Origin: Geothrix sp.
GTDB lineage: Bacteria; Acidobacteriota; Holophagae; Holophagales; Holophagaceae
NCBI GenBank assembly: GCA_030681515.1
Contig: JAUXSE010000063.1
Coordinates: 1-64,000 of the forward strand
DNA: 64,000 nucleotides
Direction: 5' to 3'
Positions 1 through 64,000 of this stretch are shown here, one piece after another. The notes beneath the pieces were generated by a model. It made no database searches. It was given only the letters and a program-made list of their open reading frames with translations, and was not told the origin of the DNA. Numbering within the stretch: the stretch's first letter is position 1; every line of letters starts with the position of its first letter. The translations under genes and the position numbers were made by a program.

Positions 1-453
1 GGCGCCCTTGCGCGCAGGCGCGCCAGGGCTGTCACCCCGCTGGGGGCACTGCCCTCCGGGTATCGCAAGCGTTGCTTGCTCCCGCTCGCTGGGGCTCGCG
101 GACCCGGAGCCTCTCCCCAGACCCCCGCCACGTGGTGCCCATGAGCGTATTGGATGATCCAGCTATTTCGCGCGGGCGCCACTAGCTGCTGAACCACCGG
201 AGCTGTGACGCCCGGCACATGCCCCGCCCGGCAGCCGGATCTCCGCGCCGCCTGTATCCATCGGTTCTATCCCAGCCCCCCGGGCCAGGGCGGGCATTCC
301 CCAGTTTCGAGGATGTGCGAACACCATTCATTGTTTTCTTGATGCACCATTTGGAATGAATTTATTTGTCTTGACCCGCCCACCCCGGGGGCGTGGCATG
401 GGGCATCTCAATTCACCCCCATGTCCGGTAGTACCTCTTCGGAGGGCCCTTTC
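1..453. other. Gene-free left edge
   Basis: I see no convincing gene here. A hairpin at 4-29 (12-bp arms with one mismatch, 2-nt loop) may be the terminator of a gene outside the window. The stretch around 60-110 is rich in short GC palindromes. The last ~110 bases (from about 335) turn AT-rich and probably hold the promoter of the following four-gene operon, but I could not fix a clear -35/-10 pair. Confidence 0.4.
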
Positions 454-2259
454 ATGTCCACCCCTGCGAGCCACCCGGGGTCAGCATCATGGGGCGAAGC
501 CCTGGACGACCGCTTGGTCTCACAGGCCGCGGCCGTCGCGCGGCTCCAGGCACGCATGGACGCGCTGGACGCCCGGATCGCTTCCCTGGAAGGTTCAACT
601 CCGGAACGGAACCTACCCCCCCAACCCCTGTCGCCGGATGGCCTCCTGCCCGCCGCCGCCCTTCCCAGTCCCGTCCGGATCATGGGACTCATCGGCCGGG
701 TCTGCCTCATCCTGGGCGGCGCCACCTTCATCCGGGCCCTGGTGGACGCCGGCACCATCCACCGCGGTTGGGGCGTGGCGCTGGGCCTGGCTTACGCCAT
801 CACCTGGGCCCTCCTCGCGGATCGAGCAAAGTCCACGCTGGATGCGGCCTTCCACGCCCTGGCCTCCATCCTCATCACCTACCCGTTGATCGTTGAATCC
901 ACGGTCCGGTTCGGCATCCTCGCACCGGGCCTGGCGGCTTTCCTCCTCCTGGCCGTCACCGGCCTGCACTGCGCCGTGGCCTGGCGGCGGGATCTTCAAC
1001 CCATCATCTGGACCGCCACCCTGGCCTCGCTGGGATCAGGCTTCACCATGATGGCGGCCCGCCAGGCCATCGAGCCCTTCCTGGCGGTGTTCCTCCTGCT
1101 GGGGGTCAGCGCCCTTTGGCTCACCTATGGGCGCCGGTGGCACGGCCTCCGCTGGCCCGCGGCCCTCGCGGCGGACCTCGGCGTGCTGATCCTCACCTCG
1201 CTCGCCGTGTGGCCAGGGGGAGCGCCGGAGGCGTACCGCGGAATTTCCCCCAGAGGGGCCATGATTTTCGCCCTGGCCCTGGCCGTGGTCTACATCGGCA
1301 GTTTCGCCATCCGGATGCTTCAGCGGCGCCGTGTGGTGAACGTCTTTGAGGCTGTTCAGACCGCCCTGGTCCTGCTCGTGGGATTTGGCGGGGCGCTCCG
1401 CGTCGCCCTGGCCTCCGGATCGGGCGTGGGCCTGCTTGGCGCGGGCGTATCCCTGGCGGGGGTGGGCTGCTACGCGACCGCCATCCCCTTCGCGGAAGAC
1501 CAGGAGGAAACGCGGGCGAACTTCAACTTCTTCACCTTTCTCGCGCTCATCTTCCTCCTGCTGGGCGGCCCCATCGTCCTTCCCCTTTCCTACTTCGCCC
1601 CCTTGAGCGGCCTGCTGGGCCTGGGCGCGATGCTCGCGGGACTCCGCCTGAGGCGGACCATCCTCATCCTCCAGAGCGGCATCTACCTCGCCGCCGCCGC
1701 AGTGGCGTCCGGCCTTGCCACCTGGTCCCTCCGCGCCTTCCTGGATCCCGCGGGACCCACAGCCTTTCCCACGCTGACGGGCCTTCTCTGCCTGGCCGCC
1801 CTGTCAGCGACCCTCGCATCGTTCCTGCTGCGCCCGCCGCCGGATGCCATCCTCATCCGGATCCGGCCCATGATTCTGGTTCTGGGAGCCATGGCCGCGG
1901 TGGGCTTTGGCGCACTGGCCATCCGGGGCGGCTGCGGCGTCCTCGCCCCGGGCGGGGCGGACCCCGGCATCCTCGCCGCGGTTCGCACCGGCGTGCTGTC
2001 TGCCCTCGCCATCGCGCTGGCCTGGTTCGGCCGGCGGATTCCGGTCCTGGATCTCCGGTGGCTGGTCTATCCCATGCTGATCGCCACCGCCCTGAAATTC
2101 CTGTTCGAGGACGTGGCCGTGGGGCGGCCCCTCACCCTCTTCCTCGGGTTCATGTGCTTCGGCACCACGCTCATGGTGGCGCCCCGCCTGCTGAAGGCCC
2201 CGGTCCCGCGGGACGGGGGCAAGGATCCGAACACATCCATGCCGGAGGTGGATTCATGA
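454..2259 (+). CDS. DUF2339-like polytopic membrane protein
   Basis: This 601-residue integral membrane protein begins with a soluble stretch of about 70 residues that includes a short predicted coiled coil (ARLQARMDALDARIASLE), followed by a Pro-rich linker. About 15 or more hydrophobic segments then run to the C-terminus. The architecture, coiled coil plus many helices ending in a conserved-looking block (WLVYPMLIATALKFLFEDV), resembles the DUF2339 family, whose function is unknown. An ATG 33 bases upstream is possible, but the one chosen has GGAGGG 7 nt in front of it. The stop overlaps the start of the next gene in an ATGA, so it is translationally coupled to the cytochrome/ferredoxin/NrfD genes. 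A role in assembling or anchoring that complex is only an inference. Confidence 0.7.
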   Translation: MSTPASHPGSASWGEALDDRLVSQAAAVARLQARMDALDARIASLEGSTPERNLPPQPLSPDGLLPAAALPSPVRIMGLIGRVCLILGGATFIRALVDAGTIHRGWGVALGLAYAITWALLADRAKSTLDAAFHALASILITYPLIVESTVRFGILAPGLAAFLLLAVTGLHCAVAWRRDLQPIIWTATLASLGSGFTMMAARQAIEPFLAVFLLLGVSALWLTYGRRWHGLRWPAALAADLGVLILTSLAVWPGGAPEAYRGISPRGAMIFALALAVVYIGSFAIRMLQRRRVVNVFEAVQTALVLLVGFGGALRVALASGSGVGLLGAGVSLAGVGCYATAIPFAEDQEETRANFNFFTFLALIFLLLGGPIVLPLSYFAPLSGLLGLGAMLAGLRLRRTILILQSGIYLAAAAVASGLATWSLRAFLDPAGPTAFPTLTGLLCLAALSATLASFLLRPPPDAILIRIRPMILVLGAMAAVGFGALAIRGGCGVLAPGGADPGILAAVRTGVLSALAIALAWFGRRIPVLDLRWLVYPMLIATALKFLFEDVAVGRPLTLFLGFMCFGTTLMVAPRLLKAPVPRDGGKDPNTSMPEVDS

Positions 2260-2804
2260 ACACACGCCTGATCCGATTCCTGGGCCTGACGCTGTTCCTC
2301 CTGGCGGCGCCCGCCTTCGCGGATCCCCCCAGCGGGAAGGCGGGAGCCATCGCCCAGGAAGGCATCCAGGTGCCCCGGCCGCCCTTCTCGGAGGGCATCT
2401 TTCCATGCACCTCATGCCATGACGGAAAGTCCATGAAGCTCGACACGAAGCGCCGGGAACTCACCGGGATGCATGGCGACATCCTCCTCGGCCACGGGCC
2501 GGAGAGCCGCTGGTGCCTGGACTGCCACGATGCCAGGGACCGGGACAAGCTCCACCTGGTCAGTGGCGAGAAGATCCCCTTCACCGTGTCCTACCGGCTC
2601 TGCGGCCAATGCCACGGGGACAAGCTCCGGGACTGGCGCGTGGGCGTCCATGGCAAGCGCACCGGCAGCTGGAACGGCCCCAAGGAATACCTGCTCTGCG
2701 TCCACTGCCACGATCCCCATTCCCCCCGCTTCAAACCCATGAAACCCATGCCGCCCCCCACGCGGCCCGGGGAGATCCAGGCCAGGAAAGGAGGTGCCCG
2801 ATGA
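2256..2804 (+). CDS. Periplasmic tetraheme c-type cytochrome
   Basis: A 182-residue secreted cytochrome. A Sec signal peptide covers about residues 1-22 (cleavage near AFA-D). Four CXXCH heme-binding motifs begin at residues 51 (CTSCH), 87 (CLDCH), 116 (CGQCH) and 148 (CVHCH). Extra histidines (GMHGD, GVHGK, HDPH) can serve as distal ligands, so bis-His low-spin hemes are likely. The C-terminal tail is Pro/Lys-rich. The gene overlaps its neighbours at both ends (ATGA at 2256 and at 2801). Together with the ferredoxin lipoprotein and NrfD protein it should form a membrane quinol:cytochrome electron-transfer complex of the Hmc/Qrc/Cbc type. Electrons would pass between the menaquinone pool and the periplasm. 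The terminal acceptor is not shown by the sequence. Confidence 0.9.
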   Translation: MNTRLIRFLGLTLFLLAAPAFADPPSGKAGAIAQEGIQVPRPPFSEGIFPCTSCHDGKSMKLDTKRRELTGMHGDILLGHGPESRWCLDCHDARDRDKLHLVSGEKIPFTVSYRLCGQCHGDKLRDWRVGVHGKRTGSWNGPKEYLLCVHCHDPHSPRFKPMKPMPPPTRPGEIQARKGGAR

Positions 2805-3733
2805 CGGATCTGAATCCCACCTGCCCCCCGGAAGGCCGGGACGGCGCCTCCGACGGATGCGGCAGCCGCCGCGAATTCCTGGGCACCGCCGTGGCGGCCG
2901 TGGCGACGGCTCTCACGGGTTGCGGGAAGCTCAGCCAGGAGGAATTCCTCCAGCGCAACTTCCGCGAGCTGTCCAAAGAGGAGGTGCGCGACGTCATCGC
3001 GCGCCTGGAGAAGGAATACAAGGCGAAGTACGGCAAGGAAGTGAAGGTCGCCGACACGCCGCCCATCCCCGGCGTGATCTTCGGCTACGCCCTGGATCTC
3101 AGCCGCTGCATCGGCTGCCGCCGCTGCGTGTACGCCTGCGTGAAGGAGAACAACCAGTCGCGGGATCCCGGCGTGCAGTGGATCAGCGTCCTGGAGATGG
3201 AGAAGGAAGAGGGCGTCAACCTCCAGCACGCGGACCTGTACTACGACCCCGCGGAAGTCCCCCGCGAAGGCCATTTCTACATGCCGGTCCAGTGCCAGCA
3301 GTGCAAGAAACCACCCTGCGTGAAGGTCTGCCCGGTGGGTGCCACCTGGCGCGACAAGGACGGCATCGTGGTGGTGGACTACAACTGGTGCATCGGCTGC
3401 CGCTACTGCATGGCAGCCTGCCCCTACGGCGCCCGGCACTTCAACTGGGCTGAGCCCCACCTGCCCGCCGGCGAGGTCAATCCCGATACGCACTACTTCG
3501 GGAACCGCCCCCGGCCCAAGGGCGTGGTGGAGAAGTGCACCTTCTGCATCCAGCGCACCCGGAAAGGCCTCTATCCGGCCTGCGTGGAGATCTGCCCCAC
3601 CGGGTCACGCAAGTTCGGGAACCTGCTCGACAGGACCAGCGAGATCCGGTACATCCTCGAAAACAAGCGGGTCTTCAAGTTCAAGGAAGAACTGAACACC
3701 CAACCCAATTTCTTCTACTTCTACGGGGTGTGA
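2801..3733 (+). CDS. Tat-exported 4x[4Fe-4S] ferredoxin-like lipoprotein
   Basis: This 310-residue iron-sulfur subunit resembles DsrO/HybA/DmsB-type proteins. Twin arginines at 23-24 (SRREFLG) start a Tat signal that ends in a lipobox, LTGC, with Cys41, so a folded and lipid-anchored periplasmic protein is predicted. The four cluster motifs are seen in order: CIGCRRCVYAC (Cys103-113), CQQCKKPPCVKVC, CIGCRYCMAAC, and CTFC...CVEICP. They are typical of the ferredoxin subunit paired with NrfD proteins. A strong GGAGGT precedes the ATG, which overlaps the cytochrome stop; the NrfD gene starts 3 nt after the stop. It should relay electrons between the quinone site of NrfD and the tetraheme cytochrome. 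Confidence 0.92.
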   Translation: MTDLNPTCPPEGRDGASDGCGSRREFLGTAVAAVATALTGCGKLSQEEFLQRNFRELSKEEVRDVIARLEKEYKAKYGKEVKVADTPPIPGVIFGYALDLSRCIGCRRCVYACVKENNQSRDPGVQWISVLEMEKEEGVNLQHADLYYDPAEVPREGHFYMPVQCQQCKKPPCVKVCPVGATWRDKDGIVVVDYNWCIGCRYCMAACPYGARHFNWAEPHLPAGEVNPDTHYFGNRPRPKGVVEKCTFCIQRTRKGLYPACVEICPTGSRKFGNLLDRTSEIRYILENKRVFKFKEELNTQPNFFYFYGV

Positions 3734-3736
3734 GCC

Positions 3737-4972
3737 ATGCCGTCGGACTTCTGGCAGTTCATCAGCGGCACGCTCAGGCTCATCACGAAGGGCAATCGCG
3801 CCTACTACGCCTGGGTGGGCTTCCTGCTGCTCCTCATCGCCATTGGAGCCGCCGCCTACGTCCGCCAGCTGAACGATGGCCTCATCGCCACCCGGATGCG
3901 GGACCAGGTTTCCTGGGGCTTCTACATCGGCAACTTCACGTTCCTGGTGGGCGTGGCCGCCGCCGCCATCATGCTCGTCATCCCCGCCTACATCTACGAC
4001 TGGGAACCCATCAAGGAGATCACCATCCTGGGCGAGATGCTGGCCATCAGCGCCCTCATCATGTGCCTGGGTTTCGTGATGGTGGACATCGGCAGGCCCG
4101 ACCGGTTCTGGCACATCATCCCGCTGGTAGGACGGCTGAACTGGCCCCAATCCATGCTGGCCTGGGACGTGATCGTACTGAACCTGTACCTGCTCCTGAA
4201 CTGGTTCGTGGTCACCTACCTCCTCTTCTGCGCCTACACGGAGCGGCACTACGTGAAAAAGCTGGTGCTCCCCCTCGTGCTGCTGTCCATCCCCATGGCC
4301 GTGAGCATCCATACCGTCACGGCCTACCTGTACAACGGGCTGGCCGCGCGCCCCTTCTGGAATTCCGCCATTCTCGCGCCGCGGTTCCTGGCGTCGGCCT
4401 TCTGCTCGGGACCGGCGATCCTGCTCATCCTCCTCCAGGTCCTGCGCAGGACCACCAGGCTCAAGATCAAGGACGAGGCCATCTTCAAGATCGCGGAGCT
4501 CATGGCCTACACCATGGGTTTCAATCTGTTCCTCACCGCTGCCGAGGCCTTCAAGGAGCTCTACTCCGGCACTGAGCACATGGTGTATTTCCAGTACCTG
4601 CTCTTCGGTCTCAAGGGCCACAACACCCTGGTGCCCTACGCCTGGGCCTCGATCCTCTTCGGACTGGCCGCCTTCATCCTGTTCCTCGTGCCCCGCACCC
4701 GCACCAACTGGGTGACGCTCAACATCGGCTGCGTACTCATCTACGCCAGCGTCTACATCGAGAAGGGCATGGGCCTCATCATTCCCGGCCTCACGCCGGA
4801 CGCGCTGGGGGAGATCTACGTCTACAGCCCCTCCTCCACGGAGATCGCCGTGGCCGCGGGGATCTTCGCCATCGGCTTCCTGGTCTTCACCCTCATGCTG
4901 AAGGCCGCCGTGCCCATGATGCTGGGCGAGTTCACCATCAACCGGAGGCGGAGGCGCGCCGGCGCGTCCTGA
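3737..4972 (+). CDS. NrfD/DsrP-family membrane quinol dehydrogenase subunit
   Basis: A 411-residue protein with about ten transmembrane helices and the NrfD/PsrC/HmcC family look. The N-terminal helix pair is followed by QVSWGFYIGNFTFLVG, then a conserved block with DIGRPDRFWH and another with SIPMAVSIHTVTA, both characteristic of the quinol-interacting membrane subunit. It is the last gene of the four-gene module. No catalytic (molybdopterin) subunit is encoded nearby, so the complex probably delivers electrons to, or takes them from, other periplasmic cytochromes. The stop lies 7 nt from the stop of the convergent HD-GYP gene, with no obvious terminator between them. Confidence 0.92.
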   Translation: MPSDFWQFISGTLRLITKGNRAYYAWVGFLLLLIAIGAAAYVRQLNDGLIATRMRDQVSWGFYIGNFTFLVGVAAAAIMLVIPAYIYDWEPIKEITILGEMLAISALIMCLGFVMVDIGRPDRFWHIIPLVGRLNWPQSMLAWDVIVLNLYLLLNWFVVTYLLFCAYTERHYVKKLVLPLVLLSIPMAVSIHTVTAYLYNGLAARPFWNSAILAPRFLASAFCSGPAILLILLQVLRRTTRLKIKDEAIFKIAELMAYTMGFNLFLTAAEAFKELYSGTEHMVYFQYLLFGLKGHNTLVPYAWASILFGLAAFILFLVPRTRTNWVTLNIGCVLIYASVYIEKGMGLIIPGLTPDALGEIYVYSPSSTEIAVAAGIFAIGFLVFTLMLKAAVPMMLGEFTINRRRRRAGAS

Positions 4973-4979
4973 TCCCGGA

Positions 4980-6062
4980 TCAGATCCCCGGATCCTCGTC
5001 GTGGGCCTCATCCGGATTCGCGGCGAGGATGGCCCGGAAGCGGCCCAGGTTCCCCAGGAACAGGTCCACCAGCCGGGGATCGAAATGCTTGCCGCTGCCC
5101 CGCTGGATCAGTCCCACCACTTGATCCTCGGGCCAGGGTTCCTTGTAGTGGCGGCGGTTGCTGGCCGCATCGTAGACATCCACCAGCGCGGTGACGCGGG
5201 CCTCCAGGGTGATCTCTTCACCGCGCAGCCCCTTGGGGTAGCCACTCCCGTCCCATTTCTCGTGATGGCCGATGGCGATGCGCGCCCCCATCTGGATGAA
5301 AGGCACCGTGGAACCCTTGAGGATGGTGGCTCCCATGGTCGTGTGCCGCTTCATGGCCACCCATTCGTCCTCGGTGAGGGGGCCGGGCTTCTGGAGGATG
5401 GCGTCCGGCACGCCGATCTTGCCGATGTCGTGCATGGGGGCCGCGGCCTGGATGGTATCCACGCCCTGCTGGTCCCATCCCAGCAGGCGCGTCAGCTCCG
5501 CCGCGTAGAGGCCGATGCGCCGCACGTGCATGCCGGTCTCGTTGTCACGGTGCTCGCTGGCGGAGATCAGGCGCAGGGCGATCTCCTCGCGGGAATCGCG
5601 GATCTCCAGGGTCTGCTCGCGCACCTTCTGGGCCAGCTGGGCCTCGCGGTCCCGGAAGGCGATCTCCAGCATCCGCCGGCGCAGCGCCCCGTTCACCTGC
5701 ACCAGGATCTCCCGGGGCTGGTAGGGTTTCAGCACGTAGCCGAAGGCCCCCTGCTGGAGGCATTCGATGGCTGTTTCCGCATCCTCCAGGGAACTCACCA
5801 TGACCACCGAGGTATCGGGGATGCGCGCCTGGATGGCCTTCACGAGGTCCAGCCCCGAGGCGCCGGGCATCTGGATATCGCAGAGGATGAGATCAATGGT
5901 GTCCTCGCCGAGCACCGCCAGGGCAGCGGGCACATCCTCCGCCTCCCGGCAGCGGTAGCCCGCCTTGGAGAGGATGCGCTGAAGCGATAGGCGCACGATG
6001 GGCAGATCGTCCACGACGAGAATGCTCGTCTGCTGCGGCACCACCTGGATCTCGTCGGCCAT
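4980..6062 (-). CDS. Response regulator with HD-GYP c-di-GMP phosphodiesterase domain
   Basis: A 360-residue two-domain regulator. The receiver domain (residues ~13-125) has the phospho-acceptor Asp62 (LILCDIQMP) and the conserved Lys in LKPYQ. A linker helix (~130-165) leads to an HD-GYP domain. Its metal site residues are visible: H171 (SEHRD), the HD pair at 211-212 (HDIGKIGVP), HH at 266-267 and the GYP signature (DGSGYPKG, 271-278). All the residues needed to hydrolyse c-di-GMP therefore appear present. The start at MADEIQ is preceded by GGGGAGG; a longer reading from 6140 lacks family similarity. The cognate kinase is not adjacent. It could control motility, adhesion or extracellular electron transfer, but the sequence does not say which. 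Confidence 0.92.
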   Translation of the reverse strand: MADEIQVVPQQTSILVVDDLPIVRLSLQRILSKAGYRCREAEDVPAALAVLGEDTIDLILCDIQMPGASGLDLVKAIQARIPDTSVVMVSSLEDAETAIECLQQGAFGYVLKPYQPREILVQVNGALRRRMLEIAFRDREAQLAQKVREQTLEIRDSREEIALRLISASEHRDNETGMHVRRIGLYAAELTRLLGWDQQGVDTIQAAAPMHDIGKIGVPDAILQKPGPLTEDEWVAMKRHTTMGATILKGSTVPFIQMGARIAIGHHEKWDGSGYPKGLRGEEITLEARVTALVDVYDAASNRRHYKEPWPEDQVVGLIQRGSGKHFDPRLVDLFLGNLGRFRAILAANPDEAHDEDPGI

Positions 6063-6182
6063 GATCCTCCCCTGACTCCCTGTGGAACGGCCTCCAGGAT
6101 GGAATGCTGTAGTCCGGAATGATCGCACAGGCAGAAACAACCCGGGGTTGATGGTCGAGGTGGATGTTGACGATCCCAGGAC

Positions 6183-6632
6183 TCAGCGGGCCCACTCCAG
6201 CGAATCCCGCTTCGCCGCGTAGTGGGCGCCCAGGCCCAGCCCGAGGGCCTGTTCGCACAACTCCAGTGCTGCGTGGAAATCCCCCAGCTCACTGTGGGCC
6301 TGGATGCCCCGCTCGAAGCAAGTCATGCCCACCAGCATCCGCCGGTACTCGTGGGGGAAGGCCAGCTCCACCTCCGGCAGGTAGCTGATGGCCTGGTTCA
6401 CCGACTCCACGCAGGCCCCCCACTGCCCGCATTGGGCCTGGGCATCGGCGCTCAGATCGTAGGCCACGGCCTTGACCGCGTTCGGCAGGCTGGCCTGGGC
6501 CTCGAAGGTGCGGCGGAGGTACTTCAGCGCAGAATCGGGACCGCTGAAGGCCGCCTCGCGGTGCCCCACCAGCAGATCCTCCAGGGTGTCCTTCACGGAC
6601 TTGCGGACGGGTTCGTTGCGCTTGGCCATCAT
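6183..6632 (-). CDS. Small helical hypothetical protein coupled to guaA
   Basis: A 149-residue soluble, helix-rich protein with no signal peptide. The pattern of small residues and helices (DLSADAQAQCGQWGACVESVNQAI, then ELGDFHAALELCEQALGLG) resembles two or three tetratricopeptide-like repeats. I do not recognise a family. Its start codon overlaps the guaA stop in an ATGA, so it is co-translated with GMP synthase. A second ATG directly follows the first. Function unknown; a scaffold or regulatory role is only a guess. Confidence 0.65.
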   Translation of the reverse strand: MMAKRNEPVRKSVKDTLEDLLVGHREAAFSGPDSALKYLRRTFEAQASLPNAVKAVAYDLSADAQAQCGQWGACVESVNQAISYLPEVELAFPHEYRRMLVGMTCFERGIQAHSELGDFHAALELCEQALGLGLGAHYAAKRDSLEWAR

Positions 6633-8158
6633 TCGTACTCGATCGTTGCAGGTGGCTTGGAGGTGATGTCGTAGACCACGCGGTTGATGCCCTTGACCTC
6701 GCGGACGATGCGCTGGGCAACGCGGTCGAGGAGCTCATGGGGCAGGCGGGCCCAGTCGGCGGTCATGAAATCCTCGCTGGTGACGGCCCGCAGGGCGCAC
6801 ATCCACTCGAAGGTGCGCTCGTCGCCCATGATGCCCACGGTCCGCACGGGCAGCAGCACCGCGAAGGCCTGGCTGGTGCGGCCGTACCAACCGCTCTCCC
6901 GCAGTTCCTGGAGGAAGATGGCATCGGCGTTCTGCAGGATGGTGGCCCGTTCGCGGGTGATGGCGCCCGGCAGGCGCACGGCCAGGCCGGGGCCCGGGAA
7001 GGGATGTCGCTGGTTCATTTCCTCGGGAAGACCGAGCGCCTTGCCGGTGGCGCGCACCTCGTCCTTGAACAGTTCACGGAGGGGCTCCACGAGTTTCAGT
7101 TTCATGCGCTCGGGCAGGCCCCCCACGTTGTGGTGGGACTTCACCAGGATGGCGCCACCGATGCCGCTGCTTTCGATCACATCGGGATAGGTGGTCCCCT
7201 GGCCCAGGAAATCGGCCTTCACCTTGCCCGCCTCGCGCTCGAAGACCTCGATGAACTTCCCGCCGATGAGCTTCCGTTTCTGTTCGGGATCGGTGACGCC
7301 CGCCAGGGCGCCCAGGAACTCGTCGGAGGCGTCCACCCAGACGACCTTCAGCTCGAAGGGCGCGAAGGTGGCCTGCACCTGCTTCATCTCGTCCTTGCGC
7401 ATGAGGCCATGGTCCACGAAGACGCAGGTGAGCTGATCGCCGATGGCTCGGTGCAGCAACAGGGCGGCCACGCTGCTGTCCACGCCGCCGCTGAGGCCCA
7501 GCACCACAGTGCCCTTGCCGACCTGGTCCCGGATGACCTTGACCTTCTCTTCGATGAAGTTGCCCGCGTTCCAGTCCAGGGCCATGCCGCAGCACTTGAG
7601 GAAGTTCAGCAGCAGGGGCGTGCCCTGGGCGCTGTGGGTCACTTCGGGATGGAACTGGAGGCAATAGATCCCGCGCCCGGGATCCTCCATGGCCGCCACG
7701 GGGACGCTGGGGGTCTTGGCGGTGACGGTGAACCCCGCCGGGGCCACCTCCACGTGATCGCCGTGACTCATCCACACCTGCTGGGCGTGGGGCAGGCCCT
7801 CGAAGAGCATGGAACCCTCGGGAAAAGCCTGGATCTCCGCCTTGCCATACTCGCGACTGGCCGAGCGGTGCAACTGGCCGCCCAGGTTCCGCGCCAGTAG
7901 TTGCTGGCCGTAGCAGATGCCGAGGATGGGGACGCCCAATTCCAGGATGGCCGGGTCCAGATCCGGCGCGCCGGGCTCCAGCACCGAGTTGGGCCCACCG
8001 GACAGGATCACGCCCTTGAGATCCGCCCCCGCGATCTCCTTCGCCGTGGCGCCGCTGTTGTACACCAGACCAAAGGCGCCCAGCTCCCGCAGCCGCCGCG
8101 TGATGAGCCGCGTGTACTGGCTGCCGTAGTCAATGATCGCGATGCGTTCGTGGTGCAT
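6629..8158 (-). CDS. guaA: GMP synthase (glutamine-hydrolysing)
   Basis: A 509-residue enzyme that converts XMP, ATP and glutamine to GMP in the last step of guanine nucleotide synthesis. The class I glutamine amidotransferase domain comes first, with nucleophile Cys82 (GICYGQQLL) and His/Glu in FHPEVTHS. The ATP-pyrophosphatase domain follows with its PP-loop (LGLSGGVDSSVA), then the dimerisation domain (RHPFPGPGLAVR, ending KPPATIEYE as in the family). The start chosen has GAGG 5 nt upstream; an in-frame TTG six codons earlier is ignored. The length matches the family. It is followed by the overlapping small gene at 6183-6632 and preceded by the repeat-rich gap before glyS. Confidence 0.97.
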   Translation of the reverse strand: MHHERIAIIDYGSQYTRLITRRLRELGAFGLVYNSGATAKEIAGADLKGVILSGGPNSVLEPGAPDLDPAILELGVPILGICYGQQLLARNLGGQLHRSASREYGKAEIQAFPEGSMLFEGLPHAQQVWMSHGDHVEVAPAGFTVTAKTPSVPVAAMEDPGRGIYCLQFHPEVTHSAQGTPLLLNFLKCCGMALDWNAGNFIEEKVKVIRDQVGKGTVVLGLSGGVDSSVAALLLHRAIGDQLTCVFVDHGLMRKDEMKQVQATFAPFELKVVWVDASDEFLGALAGVTDPEQKRKLIGGKFIEVFEREAGKVKADFLGQGTTYPDVIESSGIGGAILVKSHHNVGGLPERMKLKLVEPLRELFKDEVRATGKALGLPEEMNQRHPFPGPGLAVRLPGAITRERATILQNADAIFLQELRESGWYGRTSQAFAVLLPVRTVGIMGDERTFEWMCALRAVTSEDFMTADWARLPHELLDRVAQRIVREVKGINRVVYDITSKPPATIEYE

Positions 8159-8180
8159 GGGGACCTCAAAAATCAATTAA

Positions 8181-8357
8181 CCGCAGAGAACGCAGAGGAG
8201 GGTAGAGAAACCAAGGAAAGCCTCTGTCATAAAAGCCAACTGCAAATCAGCCACAAAGAACACAAAGGACACAAAGGGGAACGTCGAGGAGCCCGGCAGT
8301 TTTTGTGACCTTTGTGTTCTTTGTGGCCAAAGCTCTTTCCCTCTCTTTGCGGTAGAT
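8181..8357. repeat. Compound nested palindrome of ~9-nt repeats between glyS and guaA
   Basis: The gap between glyS and guaA consists almost wholly of short-period repeats arranged as a palindrome. The core arms at 8250-8268 and 8309-8327 are perfectly complementary over 19 bp (GCCACAAAGAACACAAAGG) and the pairing continues with one mismatch through ACACAAAGG copies. Each arm is built of 9-nt units (CCACAAAGA, ACACAAAGG, ACACAAAGG). Outside these lie a second, diverged pair: AACCGCAGAGAACGCAGAGG at 8179-8198 and its imperfect complement (CTCTTTCCCTCTCTTTGCGG) near 8333-8352. The unit resembles dispersed intergenic repeats I know from several other bacterial phyla, but no mechanism is assigned. 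In RNA the core would fold into a long hairpin after glyS. Confidence 0.8.
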
Positions 8358-8361
8358 GTTT

Positions 8362-10434
8362 TTACTGCCACTGGCTGAAATCCGCCACGCGCAGGAAGGC
8401 CTGGCGGAGCCGATGCAGCAGGCTGAGGCGGGCAGCACGGAGGGCCGGGTCCTCGCACTTCACCATGACCGCGGAGAAGAAGGCTTCGAGGGGTTCGGCC
8501 AGATCCGCCAGTGCGGCCAGCAGGGCCTTCTGGTCCGCGGCGCCTTCGACCCTGCCAAGCTGCTCCGCCAGCACCTTCTCTTCGCCCTGCGCCAGCAGGG
8601 CCCCATCGAAATCCCCAACGGGGCTTTCGTCCTTCAGGATGTTCCCGATGCGCTTGGCGCTCTGGGCCAGGGAGGTGAAGCGGGGATCCTCGGCAAAGGC
8701 CGAAAGGGCCTCGCAGCGGGCCTTCAGATCCGCGAGATCCTCCCATCCGGCGGCCAGGGCCGACCGCCGGGCGGAACCGGCGTATCCGGCCAGTTCCAAC
8801 TGGTAGGCCACGCGATCCTTGAAGAAGGCCAGCAGGGCTTCGGTGGTTTCAGCTGCGGGCCTGGTGGCCTTGCCACCCACGGCGCCGAGGGCAGCCGCGA
8901 TGAGATCCCCGGGCATCAGTGCCCAGCCCTGCTCCCACAGGATCCGCACGATGCCCTGGCCGGCGCGGCGCAGGGCGAGGGGATCCTTCGACCCCGTGGG
9001 GATGAGGCCCAGAGCGAAGCATCCGGCCACCGTGTCGAGCTTGTCGCACAGGGATAGGAGGCAACCCATGGGGGTGGCGGGGAGGTCATCCTCGGCACCG
9101 ACCGGCCGATGGTGCTCCTTCACGGCCATCCAGATTTCCTCGTGGGCGCCCTCCTGCTTGAGGTATTCCCCACCCATGACGCCCTGGAGTTCGGGAAATT
9201 CGCCCACCATCAGCGTCCGCAGATCGCACTTGGCCAGGCGCGCCGCTTCCACGGCGCGCTGGATGTGGGCCTCATCCGTGGATAGCCTCCGGGCCAGGGT
9301 CTCCACCAGTGCCGCCACCCGTTCGGTCTTTTCGAAGTAGCTCCCCAGCTCCCTCTGAAAGGTCAGCGCCTTGAGCTTTTCCAACCGGACCGAAAGCGCC
9401 AGCTTCCGGTCCTCCGCGAAGAAGAACTTCGCGTCATACAGCCGGGCCTTCAGCACCCACTCGTTGCCCGCCTTCACGAAGCCCGCGGGATCGTCCGGGC
9501 GGTTGGCGGCGGTGAGGAAGAAGGGCAGCAGGCCGGTGCCGTCCACCTTTTCGATGCAGAAGCTCTTCTGATGCTCGCGCAGGCTGGTGACCAGCACTTC
9601 CCTGGGCAGTGCCAGGAAGTCCGCGGGGAACTCACCCAGCACGATCATCGGAAATTCCACGATCTCCGCCAGGGTATCCAGCAGCTCCCCATCGGCCACC
9701 ACGCGGCCGCCCACTTCGGCGGCCAGGGTATCGAGTTGCGCGGCGAGGCTGGCGCGGCGGGCCTCCACGCTGACGACGATGCCCGCGGCCGCCAGGGCTG
9801 ATTCATAGGCCTCGGGCGTGGCGATGGTCACCGGCTCCGGGTGCTGGCGGTGGTAGAGCCGATGGCCCCAGGTGGTGTTCGTGGCCGTGACGCCATCCAC
9901 GGTGATGGGTACGACCTGATCGCCGAAGAGGCACAGGATGTTGCGGATGGGGCGCACGAACTCGAACTCCGACTTGCCCCAGCGCATGGCCTTGGGCACG
10001 TGCAGCCCCGCGATGAGCCCCGGCAGCGCCTCCGCCAGCAGATCCAACGTGGGTCGGCCCTGCTTGGTGATGGTCACCACCGCGCAGGGCTCTTTCTTAC
10101 CCACCGGTTGCTCGAAGCGAACAGTGGAAAAATCCACGCCCCACTTCTCCGCGAACTTCAGGCCCTGGATCGTCGGCTGGCCCGCCTCATCCACGCACAT
10201 GCGCTGCGGCGGACCTATCTGGGTTTCGGTCTGGTCGGGCTGGGAGGGTGGTACGGCTCCGCGCCAGCAGAGCTTGCGCGGAGAGAAGAAAATCTCAGGG
10301 TCGGCAACAGGCAATCCCTGGCTCTTGGCCCAGGTCGAAAAGGCTGTGGCGAATTCATTCGTCAACGGTTTCAGAAACCGCGCCGGGATCTCCTCGCAGT
10401 GCAATTCCAGCAGGAAGGTCTTGGTGGCGCTCAC
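8362..10434 (-). CDS. glyS: Glycyl-tRNA synthetase beta subunit
   Basis: A 690-residue beta chain of the bacterial alpha2beta2 glycyl-tRNA synthetase, which supplies tRNA recognition and editing-like domains. The opening ([15 protein letters not shown]) and blocks such as [11 protein letters not shown] and [11 protein letters not shown] are family signatures. The C-terminus carries the anticodon-binding helical domain. Translation starts at a GTG that overlaps the glyQ stop in a GTGA, with GGGAGGT about 6 nt upstream. It is therefore coupled to glyQ. The stop lies at the edge of the nested repeat palindrome. Confidence 0.97.
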
Positions 10435-11363
10435 TTCGCACCTCCCTGCGTCTTGCTTTTTGAATCTGTGCCATCTGTGGAATCTGTGGATGATCCTTCT
10501 TCATGCACCAGAAACCCCTTCGCGCACCCGCACGCCAGATCCCGCACCCGCTTGATGATCCCAGGCCGTTCGGTGGTGCTCACGGCGCCGCGGGCGTCCA
10601 GCACGTTGAAGGTGTGGCTCATCTTGAGGGCCTGTTCGTAGGCGCTGAGGAAGTGGCCGTGGTCCTTGAGCAGGCGCCAGCCCTCCTTTTCGAAGGCGTC
10701 GAAGAGGGTGCGGTGCAGGCCGATGTCCGCGTGTTCGAAGCTGTAGGCGCTCAGTTCGAATTCCTCGCGCTGGCGCATCTGGCCATAGGTCACGGGGAAC
10801 ACGCCATCGTCCGTCTTCACCTCGCCATGCACCAGGTCGAAGATGTTGTCGTAGCCGCCCAGGAACATGCAGATGCGCTCGATGCCGTAGGTCAGCTCGG
10901 CGCTCACCGGGCGGCAGTCCAGGCCGCCCACCTGCTGGAAGTAGGTGAACTGGCTGATCTCCATGCCATCCAGCACCACCTGCCAGCCCACCCCCCAGGC
11001 CCCCAGCGTCGGCGATTCCCAGTTGTCCTCCTCGAAACGGAGGTCGTGCTGGGAGAGGTCAATGCCCAGGGCCTCCAGGCTTTCGATGTAGAGATCCTGC
11101 ACCTTGGCGGGGCTGGGCTTGAGGATCACCTGGAACTGGAGGTGCTTGTAGACGCGAAAGGGATTCTCGCCGTAGCGCCCGTCCGCGGGGCGGCGCGAAG
11201 GCTCCACGTAGGCCACGTTCCAGGGCTTGCTCCCCAGGGCGCCGAAGAAGGTGAGCGGGTTCATGGTGCCCGCGCCCTTTTCCAGATCATAGGGCTGGCC
11301 GATGAGACAGCCCCGGTCGGCCCAGAACCGCTGCAGGCGGAGGATCAGTTCCTGGATGTGCAT
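10431..11363 (-). CDS. glyQ: Glycyl-tRNA synthetase alpha subunit
   Basis: A 310-residue class II synthetase alpha chain that activates glycine. The family core is clear: [20 protein letters not shown] near the N-terminus, [19 protein letters not shown], and [25 protein letters not shown]. The C-terminal ~20 residues (from [15 protein letters not shown]) are not family-like. They are encoded by three 9-nt tandem repeats at 10462-10488, so the repeat is translated in frame as a Thr-Asp-Ser tail just before the stop. The start has only a weak ribosome site; a promoter with TACAAT lies about 20 nt upstream. Confidence 0.97.
10462..10488. repeat. Three 9-nt tandem repeats inside the 3' end of glyQ
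   Basis: Units GAATCTGTG (10462-10470), CCATCTGTG (10471-10479) and GAATCTGTG (10480-10488) run head to tail on the + strand, followed by a partial fourth. On the glyQ strand they read ACAGAT preceded by TCC or GGC, and give [10 protein letters not shown] in protein. The 9-nt period preserves the reading frame. Confidence 0.85.
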
Positions 11364-11383
11364 GGAGGCTCGCCAAAACGAGC

Positions 11384-11412
11384 ATTGTAGCGGGTTTTCG
11401 GCACTTCGTTAA
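11384..11412 (-). promoter_or_regulatory. Candidate glyQS promoter
   Basis: On the minus strand a -35 TTAACG (11412-11407) and a -10 TACAAT (11389-11384) are separated by 17 nt and lie 20 nt upstream of the glyQ start. The -10 matches the consensus at five of six positions. I see no T-box leader between this promoter and the gene. Confidence 0.55.
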
Positions 11413-11453
11413 GCGGGAGGACAGGTTGATCAGGACTGCGCTTCCCGGCGAGG

Positions 11454-11475
11454 CCCAGGAGCTGGCGCTCCTGGG
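11454..11475. other. 9-bp hairpin between divergent glyQ and arcC promoters
   Basis: CCCAGGAGC and GCTCCTGGG form a perfect inverted repeat around a 4-nt loop. It lies upstream of both the glyQ and arcC promoter candidates, so it is not in either leader if those promoters are right. It might be an operator; nothing else supports this. Confidence 0.3.
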
Positions 11476-11565
11476 TGAGCGCCTTTGGCGCGAGACGGAC
11501 AGGGGCTCGCGGTGCTTTCGCGTGCGGCCTCCGCAGGCCACGATATGGCCGTTCCGCCGGGAGCT

Positions 11566-11574
11566 TGCTAGAAT
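11566..11574 (+). promoter_or_regulatory. Extended -10 element of arcC
   Basis: TGCTAGAAT fits an extended -10 (TGn plus TAGAAT, five of six matches) and ends 21 nt before the arcC ATG. No good -35 is visible at the usual distance, as expected for an extended -10 promoter. Confidence 0.5.
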
Positions 11575-11595
11575 CCTCGTTTCCCGGGGACCTGC

Positions 11596-12543
11596 ATGAC
11601 CCGAAAAATCGCACTCCTGGCCATCGGCGGCAATGCCCTTCTGAAAGAGAAAGAACGCGGACTCCAGGAGGAGCAGCTGGAGAACGCCCGGGAAACGGCG
11701 GAGATGCTGGCCAAGGTGGTGGCCGAAGGCTACTCGCTGTGCGTGGTGCATGGCAACGGGCCCCAGGTGGGCAACCTGCTCATCCAGCAGGAGGCCGCAT
11801 CGGGCCAGGTCCCGCCCTACAGCCTCGATGTCTGCGGCGCCATGACCCAGGGCTCCATGGGCTACATGCTGGAGCGCATGCTCATCAACCGGCTGCGCTT
11901 CCTCGGGGTGGAGGCGCCGGTGACCTCGGTGCTCACCGAAGTGGTGGTGGACAAGGAGGACAAGGGCTTCCAGGACCCCACCAAGCCCGTGGGCCCCTTC
12001 TACCCCGAATTCCGGGCCCTGGAGCTCATGCGCTCCAAGCGCTGGAAGATGAAAGAGGATTCGGGCCGCGGCTGGCGCAAGGTGGTGCCCTCGCCGAATC
12101 CCATCGAGATCGTCCAGCTCGACGCCATCAAGACCCTGCTTCTGGCCGGGAATTCGGTGATCGCCGGCGGCGGCGGCGGCATCCCCGTGATCCGCGATGC
12201 CAGCGGCTTCCTGGTGGGGGTGGAAGCGGTCATTGACAAGGATCGCCTCAGCGCGCTGCTGGCGACCCAGCTCGGTGCCGATCTCTTCATCATCCTCACG
12301 GGCGTGGCCAAGGTGGCCCTGGATTTCGGCAAGCCCACGCAGCGGTGGGTGGACCGCCTCACCGCCAGCGAAGCGAGAAAGCACCTGGCCGATGGCCAGT
12401 TCCCGCCCGGCAGCATGGGCCCCAAGATCGAAAGCGCCCTGGGCTTCCTGGACGGCGGCGGTCACGAAGTGCTCATCACCACCGCCGAAGCCCTGGCCAC
12501 CGAGAATCCCGCCACCGTGGGCACCCGCATCGTGCGCGACTGA
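11596..12543 (+). CDS. arcC: Carbamate kinase
   Basis: A 315-residue amino-acid kinase family enzyme that interconverts carbamoyl phosphate + ADP and carbamate + ATP. Family features include LLAIGGNALL at the N-terminus, VVHGNGPQVGNLL, the long insert ending GRGWRKVVPSPNP, VIAGGGGGIPV, and the nucleotide-binding end MGPKIESALGFL. No arginine deiminase, ornithine carbamoyltransferase or allantoin genes are adjacent, so its pathway is unclear. It may use carbamoyl phosphate from purine or arginine breakdown encoded elsewhere. It has its own extended -10 promoter and sits alone between glyQ (divergent) and a broken gene. Confidence 0.95.
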   Translation: MTRKIALLAIGGNALLKEKERGLQEEQLENARETAEMLAKVVAEGYSLCVVHGNGPQVGNLLIQQEAASGQVPPYSLDVCGAMTQGSMGYMLERMLINRLRFLGVEAPVTSVLTEVVVDKEDKGFQDPTKPVGPFYPEFRALELMRSKRWKMKEDSGRGWRKVVPSPNPIEIVQLDAIKTLLLAGNSVIAGGGGGIPVIRDASGFLVGVEAVIDKDRLSALLATQLGADLFIILTGVAKVALDFGKPTQRWVDRLTASEARKHLADGQFPPGSMGPKIESALGFLDGGGHEVLITTAEALATENPATVGTRIVRD

Positions 12544-12663
12544 AGGGTTTTGCCAGGGATGAGCTCAGCGCTGCCGGGGCCCCAAGCAATTCGAGAGGCA
12601 TAGAGGGCCGCGCTGAGTAGAGGGAAAGAGCCCACGTTTCCTATTGGATCCCGCCAGATTGCT

Positions 12664-12693
12664 TTTCTCACCGTTCATCACCGTTTCTCACTG
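12664..12693. repeat. Three 10-nt tandem repeats before the YciI remnant
   Basis: Units TTTCTCACCG (12664), TTCATCACCG (12674) and TTTCTCACTG (12684) are tandem and followed by a T/C-rich tract up to about 12716. They lie immediately before the point where readable YciI-like sequence begins, so the array sits at the break of that gene. Confidence 0.75.
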
Positions 12694-12719
12694 GTTCCTT
12701 CTTCTCTGTTTTTTCTCGG

Positions 12720-12851
12720 CAGGACGCCGATCCCCTGGCGGACCTCGACGCCATCCGGAACAACGATCCCTTCTTCAAGGCCGGTCTCGCCAACTACGAG
12801 CCCCTGGTGTGGAACGTCGTGATGGGCAAGGAAGGGCTCGATCAGCTGTAG
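12720..12851 (+). pseudogene. C-terminal remnant of a YciI-like protein
   Basis: An open frame of 43 codons ends in TAG at 12849. Its translation contains ADLDAIRNNDPFFKAGLANY and ends KEGLDQL, which resembles the last third of YciI/YCII-domain proteins (the ...NDPFVKAGL... block). The N-terminal part, including the catalytic His/Asp region, is missing. Upstream is a T/C-rich tract and a 10-nt repeat array, with no start codon. I read it as a gene cut by, or at, the repeat. The stop lies 8 nt from the convergent mlaD stop. Confidence 0.5.
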
Positions 12852-12859
12852 CCCAAGGC

Positions 12860-13822
12860 CTACTTCAGAGGCGCCTGCTTCCCGGCCTCCACGGCCTTCT
12901 TCGCCTGTTCGCGCTCGGCATCGCTGGGGGTGCCCCACACCACGCGGCTGGGCTTCTGCTTGAGGAGGGCCAGGATCTCCTCGACGGAGGCCAGGGACCG
13001 GCGCAGGCTCTTGAGGCTCTGCGCCAATTCGGGATGATCCTCGGCGGCGAAGCGGCCCAGGAAGGCCTCGGCCTGCTTGAGGGTGGCGGCCAGGCTCACG
13101 AGGATCTGATCCAGTTCGGGACCGCGCTTGTCCAGGAGGGCGCGCACCGTGCCGAGGCTCTGGTCGAGGGAGGCCAGGGACTTGTCCGCCTCGCCCATGC
13201 TGCGGTCCGCGTGGCCCACCAGGCCGCGGCTTTCCCTGGCCAGGGCCTGGAACTCCCGCAGGGTGCCATCCAGCGAGATCAGGGACTGGCGCACCGAGGG
13301 ATGATCCAGCACGTCGCCCAGCCCCTTGCGCTCGACGCGGGCCCGCAGCCCGTCCACGCCCGCGTGGAGGCTGGCCATCAGGCGATCCGCCCGCTCCAGC
13401 ACCCCGGAAATGGATACGCCGGCATCGCCCGGGATCTCGTCCCCCGCGGCGAGAAGCACCCTCCGCTCCGCCAGCTCGGGCAGACGCAGATCCAGCATCA
13501 CGCTGCCAACGCCCTTCGGTGCCAGGTTCGCCCGCGTGCCGCGCCAAAGGTGGATGTCTTCGCGCACCGCGATGCGGGCCAGGAAGTGGTAATCCTTCCC
13601 CTCCTGCCGCATGTCCACGCGCTCCACCGCCCCCACCCGGTAGCCCTTCAGTTGCACATCCGTGCCCGGCGCCAGGCCCTCCATCTGATCCAGGCGCACC
13701 ACCAGCGGATAGCTCCGCTCCGTCACCGCCCCCGCGTTCTTGTAGATCACCAGGCCCACGAAGAGGGCCAGGGCGGCCAGGACCAGCAGACCGAGACGGG
13801 CATCCTGCTTCTCGAAGTTCAT
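12860..13822 (-). CDS. MCE-family lipid transport protein (MlaD-like)
   Basis: A 320-residue substrate-binding component of an MCE/Mla-type ABC lipid transporter. One N-terminal membrane helix (residues ~10-28) anchors it in the inner membrane facing the periplasm. An MCE domain follows (~38-130, with LKGYRVGAVERV). The remaining ~170 residues are predicted long helices with heptad-like patterns (LDQSLGTVRALLDKRGPELDQIL), as in MCE proteins that form periplasmic tunnels or needles. The start (MNFEKQD) overlaps the ATPase stop in an ATGA and has GGAG 8 nt upstream; a longer frame runs into the ATPase gene and is rejected. Operon order is mlaE-mlaF-mlaD. MlaB and MlaC are not encoded here. Confidence 0.85.
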   Translation of the reverse strand: MNFEKQDARLGLLVLAALALFVGLVIYKNAGAVTERSYPLVVRLDQMEGLAPGTDVQLKGYRVGAVERVDMRQEGKDYHFLARIAVREDIHLWRGTRANLAPKGVGSVMLDLRLPELAERRVLLAAGDEIPGDAGVSISGVLERADRLMASLHAGVDGLRARVERKGLGDVLDHPSVRQSLISLDGTLREFQALARESRGLVGHADRSMGEADKSLASLDQSLGTVRALLDKRGPELDQILVSLAATLKQAEAFLGRFAAEDHPELAQSLKSLRRSLASVEEILALLKQKPSRVVWGTPSDAEREQAKKAVEAGKQAPLK

Positions 13823-14487
13823 GGGGAGGGCTCCAGGGACATCGGCGCGTGGGCTAGCTGGAGGCGTTCCGCCTCCAGGAAGGAAAAGGAATCCGCCTCT
13901 TCGGCGGCGATCACCAGCGTGCAAGAACCATCATCTGCCCAGGTCCGGATCAGATTCTGGGCGATGGTCCGGTCCGCGGCATCCAGGCCCTCCAGCGGAT
14001 CGTCCAGCAGGATCAGCTCAGGTTCCAGGGCCAGCACCCGGGCGAAGTTCGCGTGCTTGCGCGCCGAAGGGCTCACCGCATGGGGCCGGAGGCCCGCCAC
14101 CGCCTGGATTCCGAGGGCCTCCAGTGCCGCGTCCACCCGGGACTGGACGGCCTCGGAAGGGAGTCCGAGGAAGCGCAGCGGCAGGGCGAGGTTCTCCCGC
14201 AGGCTGAGGTTCGACACCAGGCCCCCGGAGGCGAAGGCGAAGCCCACGCGCAGGTGCCCGATCAGGGCCAGGGCGCCCTCTCCCGGCCAGATGTCGCGGC
14301 CGCCCAGACTCACCCGGCCCCGGGCAGGCCGCTCGGTGCCGGCGATCACCTTCAGCAGGCGGCTCTTCCCGCTGCCTCTGGGGCCGGTGACCAGTAGGTT
14401 CCCGCCCCTCGGCAGCTTCAAATCGAGACCCTCCACCCGCAGGCGGCCGTCCGGGGCATCCAGGGCGAGGTCGTGGAGTTCGAGCAT
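13819..14487 (-). CDS. Degenerate ABC ATPase of MCE/Mla-type transporter
   Basis: A 222-residue ATPase-fold protein in the MlaF position. Walker A is intact (GPRGSGKS, ~residues 34-41). Other catalytic elements are altered: the Q-loop Gln is replaced (FAFASGG where family members have FQSGA), the signature reads VSPSARK instead of LSGGQ/M, the Walker B glutamate is Asp (LILLDDP), and the switch His is absent (LVIAAEE). The fold is clearly MlaF-like (RENLALPLRFLG, VLALEPELILLDDPLEGLD). It is translated between mlaE and mlaD with an ATGA overlap to mlaD. ATP binding seems possible; hydrolysis is doubtful by sequence alone. It might act structurally, or another ATPase may drive the permease. Confidence 0.85.
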   Translation of the reverse strand: MLELHDLALDAPDGRLRVEGLDLKLPRGGNLLVTGPRGSGKSRLLKVIAGTERPARGRVSLGGRDIWPGEGALALIGHLRVGFAFASGGLVSNLSLRENLALPLRFLGLPSEAVQSRVDAALEALGIQAVAGLRPHAVSPSARKHANFARVLALEPELILLDDPLEGLDAADRTIAQNLIRTWADDGSCTLVIAAEEADSFSFLEAERLQLAHAPMSLEPSP

Positions 14488-14501
14488 CGGCTGCGCCCGG
14501 A

Positions 14502-15287
14502 TCAGAAGTAGAAGAGGGCGGCGATGAGGCCGTCCAGGGCGAAGACGGCCACCAGCGCCGAGACCACGGTCCTGGTGACGGCCTGGGGGATCTCGGTCTG
14601 GCTGCGCCGGATGCGCAGGCCGAAGTGGCAGGCGGGAAAGGTGATGGCCCCGGAGAAGAGCAGCACCTTGAGGAGCGTGGCGGCGAAATCCCGATTGGAC
14701 AGCGCCTGTCGCACAGAATCCATGAAGAACCCGAAGCTGACGCCGTACTTCAGTTTCGCCACCAGGAAGCCGCCGGCCAGGGCCGCCGCGTCGAAGCACA
14801 CCACCAGCGCGAACACGGACACCAGCACTCCCAGCCACCGGGGCAGCAGCAGGTACTGATAGGGATTGACGCCGTGGGCGGCGAGGGCGTCCACCTCCCC
14901 GTTCAGCTGCATGGCGCCCAGCTCCGCGGCGATGGCCGTGGAACTGCGGCCGATGATCAGCACCGCCGTGAGCAGGGGCCCCAGCTCCCGCAGGATGATG
15001 AGCACCATGAGGGCGCCGATGTAGTTCTCCGCGCCCAGGCCCGACAGCTGGCTGAAGGCCTGGATGAGGGTCACCGTCCCCAGCAGCAGGGCCGTGCCGC
15101 TCACCAGCCCCAGCGCCTCCAGGGCCGTGAAGCGGATTTGCAGCTTCGTCTGGCCGCCCACCACCGCCAGCTGCTCCATGCGCAGCAGGAGGGCGTGCCG
15201 GAGCGTCCGCAGCACCAGATGGGCCTGGTCGCCCAGGAACTCCAGGAAGCCGCGAACCGGCGAGCCGAGCCGCGCGAGGAAAGCCAT
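14502..15287 (-). CDS. MlaE-family ABC transporter permease
   Basis: A 261-residue inner-membrane permease of the MlaE/YrbE family that works with the downstream ATPase and MCE protein in glycerophospholipid transport between the membranes. The family core is visible: LGLVSGTALLLGTVTLIQAF, the LRELGPLLTAVLIIGRSSTAIAAELGAMQLNGEVDALAAHGVNP block, and four to five further hydrophobic segments. The ATG chosen directly follows an in-frame GTG, with GGGTGA ahead. It is the first gene of the three-gene operon, 46 nt after the CAP-domain gene stop on the same strand. Confidence 0.92.
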   Translation of the reverse strand: MAFLARLGSPVRGFLEFLGDQAHLVLRTLRHALLLRMEQLAVVGGQTKLQIRFTALEALGLVSGTALLLGTVTLIQAFSQLSGLGAENYIGALMVLIILRELGPLLTAVLIIGRSSTAIAAELGAMQLNGEVDALAAHGVNPYQYLLLPRWLGVLVSVFALVVCFDAAALAGGFLVAKLKYGVSFGFFMDSVRQALSNRDFAATLLKVLLFSGAITFPACHFGLRIRRSQTEIPQAVTRTVVSALVAVFALDGLIAALFYF

Positions 15288-15333
15288 CACGAATCACCCA
15301 AGGGATGGCCCAGGCTAGCAGGAAACCGGCTTC

Positions 15334-15975
15334 CTATCTCCGCTCGACGAACCCGTCCGCATAGTCAATCACGGTCACCACCCGGTAGTCGCGGTGGGGC
15401 GCGGTGCCAGCACCGGCCTGATGCAGATCCGGGTTGAAGAGATTCTTCCGATGGCCCCGGCTGGCCACGCCATCGTCTACCAGCAGCTGGATCACCACCT
15501 GGCGCGCGGTCTCTTCGCCGGTGCTGATGTTCTCGGCGATGAGCCCGTGCCAGGTGCCCAGGCGGTTCAGCCGTTCCGACAGCCGGCTGCCATCGGCACC
15601 AACATGTTCCAGCGCCCCCCGGGGGCCCAGATCGCGCGCGTGCCGGCGGGCCGCGAGGGCCAGTCCTTCGTTGAACCGCAACGGCCCCACCGGCCGCGTG
15701 GATTCCAGGAAGGCGATGGCCTCGTCCAGGGCTGCCACCCCTTCATCCGTGCGCAGGGGGACGCGGTCCGGCCGCTTCCACAGCTTGCCTTCAAAGCAGG
15801 GACGCAGCTCGCGCAGGTGCTTCGCGTAGGCCCTCGGCATCACCCGCGCATCGCTCATCTCCTGCACCACCGCCCGCTCGAAGGCCGTGGATTTCTCGGG
15901 CACGGGCGCCAGTGCAGGAGCCGACGCTTGCACCGGAAGCAGCAGAGCGGCCAGCGACAACGCAACGATCCTCAT
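15334..15975 (-). CDS. Secreted CAP/SCP-domain protein
   Basis: A 213-residue exported protein. A signal peptide covers about residues 1-18 (MRIVALSLAALLLPVQAS). The CAP (SCP/PR-1) fold follows with its usual marks: VGPLRFNEGLALAARRHARDL, then GLIAENISTG (the H/E site), and GHRKNLFNPD. The ~45-residue insertion before the CAP core (HLRELRPCFEGKLWKRPDRVPL) fits bacterial CAP proteins. Function in bacteria is poorly known. The chosen start has GAGG 5 nt upstream; the longer frame to 16083 is not supported. It lies between cysK and the mla operon on the same strand. Confidence 0.88.
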   Translation of the reverse strand: MRIVALSLAALLLPVQASAPALAPVPEKSTAFERAVVQEMSDARVMPRAYAKHLRELRPCFEGKLWKRPDRVPLRTDEGVAALDEAIAFLESTRPVGPLRFNEGLALAARRHARDLGPRGALEHVGADGSRLSERLNRLGTWHGLIAENISTGEETARQVVIQLLVDDGVASRGHRKNLFNPDLHQAGAGTAPHRDYRVVTVIDYADGFVERR

Positions 15976-16069
15976 GGGCACCTCGGGAAGCTCCCGAAGT
16001 ATAGGCGCCGCGCGGACCAAGGAAGAAAAGCTGGGACAGGATTCCAAGAACATCGCCTTGCAATCTTTG

Positions 16070-16108
16070 ATCTTGTTAATCAAGCACTTAATCCTGTTAA
16101 TCCTGTCC
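16070..16108. repeat. 9-nt repeat units directly after cysK
   Basis: Units ATCTTGTTA (16070-16078), ATCCTGTTA (16091-16099) and ATCCTGTCC (16100-16108) lie within 10 nt of the cysK stop. The first is separated from the others by TCAAGCACTTA. On the cysK strand they read (GG)ACAGGATTAACAGGATT. No coding or terminator function is evident. Confidence 0.7.
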
Positions 16109-16115
16109 TTGTTTT

Positions 16116-17072
16116 TCAGATCGCCGCCCCATCCATCTCGGCGAACAGCGGGTGCGTGAGGTAGCGTTCGCCGGTATCGCAGAGCACGGCCACCACGGTC
16201 TTGCCTTCTCCCAGTTCCTTCGCCACTTCCAGGGCCGCGAAGACGATGGCGCCGGTGCTGATGCCCGTGAGCAGGCCCTCCTCGCGGGCCAGGCGGCGGG
16301 CGATGGCGATGGCGTCATCGTAGCCCACGGGACGCACGCGCTGGAAGGCCTGGCGGTTCAGGATCGCGGGTATGAAGTTGGGCCCGATGCCCTGGATCTT
16401 GTGCGGCCCCACCTGCCCCGCGCTGAGCAGCGGAGAAGCCTCCGGCTCCACCGCCACCACCAGGGTACCGGGCTTCCGCGCCGCCAGCACCTCGCCCACG
16501 CCGGTGATGGTGCCGCCGGTGCCCACGCCCGCCACGAAGGCATCCAGCTCCGGCACCTGCTCCAGCAGTTCCAGGGCCGTGGTGCGGCGATGCACCTCGG
16601 GGTTGGCGGGGTTGTCGAACTGGCGCACCAGGAAGCAGGTGGAATCCGCGTCCGCCAGTTCCTGGGCCTTGTCCACCGCCGCCTTCATGCCACCGGAACC
16701 GGGCGTCAGGACCAGCGCCGCGCCGTAGGCCTTCAGCAGGGCCCGGCGTTCCTCCGTCATGGTGTCGGGCATCACCAGCGTGATCCGGTAGCCCTTGGCC
16801 GCCGCCACGAACGCGAGGCCGATGCCCGTATTCCCGCTGGTGGCCTCCAGCAGCGTCATCCCGGGCTTCAGCGTGCCGCGGGCCTCCGCGTCCTGGATCA
16901 TGCTCAGGGCGATGCGATCCTTCACGCTGCCGCCGGGGTTGGCGCTTTCCAGCTTCAGGTAGATCCTGGCCGAGCCCTTGGGCACGATGCGGTTCAGGCG
17001 GACCACCGGCGTATGGCCGATGAGGTCGTAGACGTGTTCGACGCGGGTGGGGCGGGTGATGGGACGGGGCAT
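16116..17072 (-). CDS. cysK: Cysteine synthase (O-acetylserine sulfhydrylase)
   Basis: A 318-residue PLP enzyme making cysteine from O-acetylserine and sulfide. The PLP lysine is Lys51 in NPGGSVKDRIA; the substrate loop is TSGNTGIGLA, and the phosphate-binding loop GTGGTITG. The C-terminal LLTGISTGA and CDTGERYL blocks fit CysK. The start (MPRPITRP) has TGGAG 7 nt upstream; the longer frame to 17183 runs through the promoter. Divergent from an Rrf2 regulator across a 110-nt gap that holds a TTGACA promoter and a perfect 15-bp palindrome. In Bacillus, CymR (Rrf2 family) binds CysK as a cysteine sensor, so this pairing suggests control of cysteine synthesis. Confidence 0.95.
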   Translation of the reverse strand: MPRPITRPTRVEHVYDLIGHTPVVRLNRIVPKGSARIYLKLESANPGGSVKDRIALSMIQDAEARGTLKPGMTLLEATSGNTGIGLAFVAAAKGYRITLVMPDTMTEERRALLKAYGAALVLTPGSGGMKAAVDKAQELADADSTCFLVRQFDNPANPEVHRRTTALELLEQVPELDAFVAGVGTGGTITGVGEVLAARKPGTLVVAVEPEASPLLSAGQVGPHKIQGIGPNFIPAILNRQAFQRVRPVGYDDAIAIARRLAREEGLLTGISTGAIVFAALEVAKELGEGKTVVAVLCDTGERYLTHPLFAEMDGAAI

Positions 17073-17078
17073 GGTTTG

Positions 17079-17111
17079 CTCCAGGATCCGGGCGCGGCCC
17101 GGATCCTGGAG
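17079..17111. promoter_or_regulatory. Perfect 15-bp palindrome overlapping cysK -10 and ribosome site
   Basis: CTCCAGGATCCGGGC and GCCCGGATCCTGGAG are exact inverted copies around GCG. One end covers the cysK Shine-Dalgarno (CTGGAG); the other overlaps the predicted -10 hexamer. It may be the operator for the divergent Rrf2 protein, or, if transcription starts further upstream, an RNA hairpin hiding the ribosome site. Confidence 0.7.
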
Positions 17112-17137
17112 TATGGGAAAGAACCATAAATTGTCAA
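17110..17137 (-). promoter_or_regulatory. cysK promoter
   Basis: On the minus strand a consensus -35 TTGACA (17137-17132) is followed after 16 nt by CATACT (17115-17110). Transcription would begin near 17103, inside the palindrome, so a protein bound there would block initiation. Confidence 0.65.
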
Positions 17138-17181
17138 GTTTGTTAATTGTTTTAGTTATATACTCCAGGCCGGAGGATCGC

Positions 17182-17610
17182 ATGAAAGGTTCGGCGAAGG
17201 GGCGCTACGGGTTGCAGTTCATGGTGGAGCTGGCGCTGCAGGCGGGGCGTGGCCCCGTGCTGGTGGCCGCCATCGCCGAGCGCCAGGCCCTGCCCGCCAA
17301 GTTCCTTCGCGTCCTGCTGGGCAGCCTCAAGACCGCCGGCCTCGTCAAGGTGCAGCGGGGTCCCAGTGGCGGCTGCGAGCTGGCGCGACACCCCAGCCAC
17401 ATCACGGCCCTGGAGGTGCTCGAAGCCCTCGAAGGCCGCCTCGGCTCCGGCACCCTGCCCACGGGCGCCACCCCCGGCGCCCACGCCGTCCACGAACTCT
17501 GGATCCGCAGCACCGAGGCCGCCCGCGCCGTCCTCCAATCCACCACCCTCGCCGACCTCGCCGCAAGGCAGCAGGACCTGGAGGTGGATAGCCATGGGTA
17601 CTCCATCTGA
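17182..17610 (+). CDS. Rrf2-family regulator (CymR-like, no Fe-S cysteines)
   Basis: A 142-residue winged-helix regulator. The N-terminus (MKGSAKGRYGLQFMVELALQ) and the recognition region (ALPAKFLRVLLGSLKTAGLVKVQRGPSGGCELAR) are typical Rrf2. It lacks the CX5CX7C cluster ligands of IscR; the only Cys lies in the wing. That fits the cysteine regulator CymR better than Fe-S sensors. Start supported by GGAGG 5 nt upstream. The gap to cysK is AT-rich (17118-17165) and should contain its own promoter, but I could not fix a pair of hexamers. It probably autoregulates and controls cysK through the palindrome. Confidence 0.85.
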   Translation: MKGSAKGRYGLQFMVELALQAGRGPVLVAAIAERQALPAKFLRVLLGSLKTAGLVKVQRGPSGGCELARHPSHITALEVLEALEGRLGSGTLPTGATPGAHAVHELWIRSTEAARAVLQSTTLADLAARQQDLEVDSHGYSI

Positions 17611-17763
17611 CCGGCCGCCGGGGATATCCGGACCGTGTGGCGTACGCAGATCGAGGGGTGGCCCACGGCCATGCTGGCCGGAATGATCGGCCAAGGGCAG
17701 CACCAGGAAAGGCTTGCGAAGCTGTTGGGATCATTCAAGGCTGGGAACTGAAAGGGGGGGGGC

Positions 17764-17968
17764 ATGCCGAGGAAGATTCGGGAAATGCTGAAACTACTGA
17801 ACGACGAAGGTTGGGTTGTGACTCGGCAGAAAGGCAGCCATCGTCAGCTCAAGCACCCAGATAAGACCGGAACCGTAACTGTGGCCGGCCACGAAGCAGA
17901 TGACTTGAACCCGGGGGACAGAAAACAGCATTCTGAAACAGGCGGGCATCAAGCCCGGGAGGAAGTGA
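17764..17968 (+). pseudogene. hicA: hicA toxin gene with a +1 frameshift
   Basis: The first 50 codons match HicA mRNA interferases: short N-terminal helix, then QKGSHRQLKHP with the catalytic His26, then TVTVAGHEADDLNPG. After a run of five G (17913-17917) the frame goes wrong. Removing one G gives GTENSILKQAGIKPGRK and a stop, the normal HicA ending, which would overlap the hicB start in TGATG. As it stands the frame continues straight into hicB, producing a 151-residue HicA-HicB fusion. A genuine mutation, programmed slippage and a sequencing error are all possible. Nine G (17754-17762) precede the start codon. Confidence 0.8.
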
Positions 17969-18219
17969 TGCGCTACGCGGTGGTTATCGAGCAGGGGAAG
18001 CGGAATTTCTCCGCCTATGTGCCGGACCTCCCCGGATGCATCGCCACGGGGAAGACGGTCGAAGATGTGAAGACAAAGATGGCCCAGGCTATCGAGTGGC
18101 ACCTGGAGGCCTTGGCCGAAGAAGGTCAAGCGATCCCGGTCGCACACACGATCCATGCCGCTGCGACGGTGAAAAACATGCGAAACCCGACGCCTCATCT
18201 ATCGGTGGCAGTCAGATAG
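17968..18219 (+). CDS. hicB: HicB antitoxin
   Basis: An 83-residue HicB antitoxin with the partially degraded RNase H-like fold: MRYAVVIEQGKRNFSAYVPDLPGCIATGKT, then a helix (VEDVKTKMAQAIEWHLEALAEEG). There is no obvious C-terminal DNA-binding domain beyond ~60 residues, so it is a short type. GGGAGG lies 5 nt before the ATG. Because of the upstream frameshift it is also in frame with hicA and could be made as a fusion. Confidence 0.85.
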   Translation: MRYAVVIEQGKRNFSAYVPDLPGCIATGKTVEDVKTKMAQAIEWHLEALAEEGQAIPVAHTIHAAATVKNMRNPTPHLSVAVR

Positions 18220-18342
18220 CACCAGAGAACTGAAACGCGAGAGAAGGGCCGCCATGGTGATCCCGGCGCCTGCCGCGGCACCCAGTGTCCCGACCCCGGC
18301 CAAGCCCGCGGCCATCGTGCCGACGAAGGCAGTCACCCGTCC

Positions 18343-18537
18343 CTACCGGATGCAGACCACCTTGGCCTTGCCCTTCCACTTGAGCCAGGCGCGATCCACG
18401 GTCAGGACAGCCGCCCGTTCCCGCTCGGCCAAGGCAAGGCAGCAACGATCGCCGAGGGACAGACCGAGGGGCCTGGTCAGGGCTTCCATCATTCCCGCCG
18501 TGAAAGCCAAGGCCTGATCCAGGGGTGCTCGATCTGG
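18343..18537 (-). pseudogene. C-terminal remnant of a VapC (PIN-domain) toxin
   Basis: An open frame of 64 codons ends in TAG at 18343. Its translation includes LTRPLGLSLGDRCCLALAERE and AAVLTVDRAWLKW, the last part of the PIN fold with two of the acidic metal ligands (SLGDR and TVDRAW), ending VVCIR. The N-terminal half with the first Asp and Glu is missing, and the frame begins right after the stop of the histidine kinase gene. It is therefore a decayed toxin with no antitoxin. With the adjacent hicAB it marks a toxin-antitoxin graveyard. Positions 18220-18342 hold nothing I recognise. Confidence 0.75.
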
Positions 18538-20607
18538 CTACGCCAACCCGTACTGGCTCAGGACCTGCCGGAGCTGGGCGAGGCTGTAGGGTTTGGGCAG
18601 GAACCCCTTGACCCCTTCTCCCAGCTCGCTGGATTCCATGGAGAAGCCGCTGCTCAGGATGATCGGAAGCTCGGGGTCGAGCTGGTGGATCAGCCTCGCG
18701 GTGGTCTGGCCATCCACGCCGGGCATGATCTGGTCCATGAGGACCAGGGCGAAGCCGTTGGCGCTTTCCTGGACCCGCAGCAGAGCCTCCCGGCCATTCA
18801 AGGCCGTGACCACGCCAAGCCCGAGCCCCTCGATGAGCTCCACCGCGTTCATGAGGATCATGGGTTCGTCGTCCACCACCAGCACCTTGGCCCTCCCCGG
18901 GGTTTCATCGCTGATTCCGGAAACCGGCTGCGTCGGGAAATAGAGGGTGATGGTGGTTCCACCGGCAGGCCGGCTCGTCACCCGGGCTCCCCCCTGGTGG
19001 GATCGGAGGATGCCCAGCAGGGCCGACAGCCCCAGGCCTCGCCCCATCGCCTTGGTGGAGAAGAAGGGATCGAAGATCCGCTCCACCGTCTCGGGCGGAA
19101 TGCCGCACCCGGTGTCCCCGACCTCGAGCACGACATAGGCCCCTGGAAGCATGGGCGGGGAGGGCGGCGAGGGCGGAAGCTGGTGGGCGGACAGCTGCTC
19201 CACCCGGGTGGACAGCGTGATGGTGCCCTCGCGGTCCCCGATTGCTTCGGAGGCGTTGGTGATCAGGTTCATCACGACCTGGTGGATCTGGGTGGCGTCG
19301 GCGAGGATGGTGGGAAGGCGGGGCGCGGGCTTCACCAGGAGCTGGGCCTGCTTCGAGATGGACACCCGGAGCAGCTCCGTCAGCTCCTGAACAATGCGGT
19401 TCAGATCCACCTGGGCCACATGGAGCTTCCCCCGGCCGCTGTAGGCGAGCATCTGGCGCGTCAGATCCGCCGCGCGCTCAAGCAGGGTTTCCAGGTTGCC
19501 GAGGTGGTTCTGCACCGGGCTGTCCATGGGCAGCTTCATCTGGGCCAGGTTGAGATTGCCCGTCATGGCGGTGAGGAGGTTGTTGAAGTCATGGGCGAGG
19601 CCGCCGGCCAGGAGGCCGATCCCTTCCAGCTTCTGGCTCTCCCGCTGGGCCTCCTCCCGGATCTTCCGGTCGCTGATGTCGGTGAGGACGCCCACCAGCC
19701 GCATGGTCCCGTCGGCCTGGAGGCCCGCCTGCTCCATGTGGTCGAGGTACCACACCCAGGTGCCGTCCTTCCGCTGCCAGCGGTACTCGGCCTCCGCGTG
19801 ACCCATGGAACGGGACCGTTCGATGGCCGCGGCGTAGACCGCGCGATCCTCCGGATGCAGCCTCAGGTCCATCAGGTCCGGAACCGTGTACAGCTCCTCC
19901 AGGGAGTACCCCGTCACCAGCTCCGCGTTATCGCTGACCCAGGTGGCGGCGAAGGGGGTGGGCACTTCCGCGTCGTAGAGCATCACGGGGAGGCTCTGGA
20001 GAATCCGGTTCAGGCGCAGCTCGGTGGCGCGGAGATCATCCTCGCTCTGCTTGCGCCCCAGGGCGAAGGCCACGTGCCCGGCCAGCGTCTGGGCCAGGAC
20101 GATCACATCCGCACCGATGGCCCCGGGATGGTCCGCGTAGACCATCAGCTTGCCCAGCAGACTTCCCTGATGCATCAGAGGGATGAAGGCCAGCCCGTGG
20201 ATCCCTTCGGCGCGGAGGGCGGCCTTCAGCCGTTCATCGAGGGGTTCCGCCTGGGGATCCAACATCAGCACGGGCTCGGGATCCCTGGCATCCCGCAGCC
20301 AGGGGGAGTGGCCGTCCGCCACCAGCCGGTAGCCTACGCCCAGGCCCCTCCAGGCCCGGAAATGCATGCGGTTGTCCTCGCCCCAGGTGAGGATCGCGGC
20401 GCGGGTGATGGGGAGGGCCGTCATGAGCCCATCCATCGCCACCGTGTAGATCTCATCCAGGGTCGCCGCGCGATTCACGGCCGTGGCCAGGCGATGGATC
20501 GCCTTGATCTGAAGGTAGGGCTGGTAGGCGGACAGCCCGGGGTCCGTTTCGGATCCCGGGCCGTCGGAATTCGGATCAGGTCTAGGGTTCAAGGGAGTTC
20601 CCTGCAC
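18538..20607 (-). CDS. Hybrid histidine kinase (GAF-PAS-HisKA-HATPase-REC)
   Basis: A 689-residue cytoplasmic sensor kinase with no membrane segments. In order: a GAF-type domain (~30-190), a PAS/PAC domain (~200-320, ending VGVLTDISDRKIREEAQ), the phosphoacceptor helix with the H-box GLAHDFNNLL, an ATPase domain with the N-box (VVMNLITNASEAIG) and G-boxes (DTGCGIPP, GRGLGLSALLG), and a C-terminal receiver domain with LVLMDQIMPG (Asp acceptor) and the Lys in LPKPY. The translation start is a GTG with a poor ribosome site. It has no output domain, so signalling must pass to a separate protein. The stop abuts the VapC remnant. Confidence 0.93.
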   Translation of the reverse strand: MQGTPLNPRPDPNSDGPGSETDPGLSAYQPYLQIKAIHRLATAVNRAATLDEIYTVAMDGLMTALPITRAAILTWGEDNRMHFRAWRGLGVGYRLVADGHSPWLRDARDPEPVLMLDPQAEPLDERLKAALRAEGIHGLAFIPLMHQGSLLGKLMVYADHPGAIGADVIVLAQTLAGHVAFALGRKQSEDDLRATELRLNRILQSLPVMLYDAEVPTPFAATWVSDNAELVTGYSLEELYTVPDLMDLRLHPEDRAVYAAAIERSRSMGHAEAEYRWQRKDGTWVWYLDHMEQAGLQADGTMRLVGVLTDISDRKIREEAQRESQKLEGIGLLAGGLAHDFNNLLTAMTGNLNLAQMKLPMDSPVQNHLGNLETLLERAADLTRQMLAYSGRGKLHVAQVDLNRIVQELTELLRVSISKQAQLLVKPAPRLPTILADATQIHQVVMNLITNASEAIGDREGTITLSTRVEQLSAHQLPPSPPSPPMLPGAYVVLEVGDTGCGIPPETVERIFDPFFSTKAMGRGLGLSALLGILRSHQGGARVTSRPAGGTTITLYFPTQPVSGISDETPGRAKVLVVDDEPMILMNAVELIEGLGLGVVTALNGREALLRVQESANGFALVLMDQIMPGVDGQTTARLIHQLDPELPIILSSGFSMESSELGEGVKGFLPKPYSLAQLRQVLSQYGLA

Positions 20608-20725
20608 GCCCTGGCACGGGGGGACAGACCCAGGCTAACTCATCCCAAAGGGATCGGAATCAGATTCTGATCATGGCGTCGTGAAAGCACCCGGACCGGT
20701 GGCCGGGCCATTTCTGCCGTGGGTC

Positions 20726-23700
20726 TCAGGGGAGGAGGGCGAGGGTCAGGTGAGCTGTCGGTCCGTGCCCCTTCTGCTGCACTTCGCTGCCGCGGTAGAG
20801 GGTCCAGCCGGGGAGGCCGCGGGGGATGGCCTTGGTCATGGCCCACTGCTGGATGCGGCTATTGGCGAGCACGAGCACCAGCATCCGTTTCGGGTTCCAG
20901 GGATTGGGGAAGGCGGCGAGCAGGCCATCGTCGGGGCGGCCGTAGGTGCGGCCCTGCCACTTGAACCAGCCGGATCCAGCCTCCAGGGGCAGCCGGCCCT
21001 CGGCCTGGAGCCGGGCGGCGATGCCGTTCTCGGCGGGGCCGCCGAAGACCACCAGATCGCTGGCGACCAGGTCGGCATCACTGATGTCCGCATCGGCCTG
21101 GGTGGGCAGCAGCACTTCGGTCATGTTGTCCGCCAGGGCATCGCGGTAGTTCATGGCGAGGGTGCGCTGGGCTTCCACTTCGCGGCCCGTGCCGTAGACC
21201 AGCCGCGTGGCGCTCCAGTCGTCCAGCACGTTGCCCGGCACCCAGAAGTTGGCGCGGGGCACCGGAATGTCGTTCCCGGCGTTGAAGACCAGGCGCGTGG
21301 GCCTGGTCTCGCTGCGGAAGGTGAAGGCCGCCTTGGCCTCCGTCACCTCGACGCGCTCCAGCCGAGCGCCCTTCTCCGTTTCCAGGTTCACGAAGGCCAC
21401 GAAGGGATAGGCGAAGCCGGATTGCTCGATGTCGAGCTTCACCTCGTAGCCTTCGCCCACCTTCTCGACGCGGGCCTGGACCTTGGGCGCGGGCAGGTCC
21501 GCCCGTTCGAGCCAGGGCTTCAGGATCGGCGACACATCCTTCCCGGCGCCTTCGGACAGGGCCTTCAGAATATCCGCCGTGCGGGCGGGCTGGCCGCTGA
21601 AGCGGCCATGGACCGCCCGCATGGCCTTGGTGAAGGCGGCGTTGCCCAGGTGCAGGCGCAGCTGGTGCAGGGCGAAGACGCCGCGGATACGGGGGATCTG
21701 GTAGGCCCCGTAGCGATCGTAGGCCGTGGAGGTGGCCGCGGGCGCCTTCACACCCTCCTTGGCGTCCAGCCAGAGGTGGCGGGTGTTCAGATCCGCCAGG
21801 GCCGCGCCCAGGGTCTCGAAGGCCTTGGCTGGCGTGCCCGGAAGGTTCTTCATCAGCTGCCAGTACGCCGCGGATCCGCTGACGAACCAGTTCTCCGCAT
21901 CCGTGGCAGGCTTGACAGTCCCTGTCCAAAGCAACTTCGAGTCGAAGCTGTACGCTTCCTTGGCCGAGCTGAGATCCGGCGAAGGCAAAGCCTTCGCCAT
22001 CTTTTCCTCTCTCCAGGCCGCCCTGGCGGCCTGGAGCTTGGTCGTCACCCAGATGGGACTGAACGCCGTGTACCCATGGGTCAGGTGCGGCGTGGCGCCC
22101 GGCAGATCCGCGATCCAGCGGCCGCCCACCATCTTTTCGCGCAGGGTGCTCTTGCCCTGGTGGGCGATGAAGACGAGCTTCTCCGCCATCTCGGCGGTGG
22201 TGAGCTTGGCGTCGCAGGCATGGGGCCGGTTGATGGGGCTGGTGGCCAGTACGCGGGTGGCGATGTCAATGTCGAAGCCCGTGCGGCCGTGGGTCTTGAA
22301 CACCTCCTGGAAGGCGATGTCGCGGTTCCAGGTATTGAAGGCCAGGTCGGCGGGGGCGTTGTCGGGATTGGCGCCGTACTCGCCGCGCACCTCCAGATCG
22401 CGGTTGTTGTTGTTGGCCCAGATGAAATCCCTGTGGTTGCCGGGGGTGTCAGCGGGCTTGCCCTTCGTCCCCGTGCGCCACATGCGCGATTTTTCGGTGC
22501 CCAGCAGGAAGCAGGCGCCTTCGTCGGTCTTGGCGTCGGCCATGGTCCAGTCGTTGGTGTAGAGGCCGTTGTTCTGCTTGAACAGGATGGCGGCGGCCTC
22601 GTCAATGCTGGAGGCGTACTGGGCGGCCTTGCGGATGCGGTTGCTTTGGGGCGTGCCATCCGGATTGAAGGGCGTCTGCCCCACGGTGGTCTCGCCCATC
22701 ACCAGACCCGAGGCGTTCAGATACCAATCCGTGCCGCTGTGGATGCCACCCGCGAAGGTCTGCATCACCAGGCGGTGGCCCTTCTCCGGCACCACGTCCA
22801 GCATCACGTTCCATTCGGTGCCCGTGTAGCCGTTCCACATGAACATCTGGGTGAACAGGAAGCGGCCGCTCTTCGTGGCGCCCTTGGTGGCCACGAAGGA
22901 GGAGCAGTGATCGCCCTTCCCGCCCTGCGCCATCTCGTCGTCGCCGGTCATGAAGGTGCGCCCGCTGAGCGGGTGGGACGCGTGGGTGAGTCCGTCCTGG
23001 AGGGAGCTCATGTCCACGGCGCTGTTCAGCGTGACGATGTCGAGGAGGTCTATCTCGCGGCCCTTGAACTTCGCGCCTGCCTTTACGGCACCGTCGGCGA
23101 TGCCCTTCATCTCCTCCAGGAATTCCACGTCGTACTTGCGGAAGAAGAGGGCGTCCGCCGTCTGGCGCTGATCGGCCCAGCCCCGCACCGGATCCGCCGC
23201 GTTCTTCAGCACGCCCAGCTTGGTCATGTAGCGCACGATCTCGTCGGCCATCAGTTCGCCGTGCTGGCGGCCCCGGGCGTAGGGGGCGCCCTCGATGTGC
23301 AGGAAGGTCCAGCCGCCCATCTCGTAGCGGAAACCCTTGCCCGCCCAGCGCACGGTCTGCATGGGGATGAAGGCCGTGATGTCCTCCACCTTTTCCAGTT
23401 TCACATCCCGGAAGGCGGCGGCCCCCGTGGCCTTGCCGTTGCGGCCCAGGTGCAGCTGCACGCGATCCGTGGGGCTGGTGGCCAGGAACAGCTGGGAGAC
23501 CAGGCGATCGGAAGTCCCGGCCACGCTTGGCGAGGCGTTGGTGAAGGGGAAGCTTTCCATGGACAGGCAGGCCCCCAGCGCCGTGGGATAGCGCGCCAGC
23601 GCATCGGCCTTCACGCCCTCGGTCCGGATGGTGGCGCTCAGGCGGTAGAGCTCACCCACCTTCAGCGTCACCGGCGCCGACGCCAGCGTGGCCTCCGATC

Positions 23701-23842
23701 CATCCGTGGTGGCCACCAGGCGCAAATCGGCCACCTTCGCCGTGGATCCCGGCCTCAGCGTCCAGCCGGACAAGGGGAGATCGGCGGCAGCGGCGAAAAC
23801 CGCCATGGCCAAGAGCAGGCCGGTTCGAAGCAATGGGATCAT
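20726..23842 (-). CDS. Very large secreted C45-type Ntn-hydrolase
   Basis: A 1038-residue exported protein. The signal peptide is residues ~1-20. About 140 residues of beta-rich sequence, possibly a carbohydrate-binding-like domain, follow. The C45/phospholipase B-like core begins near YARGRQHGELMADEIVRYM. The likely autoproteolytic nucleophile is the Cys in KGDHCSSFV, followed by SGRFLFTQMFMWN, TFAGGIHSGTDWYLNASGL and TNDWTMADAKTDEGA. The last ~350 residues include a helical region resembling the C-terminal part of M1 aminopeptidases (LHQLRLHLGNAAFTKAMRA) and a final beta-rich domain. Substrate unknown; the family cleaves amide bonds in peptides, acyl-amino acids or lipids. GGAGG lies 5 nt before the start. 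About twice the usual family length. Confidence 0.82.
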   Translation of the reverse strand: MIPLLRTGLLLAMAVFAAAADLPLSGWTLRPGSTAKVADLRLVATTDGSEATLASAPVTLKVGELYRLSATIRTEGVKADALARYPTALGACLSMESFPFTNASPSVAGTSDRLVSQLFLATSPTDRVQLHLGRNGKATGAAAFRDVKLEKVEDITAFIPMQTVRWAGKGFRYEMGGWTFLHIEGAPYARGRQHGELMADEIVRYMTKLGVLKNAADPVRGWADQRQTADALFFRKYDVEFLEEMKGIADGAVKAGAKFKGREIDLLDIVTLNSAVDMSSLQDGLTHASHPLSGRTFMTGDDEMAQGGKGDHCSSFVATKGATKSGRFLFTQMFMWNGYTGTEWNVMLDVVPEKGHRLVMQTFAGGIHSGTDWYLNASGLVMGETTVGQTPFNPDGTPQSNRIRKAAQYASSIDEAAAILFKQNNGLYTNDWTMADAKTDEGACFLLGTEKSRMWRTGTKGKPADTPGNHRDFIWANNNNRDLEVRGEYGANPDNAPADLAFNTWNRDIAFQEVFKTHGRTGFDIDIATRVLATSPINRPHACDAKLTTAEMAEKLVFIAHQGKSTLREKMVGGRWIADLPGATPHLTHGYTAFSPIWVTTKLQAARAAWREEKMAKALPSPDLSSAKEAYSFDSKLLWTGTVKPATDAENWFVSGSAAYWQLMKNLPGTPAKAFETLGAALADLNTRHLWLDAKEGVKAPAATSTAYDRYGAYQIPRIRGVFALHQLRLHLGNAAFTKAMRAVHGRFSGQPARTADILKALSEGAGKDVSPILKPWLERADLPAPKVQARVEKVGEGYEVKLDIEQSGFAYPFVAFVNLETEKGARLERVEVTEAKAAFTFRSETRPTRLVFNAGNDIPVPRANFWVPGNVLDDWSATRLVYGTGREVEAQRTLAMNYRDALADNMTEVLLPTQADADISDADLVASDLVVFGGPAENGIAARLQAEGRLPLEAGSGWFKWQGRTYGRPDDGLLAAFPNPWNPKRMLVLVLANSRIQQWAMTKAIPRGLPGWTLYRGSEVQQKGHGPTAHLTLALLP

Positions 23843-23875
23843 GGAATCCTCCACGCATCAGAATGCCAAACCTCC

Positions 23876-23910
23876 CTCCAGATTGCCTCGCTTTTTGAGG
23901 CAATCTGGAG
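23876..23910. promoter_or_regulatory. Perfect 14-bp inverted repeat between divergent genes
   Basis: CTCCAGATTGCCTC and GAGGCAATCTGGAG pair around the loop GCTTTTT. It ends 7 nt before the -10-like hexamer of the downstream pseudouridine synthase gene and lies 33 nt before the C45 start. A terminator is unlikely between divergent genes, so an operator or leader hairpin is more plausible. Its CTCCAG...CTGGAG ends match those of the cysK palindrome. Confidence 0.6.
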
Positions 23911-23917
23911 CCCCGGC

Positions 23918-23923
23918 TACCCT
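23918..23923 (+). promoter_or_regulatory. -10-like hexamer 6 nt before the rluA-family start
   Basis: TACCCT is followed by GGGAAC and then the ATG at 23930. There is no Shine-Dalgarno sequence. The spacing places transcription start at or next to the A of ATG, suggesting a leaderless mRNA. Confidence 0.4.
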
Positions 23924-23929
23924 GGGAAC

Positions 23930-24799
23930 ATGGCACTGAAAAAATGGACCTTCTCCGTGGACCCCGAGGACGCCGAGCTGCGCCTGGATCAGATCCTCGC
24001 CAAGCACACGGATCTCTCCCGCCGGTCGGCCCGGGAGGCCCTGAAGCTGGGCGGCGTGCAGGTGGACCGCAAGCGCGTGAAGGTGGCGGGCAAGCTGGTG
24101 AAGCCGGGCACCGAGATCCGCGTGGCCTTCGATCCCGATCTGCCGCCGGTGCCGACGACCCCCATCCCCGTGGTGTTCGAGGATGCCTGGCTGCTGGCCG
24201 TGGACAAACCCGCGGGCCTCGCCACCCAGGGCACCTGGGCCACGGACCGTCACGATCTGCTGGCCCTGCTGAAGACCCAGCGGCCGGACCTGAAGCTGTT
24301 CCTGCACCATCGGCTGGACCAGGGCACCTCGGGCCTGCTGGTGCTGGCCAAGGATCCCAAGGCCAACAAGGGCTTGGCCGCCGCCTTTGCCGAACGGGAT
24401 CTTGAGAAACTGTACCTGGTGCGGATTTCGGCCCCCCTTGAGGCCTGCACAGTGGAGGCCCCCATCGGGCGGCTGCGGGGCGCCGACCCCGGGCGGTTCG
24501 GCACGCTCGGTGACCTCATCGAGCCCAAGTCCGCCCGCACGGACTTCCGCCCCGCCACGGCCGAAGAAACCGCGGACCTCGTCCCCGGGCACTGGATCGT
24601 GGCCCGCATCCACACGGGCCGTACCCACCAGATCCGCGTCCACCTGGTCCACCTGGGCCACGCCGTCCTCGGGGATACGCTCTACGGCGGCGCGCCCTCG
24701 GACCGTCTCTGGCTCCACGCCTGGCGCCTGGGGCTGAAACATCCCGTGACCGGGGAGGATCTGCGCCTGGAGGCCCCGCCCCTGAGGTTCCGAAGCTGA
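23930..24799 (+). CDS. RluA-family rRNA/tRNA pseudouridine synthase
   Basis: A 289-residue pseudouridine synthase. An N-terminal S4 RNA-binding domain (~10-70: LRLDQILAKHTDLSRRSAREALKLGGVQVDRKR) precedes the catalytic domain, which contains the active-site motif HHRLDQGTSGLLVLAK with the catalytic Asp. Later blocks HTGRTHQIRVHLVHLGHAVLGDTLYGG are the RluA-family C-terminal signature. The exact uridine target cannot be told from the sequence. It has no ribosome site and seems to be leaderless. A strong bidirectional terminator follows. Confidence 0.92.
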   Translation: MALKKWTFSVDPEDAELRLDQILAKHTDLSRRSAREALKLGGVQVDRKRVKVAGKLVKPGTEIRVAFDPDLPPVPTTPIPVVFEDAWLLAVDKPAGLATQGTWATDRHDLLALLKTQRPDLKLFLHHRLDQGTSGLLVLAKDPKANKGLAAAFAERDLEKLYLVRISAPLEACTVEAPIGRLRGADPGRFGTLGDLIEPKSARTDFRPATAEETADLVPGHWIVARIHTGRTHQIRVHLVHLGHAVLGDTLYGGAPSDRLWLHAWRLGLKHPVTGEDLRLEAPPLRFRS

Positions 24800-24803
24800 A
24801 GAA

Positions 24804-24835
24804 GCAAACGGCGGAGGTCACCCTCCGCCGTTTGC
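24804..24835. terminator. Bidirectional terminator hairpin
   Basis: GCAAACGGCGGAGG and CCTCCGCCGTTTGC form a perfect 14-bp stem with a TCAC loop between the convergent pseudouridine synthase and Ig-protein genes. Neither side has a long T tract. Confidence 0.8.
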
Positions 24836-24853
24836 ATGTGAAGCGATTCTGCC

Positions 24854-27800
24854 TCAGGGCTTGTATTCAACCACCCGCTGTGCCGAGTTCCCGTTCCCAT
24901 CCATCAGCGAGATGCTCCAGTTATAGGTGACACCGGGGGTCAGGGTTCCTTGGGAGGCCCTGCCATCCACGTTGTAGGCCACAGACAATTGGGTGCTCGG
25001 CATGTCGCCGTCCGATGGGTACTGCCAGATGGTCCCGCCACTCTGAGGGCTGATCCACAGGCCGTAGGTATACGGGAAGGTCGGGGCCACCGTGGGCGCG
25101 GCCCAGGTAAACAAGGGAGTGGTGGAAGTGGAGGTGCCCGTCACCGGGGCCAAGTTCGTAGGGAAGGTATCGAGGACGGCGGACACGGTGGTGATCAGAT
25201 CCTCCGAAGTCCCATCGCTGTACCCCACGTGGATCGGGTAAGTACCTCCCACGGTGGGCCGGAGGGTGCTCAGGTTCACCCAGTACCAATAGCCTGTGCC
25301 ATCGGTGGACTTCCCGACATCCAGGACGGCGGTCCCCACCGAGAGGGTGACATTCACGGGGAGCTTCGCGTTCTGATCCACACTGAACTGCAATCCATAG
25401 CTCTCCCCGGTCCAATTCGCCCCGGAGTAGCTCTGGTGGTAGGTCGAGACGGTGGCGATGGCTCCGGCCCCTGATAGGGTCAGGTTCTGTCCCGCCAGGC
25501 TGCCCGAGACGGTGATGGAGGAGGAGATGTTGCTGTTGATGTTGGAGATGTCACCAGGATCCACCACCCCGTTGTTGTTCTGGTCAATGATGCCGAAGAA
25601 GAACATGGTTCCGTTCGGCACACCCGCCACGCTGAAGGCCTGCGGGCTGACCGGACTTGCAATTCGCATCACATAGGGTATTCCCGTCGCCATGTCATAG
25701 AGACCGACATACATCGGGCCAGTGGCCGTGGTTGGGAAGGTCACGGTACCGGAAATGGTGCTTCCGCCCGAGGCCACCGCGGGGGTGATGGGACCGGAGG
25801 TGGCGGAGGCGTTGCTGGTCGTCAGGCCCGCCTTCCCATACATGCGGAAATAATAGGCGGTTCCGTTCGTCAGACCCGTGGAGAAGTACATCGGGTTGCC
25901 ATCCCCCATGGCCGGGACCGAGGCGCTTCCGGTGATGGTGGCGAAGGTGCTGGAGGTACTCCACTGGATCAGGTAGGAATCCGCCGTTTCTATGTACTGC
26001 GCAGTCTGCAGGGGGCTCCAACTGAAGAAAGCCCCGCCGGCCATGGGGACGACGCCATTGATGGTCGGCCCAGCGGCACCCGTCAGGGTAACGGGCGCGG
26101 CGTCAGCGAGGGTGATGACGATACCCGCGACATTGGCTGAGGACACCGAAATACCGACCGTGGTTCCGAGTGGATTCGCCGCGTTGGGGACGCTGAGCCC
26201 AACCGTATCCATCCAGGCATTCAGAGTGTAGGTGCCGGGAGCGACACCGCGAATGGTGAAGGCACCCGTGGCGGAAACGCTGACTCCGGGGGCACTACCG
26301 TTGCCTCCATCAAGCTTGAGGTAGATGCGGCCAGTCTTGCTGCCGGGGTAGCTGACGGTTCCGGAAACGGAATAGCCCACGACAGCCTGGAAGTTGATTC
26401 CCGTACGATCCACGCCGGCCACGGTCACGGCTTGGGTGGCGGGGATGAAGATGGCACTGGCTGAAACGAGGCTGGGCGTCAGGGTGTAGGACCCGTCGGG
26501 GATATTCGTCAGGGTGAAATACCCCGTGCCATCCGTGACCGCCGTCGTGGCCGTGGGCGTGGTGTTAAGGCTCACAGTGACGCCTTGGACACCCGTCATC
26601 GTGTTGACCAGGGTCACCTGACCGGAGACTGAATGGTTGAGGATCACCGTCAAGATCGCGACGCTGCTGGTGGTGCTTCCGATGCTGTTGGTGACGACCA
26701 CATCGTAGTTCCCGGTGTTGCCCGTGTTCACGTTGTTCTGGGTGTAGGACGAACCGGTCGCCCCAACGATGTTCGACCCGTAGAAGCGCCACTGGTACCC
26801 GGTGACCGGGGGCACTGCGTTGGCCGCCACGGAGAAGGTGACATTTGTGCCCTGGCTCACGGTCTGGCTCGCGGGCTGGACGGTGATCACCGGGGCGTAG
26901 TTGACTGTGAGCGTTGCCACATTGCTGGTGGCGCTGCCCTCGGTGTTGGTGGCCACTACCGTATAGTTCGCGGCGTCCGCAGGAGTGACGGCCACGATGG
27001 TGAAGGAACTGCTTGTGGCTCCGGGGATGTTCGTCCCGTCCTTCTTCCACTGGTAGGTGGGCGTCGGCGTACCTGAAGTGCTCGACGTGAAGGTGACGGA
27101 GCTGCCCGACACGATGGTCTGACTGACGGGCTGGGTGAGGAACACCGGGGTGACCGGCGCCGGGGCGACCGACAGGATCGCGGCCAGGCTGGTGGCCGGG
27201 CTGCCGATGCCGTTGCTCACCACCACGTCGAAGCTGCTGCCGTCATCACCGATGACGGTCACAGGCGTGGTGTAGGTGGCCAGTGTCGCGCCGCCGATGT
27301 CCAGGCCGCCCTTGCGCCACTGGTAGGTGGGCGCGGGATTGCCCGTGGCGGTGACGGAGAAGGTCGCCGTCTGGCCCACGATGACGCTCTGGTTGGAGGG
27401 GTGGCTCGTGATGGCCGGGGCCACCTGGACCGTGAGGATCGCGGCGTTGCTGGTGACCGGGCTGCCGACGCCGTTGGTGACGACCACGGTGTAGCTGGCC
27501 TGGTTGTCCGCGAGGCTCGTGGCCAGGGTCGTGTAGCTGGCCGAAGTGGCGCCCGCGATGGGGGTGAGGTTCTTCTGCCACTGGTAGGTGGGCGCAGGGG
27601 TGCCCGTGGCCACCACGGTGAACGTGGCCGTGGCTGGGGCGGTCACGGTCTGGGTGGCCGGCTGAGTGGTGATGGCCGGGGGCACCGTGACCGTGAGAAC
27701 CGCAGCCGCGCTGGTGGCGGTAGCGATGGCATTGGTGACATCCACCGTGTAGCTGCCCGCATCCGCGGGGGCCACGGCGGCGATGGTGTACGAGCTGCCA

Positions 27801-29341
27801 GTCTGGCCGCTGACGGCGGTGCCGTTCTTATTCCACTGGTAGGTGGGGACCGGGAAGCCCGTGGCTGTCACGGAGAAGGTGACGGGGCTGCCGGATACGA
27901 TGGTCTGGCTGAGGGGCTGGGTGGTGATGGCCGGCGCCTCGTTCACGGTCAGGAGCGCGGCGCTGCTGGTCACGGTGCCGGCGCTGTTGGTGACCACGAC
28001 CGTGAAGCTGGCGCCCTGGTCCGCCAGGGAGGTGGCGAGCGTGGTGTAGCTGGCGGCGGTGGCGCCGGTGATGTTCGTGCCGTTCTTCTTCCACTGGTAG
28101 GTGGGTGTGGGCGTGCCCGTGGCCACGACGCTGAAGGTGGCGGCGGCCGGGGCGAGGACGGTCTGGCTGGTGGGCTGGGTGGTGATGGTCGGCGGCACCG
28201 TAACCGTGAGGACCGCCGCATTGCTGGTCACGGTTCCCAGGGTGTTGGTGACATCCACCGTGTAGCTGCCCGCATCCGCGGGGGCCACGGCGGCGATGGT
28301 GTACGAACTGTTCGTCTGGCCGCTGACGGCGGTACCGTTCTTATTCCACTGGTAGGTGGGAACCGGGAAGCCCGTGGCTGTCACGGAGAAGGTGACGGGC
28401 TGACCGGACACGATGGTCTGGCTGGCGGGCTGGGTCGTGAAGATGGGCGCCTGGTTCACGACCAGCACGGCCGCGCTGCTGGTGACACTTCCCACGGTGT
28501 TGGTGGCGGTCACGGTATAGCTGCCCGCATCGGCGAGAGTGGCGCTGGGGATGGTGAGGGTGGCAGCGGTCTGGCCGGTGAGGAGGGTCGTGCCCTTGTA
28601 CCACTGGTAGGCGGGGGCTGGATTGCCCGTGGCTGCCGCGGTGAAGGTCACGGCGGTGCCCGCGGTGACCGTCCCACCGGCCGGCTGGGTGATGAACACC
28701 GGCGCGGCCTGGACCGTCAGGACCGCCGCGCTGCTGGTGACCGTGCCCTGGGCATTGGTCACCGTCACGGTGAAGCTGGCCCCGTTGTCGGCCAAGGTAG
28801 TGGCGGACCTGGTGTAGCTGGCGGAGGTGGCCCCGGTGATGGCAGTCGCGCCCTGCTTCCATTGATAGGTGAGCGGCGCGGAGCCCGCAGCCACCACGGT
28901 GAAGGTGGCAGCGGCCGGAGCGGTCACAGTCTGGCTGGTGGGCTGGGTGGTGATGGTGGGCGGGGCAGGATTGACCGTCAGGGTCGCGGCGGTACTGGTG
29001 ACAGCTCCCGCGACGTTGGTCACGGTCACGGTGAAGCTGCTGCCGCTGTCGGCCAGCACGGTGGCAGGAGTGGTGTAGCTGGCGGAAGTACCACCGGTGG
29101 TGATGGCTGTCCCGCCCTTCTTCCACTGATAGGCGAGGGGCGCCGTTCCCGAGGCGGTCACAGTGAAGGTGGCCGTACTGCCATCCAGCACGGTCTGGTT
29201 CGCGGGCTGGACGCTGATGGCCGGCGCGACGGGCGGCGGAGGCGGGGGCGGGGCATCGCTGCCGCCACCGCATCCAAGATCGAGCAGAAGGAACGCGGAT
29301 AGCGCGATGACAACCTTCATCGCAGATCGGAGCGACTTCAT
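24854..29341 (-). CDS. Giant secreted protein with ten Ig-like domains
   Basis: A 1495-residue exported protein. The N-terminal signal ends in a lipoprotein-like DLGC, then a Gly/Asp/Pro-rich linker. Ten tandem cysteine-free immunoglobulin-like domains of ~85 residues follow (each with a QP.(S/N)QT start, YQW(K/R/N)K centre and SAAVLTV end). The C-terminal ~550 residues contain two carboxypeptidase-regulatory-like beta-sandwiches (SVSGQVTLVN, SVSGTVSYPG), a fibronectin III-like domain and an EF-hand-like loop (DQNNNGVVDPGD). Domains 4-5 and 6-7 arose by recent duplication. Likely a cell-surface adhesion or structural protein. The start has GGGAGG 5 nt upstream; the gene is unlinked to any export system. 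Confidence 0.9.
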   Translation of the reverse strand: MKSLRSAMKVVIALSAFLLLDLGCGGGSDAPPPPPPPVAPAISVQPANQTVLDGSTATFTVTASGTAPLAYQWKKGGTAITTGGTSASYTTPATVLADSGSSFTVTVTNVAGAVTSTAATLTVNPAPPTITTQPTSQTVTAPAAATFTVVAAGSAPLTYQWKQGATAITGATSASYTRSATTLADNGASFTVTVTNAQGTVTSSAAVLTVQAAPVFITQPAGGTVTAGTAVTFTAAATGNPAPAYQWYKGTTLLTGQTAATLTIPSATLADAGSYTVTATNTVGSVTSSAAVLVVNQAPIFTTQPASQTIVSGQPVTFSVTATGFPVPTYQWNKNGTAVSGQTNSSYTIAAVAPADAGSYTVDVTNTLGTVTSNAAVLTVTVPPTITTQPTSQTVLAPAAATFSVVATGTPTPTYQWKKNGTNITGATAASYTTLATSLADQGASFTVVVTNSAGTVTSSAALLTVNEAPAITTQPLSQTIVSGSPVTFSVTATGFPVPTYQWNKNGTAVSGQTGSSYTIAAVAPADAGSYTVDVTNAIATATSAAAVLTVTVPPAITTQPATQTVTAPATATFTVVATGTPAPTYQWQKNLTPIAGATSASYTTLATSLADNQASYTVVVTNGVGSPVTSNAAILTVQVAPAITSHPSNQSVIVGQTATFSVTATGNPAPTYQWRKGGLDIGGATLATYTTPVTVIGDDGSSFDVVVSNGIGSPATSLAAILSVAPAPVTPVFLTQPVSQTIVSGSSVTFTSSTSGTPTPTYQWKKDGTNIPGATSSSFTIVAVTPADAANYTVVATNTEGSATSNVATLTVNYAPVITVQPASQTVSQGTNVTFSVAANAVPPVTGYQWRFYGSNIVGATGSSYTQNNVNTGNTGNYDVVVTNSIGSTTSSVAILTVILNHSVSGQVTLVNTMTGVQGVTVSLNTTPTATTAVTDGTGYFTLTNIPDGSYTLTPSLVSASAIFIPATQAVTVAGVDRTGINFQAVVGYSVSGTVSYPGSKTGRIYLKLDGGNGSAPGVSVSATGAFTIRGVAPGTYTLNAWMDTVGLSVPNAANPLGTTVGISVSSANVAGIVITLADAAPVTLTGAAGPTINGVVPMAGGAFFSWSPLQTAQYIETADSYLIQWSTSSTFATITGSASVPAMGDGNPMYFSTGLTNGTAYYFRMYGKAGLTTSNASATSGPITPAVASGGSTISGTVTFPTTATGPMYVGLYDMATGIPYVMRIASPVSPQAFSVAGVPNGTMFFFGIIDQNNNGVVDPGDISNINSNISSSITVSGSLAGQNLTLSGAGAIATVSTYHQSYSGANWTGESYGLQFSVDQNAKLPVNVTLSVGTAVLDVGKSTDGTGYWYWVNLSTLRPTVGGTYPIHVGYSDGTSEDLITTVSAVLDTFPTNLAPVTGTSTSTTPLFTWAAPTVAPTFPYTYGLWISPQSGGTIWQYPSDGDMPSTQLSVAYNVDGRASQGTLTPGVTYNWSISLMDGNGNSAQRVVEYKP
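27732..28432. repeat. Internal 513-nt duplication in the Ig-domain gene
   Basis: About 180 bases from 27732 recur almost unchanged from 28245, an offset of 513 nt or 171 codons, exactly two Ig domains. The protein copies differ at only a couple of residues over the core (VTATGFPVPTYQWNKNGTAV and SYTIAAVAPADAGSYTVDVT), which implies a recent unequal exchange. Confidence 0.85.
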
Positions 29342-29389
29342 GGCGGCCTCCCTAGGCAGGGGTTATGGGACTCGTGGGTTTTTTACCGA

Positions 29390-29580
29390 GATGGGCTTGG
29401 GAACCTGGAAGAATAATAGGGGGATTTAAAAATGGACCCTATTGTATTTTGAAAACATGTGATCTAAGTTAAATTATTTAGTTTTTTATTACACATGCTG
29501 ACACTTATAATCTTTTGTATGTCAAGACAGGTATTTAACGCATTACTATCCTTAAGTCACCGCAGAAATTCCGGAAAACC
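29390..29580. other. AT-rich gap upstream of the Ig-protein gene
   Basis: This gap between the divergent Ig-protein and lipid-kinase genes is far more AT-rich than the rest of the window (for instance 29420-29555). It should hold the Ig-protein promoter. Several -10-like hexamers are present, such as TACAAT on the minus strand near 29445, but no convincing pair. A similar AT-rich patch precedes the lipoprotein gene at 56352. Confidence 0.45.
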
Positions 29581-29596
29581 CTGATTCGGGACGCAC

Positions 29597-30559
29597 ATGG
29601 CCTCTCAGACCAACCGACTCCCCATCCTCTTCAACCCCGCCTCGGGAACGGTGGCGAAGGACCCGCACGCCCTGCTGCGGCCCCTGCCGAAGGAGCTGCG
29701 GGACCGGGTGGAGCCCATCGCCTTCGGTCCCCCCTGGGATTTCGAAGCCCCTATCGCGCAGGCCGTGGCTGCGGGCGGGCCCCTCTTCGTGTGGGGCGGG
29801 GATGGCACCCTCCACCACGCGGCCAAGGCCCTGATTGACCGGGGCTGTCCAGTGCCCCTGGCCGCGATCCCCGGGGGCAGCGGCAACGGCCTGGCCCGCG
29901 GCCTGCGGACGCCGCTGGAACCGGCCAACGCCCTGCGCCGTCTGCTGGAAGGACGGGAACTGCGCCTGGACCTGCCGCACCTGGATGGCGAGCCCTTCCT
30001 GAATGTGTGCGGCACGGGCTTCGAGGCCGCCGTGGCCCACCACTTCGACGCCCTGCCCGGGCGGGGCTTCGCCACCTATGCCCGGGCCTGCTGGGAGCTG
30101 TGGCGGACCTGGCAGGCCGGGATCCTGGATTGGGAAGCGGAACCCATCCCTTCGATCCCCCCGCAGGGCCGCATCGAGCGCATGGGGAAGGGCTTTCATC
30201 CCTCGTCGGCGGGCCTGCCGGCGAGGGCCTGGAGCCTCTGCTTCGCCAACCTGCCCCAGTACGGTTCCGGCCTCTGGATCGCGCCGGGGGCGGATCCCAC
30301 CGATGGGGCGCTGCAGTGGGTGACCCTGGCGCGGCCCTCCTGGTACGACCTGGTGGCCGAGGTGCCCGCGCTGTTCCGCGAAAGCGGGCGCACCCCCCTC
30401 CGGCAGGAAGGACGCCTCCGCCGCGCCACCCTGCGCCTGGAGCGCCCCCTGCCCTGGCATGTGGACGGGGAACCCGCGGCCGAGCGCGATCGCGCGGAGC
30501 TCACCGTGGAGACCAGGGCCTTCCGGATGCAGGTGACCGGGGCGTGTCCCTGGACCTAG
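29597..30559 (+). CDS. Diacylglycerol kinase family lipid kinase
   Basis: A 320-residue cytoplasmic lipid kinase of the DagK/YegS type that phosphorylates diacylglycerol or a related lipid with ATP. The N-terminal catalytic domain carries VWGGDGTLHHAAKAL (the GGDGT loop), then IPGGSGNGLARGL. The C-terminal beta domain has GTGFEAAVAHHF and ends with HVDGEPAAERDRAEL and FRMQVTG, all usual marks. The start has no clear ribosome site. A strong hairpin follows the stop. Recycling of diacylglycerol from lipid turnover is the likely job, but sphingosine-type substrates cannot be excluded. Confidence 0.92.
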   Translation: MASQTNRLPILFNPASGTVAKDPHALLRPLPKELRDRVEPIAFGPPWDFEAPIAQAVAAGGPLFVWGGDGTLHHAAKALIDRGCPVPLAAIPGGSGNGLARGLRTPLEPANALRRLLEGRELRLDLPHLDGEPFLNVCGTGFEAAVAHHFDALPGRGFATYARACWELWRTWQAGILDWEAEPIPSIPPQGRIERMGKGFHPSSAGLPARAWSLCFANLPQYGSGLWIAPGADPTDGALQWVTLARPSWYDLVAEVPALFRESGRTPLRQEGRLRRATLRLERPLPWHVDGEPAAERDRAELTVETRAFRMQVTGACPWT

Positions 30560-30570
30560 GCGCAGCCTTG

Positions 30571-30603
30571 CTCAGAAACGGCCCCTGCGGGGCCATTTCT
30601 GAG
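30571..30603. terminator. Bidirectional terminator hairpin
   Basis: A 15-bp stem (CTCAGAAACGGCCCC with GGGGCCATTTCTGAG, one C-A mismatch) with a TGC loop between the convergent lipid-kinase and hypothetical genes. Confidence 0.75.
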
Positions 30604-30606
30604 TGA

Positions 30607-30627
30607 ACTGAAGACTGAGGACTGCGG
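30607..30627. repeat. Three 7-nt tandem repeats next to a terminator
   Basis: Units ACTGAAG, ACTGAGG and ACTGCGG follow the hairpin directly and end next to the stop of the next gene. The array at 38740-38766 has the same period, the shared core CTGAAG and the same position beside a hairpin. Confidence 0.65.
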
Positions 30628-30628
30628 A

Positions 30629-31474
30629 TCAGTGTGGGAATACCGCCGGCCCCGTCAAACTCGGCCCGCGGAACTCGGCGCTGACGCTGGGGCTGGCGCC
30701 CCACAGGCCCGCGACCATCTTCACCTGGCTGAGGTCGGCCTTGGCGGGATCCCAATCGCGGCGCACATGGAGTGAGTAGGGGTATTTGGCATCGGACCAC
30801 CAGGCCGGATCGTCCACGATGACGTAGACGGCCGTGGCCTCCTTGCCCGGATTCCTGTAGGTCACCATCACGGGTTGGTGGGCGATGGCGGCCTGGAGCA
30901 TTCCCGGACCAGGCTGACCCCACTTGTCCACCAGCATGAGCCGGAACCAGCCCAGCTTCGCGTGCTGGACCTCCACCTGGACGGTGCCGCCGGCGGGCAC
31001 GGAGATCCCATAGGCGCGCCAGCCCGCGGGCTGCTGGGAATAGTCGGTGAGGGCATCCACGGTGTCGCCGATGGCGGTCACCGGGATGAAGCCCCTCCTG
31101 GACAGCCACTTGATCTCCGCCATGAGGTCGCGCCGCCGCCAGTAGCCTAGATCGGGCATCGAGGTGCGGCGGTCCCAGGCCGGGGGGACGATGATGCGCG
31201 TGCCGGGGTACAGGTTCACCCGCGTGACCCTGCCCACGGGCTGGTCCGTGACCCGGGTGGGCAGCGGACGGGGAGTTCGGCCCTCGAATCCCCCGGAGGA
31301 TGATCCCCTGGTCTCGGGTCTGGGCCTGGGTTCCATGGGAGCCATCTCCCGGGTGGGCTGGGGCCTGGGGCGAGGCGTTCTGCCTTCCTGTGGCGATGCG
31401 CCACGGAGGCCCGAAACCAGCGCAAGCCCCGCAAAAAGGGTCATGACAGGGTGTTGCGGAAACCGGGTTCGCAT
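30629..31474 (-). CDS. Secreted hypothetical protein
   Basis: A 281-residue protein with a signal peptide (residues ~1-27, ending SGLRG-ASPQ). A low-complexity Pro/Arg stretch follows, then a ~190-residue globular part with [47 protein letters not shown], and [20 protein letters not shown] do not recognise the family. The pattern of beta strands around [11 protein letters not shown] suggests a beta-sandwich. AGGAGG lies upstream of the chosen ATG; the longer frame to 31540 lacks a ribosome site. It is divergent from murC with about 110 nt between them. Confidence 0.75.
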
Positions 31475-31585
31475 CGCACACCTCCTGGACACGCGTGGAA
31501 GCTTCATCATGCCAGACCCATGCCACCCCTGCGTCCCCATCGCCCGATGGCGCTATGCTGGCCCTTTCAGCATGGGGGATTCCTG

Positions 31586-32953
31586 GTGTTCGGCAAGATC
31601 CAGCACATCCATTTCGTGGGCATCGGCGGCAGCGGGATGTCGGGCATCGCCGAGGTGCTCGCCAACCTGGGCTACCAGGTGTCCGGCTCGGACCTGAAGG
31701 AAAGCGCCGTCACCCAGCGCCTGCGGGGCCTGGGCATCGCGGTCCACCTGGGCCACCACGGCCGGGCCATCGAGGGTGCGCAGGTGGTGGTGATCTCCTC
31801 CGCCGTGAAGGGCGACAACCCCGAGGTCGTGGCTGCCCACGCCGCCAAGGTGCCGGTGATCCCCCGCGGCGAGATGCTGGCGGAGCTGATGCGCATGAAG
31901 TACGGCATCGCCGTGGCGGGCTCCCACGGGAAGACCACGACCACCAGCATGGTGGCCCAGGTGCTGAGCCAGGGCGGCATTGACCCCACCATCGTCATCG
32001 GCGGGAAGCTCGGCACCATCGGCAGCAACGCGAAGCTGGGCAAGGGCCCCTTCCTGGTGGCCGAGGCCGATGAAAGCGATGGCAGTTTCCTCATGCTGAA
32101 TCCGACGCTGGCCGTCATCACCAACATTGACCGGGAACACCTGGACCACTACAGGGATCTGGAGGAGATCCAGGACGCCTTCGTGGCCTTCGCCAACAAG
32201 GTGCCCTTCTACGGATCCGTGTTCCTCTGCATGGATGATCCGAACGCCGCCGCGGCGCGGCCCCGCCTGAAGCGCCAGGTGCGCACCTACGGCACCCACC
32301 CCCAGGTGGACATCCGGGCCCGGGAGATCCGCCAGGAGGGCTTCCACACGTACTTCAAGGTGACGGCCCACGGCGAGGATCTGGGCGCCTTCAGCCTGGG
32401 TGTGCCGGGCCACCACATGGTGCTGAACGCCCTGGCCGCCATCGGCATCGCCCTGGAGCTGAACGTGGAGCGCGAGGTCATCCGCGCCAGCCTGTCCAGC
32501 TTCACCGGCGCCGATCGCCGCTTCCACCTGAAGGGCGAGAAGGGGGGCGTGATGGTGGTGGACGACTACGGCCACCATCCCACGGAGATCACCGCCACCC
32601 TGGCCGGGGCCCGGGCCGGATTCCCCGGACGCCGCATCGTGGCCGCGTTCCAGCCCCACCGCTACAGCCGCACGAAGGCCCTGCTGGATGAATTCGGCAC
32701 CGCCTTCTTCGAGGCCGATTCCGTGATCGTCACCGATATCTACGCGGCGGGCGAACAGCCCATCCAGGGCGTGGATGGCGCCGCTGTGGCCGAGGCCCTG
32801 CGCGCCCATGGCCAGAAGGATGTGCATCTGGTGGGCCGGGTGGAGGATCTGCCGGAGGCCCTCAGGCGCCTCACGCGAAGCGGGGATCTGCTCATCACCT
32901 TCGGCGCGGGCTCCATCACCCAGGCCGGTCCGGCCTTCCTGGAACTGGCCTGA
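31586..32953 (+). CDS. murC: UDP-N-acetylmuramate-L-alanine ligase
   Basis: A 455-residue peptidoglycan precursor ligase that adds L-Ala to UDP-MurNAc with ATP. The N-terminal domain begins with [18 protein letters not shown]; the ATP loop is [14 protein letters not shown]; the central ADESDGSFL and [11 protein letters not shown] blocks and the C-terminal [10 protein letters not shown] and [10 protein letters not shown] are MurC signatures. Start is a GTG (VFGKIQ...) with GGGGGA 7 nt upstream; the ATGs further upstream belong to non-homologous sequence. Its stop overlaps the ubiX start by one base. Confidence 0.95.
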
Positions 32954-33531
32954 TGGGCCTCCGGTTCACCCTCGCCATCACCGGAGCCTCGGGCTCGGGC
33001 TTCGGCGTGGCCACGCTGAAGCGGTTATCGGCGAATCCGTCCGTGGAGCGCGTTGCCCTGCTGCTGTCGCCCACGGGGAAGCGCTGCCTGTTTGACGAGA
33101 CGGGACTGACGCCGAAGGATCTCGCGGCCCTGCCAAAGGTCTCCCTGCGCGACGAGCGGGATCTGGGCGCTGACATTTCATCGGGATCCTACCGCCACGA
33201 CGGCATGGCGATCGTGCCGTGCAGCGCCGGAGCCCTGGGCCGCATCGCCGCGGGCGTGAGCGAATCCCTGGTGAGCCGTGCGGCGGACGTCTGCCTCAAG
33301 GAGCGCCGCCCGCTCGTGCTCTGTCTGCGCGAAACGCCCCTGAACCGCATCCACCTGGAGAACATGCTCCGCGTCCACGACGCCGGGGCGGTGGTGATGC
33401 CGATCATGCCCGGCTTCTACAGCGGCCCGGAATCCATGGACGACCTCTTCGACACCTTCGCGACCCGGGTGCTGGATCAGCTGGGGCTGCGTGAGGATGA
33501 TTCCCGGCGGTGGAAGGGCGGCCCGGTCTAG
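32953..33531 (+). CDS. ubiX: UbiX-type flavin prenyltransferase
   Basis: A 192-residue enzyme that builds prenylated FMN for UbiD-type decarboxylases. Family features: LAITGASGSGFGVATLKRL at the N-terminus (FMN loop), SGSYRHDGMAIVPCSAGALGRIAAGVSESLVSRAADVCLKERRPLVLCLRETPLN... (the PCS and RETPL motifs), and VVMPIMPGFYSGPESMDDLFD. Overlaps the murC stop by one base (TGATG). No ubiD is nearby; the partner would be elsewhere, for menaquinone or aromatic metabolism. The 3' end overlaps the convergent ftsX gene by 4 nt. Confidence 0.93.
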   Translation: MGLRFTLAITGASGSGFGVATLKRLSANPSVERVALLLSPTGKRCLFDETGLTPKDLAALPKVSLRDERDLGADISSGSYRHDGMAIVPCSAGALGRIAAGVSESLVSRAADVCLKERRPLVLCLRETPLNRIHLENMLRVHDAGAVVMPIMPGFYSGPESMDDLFDTFATRVLDQLGLREDDSRRWKGGPV

Positions 33532-34457
33532 CCAGCACCCTCCATCAGCGCCTCTTCTTCGCGCTGGGCCTTGCGGGTGGCCCAGAAGGCCCACAGGGCG
33601 CCCAGAGCGCCGGTGGCCGCGCCCACGAAGGCCAGCAGGATCATGCTGCCCCAGGAAAAGAACCCCAGGCGGGCCAGTTCCACCAGCATGGGCGACAGGC
33701 CGCCCACGCCCCGCGAAAGCGGCAGCCAGAGGCCGAAGAGGCCCAGCAGCGCCAGCAGGCTTCCGCCCAGGCCCAGGAAGGCGCCTTCGAGCAGGAGCGG
33801 GGTGCGGATGAAGTTTTCCGAGGCTCCGACCAGGCGCATGATGGTGATCTCCTCCTCGCGGGCCAGGATGCTCATGCGGATCACGTTGCCCGTGGCGAAA
33901 CCCGCGGCGAGCAGCAGGATCAGGCCCAGGCTGCCCAGGGCGGACCGCAGCATCCGCGCCATGCGCTGGAGGTTGTCGAGGCGGTCCTGATCCACGAGCA
34001 CATCCCCCACGCCGGGCATCCCCCGCAGGCTTTCGCCCACCTCCACCGCCCGGCCCCCCACGGCCAGATCCTGGCGGAGGGTCAGTTCGAGGCTTTCGGG
34101 CAGCGCGTCATGCCCGGCGCTTTCCAGCAGCAGTCCAGCTTCCCGGGTGGCCGACAGGAACCGCCTGCGGTTTTCGTCCGCGGATACCCGATGCACCTCG
34201 CTGAAACGGGGATCCCGCTTCAGCCGGGCCTCGGATTCATCGAGCGAGCGCCCATCCGCGGCGTAGGCGACGACCTTGGCCATGCCTTCGAGGCGTCCCA
34301 CGAATCGGTCCAGGCTTTCCACCAGCAGCAGGCCACCGCCGGCCAGCAGCAGGCCCGAGGCCAGGGTGAGCACCGCCAGGACGTATTGCCCGCGGTGCCG
34401 GAAGAGATCGCGGAGCACGTCCTGGAGCAGCAGGCCCAGCAGGCGCAGGCCCGTCAC
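33528..34457 (-). CDS. ftsX: FtsX-family cell-division permease
   Basis: A 309-residue membrane protein with the FtsX layout: one helix near residues 25-46, a periplasmic domain (~50-170), and three helices after 175 (SLGLILLLAAGFATGNVIRMS with the MSILAREEEITIMRLVGAS block). In the classical system it works with the FtsE ATPase to activate septal murein hydrolases. No ftsE is adjacent. Starts with GTG overlapping the upstream lipoprotein stop in a GTGA, so it is translationally coupled to an unrelated-looking lipoprotein. Confidence 0.88.
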   Translation of the reverse strand: MTGLRLLGLLLQDVLRDLFRHRGQYVLAVLTLASGLLLAGGGLLLVESLDRFVGRLEGMAKVVAYAADGRSLDESEARLKRDPRFSEVHRVSADENRRRFLSATREAGLLLESAGHDALPESLELTLRQDLAVGGRAVEVGESLRGMPGVGDVLVDQDRLDNLQRMARMLRSALGSLGLILLLAAGFATGNVIRMSILAREEEITIMRLVGASENFIRTPLLLEGAFLGLGGSLLALLGLFGLWLPLSRGVGGLSPMLVELARLGFFSWGSMILLAFVGAATGALGALWAFWATRKAQREEEALMEGAG

Positions 34458-35539
34458 GAGGCGTTCCCGTCCACGGCGAGGCCCCTCAGCACCGATCCGG
34501 AGGGAGTCACCGTGATCACCTTGGCATCGGTTCCTCCCAGGGGCGATTTCCAGATGAAGATCGTGCCGTAGCCCACGGTGCCCTGTCCCCTCAGACCCAC
34601 CAGCCAGTCCTTGGTGCCGGCATGGGCCAGGACCCGGAGATCCGGCTGAGCCGTGGCGCTGCCCAGGGTCGTGCTGGGTGGCTGGTTGTAGGCCTGGCCA
34701 AACTGCCCCGTGGTGAAGACTTGAATCGGTGCGGTGGAAGCTCCGGCATCGGCATTGTGACGGGCCACGAACAAATACCCATTGCCCGTATCAAGGGCGA
34801 GGGAACCGTATTTGCCGAGGAGCGTGGAAGCGCCAATGAGGGTGTTGGCATCGGTGAATCCCGAAGAGGTGCCTTTGCGAAGCCGAGGCCCCGAATAGGT
34901 CACCACCGTCCCCACGGTACTGCCATCGAGCATGAAGGCGTAGACCGACCCGGAAGTGGACGCGACGCCGGTGCCGCCACTATCTCCGCTCATCTGGAGC
35001 GCCTGGAGGGTGATCGAGGCGTCCTGGAATTGGCTACTGGCGTTGCTCACGACCCAGATCTGTGTGCCGCTGCTGTTGTTCTCGGTGACATAGAGGGTGT
35101 CGGTCTGGGCATCCAGGCTGGCTTGCCCGAACGTGGAGCCGGAGAGTCGCCCGGTGTTGGACAAGCTGAAGGATGTCACATCCGAACTGGCCACCGACCC
35201 ACTCTGAGAGCGGATGTTTCTCACCCGCACGATGTTTCCCGTATCCGAGACCAGGTAGAGGTAGGCCTTCTGGCTATCGAAACAAAGGCCACCCCAGGCG
35301 AGGCTGGTGATCTTGCTGCTGAAGACGGAGGAGGTGATCTGCTTGGAAGGGGCCACCGTGGTGGCGGTGCCATCGTACAGGACGTTCAGGTCCGTCCATG
35401 CAAACACCATGCTGGTGGTGGAATCGAAGGTGTAGAGCGCCACCCCGGAGGTGCCCCCGGTGACGCCCCCGGGATCCTTGCATCCAGGGAACAGCAGAAG
35501 CAAGGAGACCGTGAGGCCGAGGACGAAGCGCGAGGTCAT
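34454..35539 (-). CDS. Lipoprotein, beta-propeller-like
   Basis: A 361-residue protein with a lipoprotein signal (LLLLFPGC, Cys20) and Ser/Thr/Gly-rich sequence with repeated beta patterns (AYLYLVSDTGNIVRVR, DTLYVTENNSSGTQIWVV, NGYLFVARHN). These resemble propeller blades of NHL/PQQ-like folds, but no family can be named. It lies 10 nt after a DUF4388 gene and overlaps ftsX, so it is part of a three-gene operon. It is presumably anchored in a membrane facing the periplasm or outside. Confidence 0.72.
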   Translation of the reverse strand: MTSRFVLGLTVSLLLLFPGCKDPGGVTGGTSGVALYTFDSTTSMVFAWTDLNVLYDGTATTVAPSKQITSSVFSSKITSLAWGGLCFDSQKAYLYLVSDTGNIVRVRNIRSQSGSVASSDVTSFSLSNTGRLSGSTFGQASLDAQTDTLYVTENNSSGTQIWVVSNASSQFQDASITLQALQMSGDSGGTGVASTSGSVYAFMLDGSTVGTVVTYSGPRLRKGTSSGFTDANTLIGASTLLGKYGSLALDTGNGYLFVARHNADAGASTAPIQVFTTGQFGQAYNQPPSTTLGSATAQPDLRVLAHAGTKDWLVGLRGQGTVGYGTIFIWKSPLGGTDAKVITVTPSGSVLRGLAVDGNAS

Positions 35540-35549
35540 GTTGGCAAAC

Positions 35550-36638
35550 CTATTTGGTGCTGAAGAGGGCCTTCAGGTGGGTGTTCAGGGTGCGGACCAG
35601 GTCGGCATCGCAGCCCGCGTCCACGGCGCCGCGGCTGATGGCCAGGGCGAGCCCCTTCACGGCCTCGGGCCCGTCACCGGAGATGATCTGCTGGGTGGCC
35701 CGGGCCTGGAGGCGGTTCACCATCTCGTGCTGGGCCGCGGGCAGCACCATCTTGGCGGCCTGGGCGATGCGCTGGGTGAAGTTCATCAGCTTGACCATGC
35801 GCTGGGGATCATCCGCCGGAGGCGCGGGCTTGGGCGCCACCACGGGGAGTTCACCACCGGTGAAGCCGCCGCCCACGGTCTCTGGAATGGCTTCCCCGCG
35901 CTCGGGGAATCCCTGCGCCCGGGGCACGGGCGGAGGGGCCTGGATGCGCACGATGGCGGTATCGTCCTCCCGGGATTCCGACACCACTGGGCCGGAGCCT
36001 GCTCCCGGGCCCATGCCGAGGAGGGTCGAAACCGGGACGAGATCCTTGGCGGGGTCAGCGGCCGGCGCCTCCACCTTCGGCGGCTTGCCCGAGCGGATGC
36101 CCTTCAGCACCACGTGTCCGGCCATGACCAGGCCATAGAGATCCTTGGCGACGGCCAGCACAGGTTTCTGCATCACCTCTGCCAGTTCCGCCACGCTGTA
36201 GTAGCCCGTGGCTAGGCCCAGGACGCGGGCCTCGCGAGGGTTCACCCCCTGGGGCGCATCCCCGGGCAGCAGGGTGGTGGCCGGGTAGAGGTCCACGGAA
36301 GGCACCTTCTGGCTGATGACGCGCCATTCGTCCATCCGCCGGCCCAGTTCCATCAGGATGGAGGCATTGGGCTTGGTGATGGTGGCGGTCACGTCCGGCG
36401 CCACTTCTTCGAACCGGTAGCTGCCCTCGAGCCAGAGCGCCACTTCCATGAGGGCCTCAAGTCCCTCCCCCGTGTGGGTGACGGCGTGGATGATGCGTCC
36501 TTCCTTCAGATAGATCCGGGCCTTGGAGGCTTCCTGCTGCACGTGGAAGCAGCCCGATTTCCCGCCCTGGCTCACGAGCTGGATGATGTCGGGCAGTGGC
36601 GCCTCACGCATGGAGCCTTGGATCACACCCTGGGACAT
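35550..36638 (-). CDS. DUF4388 (PATAN-type) domain protein
   Basis: A 362-residue soluble protein whose first ~95 residues form a DUF4388 domain (MREAPLPDIIQLVSQGGKSGCFHV... IYLKEGRIIHAVTHTGEGLEAL). Such domains occur in myxobacteria, Acidobacteriota and cyanobacteria and take part in signalling, often beside receiver domains. The middle resembles a winged helix (ATGYYSVAELAEVMQKPVLAV). A Pro-rich linker and a helical C-terminus (~270-362) follow. The longer frame to 37319 is not used: it runs antisense through ribBA. It leads the lipoprotein-ftsX operon. A regulatory role is likely but undefined. Confidence 0.82.
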   Translation of the reverse strand: MSQGVIQGSMREAPLPDIIQLVSQGGKSGCFHVQQEASKARIYLKEGRIIHAVTHTGEGLEALMEVALWLEGSYRFEEVAPDVTATITKPNASILMELGRRMDEWRVISQKVPSVDLYPATTLLPGDAPQGVNPREARVLGLATGYYSVAELAEVMQKPVLAVAKDLYGLVMAGHVVLKGIRSGKPPKVEAPAADPAKDLVPVSTLLGMGPGAGSGPVVSESREDDTAIVRIQAPPPVPRAQGFPERGEAIPETVGGGFTGGELPVVAPKPAPPADDPQRMVKLMNFTQRIAQAAKMVLPAAQHEMVNRLQARATQQIISGDGPEAVKGLALAISRGAVDAGCDADLVRTLNTHLKALFSTK

Positions 36639-36741
36639 GGGCTGTTCCTCTCTGGAAAATGGCGGCCTATAAGCGATGCGCAAGCTTACCACGGAGTGCG
36701 CCCTTCCCCGATGGGCCGTCCTGGGGGATCCTTGGGGTCCC

Positions 36742-37845
36742 ATGAGCCTTCGCCCCGACTCCCCCTTCGCCTCCATCGAGGAGGCCATTGACACGATCCG
36801 CCAGGGCCGCATGGTCGTGGTGGTGGATGACGAGGACCGGGAGAACGAAGGCGATCTCACCCTGGCCGCCGAGCATGTGACGCCCGAGATCATCGCGTTC
36901 ATGGCGACCCACGGCCGGGGCCTCATCTGCGCGGCCCTGGAGGGTCCGCTGCTGGACCGGCTCCAGATCCCGCTCATGGTCCGGGACAACACCAGCCCCT
37001 TCGAAACGGCCTTCTGCGTCTCCGTGGAGGCCCGGGAGGGCACCACCACCGGCATCAGCGCGCAGGACCGCTCGCGCACCATCCAGGCCCTCATCGCCCC
37101 CGAGGCCAGGCCCCAGCATTTCGTGAAACCTGGCCATGTCTTCCCCCTGCGCGCCCGCCCGGGCGGAGTGCTCACGCGCACGGGCCAGACCGAGGCCAGC
37201 GTGGACCTGGCGCGCCTGGCGGGACTCCATCCCAGTGGCGTGATCTGCGAAATCATGAAGGACGATGGCACCATGGCCCGGGTGCCCGATCTGGTCCCCT
37301 TCTGCCGCCAGCACGGCATGCCCCTGGTGACCGTGGCGGATCTGGTGGCCTACCGCCTCCGCCAGGAACCCCTGGTGAAGCTCCTGGAAATCCGGACGAT
37401 GCCGAGCATCTGGGGCGAGCTCAAGGTCCACCGCTTCCAGAGCCTCCTGGATGGTGGCAGCCACCTGGCCTTCGTCCTGGGGGATCTGGCCGGCGCCGAG
37501 CCTCCCCTGGTCCGCGTCCATGTGGAAACGCTGCCCGACGATCTGCACGGCTTCGAGACCGGCCTGTTCCAGAAGGCCATGGGCATCCTCGCCAAGGAGG
37601 GCCGCGGGGCGCTGGTGTACCTCCGCCGGCACGCCCACACCCCCGGCGTGGCGGAGGAGGGCCCGGTCCAGCCCCAGGCCATGAGCGACCGGGACTTCGG
37701 CGTGGGCGCCCAGATCCTGCGGCAACTGGGGATCAGGAAAATGCGTCTCCTCAGCCGGCACGAAACCAAGTACATTGGCCTCCGTGGCTTCGGCCTCGAC
37801 CTCTGTGCCCACGTGCCCCTGGAACCTCTTTCGGACCCCCGGTGA
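36742..37845 (+). CDS. ribB: RibBA-like 3,4-dihydroxy-2-butanone 4-phosphate synthase with degenerate RibA half
   Basis: A 367-residue riboflavin synthesis protein. The N-terminal half is a DHBP synthase: DDEDRENEGDLTLAAE, GLICAAL, GTTTGISAQDRSRT, FPLRARPGGVLTRTGQTEASVDL, CEIMKDDGTMARVPDL. At the His position of the usual GHTEA motif (a metal ligand in E. coli RibB) the sequence has Gln (TGQTEA). The C-terminal half keeps the GTP cyclohydrolase II fold (SDRDFGVGAQILRQLGIRKMRLLS) but lacks the three Zn cysteines, reading VRVHVETLPDDLHGF. So cyclohydrolase II activity is not expected. It overlaps a GTG-started cNMP-domain gene. Confidence 0.88.
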   Translation: MSLRPDSPFASIEEAIDTIRQGRMVVVVDDEDRENEGDLTLAAEHVTPEIIAFMATHGRGLICAALEGPLLDRLQIPLMVRDNTSPFETAFCVSVEAREGTTTGISAQDRSRTIQALIAPEARPQHFVKPGHVFPLRARPGGVLTRTGQTEASVDLARLAGLHPSGVICEIMKDDGTMARVPDLVPFCRQHGMPLVTVADLVAYRLRQEPLVKLLEIRTMPSIWGELKVHRFQSLLDGGSHLAFVLGDLAGAEPPLVRVHVETLPDDLHGFETGLFQKAMGILAKEGRGALVYLRRHAHTPGVAEEGPVQPQAMSDRDFGVGAQILRQLGIRKMRLLSRHETKYIGLRGFGLDLCAHVPLEPLSDPR

Positions 37846-38336
37846 TAGACGCCCTCTTCCTGACCCAGTCGCCCCTGTTCAGGAACCTGGACGAAACGGA
37901 GCGCGCCCAGATACTCATCATCGGCCGGACGCGCCCCTGCGCCGCCGGGGAGGTTCTCTTCCGGGAAGGGGATTCGGGAGACGGCCTGTTCATCGTCGTG
38001 AAGGGCTCGGTGCGCATCTCCAAGCGCAGTGCCACCGGGGAAGAAGCCCTCGCGGTACTGGGGCCCACCGCCTTCTTCGGCGAGATGGCGCTCATTGATT
38101 TCTCGGCGAGGGCCGCCGACGCCATCGCCAACGAGGATTCCGAGCTGTTCTTCATCCCGCTCCAGGATCTCAGGTCACTCATCGAGGCCCAGCACCGCAT
38201 CGCCCTGAAAATCCTCTATTCGCTGTGCGAAGTGCTGGCGCAGCGGCTGAGGGAGACCAACGAACGCTACATGAGCATCTTCACCATCGCCCAGTGGGGT
38301 GGCGCCAATCCCGATGGCCCCATCCCCGTTCCCTAA
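37842..38336 (+). CDS. Cyclic nucleotide-binding domain regulator
   Basis: A 164-residue protein consisting of one cNMP-binding/CAP effector domain: VLFREGDSGDGLFIVVKGSVRISK, then FFGEMALIDFSARAADAIANEDSELFFI (with FGEMAL and the arginine of SARAAD at the phosphate pocket). A helical tail follows (~115-150) without a recognisable HTH. It may bind cAMP/c-di-GMP-like ligands or act as a simple sensor. Translation starts at a GTG overlapping the ribBA stop, so it is coupled to ribBA. Followed by trxA. Confidence 0.85.
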   Translation: MIDALFLTQSPLFRNLDETERAQILIIGRTRPCAAGEVLFREGDSGDGLFIVVKGSVRISKRSATGEEALAVLGPTAFFGEMALIDFSARAADAIANEDSELFFIPLQDLRSLIEAQHRIALKILYSLCEVLAQRLRETNERYMSIFTIAQWGGANPDGPIPVP

Positions 38337-38352
38337 CTTCAAAGGAGTTTCC

Positions 38353-38673
38353 ATGTCCGACCTCGTAGCCCACATCACCGACGCCGAGTTTTCCCAGACC
38401 GTCGCCCAGGGCGTCACCCTCGTGGATTTCTGGGCCCCCTGGTGCGGGCCCTGCAAGATGATCGCCCCCGTCCTCGACGAGCTCGCCGCCGAGATGGCGG
38501 GCAAGGCCAAGTTCGTGAAGATGAACGTGGACGAAAACCCGCAGGTGGCCGGCCAGTTCGGCATCATGAGCATCCCCACGCTCATCGTCTTCAAGGATGG
38601 CAAGCCCGTGAACAAGCTCATCGGCGGCCAGCCCAAGCCCCAGCTCAAGGCCTTCGTGGAGAGCGCGTTCTAG
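38353..38673 (+). CDS. trxA: Thioredoxin
   Basis: A 106-residue thioredoxin with the active site FWAPWCGPCKM, the cis-Pro region (MSIPTLIVFKDG) and the buried Asp (TLVDFWA). It reduces protein disulfides in the cytoplasm. AAAGGAG is 5 nt upstream of the ATG. A hairpin terminator follows about 30 nt after the stop. It may be cotranscribed with ribBA and the cNMP-domain gene. Confidence 0.96.
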   Translation: MSDLVAHITDAEFSQTVAQGVTLVDFWAPWCGPCKMIAPVLDELAAEMAGKAKFVKMNVDENPQVAGQFGIMSIPTLIVFKDGKPVNKLIGGQPKPQLKAFVESAF

Positions 38674-38706
38674 GGGGGCTCCTGGCCCCAGGCTCTAGGC
38701 TTCTGT

Positions 38707-38732
38707 GAAACGGCGCCGCGAGGCGCCGTTTC
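38707..38732 (+). terminator. Terminator after trxA
   Basis: GAAACGGCGCC and GGCGCCGTTTC form an 11-bp stem around GCGA, followed by TCCTTTTCC. It ends the trxA transcript and may also act for the convergent regulator gene. Confidence 0.85.
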
Positions 38733-38739
38733 TCCTTTT

Positions 38740-38766
38740 CCTGAAGCCTGAAGCCTGAAGCCTGAT
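38740..38766. repeat. 7-nt tandem repeats after the trxA terminator
   Basis: CCTGAAG is repeated three times and followed by CCTGAT. The array lies between the terminator and the stop of the convergent gene. Confidence 0.85.
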
Positions 38767-38768
38767 AT

Positions 38769-39680
38769 TTACTTTCGCCTTAGCACCATCCGGATCTGGT
38801 TGCCCTTGCCGTTGAAATGCACCTCGTCCATCACCAGGAGGATGAGCGGCAGGCCGCGGCCGCAGTGGGGCGCCATTTCGGAGTCCTTCGGGGGGGGGGT
38901 CATCCGGCTGGCGTCGAAGCCCCGGCCTTCATCGCTGATCTCCAGCTCGAACCGCTCGGTGTCCATGGCGAGGCGCACCTCGATCAGGCGCCCCGCGTAG
39001 GCCGGATCCGCGATGCGTTTCGAGCGGAGCTCCACGTAGGGATCCTCCTTCGCGAGGAGGTCTCCCTTGAGGTCCGATTCCAGTTCGAGATTGCCGTGTT
39101 CCAGCGCGTTCGCCAGGGCCTCGTGGATGGCCATCGCGATGACGTCCAGGTTGTTCGGGGAGGCGAATCCCATGGGCACCAGCCGGTCTGTCAGGTGCCG
39201 CACGAGGCTGGGCACATTGAGCTCATCGGACCGGAAGAGGAAGTGCCGCCGCTCGTTGACCAGCCCCTTGAGCCCATCGTCGGCCAGGCGGAAATCCCGG
39301 TGCATGTCCACCAGGTGGAACACGCTCTGCACCAGATCCCGGATGGCGATGGGCTTCATGAACAGGTTGGACGCCCCCATGCGCATGGCCCGGATGGCGT
39401 ATTCCACCGAGGCCTGGCCCGTCATCAGCACCACCGGAAGGTGGGGCTGCGTGGCCTTCACCTTGTGGATGACGTCGAAGCCATCCAGACCCTCCATGTT
39501 GATGTCGCTGATGACCAGGTCGAAGGCCGGGGCGGCCGGATTCTGGATCATCTCCAGCGCCTGGGCGGCGTCGGGATAGGCGTGTACCTCCATCCCGTAG
39601 TGCGCCAGCGCCGAATGCACCATGTCCAGCACCGCGGGATCGTCGTCAATCAGCAGGATGTGCGCGACCCGTCGGTTCAT
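38769..39680 (-). CDS. Receiver domain fused to an anti-sigma-type ATPase (RsbW-like)
   Basis: A 303-residue protein. The receiver domain (1-125) has ILLIDDDPAVL, the acceptor Asp in VISDINMEG, and K in LFMKPI. A linker (~130-165) leads to an RsbW/SpoIIAB-type ATPase (HATPase_c_2) with N-box AIHEALANALEHGN and G-box SDEGRGFDASRM, ending with GRGLPLILLVMDEVHF. Such fusions link two-component input to an anti-sigma kinase partner switch. A 10-cytosine run (38890-38899) encodes MTPPPKD within the ATPase and could slip. The start has GGAG 6 nt upstream. No sigma factor or anti-anti-sigma gene is adjacent. Confidence 0.9.
   Translation of the reverse strand: MNRRVAHILLIDDDPAVLDMVHSALAHYGMEVHAYPDAAQALEMIQNPAAPAFDLVISDINMEGLDGFDVIHKVKATQPHLPVVLMTGQASVEYAIRAMRMGASNLFMKPIAIRDLVQSVFHLVDMHRDFRLADDGLKGLVNERRHFLFRSDELNVPSLVRHLTDRLVPMGFASPNNLDVIAMAIHEALANALEHGNLELESDLKGDLLAKEDPYVELRSKRIADPAYAGRLIEVRLAMDTERFELEISDEGRGFDASRMTPPPKDSEMAPHCGRGLPLILLVMDEVHFNGKGNQIRMVLRRK
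38890..38899. repeat. 10-bp homopolymer (C10 on the coding strand) inside a regulator gene
   Basis: A run of ten G on the + strand, hence ten C in the coding sense, lies inside the ATPase half of the REC-ATPase gene. The current length keeps the reading frame. A gain or loss of one base would truncate the ATPase near its C-terminal third. Confidence 0.85.
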
Positions 39681-39704
39681 GGAGGCTCCCGTCTTCGCGT
39701 GATT

Positions 39705-40955
39705 CTATCGGACCCGCGGAAGATGGGGGGCGATCAGGGTCCAGGTGCGATCCAGGGCCCCGGCCAGGGACGCCGGCAGCGGCCCGGCGGCCCCTGGCCG
39801 GAGAGGCGCTTCCGCGAGCACGGCCAGGATCTTTTCCTCCAGTCCGGCGCCATCCGCCACCTGGACGCATCCCGACTCCACCAGCGGCGCCACCAGGTCT
39901 TCGAAATTGGAGAACCCCGGGCCGATGATCGTGGGGACGCCGGCGCGGACGGGTTCCAAAGGATTGTGCCCCCCGGGCTCGGCCCATCCACCCGCCACCA
40001 GGGCCAGAGTGCCCTCCGCGTAGGCCGAGGGGAGCTCGCCCAGGGTATCGAGCAGCAGGGCGTCCATGTCCTTCCACGCCCATTCATCCGGCCAGGGCCA
40101 GGAGGCCCGGCGAAAGGCCAGCCCCCGCGCGGCGAACAGGCTGGCCACCGCGTCGAAGCGCCGGGGCTGCCGGGGGGCGAGGATCAGGCGCAGGCCCGGG
40201 ACGCGCCGTCGTGCCGCGATCCAGACCTCCAGCAGCCATTCCTCTTCACCCTCCACGGTATTGCCCACCACCAGCACGGGAGCATCGGACCAGGCCCCCC
40301 GCAGGGCCGCCCAGCCCCCGTGCAGGGGCCGTGGCGGGGGAAGGTCCGCCTTGAGGTTGCCGCCGAGCGCGACCTCCGGGGCCCCCAGCCGGCGGAAGGC
40401 CCCGGCGCTGGCTTCGTCCCGGGCGGCCACCAGCGTGAGCCGCGAGGCGGCCCGCCGGAGCCAAGGCCCCCCGCGCTCAAGGGACTTCTCCGTCAAGCGC
40501 CCGTTCACCACCAGCCGGGGCACGCCGCGGGCGTCGAGGGCCTCCAGCAGTCCGGGCCAGAGTTCGGTCTCCAGGGCGATGAAAGCGCCGGGGGACTGCC
40601 CCAGGAAGGTCTCCAGCCCCGCGGGATCATCCAGGGGAAAGGCGCCGCCGCTGAGCAGCCCCGAGCCTCCATCCCATTCAGGCAACCGCCGCTCCAGCAG
40701 ATCCAGCCCCGCGGGAGTGCCCGTGCTCAGGTGGACGCGATGCCCGGCTTCGCGCAGGCGTTCCACCAGGCCGTCCGCCAGCAGCAGCTCGCCCACGCTC
40801 ACCGCGTGCAGCCAGACCCAGCGGCCCGCGGGAAGCTCCGGGGCCTCCGCCTCCAGCCGCATCCGCCAGTCCGGCCGCAGGCCCCGGGCACAGGCCCGGG
40901 CCGCGGCGCCGGCCAGGGAGACGGCCAGGCGATAACTGAAGTCGAGGGTATCCAC
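39705..40955 (-). CDS. waaA: 3-Deoxy-D-manno-octulosonic acid transferase
   Basis: A 416-residue glycosyltransferase that attaches Kdo to lipid A precursor in LPS inner-core synthesis; inner-membrane associated. The N-terminal half contains VWLHAVSVGELLLADGLVERLR, the acceptor side (STGTPAG), and FIALETELWPGLLEAL. The C-terminal half has the nucleotide-binding signature AEPGGHNPLEPVRAGVPTIIGPGFSNFEDL. The start is a GTG with no good ribosome site. Divergent from the CobW gene. It shows the organism makes LPS. Confidence 0.92.
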   Translation of the reverse strand: MDTLDFSYRLAVSLAGAAARACARGLRPDWRMRLEAEAPELPAGRWVWLHAVSVGELLLADGLVERLREAGHRVHLSTGTPAGLDLLERRLPEWDGGSGLLSGGAFPLDDPAGLETFLGQSPGAFIALETELWPGLLEALDARGVPRLVVNGRLTEKSLERGGPWLRRAASRLTLVAARDEASAGAFRRLGAPEVALGGNLKADLPPPRPLHGGWAALRGAWSDAPVLVVGNTVEGEEEWLLEVWIAARRRVPGLRLILAPRQPRRFDAVASLFAARGLAFRRASWPWPDEWAWKDMDALLLDTLGELPSAYAEGTLALVAGGWAEPGGHNPLEPVRAGVPTIIGPGFSNFEDLVAPLVESGCVQVADGAGLEEKILAVLAEAPLRPGAAGPLPASLAGALDRTWTLIAPHLPRVR

Positions 40956-40988
40956 GCATCCACGCTCTCACATTTTGGCTTCGGGCGG

Positions 40989-40994
40989 CATCAT
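40989..40994 (+). promoter_or_regulatory. -10-like hexamer 6 nt before the CobW start
   Basis: CATCAT is followed by GGACGG and then the ATG at 41001. No Shine-Dalgarno sequence is present; a leaderless transcript is possible. Confidence 0.35.
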
Positions 40995-41000
40995 GGACGG

Positions 41001-42011
41001 ATGAACGAAACCGCACCCCTGGACATCCTCATCGTCACCGGCCCCCTGGGCGCGGGGAAGACCACCGTCGTCAACCGGCTGCTGAAGGCCGAAGTCGCCG
41101 CGGGCCGCCGGGTGGCGGTGCTCATCAACGAATTCGGGGCCATCAGCGTGGACGGCACCCTGCTGGACGCGGAGCGGCCCGAACTGGCGGGGGTGGAGAA
41201 CCTCTTGAACGGCTGCGCCTGTTGCAGCCTGCGCGATGACGTGGTGGCCACGCTCCGCGCCTGGTGCGACTGGCCCGAAGGCCAGCGGCCCCAGCGCGTG
41301 GTGCTGGAGACCACGGGCCTGGCCGATCCCACCGACCTCCTGGACCTGGAACAGGAACCGGCGCTGGCGGGACGCCTGCGGCTGGCGGGCCTGCTCACGG
41401 TGATCTCGTGCCTCGGCCCCGTGGATCATCTGAGGACGAAGCCCCTGCTCCACCGGCAGGCGGCGCTGGCCAGCCTCATCCACCTCAGCAAGGCGGACCT
41501 CGATCCCGCCTCGGCCGTGGCCTGGGAAGGCGACCTTCGCGCGGCCTTCCGGCACATTCCCCTGGTGCCCACGCGCCATGGCATGGCCCCGGAGGGCAGC
41601 CCGGATCCCTGGCGCGGCGATGTGCGCCCCCTGCCCGAAGGATGGGAGGCCGCCGGGGGCTTCAGCTTCGCGGAGGCCCGATCCCTCACCCTGCACTGGG
41701 ATCATCCGGTGGATCCCGCGGCCCTGGAGGCCCTCCTCCTCGCCCCCCCCGCCGTGGGCGAGCTGCTGCGCGCCAAGGGCGTCTGCGCCTTCGCCGGCTG
41801 GGCCGCGCGCCACGATGGCAGCGACCGCTGGGCCTTCCAGCTGGCGGACGGCCGCCTCGAAATCTCGCCCCTGCCCCTGCCCACGGATGGCACCGCAGCC
41901 CCGTGCGCGGCGGTCGTCATCGGCACCGGTCTCGACGCGACCCACTGGAAGAAAGCCTTGCGCGCCCTCGAACGACCTCCCGCTGGCCAACGCCACAAAG
42001 TCCTTCTCTAA
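41001..42011 (+). CDS. CobW/YjiA-family GTPase (metal chaperone)
   Basis: A 336-residue G3E GTPase. Walker A is GPLGAGKTTVVNRLL, the metal-binding CXCC motif is NGCACCSLRDD, then VLETTGLADP (the G3-like region) and LIHLSKADLD (NKXD-like). The C-terminal CobW_C domain follows (residues ~215-330). Such proteins load metals such as zinc or cobalt into client enzymes. No cobalamin genes or zinc-uptake genes are adjacent, so the client is unknown. It appears leaderless. A hairpin follows the stop. Confidence 0.9.
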   Translation: MNETAPLDILIVTGPLGAGKTTVVNRLLKAEVAAGRRVAVLINEFGAISVDGTLLDAERPELAGVENLLNGCACCSLRDDVVATLRAWCDWPEGQRPQRVVLETTGLADPTDLLDLEQEPALAGRLRLAGLLTVISCLGPVDHLRTKPLLHRQAALASLIHLSKADLDPASAVAWEGDLRAAFRHIPLVPTRHGMAPEGSPDPWRGDVRPLPEGWEAAGGFSFAEARSLTLHWDHPVDPAALEALLLAPPAVGELLRAKGVCAFAGWAARHDGSDRWAFQLADGRLEISPLPLPTDGTAAPCAAVVIGTGLDATHWKKALRALERPPAGQRHKVLL

Positions 42012-42012
42012 C

Positions 42013-42043
42013 GCCGATCTGGTTCCGCAGGAGCCAGATCGGC
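42013..42043 (+). terminator. Hairpin after the CobW gene
   Basis: GCCGATCTGG and CCAGATCGGC pair over 10 bp around an 11-nt loop. There is no T tract, so it may be a weak terminator or an upstream leader element for tex. Confidence 0.4.
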
Positions 42044-42096
42044 GCTCGGCTTGGTATCATCCCCTTTCCCCCGATTCCGGGACGCAAGGAGCAGGT

Positions 42097-44642
<2,546 letters not shown>

Positions 44643-44643
<1 letters not shown>

Positions 44644-45242
44644 TGCGCGCGCTCCGGGTTCTTTTCGCACCGGCGGCCCTGCTGCTCGGCCTGGCGTGCC
44701 AGCCCCGCACGGACCCACCCATCTACGGCCCCTGGGAGGAAGGCCTGACCCTGGCCTTCGAGGATCCCTCCCAGCCCCAGCCCCAGCGGTCGGCGAACCG
44801 GCTGCAGGTGCGGGTCGCCCGTTCGGCCATGGCCCCCGGCTCGCCTCGGCTGGTCCAGCTGGATCTGGCCAGCACCCGGGGCCAGCTGAGCCTGCTCCTC
44901 AGGCACCAGGATGGCGGCATCGCCCTGGTGGGAGAGGACGGCCAGGTGTTGGCCCACTCCCTCCCGTCCCGCTTCCCGGATACCGCCCCTTGGGTGGAGC
45001 GGGGGACCGCATTCCGGGTGATCGGCCGGGCCCGGTGGGAGGGCGCGGCCATCCTGCCCCCCACTTCCGACGCCATCGGCGTGTGGGTCGAGGCCCGTTC
45101 GCCCCATGGCCGCCGCCGGACCCTCTACCTGCCCGGTCTCGGCGAGGTGGAGGCCCAGGAGGAACGCGACGGCACCTGGGTGGCCGTGAACCGGCTCGTG
45201 GCCCGCGGCTTCACCGACCTTCCCATCCTCAAGCGCCCTTGA
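44643..45242 (+). CDS. Lipoprotein of unknown function
   Basis: A 199-residue protein with a lipoprotein signal (LLLGLACQPRT, Cys19). The mature part is beta-rich, with SANRLQVRVARSAMAP, LSLLLRHQDGGIALVGEDG and GRRRTLYLPGLGEVEAQEERDGTWVAVNR. I do not recognise the family. The ATG overlaps the tex stop and lepB begins 21 nt after the stop, so it sits in a tex-lipoprotein-lepB operon. Confidence 0.7.
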
Positions 45243-45263
45243 GCGACCCTTCCCGGAGCCGAC

Positions 45264-46142
45264 ATGGCCGCTGACCCTTCCTCCGAAACGACCGCCGAGA
45301 CCGAGATCGCCCTGCCCCCGGGGGCCGAAAAGGGCATGGTGCGCGACAACCTCGAAGTGATCTGCTTCGCCATGGTGCTGATCCTGTTCTTCAAGGCCTT
45401 CGTGGGCCAGCAGTTCAAGATCCCCTCGGCCTCCATGCGGAACACGCTGATGATCGGGGACCATCTCCTGGCCAACAAGTTCATCTTCGCCCAGCCCCAG
45501 TGGGCCTGGGAGGAATCGCTCTTCCCCATGCGCGGCGTGAAGCGCGGCGACATCATCGTGTTCCGCTACCCCATTGATCGCGACCAGGACTATGTGAAAC
45601 GCTGCGTGGCCCTGGCGGGCGACACCGTGGAAATGCGCAACAAGCGGCTCTACGTCAACGGCAAGCAGGTGACGGGCCCCTTCGAGTTCCAGTTCGGCCA
45701 GAGCCCCGAAGGGCCCACGCCCGGACCCTGGCCCCCGCAGCGCTACGCCGGCGAGGCCGAGCGTCCCGTGGGACTGTGGCGCCACACGGACGCGGAGGTG
45801 ATGGCGCTCCATGCCCGCAACCAGATGCAGTCCATGGGCAGCCTCATCCAGAACGGGTTCAAGGACAACCTGGGTCCAGTGAAGGTGCCGCCCGGGCACC
45901 TCTTCGCCATGGGCGACAACCGGGACAACAGCATGGACGGCCGCTACTGGGGCTTCCTGCCGGTGGACCATCTGCGGGGCCGGCCCTTCATCGTGTGGTG
46001 GAGCTTCCGCGAAGGCGATACCGACAACGACAACGGCCGCGTGCCCGAGGGCCCCACCGACGTGGCCGCCGACTTCATTGACGCCGCCCGCCACTTCTTC
46101 ACCCGCACCCGCTGGGAGCGCACGGGGACCATCCCGGAGTGA
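45264..46142 (+). CDS. lepB: Signal peptidase I
   Basis: A 292-residue membrane protease that removes Sec/Tat signal peptides. One transmembrane helix (~33-48), then the nucleophile Ser57 in IPSASM, general base Lys112 in DYVKRCVALAGD, and the C-terminal GDNRDNSMDGRYWGFLP box. The ~60 residues between the Lys box and the GDN box include an insertion (PEGPTPGPWPPQRYAGEA). GGAG lies a few bases before the ATG. A hairpin at 46172 follows the gene. Confidence 0.95.
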   Translation: MAADPSSETTAETEIALPPGAEKGMVRDNLEVICFAMVLILFFKAFVGQQFKIPSASMRNTLMIGDHLLANKFIFAQPQWAWEESLFPMRGVKRGDIIVFRYPIDRDQDYVKRCVALAGDTVEMRNKRLYVNGKQVTGPFEFQFGQSPEGPTPGPWPPQRYAGEAERPVGLWRHTDAEVMALHARNQMQSMGSLIQNGFKDNLGPVKVPPGHLFAMGDNRDNSMDGRYWGFLPVDHLRGRPFIVWWSFREGDTDNDNGRVPEGPTDVAADFIDAARHFFTRTRWERTGTIPE

Positions 46143-46171
46143 AGTCGAGCTGATGCCGGTCGTGGGTCCTT

Positions 46172-46198
46172 GCGCGTATCCGCGATGCGGATACGCGC
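46172..46198. terminator. Hairpin after lepB
   Basis: GCGCGTATCCGC and GCGGATACGCGC form a perfect 12-bp stem around GAT. A G-run, not a T tract, follows, so termination strength is uncertain; it may be an mRNA-stabilising hairpin. Confidence 0.5.
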
Positions 46199-46247
46199 GG
46201 GGGGCTGAAATCGGGTGGTGTTGCTTGTTGGGTAGAGGCAAGATCGC

Positions 46248-47078
46248 ATGAGAACCCTGTCGCTGTTGATCCTGCTCGTCTCATCCCCCCTATGGTCCTG
46301 GGGTGACAAGGGCCACAGGGTGGTCTCGTCCCTCGCCCTCCAGTCGCTGCCAAATGGCCCGCGGGCCTGGTTCGCGGGCCGGGAGGCCGATGTGTGTGAT
46401 CACGCCTCGGATCCCGATCACTGGAGGCAGGACCGGAAGGAAGGGCCGCGGCACTTCCTGGACATGGAGCCCTACGGCGGCCCGGAGCACCTGCCCCGGA
46501 CGCTGGAAGAAGCCCGGGCCAAAGTCGGCGAAGACTTCTACCGCCGCGGCGTCCTGCCCTGGATCATCCAGGACCGCTGGCGCGATCTGGTGGAGGCCTT
46601 CCGGTCCGGCGATGCGGCCCGGGTCGTCACGGCCTCCACCATCCTGGGCCACTACATCGCCGACGCCCATGTCCCCCTGCACACCACCGAGAACCACGAT
46701 GGCCAGCTCACGGGCCAGCGGGGCGTGCACAGCCGCTGGGAAAGCGGGCTGGTCGAACGGAACATCGCGGCGGATGCCCTGCCGGTCCTGCCCGCCCAGC
46801 CCGACCAGGCTTTCATCGAACGCCCCTGGGATTGGCTCCGAGCCTCCCACGCCCTGGTGCCCCAGCTGCTGGAGGACGACCTCAGCGCCGACCGCACCAC
46901 CCCCAGGGACCGCCGAGGCAAACGCCGCACCGGGGCCTACTGGCTCATCCTCTGGGCCAGGCAGGGCCCCGTGGTCAAACAACAGCTCCAGTTCGCCGGA
47001 CAGCATCTCGGCGACGCCATCCTCAACGCGTGGATCGTGGCGGGCAGGCCGTCCTTCCCGGCGAGGCCGGAAGAGTGA
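46248..47078 (+). CDS. S1/P1-type zinc-dependent nuclease
   Basis: A 276-residue secreted nuclease. The signal peptide ends so that Trp18 (WGDKGHRVV) becomes the N-terminus, as required for zinc binding in this family. Further ligands are seen in order: the Asp of DHASDPDHW, HFLDME, the HYIADAHVPLHTTENHDG block, and RGVHSRWESGLVE. All nine metal-binding positions appear present, so it should hydrolyse single-stranded nucleic acids or 3'-nucleotides, perhaps for phosphate scavenging. It has a GAGG 9 nt before the ATG. It is followed by the IS30 remnant, whose end lies ~10 nt from the stop. Confidence 0.92.
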   Translation: MRTLSLLILLVSSPLWSWGDKGHRVVSSLALQSLPNGPRAWFAGREADVCDHASDPDHWRQDRKEGPRHFLDMEPYGGPEHLPRTLEEARAKVGEDFYRRGVLPWIIQDRWRDLVEAFRSGDAARVVTASTILGHYIADAHVPLHTTENHDGQLTGQRGVHSRWESGLVERNIAADALPVLPAQPDQAFIERPWDWLRASHALVPQLLEDDLSADRTTPRDRRGKRRTGAYWLILWARQGPVVKQQLQFAGQHLGDAILNAWIVAGRPSFPARPEE

Positions 47079-47079
47079 C

Positions 47080-47520
47080 CCGACGGCGGTTTCAAGCTCC
47101 AAGTGCAACAGGCTTGGGTGGGTTAGACCAGAAGGCCTGAAAATCAAAAACGCCTTCTGGAAGGAAAAGCTCTGCGGGGCATTTCCACCCGAGGGATTTC
47201 CTTGGGCGGACATTCAGGGTCCTGGCGATGGTATCGAGTTCATCCTGCGTGTAGATGCTTAGATCCGAGCCCTTGGGCAAGTCGTCGCGGAGCAAGCCAT
47301 TGGTGTTCTCGTTGATCCCGCGCTCCCAGGGGCTGTGCGGGTGGGCGAAGTAGACCGTCATGCCGGTTCCTCGGCTGAAAAGCTCGTGGGCCGCCATCTC
47401 CCGTCCCTGGTCGTAGGTCAGTCTGCGCAGCATCTGAGAGTCGATGCGCGAGAGCACCCGGGTAAAGCCCTCCGCGGCATAGGCGGCTGTGGCGTGCTCC
47501 ATCTGGGAGGAGGACGGTGA
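47080..47520 (-). mobile_element. IS30-family insertion sequence remnant
   Basis: This stretch carries only the 3' half of an IS30-type element. The end next to the nuclease gene looks like an IS30 terminal repeat overlapping the transposase stop (around 47088-47106). The opposite end breaks off near 47510-47520, where homology to transposases stops, just before the vapBC pair. No second terminal repeat or target duplication is visible. Confidence 0.65.
47092..47502 (-). pseudogene. IS30-family transposase fragment
   Basis: A 136-codon fragment of a DDE transposase. It keeps the second catalytic Asp in LTYDQGREMAAHELF and the Glu in SPWERGINENTNGLLR, then the C-terminal IYTQDELDTIARTLNVRPRKSLGWKCPAELF. 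The N-terminal half (HTH and the first Asp) is missing, so it cannot transpose. The ATG is just an internal Met; readable homology starts about there. Confidence 0.85.
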
Positions 47521-47577
47521 GTGGATAGGGAATTTGGCCAGGTAATGTAGGGCCGTGACCTGGTCATTGGGACCCTC

Positions 47578-47973
47578 TCAGATCTTCAGGAGTACGGCCC
47601 GTCCGGTCTTCGCGAGGCGGGCGTCAAAGGTCAGCAGTTTGGAGCATCCCCGTCCACGGGCGGCCAGGAACACCAGGTTGTCGGCCAGCCGCACCGCCCC
47701 CGTCGAAAGGGCCAGGGCTTCCCGGGCCAGGGGACTCGCCTCCACCTCTACCCCTTCCATGTTGAGCAGGCGCCCCAGGGCGTCATGGACGCGGGCGGCA
47801 TCCCATCCCGGCGCGGCCTTCAGCACCCAGGCCAGTTCCACGAACACGAGGAGGGGGATAAAGATGCCCACACCCCCTGCGGCCTCGGTGATGGCCTTCT
47901 GGGCGGCGCGGCTCTGCCTGGGGTCATCCCCAAGAATCGCGCGGGCCCAGAGGTTGGTATCCAGGGCGATCAT
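47578..47973 (-). CDS. vapC: VapC-type PIN-domain ribonuclease toxin
   Basis: A 131-residue toxin. PIN residues are present: Asp5 (MIALDTN), Glu in LLVFVELAWVL, and the acidic pair in RLADNLVFLA and LLTFDARL. It should cleave tRNA or rRNA when free. Its start overlaps vapB in an ATGA, so synthesis follows that of the antitoxin. The pair lies beside an IS30 remnant in a gap between housekeeping genes. It is the only complete toxin-antitoxin pair in the window. Confidence 0.9.
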   Translation of the reverse strand: MIALDTNLWARAILGDDPRQSRAAQKAITEAAGGVGIFIPLLVFVELAWVLKAAPGWDAARVHDALGRLLNMEGVEVEASPLAREALALSTGAVRLADNLVFLAARGRGCSKLLTFDARLAKTGRAVLLKI

Positions 47974-48218
47974 CGATGGGCACCGGCCTGCTTGGCGGCG
48001 TCCATCTCCTCGAAGTTCATGCGGGCAGCCCCGGGAACCGCCAGGGCCCAGAGGTCTTCGGGCCGATACCGCACCGGCTCCATGGCCGCATGCCCGTGGG
48101 CGGGATCCAGCTCGAAGCGCACCTGGTCCCCCTCATGCAAGCCGAGGGCATCCCGGATGGCCTTGGGGATAGTCAACTGCCCTTTGCTGGTCAAGGTTGC
48201 GACGGCGGCGAAGGCCAT
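47970..48218 (-). CDS. vapB: VapB antitoxin (AbrB-type)
   Basis: An 82-residue antitoxin with an N-terminal AbrB/MazE-like swapped-hairpin domain (AAVATLTSKGQLTIPKAIRDALGLHEGDQVRFEL) for DNA binding, and a flexible C-terminus (NFEEMDAAKQAG) that should block VapC. GGAGAGG lies upstream of the ATG. A promoter and an inverted repeat precede it, fitting autoregulation by the VapBC complex. Confidence 0.88.
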   Translation of the reverse strand: MAFAAVATLTSKGQLTIPKAIRDALGLHEGDQVRFELDPAHGHAAMEPVRYRPEDLWALAVPGAARMNFEEMDAAKQAGAHR

Positions 48219-48234
48219 GGTGTCACCTCTCCTT

Positions 48235-48265
48235 ACCAGTATGGCGTCTGGTCCTTACTTGTCCA
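48235..48265 (-). promoter_or_regulatory. vapBC promoter and operator
   Basis: On the minus strand TGGACA (48265-48260) and CATACT (48243-48238) are 16 nt apart. An inverted repeat ACCAG-N8-CTGGT (48235-48252) overlaps the -10, a good position for VapB repression. The -10 hexamer is the same as that of cysK. Confidence 0.55.
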
Positions 48266-48325
48266 TGCGTAAAAACGCCCGCGCCCGGCGGTTCACGCAC
48301 CCTTCGCCTCTTCTGCTTTTCACTA

Positions 48326-48347
48326 CTTCACCGCGAACGCGGTGAAG
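48326..48347 (-). terminator. Hairpin downstream of the aroB operon
   Basis: CTTCACCGCG and CGCGGTGAAG form a 10-bp stem with an AA loop about 25 nt after the last gene of the M28-aroB-TPR operon. It may end that transcript. Confidence 0.55.
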
Positions 48348-48372
48348 CCCTGCTGGAACCGAGAAGAAGGAA

Positions 48373-48861
48373 CTACTCCCCCTCCTCCCACCGCTTCCGG
48401 TCCAGCCACACCTGCTCATCCTTGCCCCTTGGATCCTTGCCGCGCCAGTGGAGCTTCAGGGGGCCCTGGGCATCCTTCTTCTGCACGGACACGCCGGCGC
48501 CTTCCCCGGTGCGGAGGAGGTGCAGCAGCCCCTCCACGCTGAGCACCTGGGGCAGGAAGGGCAGCGGCAACTGGGCCAGGTACGGGGCGCGCTGATCCAC
48601 CTTCTGCCGGGGCACCTGCAACCGGTAGCCCGAGGCACTATCCCCTTCCAGCAGAAGCAGGCGCTCGCCGGGCGCGTGCAGCTCGATGACGAGGCGGCCA
48701 CTGGCGGCCTCCATCAGGAGACTGAGGGTGCCGACTCCTTCACCGTCAGGACCGGCATAGCCCCAGCCGTACTGGGCGCGAACGGGGGCGCCGATGACCG
48801 CCGCGGGAGCGCTGATGGATGGCACGGGAGCAGAGACCGGAGGCGGGGTCTGGAAGGGCAT
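48373..48861 (-). CDS. Hypothetical protein at the end of the aroB-TPR operon
   Basis: A 162-residue protein. The first ~30 residues are Pro/Ala/Ser-rich without a classic signal peptide. The rest is beta-rich (GTLSLLMEAASGRLVIELHAPGERLLLLEG, then LKLHWRGKDPRGKDEQVWLDRKRW) and recalls LolB-like lipoprotein-localisation folds, but without the lipid-anchored Cys; the similarity is weak. Its ATG overlaps the TPR gene stop. Function unknown. Confidence 0.7.
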   Translation of the reverse strand: MPFQTPPPVSAPVPSISAPAAVIGAPVRAQYGWGYAGPDGEGVGTLSLLMEAASGRLVIELHAPGERLLLLEGDSASGYRLQVPRQKVDQRAPYLAQLPLPFLPQVLSVEGLLHLLRTGEGAGVSVQKKDAQGPLKLHWRGKDPRGKDEQVWLDRKRWEEGE

Positions 48862-50720
48862 CACAGGTCGTCCTCCTCGTCGTCGGGCACCACTGGGGGC
48901 GTGGATGCGAAAGCAGAGGTCTCGAGCTTCGCCGCCTGTTCCTTGGCGATGCGGACGCGGAGATCCCCCAGGCGTTTTTCAAGGGCGGCCCGGTCGGGGA
49001 AGACGAAGGCCAGGGCCCGGTCCCACTGTTCGGCGGCCTCGGCCAGCTTGCCCTGTTTCACCAGGACCTCGCCCAGGTGCTTGCGGACTTCGGGACTGAA
49101 GGGGCTCAGCTCGGCGGCACGGCGCAAGGTGACCTCCGCCTCCGCGATCCGGCCCAGCTTGAACTGGGCCCAGCCCAGGCTGTCCACCACATTCCCGTTA
49201 TCCGGTGTGGCCTTGGCGCTGGCCTCGATCAGGGCAGCGGCCTCCTCGAGATCGCGGTCCTGCTCCAACAGCAGGTAGCCGAGGTTGTTCTGGACCAGGG
49301 GATTGGCGGGTTCCATGGCCTGGGCTTCGCGCAGCACCTGGAGGGCTTCCGCGTGCCGGTCGAGCTGGTCGTAGGCCTGGCTCTGAAGGATGAGCATGTC
49401 CACGCTGCGCGCAGGCGAAAGGTCCCGGGCCCGTTCCAGGGCTTCCAGACACTTGTCCCAGCGCTGGAATTCCTGCCAGAGGGCCGCCATGCCCTCCAGA
49501 TGCAGCTGCTCCAGCGCGGCCCGGGTCTCCTTCCGGGAAAAGAACCGGTACTCGAGATGCTTCGGAGGGAGCTTGCCCGCCTGCCGGAAGAAGGGGATCT
49601 TCGGGTAGCGGGCGATCCCTTCCTTGAGGGCGCCCAGGGCGCTCTTCCAGTCGTTCAGGCTGATGTGGGCCTGGGTCTTGAAGACCTGCGCTTCCCCATC
49701 GGTATGGGGGCGGGGGCGGCGGTCCTTGAGGAAAGCCAGCAGGGCCTTCCCCTTGCCCTGGAGCAGCAGGGATTCCGCATAGAGGATCTGCGCGCCATCG
49801 GCGATCCACTCGGTGTCCTCTTTTTCGGCCACAAGGATCTGGAGGCGGCGTTCAGCCTCCTCGAAGCGACCCAGGTTCATGAGGGCGCGGGCGGTGTGGA
49901 AGGTCAGGTTGGGACTCGGTTTCAGGGCCTCGGCCTTCGCCAGGGTTTCGAGGGCCTCGGCGAAGCGCGCGGTCTGCATCCGGATGAGGGACACGTTCTC
50001 CCACAATCCGGGTTCCTGGGGCAGGTGGCGCGCCAGCAGGAGGAAGCTCTCCTCGGCGTGGGCGAGATAGCCGGCCTTGATCTGCTCCCGCGCCAGCTCC
50101 TCCAGCATCCGGAGGTGCCGGTCCTCGGGATTCCGGGCGTTCAGCGCCAGCAGGGCTTCGCGTTTGCCGTCGTAGTCGTGGATGGCGCGGGCATGGATGA
50201 GGGCCCGTTCCCAGGCCGGCGCGAAACCGGGGCGCATGCGCCCCAGCCGGAGCCAGGCCCGCAGCGCGCCCTCGCTATCCTTCACCTGCTCGGACACCTC
50301 GCCGAGCCGGGCCCAGAGTTCCGGATCCTGGGGCAGCCGGAGCGTGGCCGTCCGCAGTTCCTTCGCGGCCTCCGGGGCCAGCGCGGGATCCTTCTGGGAC
50401 CGCTGGAACTGGAGCAGGGCCAGGTGGGCCTGGGCCTCGGCATTCTGCGGAGCGAGCTCCACGGCCTTCCGCGCGGGAGCCACGGCGGCATCGGCATCCT
50501 GCGCCTCCTGGAGGGCCTCGGAAAGCCGAAGGTTCGCCTCGGCGCTTCCGGGAACCCGGGCCAGCACCCGCCGGTAGATCACCGCGGCGGCCGCGGGATC
50601 GGCGCCTCCGCCCCGCAACTGAAGGGCACGGGCCTGGAGCATCAGGGCGCGGACATCCTCGGCGGAGCCCAGGGCGGCCGTCAGGAAGATCGCGAGAATC
50701 GGGCGTCGGATATTAGGCAC
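48861..50720 (-). CDS. Secreted tetratricopeptide-repeat protein
   Basis: A 619-residue protein with an N-terminal signal (PILAIFLTAALGSAE) and at least ten TPR-type helix pairs (for example AEANLRLSEALQEAQDADAAVAPARKAVELAP, LVQNNLGYLLLEQDRDLEEAAALIEASAKA, NVVDSLGWAQFKLGRIAEAEVTLRRAAELSP). The end is acidic (DDEEDDL). TPR superhelices usually scaffold protein complexes, here in the periplasm or outer membrane. The start is taken at a GTG with GGAG 7 nt upstream, overlapping aroB by 8 nt. Part of the M28-aroB-TPR-hypothetical operon. Confidence 0.87.
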   Translation of the reverse strand: MPNIRRPILAIFLTAALGSAEDVRALMLQARALQLRGGGADPAAAAVIYRRVLARVPGSAEANLRLSEALQEAQDADAAVAPARKAVELAPQNAEAQAHLALLQFQRSQKDPALAPEAAKELRTATLRLPQDPELWARLGEVSEQVKDSEGALRAWLRLGRMRPGFAPAWERALIHARAIHDYDGKREALLALNARNPEDRHLRMLEELAREQIKAGYLAHAEESFLLLARHLPQEPGLWENVSLIRMQTARFAEALETLAKAEALKPSPNLTFHTARALMNLGRFEEAERRLQILVAEKEDTEWIADGAQILYAESLLLQGKGKALLAFLKDRRPRPHTDGEAQVFKTQAHISLNDWKSALGALKEGIARYPKIPFFRQAGKLPPKHLEYRFFSRKETRAALEQLHLEGMAALWQEFQRWDKCLEALERARDLSPARSVDMLILQSQAYDQLDRHAEALQVLREAQAMEPANPLVQNNLGYLLLEQDRDLEEAAALIEASAKATPDNGNVVDSLGWAQFKLGRIAEAEVTLRRAAELSPFSPEVRKHLGEVLVKQGKLAEAAEQWDRALAFVFPDRAALEKRLGDLRVRIAKEQAAKLETSAFASTPPVVPDDEEDDL

Positions 50721-51777
50721 GGACGATCTCCGGGTGGAGCAGGGACAGAAGCCTGGCATGGGGCGTTTCCCAGGCCTGGGGGGCCAGCACCCGCTGCACG
50801 GCGGGTTCGCCGGGTCGCGGGAGAATGCAGTGGATCTCGGTGGCCGACGCCTCCCCGGTGGGTCCGGCGCCGTGCCTGGCCTTCTTGTCCCGGGCCAGCA
50901 GCGGCAGGCAGGCGGGCCAGGGGGCCACCCATGGCGCCAGGGGCGCCAGCCGCCGTACGAGCGGATCCAGGAGGCTCGCCGGGAAGGGCTTCAGCCCCTG
51001 TTCCTCGGCGAGGAGGCAGGCTCCCAGCAGGCCGAGGCCGATGGCTTCGCCGTGCAGCAGGTGATAGCCGGACGCGGCCTCCAGGGCATGGCCCAGCGTA
51101 TGGCCCAGGTTCAGCAGGCGCCGTTCTCCCGCTTCCCGCGGATCGCGATGCACCACGCCGGCCTTGAAGGCCAGGGCCCGCTCCACCCAGGGGAGCTTCA
51201 CGGGGCCGTCCTGCAGCATCTCGGCGGCCCAGTCCATCTCCCCCTGGATCAGGGCCGTCTTGATCAGTTCCCAGCGGCCATTCTCCAGGTGGCGTGGCGG
51301 CAGCCCATCGAGAAAGGAGGTGCAGGCCACGAGCCGGCGGGGCGGATGGAAGGCACCCACGAGGTTCTTGCCCGCCGCGAGATCCGCGCCGGTCTTGCCC
51401 CCCAGGGCCGCGTCGGCCATGGCCAGCAGCGTGGTGGGCCAGACCTGCCAGGCCACGCCGCGCAGGTAGAGCGAGGCCGCGAGGCCCGTCAGATCCGACA
51501 GGACGCCCCCGCCCAGGGCCACCACGGTGGCATCCCGGTGGAGCGGCACCCCCGCCCAGTGCTCCAGCCATGGGATCACCGTGCGCAGCTTCTTTTCCTC
51601 CTCCGGCACCGACACCCACAGCGCATGGCTCGGCTCGGGCATGCCGGCCCGAATCCACGCGTCGCGGAGGCGCAGATCGCCCACCAGAGTCCAGGCCCCG
51701 TCCGGAAGAAGATCGCCATCGGGGGCTTCCAGGAGGAAGACTTCCGTGGCAAATCCGGGGGGCGTGGCCAGCCTCAT
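50713..51777 (-). CDS. aroB: 3-Dehydroquinate synthase
   Basis: A 354-residue shikimate-pathway enzyme converting DAHP to 3-dehydroquinate with NAD+ and a divalent metal. NAD loop: ALGGGVLSDLTGLAASLYLRG; substrate loop: PTTLLAMADAALGGKTGADLAAGKNLVGAFHPP. Zinc ligands: the Glu of RWELIKTALIQG, the His of LNLGHTLGHALEA, and the His of HGEAIGLGLL. The ATG overlaps the M28 peptidase stop in an ATGA. A shikimate kinase domain is fused to ThiE at 57272-57742. Confidence 0.94.
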   Translation of the reverse strand: MRLATPPGFATEVFLLEAPDGDLLPDGAWTLVGDLRLRDAWIRAGMPEPSHALWVSVPEEEKKLRTVIPWLEHWAGVPLHRDATVVALGGGVLSDLTGLAASLYLRGVAWQVWPTTLLAMADAALGGKTGADLAAGKNLVGAFHPPRRLVACTSFLDGLPPRHLENGRWELIKTALIQGEMDWAAEMLQDGPVKLPWVERALAFKAGVVHRDPREAGERRLLNLGHTLGHALEAASGYHLLHGEAIGLGLLGACLLAEEQGLKPFPASLLDPLVRRLAPLAPWVAPWPACLPLLARDKKARHGAGPTGEASATEIHCILPRPGEPAVQRVLAPQAWETPHARLLSLLHPEIVRA

Positions 51778-53537
51778 GAGCGGCCCTTCAGGGTGGCCTC
51801 GGCCCGCATGACCTGGTCGCCCCGCAGCCACTGGATCACGGCCTTGTCGCCGGGCTTGTAGGCGCCCAGCGCGCCCATGAAGTCGTAGATGCTCTTCACG
51901 GGCTTGTCCCCGAACTGGATGAGGATGTCTCCGGCCTGCAGGCCGATGGTCTCGGCCGTGGAGCCCTTGGTCACGCCGTTGATGCGGAAGCCCTTGGGAT
52001 TGTCCGCGTAGTCGGGAAGGGTGCCGAAGGCGATGCGCATGGGGCCGCCATCGCCCTTCATGGGGATCTTGGCGGTTTCGGGATCGAAGGCCGGCAGCGT
52101 GTCTCCGTTGGCCAGATCCAGGGCCACGGCCTTGCCGAAGGCCGCGAGCTTCACCATCCCGGGGAAATTGATCAGGTCCGCCGTATCGGTGGGGCGGTGG
52201 TACTCGCCGTGGATCCCGGTGAAGAAGAAGAAGGTGGGGATCTTGGCCTGGGAGAAGCTCATGTGATCCGAGCCACCCACGCTGGCGCCCACGTCCACCG
52301 TCACAGTGAAGCCCTCGGGAACGAACTTCTGCGCGGCCTCCAGGGCGGATTTCGGGGCGCCCAGCCCTCCCATCATCAGCTTCGGAGCCTTGAGGTCGAG
52401 CCGGCCCACCATGTCGAAGTTGAGCATGAACTTCACGGACTCCAGCGGGTGCGTGGGGTGCTGCACCCAGTACTGGGAGCCCAGTAGGCCTTCTTCCTCA
52501 CCGGCGAAGTGCAGGAGGAGGATGGACCGCTTCGGCCGGGCCTTCATCAGCTCCCGCGCCAGCTCCACGACCATGGCGGTGCCGGAGGCGTTGTCGTCCG
52601 CGCCGGGATGCACCTGGCCCCGGGCCTCGGCGCCGCCCATGCTGTGGCGCTCGCCCATGCCCAGGTGATCCATGTGGGCGCCCAGGACGATGTATTCCTT
52701 CCGGAGCTTCGGATCGCGGCCGGGAATCTCGGCCACCACGTTGGGCACCTGCGCCTCCTCGCGCCGCAGCTTCAGATCCAGCGAGAGGGCGGTCCAGGGG
52801 GCCTGGACGAAATCCAGGCTGGCGGGCTTTCCCGTCTCCTTGATCGTCTTGAACCGGGCCGTCAGGTCCCCGCAGGCACCCGCCAGGGCCTCGGCCGTCA
52901 TGCCGACCACGGGGATGTCCATCTTCACGGGGCCCTCTTCGCGCTGGAGCGGGCGGAGTCCGCGGTCCTCCAGGACGATGACGCCGGCCACCTTGGCGGA
53001 TTCGAGCCGCTTCAGGCGGGCCAGCAGGCTCCGTTCGCCGCGGGGCAGGTGGGCGAAGGCGTCAAGATCGGGCACCGAGCGCGCGATCACCGCCACCCGG
53101 CCCTTCAGCTCCATGCCGTCCAGATCGTCGTAGCCGCCGGGGATCTGGATGCCGTACCCCAGGAAGACCAGGGCCTTGGTCCGGAAATCCGCGTCCCCGC
53201 TCAGGCCCAGGGCCTCGATATCCTTTCCCCACACCAGGGGGCGGGGGCTGTCCCCGTGGATGAGGGCCGCGTCCTGGCGTTCCCTGGCCACCTTGGCGAT
53301 GAAGGGGAACCGCTGGATCCGGGTCTTGAGCCCCAGGGCCTTCAGTTCGCCCTCGATGCGGCGGGCCGCCACATCCAGTTCGGGGTAGCCGTTGCCGCGA
53401 CCCTTCAATTCCGGGGAGGCGAGAAAGGCCACATCCCTGCGCAGCCGGGACTCCATGGCCGCATCCGCCTTCGTCGCCGGGGCCTGCGCGTGGGCCACGA
53501 GGGTGGCGGCGAAGAGGGCGTGAATCCAGGAACGCAT
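51774..53537 (-). CDS. Secreted M28 aminopeptidase with PA and PDZ domains
   Basis: A 587-residue exported metallopeptidase. Signal peptide ~1-17. The M28 core ligands are visible: LGAHMDHLG (His), PGADDNASG (bridging Asp), AGEEEGLLGS (Glu pair), FDMVGR (Asp), and IHGEYHRPTDT (His). A protease-associated (PA) domain (~100-260) is inserted before the core. The C-terminus is a PDZ domain (GSTAETIGLQAGDILIQFGDKPVKSIYDF) that may bind other proteins or C-termini. Members release N-terminal amino acids. GGAG lies 6 nt before the ATG. First gene of its operon. Confidence 0.92.
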   Translation of the reverse strand: MRSWIHALFAATLVAHAQAPATKADAAMESRLRRDVAFLASPELKGRGNGYPELDVAARRIEGELKALGLKTRIQRFPFIAKVARERQDAALIHGDSPRPLVWGKDIEALGLSGDADFRTKALVFLGYGIQIPGGYDDLDGMELKGRVAVIARSVPDLDAFAHLPRGERSLLARLKRLESAKVAGVIVLEDRGLRPLQREEGPVKMDIPVVGMTAEALAGACGDLTARFKTIKETGKPASLDFVQAPWTALSLDLKLRREEAQVPNVVAEIPGRDPKLRKEYIVLGAHMDHLGMGERHSMGGAEARGQVHPGADDNASGTAMVVELARELMKARPKRSILLLHFAGEEEGLLGSQYWVQHPTHPLESVKFMLNFDMVGRLDLKAPKLMMGGLGAPKSALEAAQKFVPEGFTVTVDVGASVGGSDHMSFSQAKIPTFFFFTGIHGEYHRPTDTADLINFPGMVKLAAFGKAVALDLANGDTLPAFDPETAKIPMKGDGGPMRIAFGTLPDYADNPKGFRINGVTKGSTAETIGLQAGDILIQFGDKPVKSIYDFMGALGAYKPGDKAVIQWLRGDQVMRAEATLKGRS

Positions 53538-53602
53538 CGTTGTCTCCAGTGGATCATCCAGTGTACCCGAGCCTGTGGCCGGGAAACCCCGGCCGGGTGT
53601 GG

Positions 53603-53608
53603 GACAAT
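53603..53608 (+). promoter_or_regulatory. -10-like hexamer 6 nt before the ABC exporter start
   Basis: GACAAT is followed by GACCCC and then the ATG at 53615. No Shine-Dalgarno sequence is present. A leaderless transcript is predicted. Confidence 0.4.
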
Positions 53609-53614
53609 GACCCC

Positions 53615-55402
53615 ATGTCCGAACAGGGAGCCTTCTTCCAGTCTGATCAGGTGGATCAGCAGCCCATGCGCCACGCGCTGCTCTGGCGCCTGGCCAGCTA
53701 CCTGCGCCCCCAGTGGGCGGCCCTCCTGGCCCTGCTGGGGTTGATGACCGTTGGCGCCTTCCTGGAGGTGCTGCCCTCGGAACTGACCCTGCGGCTCATC
53801 AACCGCTTCATGGACCAGGGCAGCCTGAAGGGCGCCGCGCCCATGGTGGCAGGTTTCGCCGGCGTGCTCATCGCGGGCTTCCTCGTCAGTTTCGCCCGCT
53901 ACTTCCTGCTGGCCAAGGTGGGCCAGCAGGCCATGCTGGATCTGCGGGTGCAGCTTTTCGCGCACCTCATGGGCCGCAGCACGGAATTCTTCCACCGCAA
54001 TCCCGTGGGCCGCCTCATGACCCGCGTCACCAGCGACGTGCAGAACCTGAACGAGATGTTCGCCTCGGGCTTCGTGGCCATCGTGGGGGACGCGCTGTCC
54101 CTCCTGGCCATCGTGGCCTGGATGTTCTGGACCCACCCCGGCATGGCCCTGGTGGCGCTCGGCATCCTGCCCTTCCTGCTGATCGCCACCGAGATCTTCC
54201 GGCGCCGCGCGGGCGAGGCCTTCCGCGAAACGCAGCGCCGCTACGCGAGCATCAACGCCTTCCTCCAGGAGCAGATTTCGGGCATGGGCCTGGTGCAGGT
54301 GAACGGCCAGGAGAGCCGCAGCGGCCAGCAGTTCCGGGCCCTCAACGAGGACTATTTCCAGGCCTTCCTCCGCACGATCTTCGCCTACGCGGTGTTCTTC
54401 CCCGTGGTGGAGTTCATCACCTCCGGCACCCTGGCCGCGCTGATCTTCTACGCGGGCTTCAAGCTCCAGGCCGGAGCCATCACCTGGGGCCTGCTGCTGG
54501 CCTTCATCCAGCAGTCCGTGCGCTTCTTCCGGCCCATCCGCGAACTGGCCGAGCGGTACAACGTGATGCAGACGGCCCTGGCCTCCAGTGAGCGCATCTT
54601 CCGCCTGCTGGACAATCGCGAGGAGATCCCCGAGGCGCCGGACGCGAAGCCGGCGGCCTTCGCGCGGGAGATCCGCTTCGAGGACGCCACGTTTGCCTAC
54701 GAGACGGGTGGCCGGAAGGTCGTGAGCGGCCTCAGCGGCGTCATCCCCAGGGGCCGGCGCGTGGCCGTGGTGGGCCACACCGGCGCGGGCAAGAGCACCC
54801 TCATCAACCTCCTCATGCGCTTCTACGATGTGCATGAGGGCCGCATCACCGTGGATGGTGTCGATGTGCGGCAACTGCAGCTCCGCAGCCTCCGCGACCT
54901 GTTCGGCCTGGTGCTCCAGGATGTCTTCGTCTTCTCCGGCAGCCTGCGCGACAACATCGTGATGGACCGCCCCATGGACGAGGCCCGGCTGGCCTCGGTG
55001 CTCGAACAAAGCCAGCTCAAGGATCTGGTGGACCGGCTGCCCCAGGGCCTGGAGACCCAGGTGGGCGAACGCGGCCAGAAGCTCAGCGCCGGCGAGCGGC
55101 AACTGCTGGCCTTCGCCCGCATGCTCTACCTGGAACCCGCCGTGCTGCTGCTGGACGAAGCCACCGCCAACATAGACTCCGAAACCGAAGCCAAGATCCA
55201 GCGAGTCATCGAGCGGGTGAGCCACCGCCTCACCACCTTCACCATCGCCCACCGGCTCTCCACCATCCGCGACGCCGACGAGATCTGGGTCATGGACCAG
55301 GGCGCCCTCGTCGAGCGCGGCACCCACGACAGCCTCATCGCCCAGGACGGCGTCTACGCCAAGCTGGTGCGGCTGCAGTTCGCCGATGGGGAAGCGGCCT
55401 GA
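53615..55402 (+). CDS. ABC exporter, fused permease-ATPase (MsbA/LmrA-like)
   Basis: A 595-residue half-transporter. Six transmembrane helices lie within residues ~25-310. The ATPase has Walker A GHTGAGKSTLINLLM, signature LSAGERQLLAFAR (slightly unusual LSAGE), Walker B AVLLLDEATANID, and the His of TIAHRLS. Likely a homodimer moving lipids or drugs out of the cytoplasm; MsbA-type lipid A export is possible because the organism makes LPS, but cannot be decided. It has no ribosome site. Confidence 0.93.
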   Translation: MSEQGAFFQSDQVDQQPMRHALLWRLASYLRPQWAALLALLGLMTVGAFLEVLPSELTLRLINRFMDQGSLKGAAPMVAGFAGVLIAGFLVSFARYFLLAKVGQQAMLDLRVQLFAHLMGRSTEFFHRNPVGRLMTRVTSDVQNLNEMFASGFVAIVGDALSLLAIVAWMFWTHPGMALVALGILPFLLIATEIFRRRAGEAFRETQRRYASINAFLQEQISGMGLVQVNGQESRSGQQFRALNEDYFQAFLRTIFAYAVFFPVVEFITSGTLAALIFYAGFKLQAGAITWGLLLAFIQQSVRFFRPIRELAERYNVMQTALASSERIFRLLDNREEIPEAPDAKPAAFAREIRFEDATFAYETGGRKVVSGLSGVIPRGRRVAVVGHTGAGKSTLINLLMRFYDVHEGRITVDGVDVRQLQLRSLRDLFGLVLQDVFVFSGSLRDNIVMDRPMDEARLASVLEQSQLKDLVDRLPQGLETQVGERGQKLSAGERQLLAFARMLYLEPAVLLLDEATANIDSETEAKIQRVIERVSHRLTTFTIAHRLSTIRDADEIWVMDQGALVERGTHDSLIAQDGVYAKLVRLQFADGEAA

Positions 55403-55467
55403 ACCCGGCACCCATTTGCAGGAAGGATAGCCATGGGAGTTGGGAGGCCCCCATGGAACAGTAGGTC

Positions 55468-55725
55468 TCAGCCCTTGGGTTCACCTTCCCCCGGCTTGGC
55501 GGCCTGATAGGGGCGGGTGCGTCCCGTGTCCTGGACCTGGTTCGGAGGGCGCGGGGAAGCCGTCCGGGCAGCCTCAGCATCCCGCACGCGAGGTTCGCCC
55601 TTGCCCGCTCGGAAGACCTGGATGCGGTGCGTGGAGCCAGGGCCTGGGGATTCGGTCTGGACCGAAAAGGCCGGAAGGCTCGCCGCCAGCAGGATCAAGG
55701 GCATGACGTTCAAAATCCGTCGCAT
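55468..55725 (-). CDS. Small secreted basic protein
   Basis: An 85-residue protein with a signal peptide (about residues 1-21, MRRILNVMPLILLAASLPAFS) and a short Pro/Arg/Lys-rich mature part with no predicted fold (HRIQVFRAGKGEPRVRDAEAARTASPRPPNQ). AGGAGG lies 5 nt before the ATG and overlaps the stop of the lipoprotein gene in front. Function unknown. Confidence 0.6.
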   Translation of the reverse strand: MRRILNVMPLILLAASLPAFSVQTESPGPGSTHRIQVFRAGKGEPRVRDAEAARTASPRPPNQVQDTGRTRPYQAAKPGEGEPKG

Positions 55726-55734
55726 GTTCGCCTC

Positions 55735-56352
55735 CTAATTCACTTGGATGGTGGTAACAGTCCCTGAGGCCACGGTGAAGAGCGGGGGATACACCGCGAC
55801 CCCGTTCGAGAAAACCACCTTCATGTCGTAGGTGCCCGGAGAGACTCCGGTCAGGGTCAGCGTTTGGAGATCATAAAGGGGCTGATCCGCTTGATTGGGG
55901 CCCCAGGTACTGGAGCTAGCCAGCGTGAGATAGATCCCGTTGATGGTCAGGCCCGAGTTGTTGAACACGGCCACCGCGCCATTGCCAGTGTCCATCATCG
56001 TGAGGACGGTGGTCAGGCCGTCCTGGATCCGCACATCGTAGACCCTGTCGAAACTGCCGTCGGAGAATCGCGCCTCGACATCGTAGGTGTCCGGGTACAG
56101 GCGGGTCAGGGTAAGGGAATCCCCCGGGATCAAAGTGCTTGGGGCGAGCTGATCCACCCCCCACGAGGAGCTGGAGCTGGGCGTGACATGGAGATTCCAC
56201 ATCGCGAGGTTGCCACCGTTGTAGACCCGCAGGCTGCCTTCGGGAGGAGGAGGGGGAGGAATGCTCCCGCCGCCACCGCAGGAAAGGAGCAGGGCCATCA
56301 GGAGAACGCTGGCCAGATGCCCTGCGTTTCGCCAGTTGGGGAGGAAGGCCAT
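55735..56352 (-). CDS. Lipoprotein with two homologous beta domains
   Basis: A 205-residue lipoprotein (LLLSCGGGGSIPPPPPPEG). Two ~80-residue beta-sandwich-like repeats follow, each with a pattern V(Y/F)N-x-SSS(S/T)WG-x-Q near the middle and (D/G)TYD(V/M) near the end. The second ends with a short strand-like tail (VTTIQVN). GGAGG lies 6 nt upstream of the ATG. Possibly a surface or extracellular domain-repeat protein, similar in style to the Ig protein. Its upstream region is AT-rich. Confidence 0.7.
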   Translation of the reverse strand: MAFLPNWRNAGHLASVLLMALLLSCGGGGSIPPPPPPEGSLRVYNGGNLAMWNLHVTPSSSSSWGVDQLAPSTLIPGDSLTLTRLYPDTYDVEARFSDGSFDRVYDVRIQDGLTTVLTMMDTGNGAVAVFNNSGLTINGIYLTLASSSTWGPNQADQPLYDLQTLTLTGVSPGTYDMKVVFSNGVAVYPPLFTVASGTVTTIQVN

Positions 56353-56584
56353 CAAACACCTCCAGCAGGATGTTCGAAAAAGGGATGGGAACAGAGCAAG
56401 CCGCTTTAACTAGGCACTCGGGTTGTGCAGCATTCACGCCACTCTGAAAAGCACCTAAAATCAAATACTTTAAATAGCATCCGTCCTTACGATTGGAGAA
56501 GTGGCATCACAATGAAGGACTGAACCTTTCTATTTGAACGACAAAGGCGACCCGGCTCGTCCCCGATGGCCTCCGCCGGGCTGG

Positions 56585-56590
56585 CAGACT
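56585..56590 (+). promoter_or_regulatory. -10-like hexamer 6 nt before the thiE-aroK start
   Basis: TGGCAGACT (an extended -10 with hexamer CAGACT) is followed by AGGGCC and then the ATG at 56597. No usable ribosome site is present, so a leaderless transcript is possible. Confidence 0.35.
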
Positions 56591-56596
56591 AGGGCC

Positions 56597-57742
56597 ATGC
56601 TCCACCTCCCGCCTCTCTACCCCATCACCGATGCCACGCGCCCGGAGCCTCTTTCCGCGCAGGTGAAACGCTTTGGCGATGCCGGCTTTCCGCTGGTGCA
56701 GTTCCGGGGCAAGCCGCTGGATGCGAAGGCCCAGTGGACGGAACTGCGCGCGGCCCTGTCGGAGGCTGCCGCCAACGGGGGCTGGCCCATGATCTGCGTG
56801 AACGACCGGGCGGATCTGGCGCTGCTGGCCACCCGGGAGGGCCTGGCGCCCTGGGGCCTCCACCTGGGCCAGGGGGATCTGCCCGCCTCCGAGGCGAGGA
56901 AGCTGCCGGGCCTGGCAGCCCTTCACATGGGCGCCTCCACCCATGGGGCCTCCGAATGGGACACGGTGGATGCCGCCTGTGATCACGCCGGAGTGGGGCC
57001 CTTCCGCGGGACGGACACCAAAGCGGACCACGCCGCGCCCATCGGGCTGGTGGGCCTGCGGGTGGGTTGCGCGGCCCTGCGGAACCAAGGGATCGCCCCC
57101 ATCGCCATCGGCGGGTTGACGCTCGGGGATGCCGCCGATTGCTTCGCTGCTGGGGCCGAGGCCCTGGCCATGGTGGGCGAGATCCACCGGGCCGCGGATC
57201 CCGCCGCCCTGGGCTGGGAGGCCCAGCGGTTGCGGTGGCGGGTCCGACCGCCCTTCCAACGCGGCCAGGGTCTCGCGATCATCGGCGGCAGTGGCGCGGG
57301 CAAAACCACCCTGGGCCGGGAACTCGCCCAGCGCCTATCCCTGCCCTTTCATGATCTGGACGGGGCCATCGAGGCGCGCGAGGGCCGCCCGGTGGCCGCG
57401 ATCTTCGCGGAGGCAGGGGAAGGGGCCTTCCGGAATCTCGAATCGGCCCTCCTCCCGCGCCTATTGGCCGCGCCCGCGGTGGTGGCCCTGGGGGGCGGAG
57501 CCTGGGAATCCCCGGCGAACCGGAACGCCATGGCCTCCGCGGGCTTCGCGCCGCTCTGGCTCGCGGAGACGCCAGGCCGGGCCTGGGAGCGGGCTGGGCG
57601 CGATCCCAACCGTCCTTTGGCCCAGGACCAGACGACCTTCATGGCCCGCTGGGCAGCCCGCACGCCCGCCTGGTCCCGGTGGCCGATGATTCTCCCCTTC
57701 GGTCACAGTTCCCGGGAGTTGGCTTCCGCCTTGATAGACTGA
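56597..57742 (+). CDS. ThiE-like domain fused to shikimate kinase
   Basis: A 381-residue fusion. Residues ~1-205 are a thiamine-phosphate synthase (ThiE/TenI)-type TIM barrel: LYPITDA at the start, VQFRGKPL, MICVNDRADLALL, HLGQGDLPASEARKL, GPFRGTDTKADHA, and IGGLTLGDAADCFAAGAEALAMVGEI. Residues ~228-381 are a shikimate kinase: IIGGSGAGKTTLGRELAQRL (P-loop), FHDLDGAIEAREG (substrate Asp), GEGAFRNLESALL (substrate Arg), VVALGGGAWE, and DPNRPLAQ. Whether the ThiE half makes thiamine phosphate or is a TenI-like regulator is unclear. The fusion joins two unrelated pathways; I do not know a described example. Confidence 0.82.
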   Translation: MLHLPPLYPITDATRPEPLSAQVKRFGDAGFPLVQFRGKPLDAKAQWTELRAALSEAAANGGWPMICVNDRADLALLATREGLAPWGLHLGQGDLPASEARKLPGLAALHMGASTHGASEWDTVDAACDHAGVGPFRGTDTKADHAAPIGLVGLRVGCAALRNQGIAPIAIGGLTLGDAADCFAAGAEALAMVGEIHRAADPAALGWEAQRLRWRVRPPFQRGQGLAIIGGSGAGKTTLGRELAQRLSLPFHDLDGAIEAREGRPVAAIFAEAGEGAFRNLESALLPRLLAAPAVVALGGGAWESPANRNAMASAGFAPLWLAETPGRAWERAGRDPNRPLAQDQTTFMARWAARTPAWSRWPMILPFGHSSRELASALID

Positions 57743-57764
57743 ATGGCCTACCCCGGAACCCCCA

Positions 57765-58505
57765 GTGGACCTGATCCTTTCCGATCTGCATTCGAATCTG
57801 CACGCCCTCCGGGCCGTGCTGCGGTTCGCGCGGCGGCGGGCCATCCACCGCTTCGTGCTGCTGGGCGACCTGGTGGGCTACGGCGCCCATCCCAACCAGC
57901 TGCTGGACAAGGTGCGCGAGCTGCGGCCCCGCTTCATGGTGCGGGGCAACCACGACAAGGTCTGCGCGGGCCTGGAACCGGACAGCTCCTTCAGCCTCCC
58001 GGCCCGCCAAGCTGCGGACTGGACCCGGGAGCGGCTGCGCCAGGACAATTGGCGCTTCCTGGCGGACCTGCCGGTGGGGCCCCTGCGGGTGGGGGAGGAC
58101 TACCAGATCGCCCACGGCTCCCCCATGGATGAGGACGCCTACCTGCTCCACATGCGCGAAATCAGCCAGGCCTTCGATGCCTTCGAGGGCCAGCTCTGCT
58201 TTTTCGGCCACACCCATCTGCCCGGCTGCTTCGAGCTGGATGAATCCAGGGGCCAGCTGAACTGGATCTGCCTCCAGCCCGGCGAGTGGTTCCCGCTCCA
58301 CCCCCACTGCCGGTACCTGGTGAACCCGGGCTCCGTGGGCCAACCCCGGGACCGCGATCCGCGCGTCTCCTTCATGACCTACGATCCCAAGCACCGCCGC
58401 CTGAGGCTGCACCGCCTCGAGTACGATGTGAAGGGCGCAGCCAAGGCCATCCTGGCCGCGGGGCTGCACCGCAACCTGGCGGACCGGCTGAGCCAAGGCA
58501 TTTGA
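57765..58505 (+). CDS. Calcineurin-like metallophosphoesterase (YfcE/MPE type)
   Basis: A 246-residue binuclear metallophosphoesterase. All motifs are seen: ILSDLHSNLHAL (D-x-H), LLGDLVGYGAHP (GDx2G), VRGNHDKVC (GNHD), AHGSPMD, and FFGHTHLP (GHTH). A C-terminal lid (YLVNPGSVGQPRDRDPRVSF) follows. It starts at a GTG 22 nt after the thiE-aroK stop. It might hydrolyse phosphodiesters or nucleotides; the substrate cannot be told. Confidence 0.88.
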   Translation: MDLILSDLHSNLHALRAVLRFARRRAIHRFVLLGDLVGYGAHPNQLLDKVRELRPRFMVRGNHDKVCAGLEPDSSFSLPARQAADWTRERLRQDNWRFLADLPVGPLRVGEDYQIAHGSPMDEDAYLLHMREISQAFDAFEGQLCFFGHTHLPGCFELDESRGQLNWICLQPGEWFPLHPHCRYLVNPGSVGQPRDRDPRVSFMTYDPKHRRLRLHRLEYDVKGAAKAILAAGLHRNLADRLSQGI

Positions 58506-58518
58506 AAGGCAGGGCCCC

Positions 58519-59217
58519 ATGGGATATGCATCTTTCTTGTCCGCCCCCGTCCTGGAACAGTTCCTCATCCAGGCCCGCCTCACCAAGGCGGTGGCGAGCC
58601 TGCGGCTGCAGGGCGCCAATGCCCGGCTGCTGGGGGATCTGCGGGTCCATGCCGTCAGCGCGGGGTCGGTCCTGGAACTGTCCGGCCTCCACACGCGGGA
58701 TTCGGTGCCCGCGGAAGGCACCCCGGTGACGCTCACCATCCTGCTCGGCGACGAGGTGCTCACGCTGGAATCCATCCTGCTCCGGCCCCTCCCCGGGGAG
58801 CCCGGAAACCTCCTGCTGCGCCTGGACTGGCCCCGCGAACCCGCCCGCCTGCATCGCCGCCGCGATGTGCGCGTGGCCGCTCCCAACCAGTCGCCCCTGA
58901 AGGCCCGCGTGGGCCTGGGCGGACGCCACCTCGACGCCCTGCTGATGAACCTCACCGAAACCGGCGTGGGCCTGGCTTTCGAGGAGGCCTTGATGGTGGA
59001 ACTCCACGCCGCCGTGGACATTGACGCAGAGCTGCCCGATGGCGCCGTCCTGCGCTGCCCCGGCGAGGTCCGGCACCTGACCTACCTCGAAGGCCAGGAC
59101 TATCCCACGCGCCTGGGCGTCGTGCTGTGCCCCGGGCCCGAGACGGATCTCGAACCCATCCACCGCTTCATCCAGACCCGGCGCACGGACCGGTCCCAGA
59201 GCCTGCGGCGGGGCTGA
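58519..59217 (+). CDS. PilZ-domain c-di-GMP receptor
   Basis: A 232-residue protein. The N-terminal ~115 residues are a YcgR-N-like beta domain. The C-terminal PilZ domain has the c-di-GMP-binding arginines (LHRRRDVRVAAPNQ) and the second motif LLMNLTETGVGLAF, where Asn-x-Thr stands at the D/NxSxxG position, so binding is likely but should be tested. It is 13 nt after the phosphoesterase gene. It may respond to c-di-GMP controlled by HD-GYP proteins such as the one at 4980-6062. Confidence 0.82.
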   Translation: MGYASFLSAPVLEQFLIQARLTKAVASLRLQGANARLLGDLRVHAVSAGSVLELSGLHTRDSVPAEGTPVTLTILLGDEVLTLESILLRPLPGEPGNLLLRLDWPREPARLHRRRDVRVAAPNQSPLKARVGLGGRHLDALLMNLTETGVGLAFEEALMVELHAAVDIDAELPDGAVLRCPGEVRHLTYLEGQDYPTRLGVVLCPGPETDLEPIHRFIQTRRTDRSQSLRRG

Positions 59218-59220
59218 GCG

Positions 59221-60696
59221 TCAGGCCTTGCGCAGGCTCACGGCGGTTCCACCGGCCCCCAGGAGCAGCATGATCACCGCCTGGACCATGGTCTTGTACG
59301 AAACCTGCGCCCCTCCGAAGATCGCGGACCACAGGAACAGGAGGCCCAGGACGAGCAGCAGGACATAGATCCCCAGCATCACCTTCCGCGCCTTGGCATT
59401 CGTCTCCGGCGTGTCCTCGGCGAAGATCCGGTCGTAGAAGATGAGCCCCACGGCCGCCACGATATTGAGGGCGACGAAGAGCAGCCAGAAGAGGCGCGCG
59501 GCGGCCGCGGCGCCGGGTTGGCCCACGAGGGGCTTGAGCATGGATCCGTAGAGCATCCCGCCGAGGCTGGACCCGATGAGGCTGCCGATGACGCCGTACA
59601 GGAAGGCGTAGCCCATGTAGACCGCCTTCTTGTCCGCGGGAGCCACCAGCCCGATGTAGCTGTAGTACTTGGGGTGGGCGGTCATCTCCCCGATGGAGAA
59701 GACGGAGATGCCGAGGATGAACACCCAGGCGTTGGTGGAGGCGGCGAGGCACAGGAAGCCCAGCGTGCCGATGATGATGCCCGTCACCATGGTCGGCAGG
59801 GGCCGGATGTTCTTGACGAGCCGGCTGACGATGACCTGCAGCAGGATGATCGTTCCGCCATTGACCACCGTGACGTGCTCGGCGTCGAATTTCAGCGGAA
59901 TGCCGATCGAGGCGAAGAACGCGTTCACCGGCGTGGCGTCCACGAAGTCGCGGAGGTACCACAGCACCGATCCGAAGTTCTGGAAGTAGAGGATCCAGAA
60001 ACCGGAGTAGACGACGATCATCAGCATGAACCGCGCGTCACCCAGCACCATGGCCGCGCCGTGGGCCACCTCGCGCAGGGTCTTGGTGTTCGCGGGTTTG
60101 GGGGGATCCTTGAAGAGGAACACCGTCGGCAGCAGCATGGCGGCGCAGTAGATCGCCGAGGCGATGAAGACGTAGCGCCAGGAGAATCCCTTCAGCACGC
60201 TCACGACGAGCGGCGCCAGGAAGGCCCCGATGTTGATCATCCAGTAGTAGATGCCGAAGCCGAAACCCGAGTTCTCCTCGGTGGTGGTGCGCGCCAGGGT
60301 GCCCGAGATGATCGGCTTGAACAGGCCGGCGCCGGTGGCCATCAGCAGGAGCGCCGCGAACACCGCCCCGTACGTCGTGACGTTGCCGGCGATGAAGTAG
60401 CCCGCCGACAGGATGGAGAAGGAGAACAGCAGCATCCGCCGGTAACCGTAGCGGTCCGCCAGGGCGCCGCCCGCGATGGGGATGACGTAGGTGAAGGCGT
60501 AGATCAGGCTCTGGAGGAAGCCCACCGATTGTTCGGTGAAGCCGAGCCCGCCCTTGACCACGCTGTTGGTGAGGTAGACGGCGAGCACCGAGTTGAGGCC
60601 GTAGTAGGCGGCCCGCTCGAAGAGCTCCATGACGTTCGCCAGCCAGAAGACGGGCGGGAAGGATCGCAGGATTCCGGTGGGACGCTGGGTCGGCAT
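59221..60696 (-). CDS. POT/PTR2-family peptide transporter
   Basis: A 491-residue major-facilitator transporter with about 14 hydrophobic segments. The proton-coupling motif ExxER is present in VMELFERAAYYGLNSVLAVYL; LMATGAGLFKPIISG and IGEMTAHPKYYSYIG fit POT proteins. It should import di- or tripeptides with protons. The start is the ATG 6 nt after a perfect TATAAT. Convergent with the PilZ gene (3-nt gap). Located after moaD-like gene on the same strand but probably with its own promoter. Confidence 0.9.
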   Translation of the reverse strand: MPTQRPTGILRSFPPVFWLANVMELFERAAYYGLNSVLAVYLTNSVVKGGLGFTEQSVGFLQSLIYAFTYVIPIAGGALADRYGYRRMLLFSFSILSAGYFIAGNVTTYGAVFAALLLMATGAGLFKPIISGTLARTTTEENSGFGFGIYYWMINIGAFLAPLVVSVLKGFSWRYVFIASAIYCAAMLLPTVFLFKDPPKPANTKTLREVAHGAAMVLGDARFMLMIVVYSGFWILYFQNFGSVLWYLRDFVDATPVNAFFASIGIPLKFDAEHVTVVNGGTIILLQVIVSRLVKNIRPLPTMVTGIIIGTLGFLCLAASTNAWVFILGISVFSIGEMTAHPKYYSYIGLVAPADKKAVYMGYAFLYGVIGSLIGSSLGGMLYGSMLKPLVGQPGAAAAARLFWLLFVALNIVAAVGLIFYDRIFAEDTPETNAKARKVMLGIYVLLLVLGLLFLWSAIFGGAQVSYKTMVQAVIMLLLGAGGTAVSLRKA

Positions 60697-60702
60697 CCGG
60701 CG

Positions 60703-60708
60703 ATTATA
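60703..60708 (-). promoter_or_regulatory. Perfect TATAAT 6 nt before the POT start
   Basis: On the minus strand TATAAT is followed by CGCCGG and the start ATG at 60696. Initiation about 7 nt downstream would fall on the A of ATG. There is no ribosome site. This is the clearest leaderless promoter candidate in the window. Confidence 0.6.
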
Positions 60709-60782
60709 CGGGAAGACCGGGAAAGCCCTCACCAGGAGATGCTCCGGCTGAGGCTCATCTCCAGGCTCACGCGGGTGATCAC

Positions 60783-61037
60783 CTAGCCGCCAGCCACCGG
60801 GGGCCAGACGGCCAAGGCCTCGCCTTCGGTCAGCACCCGGGTGGCGCGCTCCGCAGGCGCCACCCAAACACCCTCCACCAGGACGATGGCGCACTGGCCC
60901 GGGGGGATGCCCTGCCCCTGGAGCACCTCCAGCACGGTGGCGCCTGGGGCCACCTCCAGCTCCTGCTGGTGGCGCGACCTCAACTCGGCGGGGAGATGAA
61001 CCGCCAGGGATGCGAACAGCTTGAGGGAAATCCTCAT
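60783..61037 (-). CDS. MoaD/ThiS-type sulfur-carrier-like protein
   Basis: An 84-residue ubiquitin-fold protein ending in the required Gly-Gly (WPPVAGG). Beta-grasp pattern: RISLKLFASLAVHLP, ATVLEVLQGQG, ERATRVLTEGEALAVWPPV. It may carry thiocarboxylate sulfur for the tungsto-pterin cofactor of the AOR enzyme. The ATG overlaps the FAD-oxidoreductase stop in an ATGA. MoaD-like genes next to AOR genes are a recurring arrangement. Confidence 0.85.
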   Translation of the reverse strand: MRISLKLFASLAVHLPAELRSRHQQELEVAPGATVLEVLQGQGIPPGQCAIVLVEGVWVAPAERATRVLTEGEALAVWPPVAGG

Positions 61038-62278
61038 GCCACTTGATGGGCGGCGGCGAGGTAGGCGTGCATGATCCGGGTGGGATCCTCCAGCAGGCGC
61101 TGCTTCCAGACGCCCAGCCGCACCCGTCCCTCGATGAGCCCCCGGAGGGCGCCGATGTGGTCGGAGAACCCCACGCTGTTCGCTCCGACCAGGCGATCGC
61201 CGTCGAACTGCAGGTTCAGGTAGCGGTAGCGGGCCTCGTCCAGCACCTCGGTGGCTTCCCCGCCCGGCACGCCCTGCCACTCCCCGAAGGAGGAGGAGAC
61301 CAGGCCGAGGGTGGTGAGCACGTTGAACACGAAGCTGCCCTTGAAGCTGGCGGGGCGGCCAGCCATGTTGAGCGCCGCGATGCGGCCCTGCTCCACCGCA
61401 TTGGGCTGGATGGCGTTGAGCTGCCGCTTGCCCGTGAGGCAGTCCGTGGCCTCGGCCACGTCCCCCGCCGCATAGATGCCGGGGAGGCTGCTCTGCATCG
61501 CTTCATCCACCCGGATGCCCTGACCCACCTCGATGCCGCTGCCCTGCAGGAAGTCGAGGTTCGGATCCACGCCCACGACGCTCAGGTAGATGTCCGCGGG
61601 GAGGATCCGCCCGTCCGCCAGGGCGACCTGGAGGACACCGCCCCGGGAGGTGATGCCCTGGGGCTGGGTGTGGGTGAGAATCTTCACGCCCTTGGCCTCG
61701 CACCAGCGGCGGAGCAGCCCGCTGGCGGTGGGATTCATCATCCGGCGCACCATGTACCCGCTGCGGACGAGGATGGTGAGGTCCACGCCCCGGGAAAGGA
61801 GCCCCTCCATGATGATGCAGCCCACGAAACCCGCCCCCATCTGGACGATGCGGGTTCCGGGGCGGGCCTTGGCCAGGATGGCCCGGGCGTCCTCGAGGGT
61901 CCAGCAGCCATGGACGCCGGGGAGGTCCATGCCCGGGATCTGCTCCAGGCTGGGCCGCGAGCCGGTGGCGATGAGCAGCCGGTCGTAGGACAGGCTGCGC
62001 CCGCCGCCCAAGTCCACGGTGCGGGCCGCCGTGTCCACGGCCCGGGCGCGGGCCTGCACCAGCTGGATGCGCAGGCGCCCGTAGTGGTCCGCGTCCTTGC
62101 GGAGGTGGGTGCCCGCCTCATTGATGTCCCCCTTCAGCAGGTAGGGGATCGCCATGCGGGAATAGGGCGGTTCCGCTTCGCCGCAGAGCAGGGTGATCTC
62201 CGCGGCGGGGTCGGCCTTCCGTAGGGTCTCCGCCGCGACCACGCCGGCGGGCCCGCTTCCGATGATCAGGTGTCGCAT
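61034..62278 (-). CDS. FAD-dependent NAD(P)H oxidoreductase of the AOR operon
   Basis: A 414-residue pyridine-nucleotide-disulphide-family enzyme: FAD loop (HLIIGSGPAGVVAAETLRKA), second dinucleotide fold (IVQMGAGFVGCIIMEGLLSRG), and the second FAD motif (LPGIYAAGDVAEA). It lacks a redox-active CxxC near the N-terminus. It is likely the NAD(P)-reducing or electron-transfer partner of the aldehyde oxidoreductase encoded just upstream, like AorC-type subunits. Starts 16 nt after the AOR stop. Confidence 0.88.
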   Translation of the reverse strand: MRHLIIGSGPAGVVAAETLRKADPAAEITLLCGEAEPPYSRMAIPYLLKGDINEAGTHLRKDADHYGRLRIQLVQARARAVDTAARTVDLGGGRSLSYDRLLIATGSRPSLEQIPGMDLPGVHGCWTLEDARAILAKARPGTRIVQMGAGFVGCIIMEGLLSRGVDLTILVRSGYMVRRMMNPTASGLLRRWCEAKGVKILTHTQPQGITSRGGVLQVALADGRILPADIYLSVVGVDPNLDFLQGSGIEVGQGIRVDEAMQSSLPGIYAAGDVAEATDCLTGKRQLNAIQPNAVEQGRIAALNMAGRPASFKGSFVFNVLTTLGLVSSSFGEWQGVPGGEATEVLDEARYRYLNLQFDGDRLVGANSVGFSDHIGALRGLIEGRVRLGVWKQRLLEDPTRIMHAYLAAAHQVA

Positions 62279-62294
62279 TGGGATCAGCGTCCGT

Positions 62295-64000
62295 TCACAC
62301 GCCGAGACGCGTTCGCGTCTCGGCGGTAGGAACGCCTTCGGCGCTCCATCCGCGGAGCTGGTAGTACTCCGGCAGCATGATGTCGAGCTTCGACACCGCG
62401 CCCTTCTGGGGGCCCGTCTTGGCGGGTTCCTTCATCAGGCGGGGCGGCAGGTTGTCGTCCTTGGCCGTGAGGCCTGCCCCGAGGTTGAATTCCCGCTCCA
62501 GGTTCCAGATGCGTTCGCCGACGAGCAGCAGGCGATCCTCGGACCAGTCGCCCTCGCAGGCGGCCTGGATCTGGGGCTGGATATCCGACAGGCCCCAGGC
62601 GAAAGTGGTGAAGAGGCAGAGGCCGCTGGAATCCACCACGGCGGTGAGATCCTGGAAGGCCTTCAGCATGGCGGGTTTCCCTTCCGTGGCCTGGGGCTCC
62701 ATCTTCACGGGGATGCCCAGCACTTCGGGCGAAACCATGTAGCCGCGGAGGTGGCAGGCGCCCCGGTTGCTGGTGGCGTAGGCCAGGCCCATGCCCTGCA
62801 GGCCGCGGCCATCGTAGGCTGGGAACTCCTGGCCCTTGACGGTCATGGAGAGATCAGGCCGGCCGTACTTGGCGCAGAGCCGCCTGGAACCCAGGCCCAT
62901 GACCTTGCCGAAGCCCTCACCCCTGGCCGTCAGCTCCGCCAGCTTGACCATGGCCTCCGTGGATCCGAAGGGCAGCTCGAAGCCGACCTCTTCCTTGGTG
63001 AGGATGCCCAGGTCGTAGAGCTCCATGGCGGCGCCCACGGTGGCGCCGAAGGAGATGGGATCGAAGCCGTCCTCGTTGCAAAGGAAGTTGGCGTACGTGA
63101 GCGCCTCCAGATCCGACACGCCGTTGGCGGCGCCCAGGGCCCAGGCGGCCTCGTACTCCACGCCGCCGGAAGCACCGTGGTACTGGGGCTTGTCCTTGAC
63201 GCTGAAGTGGCCAGGGTCCATGCGGGAGATGCGTCCGCAGGCGATGGTGCAGCCGAAGCAGGCGCCGTTGGTGACGAGATTGGCCTTGCCGTCCGTGGGC
63301 CGCTTCTCGTGCATGGCCTCGCCGCCGATGGCCATGGCCCCCTCGAACTGCACGTCGCGGTGGTTGCGGGTGGGCAGCGCCCCCAGTTCGTTGATGACGT
63401 TCATGAGCACCTGGGTGCCGTAGGTCGGGAGTCCCTGGCCCGTGACGCCGTTGGCGGCCAGCACCTTCTTTCCGGCCTCGGTGGCGGCGAAGAACGCGTC
63501 GGGATCCGCCATCTGGTACGCATCGGTCCGCGTGCCCCTTACGGCCAGGGCCTTGAGGTTCTTCGAGCCCATGACGGCCCCGACGCCAGAGCGCCCCGCG
63601 GCCCGGTGCAGATCGTTCACGATGCCCGCATAGAGCACGCGGTTCTCACCAGCTCGCCCGATGGCGGCCACCCGGATCTGGGGATCCTGATGCTGCTTCT
63701 TGATGATCTCCTCGGTTTCCCAGACGGTCCTGCCCCAGAGGTGGGAGGCGTCCACCAGTTCGGCCTTCTCATCCGTGATGAGCAGGTAGACGGGCTTCGG
63801 GGACGCACCCTCGAAGATCACCATGTCCCAGCCCGCGAACTTCAGTTCAGCGCCAAAGTAGCCGCCGGAATTGGAGCAGGCGATGGCGCCCGTGAGCGGC
63901 CCCTTGGTGACCACGGAGTAGCGCCCGCCCGTGGCCGCCATGGTTCCCGTGAGCGGCCCCGTCACGAAGATGAGCTTGTTCTTGGGGGAGAAGGGATCCA
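62295..64000 (-). CDS. Aldehyde:ferredoxin oxidoreductase, tungsten type (5' end missing)
   Basis: The 568 residues present are the bulk of an AOR-family enzyme; the reading frame remains open to the window edge (DPFSPKNKLIFVTGPLTGT continues upstream of the first GTG), so the N-terminus (~40 residues) is outside. The [4Fe-4S] ligands are seen as ACFGCTIACGR plus the distant Cys in SSGLCLFTTF. Pterin-binding features: GGYFGAELKFAGWD, AGRSGVGAVMGSKNLKALAVRG. It should oxidise aldehydes to acids, or reduce acids, with a tungsten cofactor. Followed by a flavoprotein and a MoaD-like protein. Confidence 0.92.
   Translation of the reverse strand, partial: DPFSPKNKLIFVTGPLTGTMAATGGRYSVVTKGPLTGAIACSNSGGYFGAELKFAGWDMVIFEGASPKPVYLLITDEKAELVDASHLWGRTVWETEEIIKKQHQDPQIRVAAIGRAGENRVLYAGIVNDLHRAAGRSGVGAVMGSKNLKALAVRGTRTDAYQMADPDAFFAATEAGKKVLAANGVTGQGLPTYGTQVLMNVINELGALPTRNHRDVQFEGAMAIGGEAMHEKRPTDGKANLVTNGACFGCTIACGRISRMDPGHFSVKDKPQYHGASGGVEYEAAWALGAANGVSDLEALTYANFLCNEDGFDPISFGATVGAAMELYDLGILTKEEVGFELPFGSTEAMVKLAELTARGEGFGKVMGLGSRRLCAKYGRPDLSMTVKGQEFPAYDGRGLQGMGLAYATSNRGACHLRGYMVSPEVLGIPVKMEPQATEGKPAMLKAFQDLTAVVDSSGLCLFTTFAWGLSDIQPQIQAACEGDWSEDRLLLVGERIWNLEREFNLGAGLTAKDDNLPPRLMKEPAKTGPQKGAVSKLDIMLPEYYQLRGWSAEGVPTAETRTRLGV
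62300..62325. other. 12-bp hairpin across the AOR gene end
   Basis: CGCCGAGACGCG and CGCGTCTCGGCG are perfect inverted copies around TT, lying inside the last codons of the AOR gene. In mRNA the hairpin precedes the FAD gene and may lower or stabilise expression of the distal genes. Confidence 0.6.

Follow-up and report, generated by a model that had tools for sequence, protein, structure and literature searches.

A ThiE-shikimate kinase fusion protein in Geothrix and its family, probably bifunctional and likely formed from operon neighbours more than once

In the window analysed here, a stretch of 64,000 nucleotides from Geothrix sp., one gene very probably encodes a bifunctional enzyme in which a thiamine phosphate (TMP) synthase of the ThiE type is followed by a shikimate kinase. 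The gene appears to derive from two neighbouring genes of an operon, and its two active sites most likely work independently of one another. The reading frame starts with an ATG at position 56597, ends with a stop codon whose last nucleotide is 57742, and encodes 381 amino acids with no internal stops. The features of the locus are as follows.

56597..57742, plus strand: fused thiE-aroK gene, 381 aa (single open frame, family conservation, predicted structure)
56615..57184, plus strand: ThiE (TMP synthase) barrel, residues 7-196 (Pfam TMP-TENI, PDB match, fold match to 2tps)
57185..57265, plus strand: junction, residues about 197-223, mainly one helix at 202-216 (predicted secondary structure)
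57269..57739, plus strand: shikimate kinase domain, residues 225-381 (Pfam SKI, PDB matches to E. coli AroK and M. tuberculosis shikimate kinase)
57765..58505, plus strand: calcineurin-like metallophosphoesterase with a GTG start 22 nt past the fusion stop (Pfam Metallophos_2)

The structure predicted for the fusion by AlphaFold2 with 40 fusion sequences has a mean pLDDT of 94.5 and a pTM of 0.92, and both domains are confident. A full-length, single-frame fusion is present in 67 of the 77 genomes of the Holophagaceae (family f1) at 41-82% identity, as counted by hand from the search table. The remaining Holophagaceae genomes, all draft assemblies, have fragments of the fusion (9/77) or no match (1/77, a genome that is 77% complete). 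The family consists of soil and sediment bacteria. Carriers of the fusion belong to Geothrix and ten other genera, with Geothrix fermentans and G. oryzisoli among the named ones. Two genes joined by an assembly error or frameshift would be an exceedingly improbable explanation, and it was rejected given that the same frame recurs across 67 genomes, several of which have the whole frame in one contig; nothing was found in favour of such an artefact. The one-frame fusion proposed in the initial annotation is thus borne out.

The kinase half matches the Pfam SKI profile over residues 233-347 (E 4.2e-31, 108.7 bits versus a cut-off of 22.1). Although this match ends at profile position 116 of 159, the remainder of the kinase is present: its predicted structure extends as far as residue 380, and R355, the substrate arginine near the C-terminus, shows no variation among 40 fusions. 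This agrees with the earlier description of the kinase as complete-looking. The sites inspected were the P-loop lysine, the DxD motif, Arg58, the GGG motif, Arg117 and Arg136 (M. tuberculosis numbering); all are present in the window protein (K236, D253/D255, R279, G299-301, R339 and R355) and are intact in 77 of the 77 fusions whose sequence reaches them. The best matches of this half among solved structures and folds are shikimate kinases (1l4u, 4y0a and 1kag), while the NCBIfam homoserine kinase model gives 53 bits against a cut-off of 197. The window kinase shares with AroK of E. coli (1KAG) and M. tuberculosis (1L4U) the fold, the P-loop and the shikimate-binding aspartate and arginine; it differs from them in sitting behind a ThiE barrel and in having a tryptophan in place of the tyrosine that follows R136. 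The fusion is the only match to the SKI profile in the genome, and one such match per genome is the rule in nearly all of the Holophagaceae. Shikimate is the candidate substrate, as this is the sole shikimate kinase of a genome that has aroB. The aroB gene (DHQ_synthase, 50716-51831) lies 4.8 kb from the fusion, close to the 5 kb given earlier, and is on the minus strand, so the two are not in one operon.

The N-terminal half matches Pfam TMP-TENI at residues 7-196 over the entire profile (positions 1-180 of 180; E 3.5e-27, 95 bits versus a cut-off of 27). B. subtilis thiamin phosphate synthase is its match in the PDB (E 2.6e-18) and, as 2tps, the best solved fold found with Foldseek. The active-site residues of ThiE are kept as the Arg/Lys pair (R37, K39), Asn-Asp (N69, D70), Asp (D94), Ser (S114), Lys (K142) and Gly-Gly (G172-173). 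The barrel resembles B. subtilis ThiE (2TPS/1G4T) in fold and in phosphate- and pyrimidine-binding residues, but it is fused to a kinase of another pathway and falls under the NCBIfam equivalog cut-off, with 96 bits for TIGR00693 against the required 145.1. It is therefore described here as a ThiE-type barrel that has diverged but has its site intact, and not as an NCBIfam equivalog. Two fusions from other families (L111 and L114) score above that cut-off. Of 78 distinct fusions, 68 retain every one of the eight ThiE sites checked; the other ten comprise three with Asp for one Asn, one with an aligned Arg for Lys, three that are cut or masked and three that are decayed. The catalytic residues are kept in proteins of as little as 41-42% identity encoded by genomes of 0.9-1.2 Mb, and these same genomes retain ThiC and ThiG.

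The genome of the window has two matches to TMP-TENI, the fusion and a 185-aa TenI-like protein in which the alignment shows several ThiE residues to be missing, including those at the VND and GQxD positions. Among the ThiE-type proteins of this genome, only the fusion thus has its active site intact. The check for a second thiE and a second aroK, which the initial annotation had proposed, accordingly turned up neither. As that annotation had noted, no thiamine gene is nearby; ThiC and ThiG are present on other contigs (C34 and C3 between them), and their presence indicates that a ThiE is needed. For ThiD there is a weak match only, under the curated cut-off. Taken together, the sole SKI match, the intact ThiE site and the presence of ThiC and ThiG make the fusion the best candidate for both the TMP synthase and the shikimate kinase of this bacterium. 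No Rfam match to the TPP riboswitch reached the gathering score in the window or at five further loci, among them the loci of ThiC, ThiG, the TenI-like gene and two separate ThiEs; the surroundings of thiC and thiG in the Geothrix genome (L106, L107) are among the places without one.

It had been suggested that the ThiE half may act as a TenI-like regulator or handle thiazole as an enzyme. The identity of a TenI-like barrel was rejected on the basis of the active-site residues, intact in 68 of 78 fusions, and of the separate TenI-like gene, which lacks some of the ThiE residues; the NCBIfam TenI model gives the window protein 26 bits against a cut-off of 251. A broader form of this idea, in which the barrel, TenI-like or regulatory, would control the kinase in response to a thiamine-related ligand, could draw on the score under the ThiE equivalog cut-off and on three fusions which keep the fold of the barrel without its active site, where it may serve the kinase structurally or otherwise. 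It is nonetheless very improbable, since the TMP synthase residues are intact in almost all fusions, the genome has a distinct TenI-like gene, and every loss of the ThiE site is in a genome in which either no ThiC was found or a second ThiE is present.

These three fusions with a lost ThiE active site all have intact shikimate kinase sites. In the genome of the first (L099, in G079), a draft that is 89% complete, no ThiC, ThiG or other ThiE was detected. ThiC was not found in the genome of the second (L160, in G540 of family f34), and four other tested members of f34 are without both ThiC and ThiE. The genome of the third (L062, in G058) has ThiC together with a separate ThiE of 199 bits. Compared with a congener, the ThiE half of the G058 protein is 49.5% identical and the kinase half 74.4%, so that the relaxation is concentrated in the ThiE half. 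The halves of the G079 protein are close to each other in identity (64.6% and 61.5%), as would be expected if its ThiE site was lost recently. The three cases are a small number, and two of them rest on gene absence in incomplete assemblies, but the direction of decay is what an authentic ThiE half predicts. Ten genomes of genera g3, g7 and g9 possess a second, stronger ThiE, and in these the fused barrel may be redundant. Only G058 among them has a decayed site, indicating that redundancy is not always followed by decay. The extra ThiEs of these genera (L066-L071, L078) form a clade of their own, and some lie in frames of about 500 aa.

The survey of the domain pair that had been proposed for the Acidobacteriota covered 396 genomes of the phylum, and single-frame fusions were found in the Holophagaceae and in four other families, f78, f67, f54 and f34 (G540). 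In the two other families of the window's class the shikimate kinase is separate from ThiE, as is ThiE from it where present. In other Acidobacteriota, thiE and aroK are adjacent and sometimes overlapping genes of an accB-accC-thiE-aroK-phosphoesterase operon. The common order in the class of G340 is TPR protein, roadblock-like protein, accB, accC, thiE, aroK and metallophosphoesterase, the first two being named from sequence appearance alone. At one locus (L188) the thiE stop and the aroK start overlap as ATGA. A gene of the sodium:neurotransmitter symporter family lies between thiE and aroK in L185, L186, L197 and L200 (checked with Pfam for L185). Of 95 fused loci, some of them duplicates, 83 have a phosphoesterase gene no more than 200 bp downstream, as do many unfused ones; the YfcE-like metallophosphoesterase at 57765-58505, the next gene after the fusion in the window, is of a kind that has long been kept beside aroK in many Acidobacteriota. 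The initial annotation held that relatives with separate genes would speak against the fusion. Outside the family, relatives do carry thiE and aroK separately, but the two often lie next to each other, which explains the origin of the fusion rather than refuting it.

In the shikimate kinase tree, the fusions of f67 and f78 stand beside separate kinases of f34, and the Holophagaceae fusions form their own clade. A single clade of all fusions was rejected by AU tests for both the kinase (p 0.006) and ThiE (p 0.02), while f54 with f67/f78 as one kinase clade was not rejected (p 0.135). At least two fusion events are therefore likely, with long branches and horizontal transfer as caveats to what the trees suggest. 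The best reading is recurrent, operon-derived fusion of two independently working enzymes. Such a fusion would have arisen when thiE and aroK, lying side by side in an old acidobacterial operon and probably coupled in translation, became joined in frame.

In the proposed scheme, the N-terminal barrel would join HMP-diphosphate and thiazole phosphate to give thiamine phosphate, and the C-terminal kinase would phosphorylate shikimate with ATP. The fusion would serve as the sole shikimate kinase and, in most Holophagaceae, as the sole intact ThiE. We infer that both halves are catalytically active and that their sites are most likely independent, in which case fusion would provide co-expression at a fixed ratio and perhaps stability, with no channelling of substrates. 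The simplest interpretation is a single chain carrying two enzymes that act independently.

The statement that the two pathways share no intermediates is literally fair, but it overlooks two links. Thiamine diphosphate is required by transketolase, the source of erythrose 4-phosphate for the shikimate pathway, and ThiH makes the thiazole precursor out of tyrosine; a regulatory link is thereby possible. Each activity might be modulated by the ligands of the other half, connecting thiamine diphosphate supply with aromatic synthesis through transketolase. The adjacency of thiE and aroK across many families, their repeated fusion and the confident prediction of a single body (pTM 0.92) speak for such coupling. 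It is nevertheless very unlikely, as fusions that have lost the ThiE site have an unchanged kinase site, a shikimate kinase is retained by four f34 relatives in which no ThiE was found, other members of the class have thiE and aroK far apart, and the neighbouring operon genes (accBC and the phosphoesterase) suggest co-expression only. That the kinase outlasts the ThiE site speaks in particular against a link that is obligatory. A specific version, in which the ligand state of the ThiE barrel tunes the shikimate kinase, or that of the kinase tunes the barrel, to form a checkpoint on the transketolase-dependent supply of erythrose 4-phosphate, seems quite unlikely.

Fusions of either enzyme to another are familiar. 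THI6 of Candida glabrata (3NL6) and bacterial ThiD-ThiE proteins likewise join ThiE to a second enzyme, but both their halves belong to thiamine synthesis; shikimate kinase is fused to another enzyme in AroK-AroB, AroE-AroK and AROM, where the partner belongs to the shikimate pathway. The AroE-AroK fusion is known in archaea of the Methanomicrobiales (PMC11237513). Searches of open-licence PMC text found no description of a ThiE-AroK fusion and no paper on Geothrix with shikimate kinase, and the fusion is seemingly undescribed. It most likely represents two independent enzymes paired in an ordinary way and not a new mechanism. Its interest lies in being a probable cross-pathway bifunctional protein that is conserved through a whole family and likely formed from operon neighbours more than once, and the natural losses of one site offer ready comparisons for asking what enzymes from unrelated pathways contribute to one another when fused. 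Gene-by-gene annotation pipelines may name only one half of such a protein.

Shikimate kinase has other arrangements in the same class. In family f3 (L075-L077, from G092, G086 and G084) it lies inside a frame of 429-445 aa, and the L076 frame also encodes a shikimate dehydrogenase domain, making an AroE-AroK fusion; together with ThiE-AroK in the Holophagaceae, this means that aroK has different fusion partners within one class. Elsewhere in the window, a PIN-domain protein adjoins a MazE/AbrB-type protein at 47581-48218, a probable VapBC-like toxin-antitoxin pair, and an aldehyde ferredoxin oxidoreductase adjoins a pyridine nucleotide-disulphide oxidoreductase at 61037-63998.
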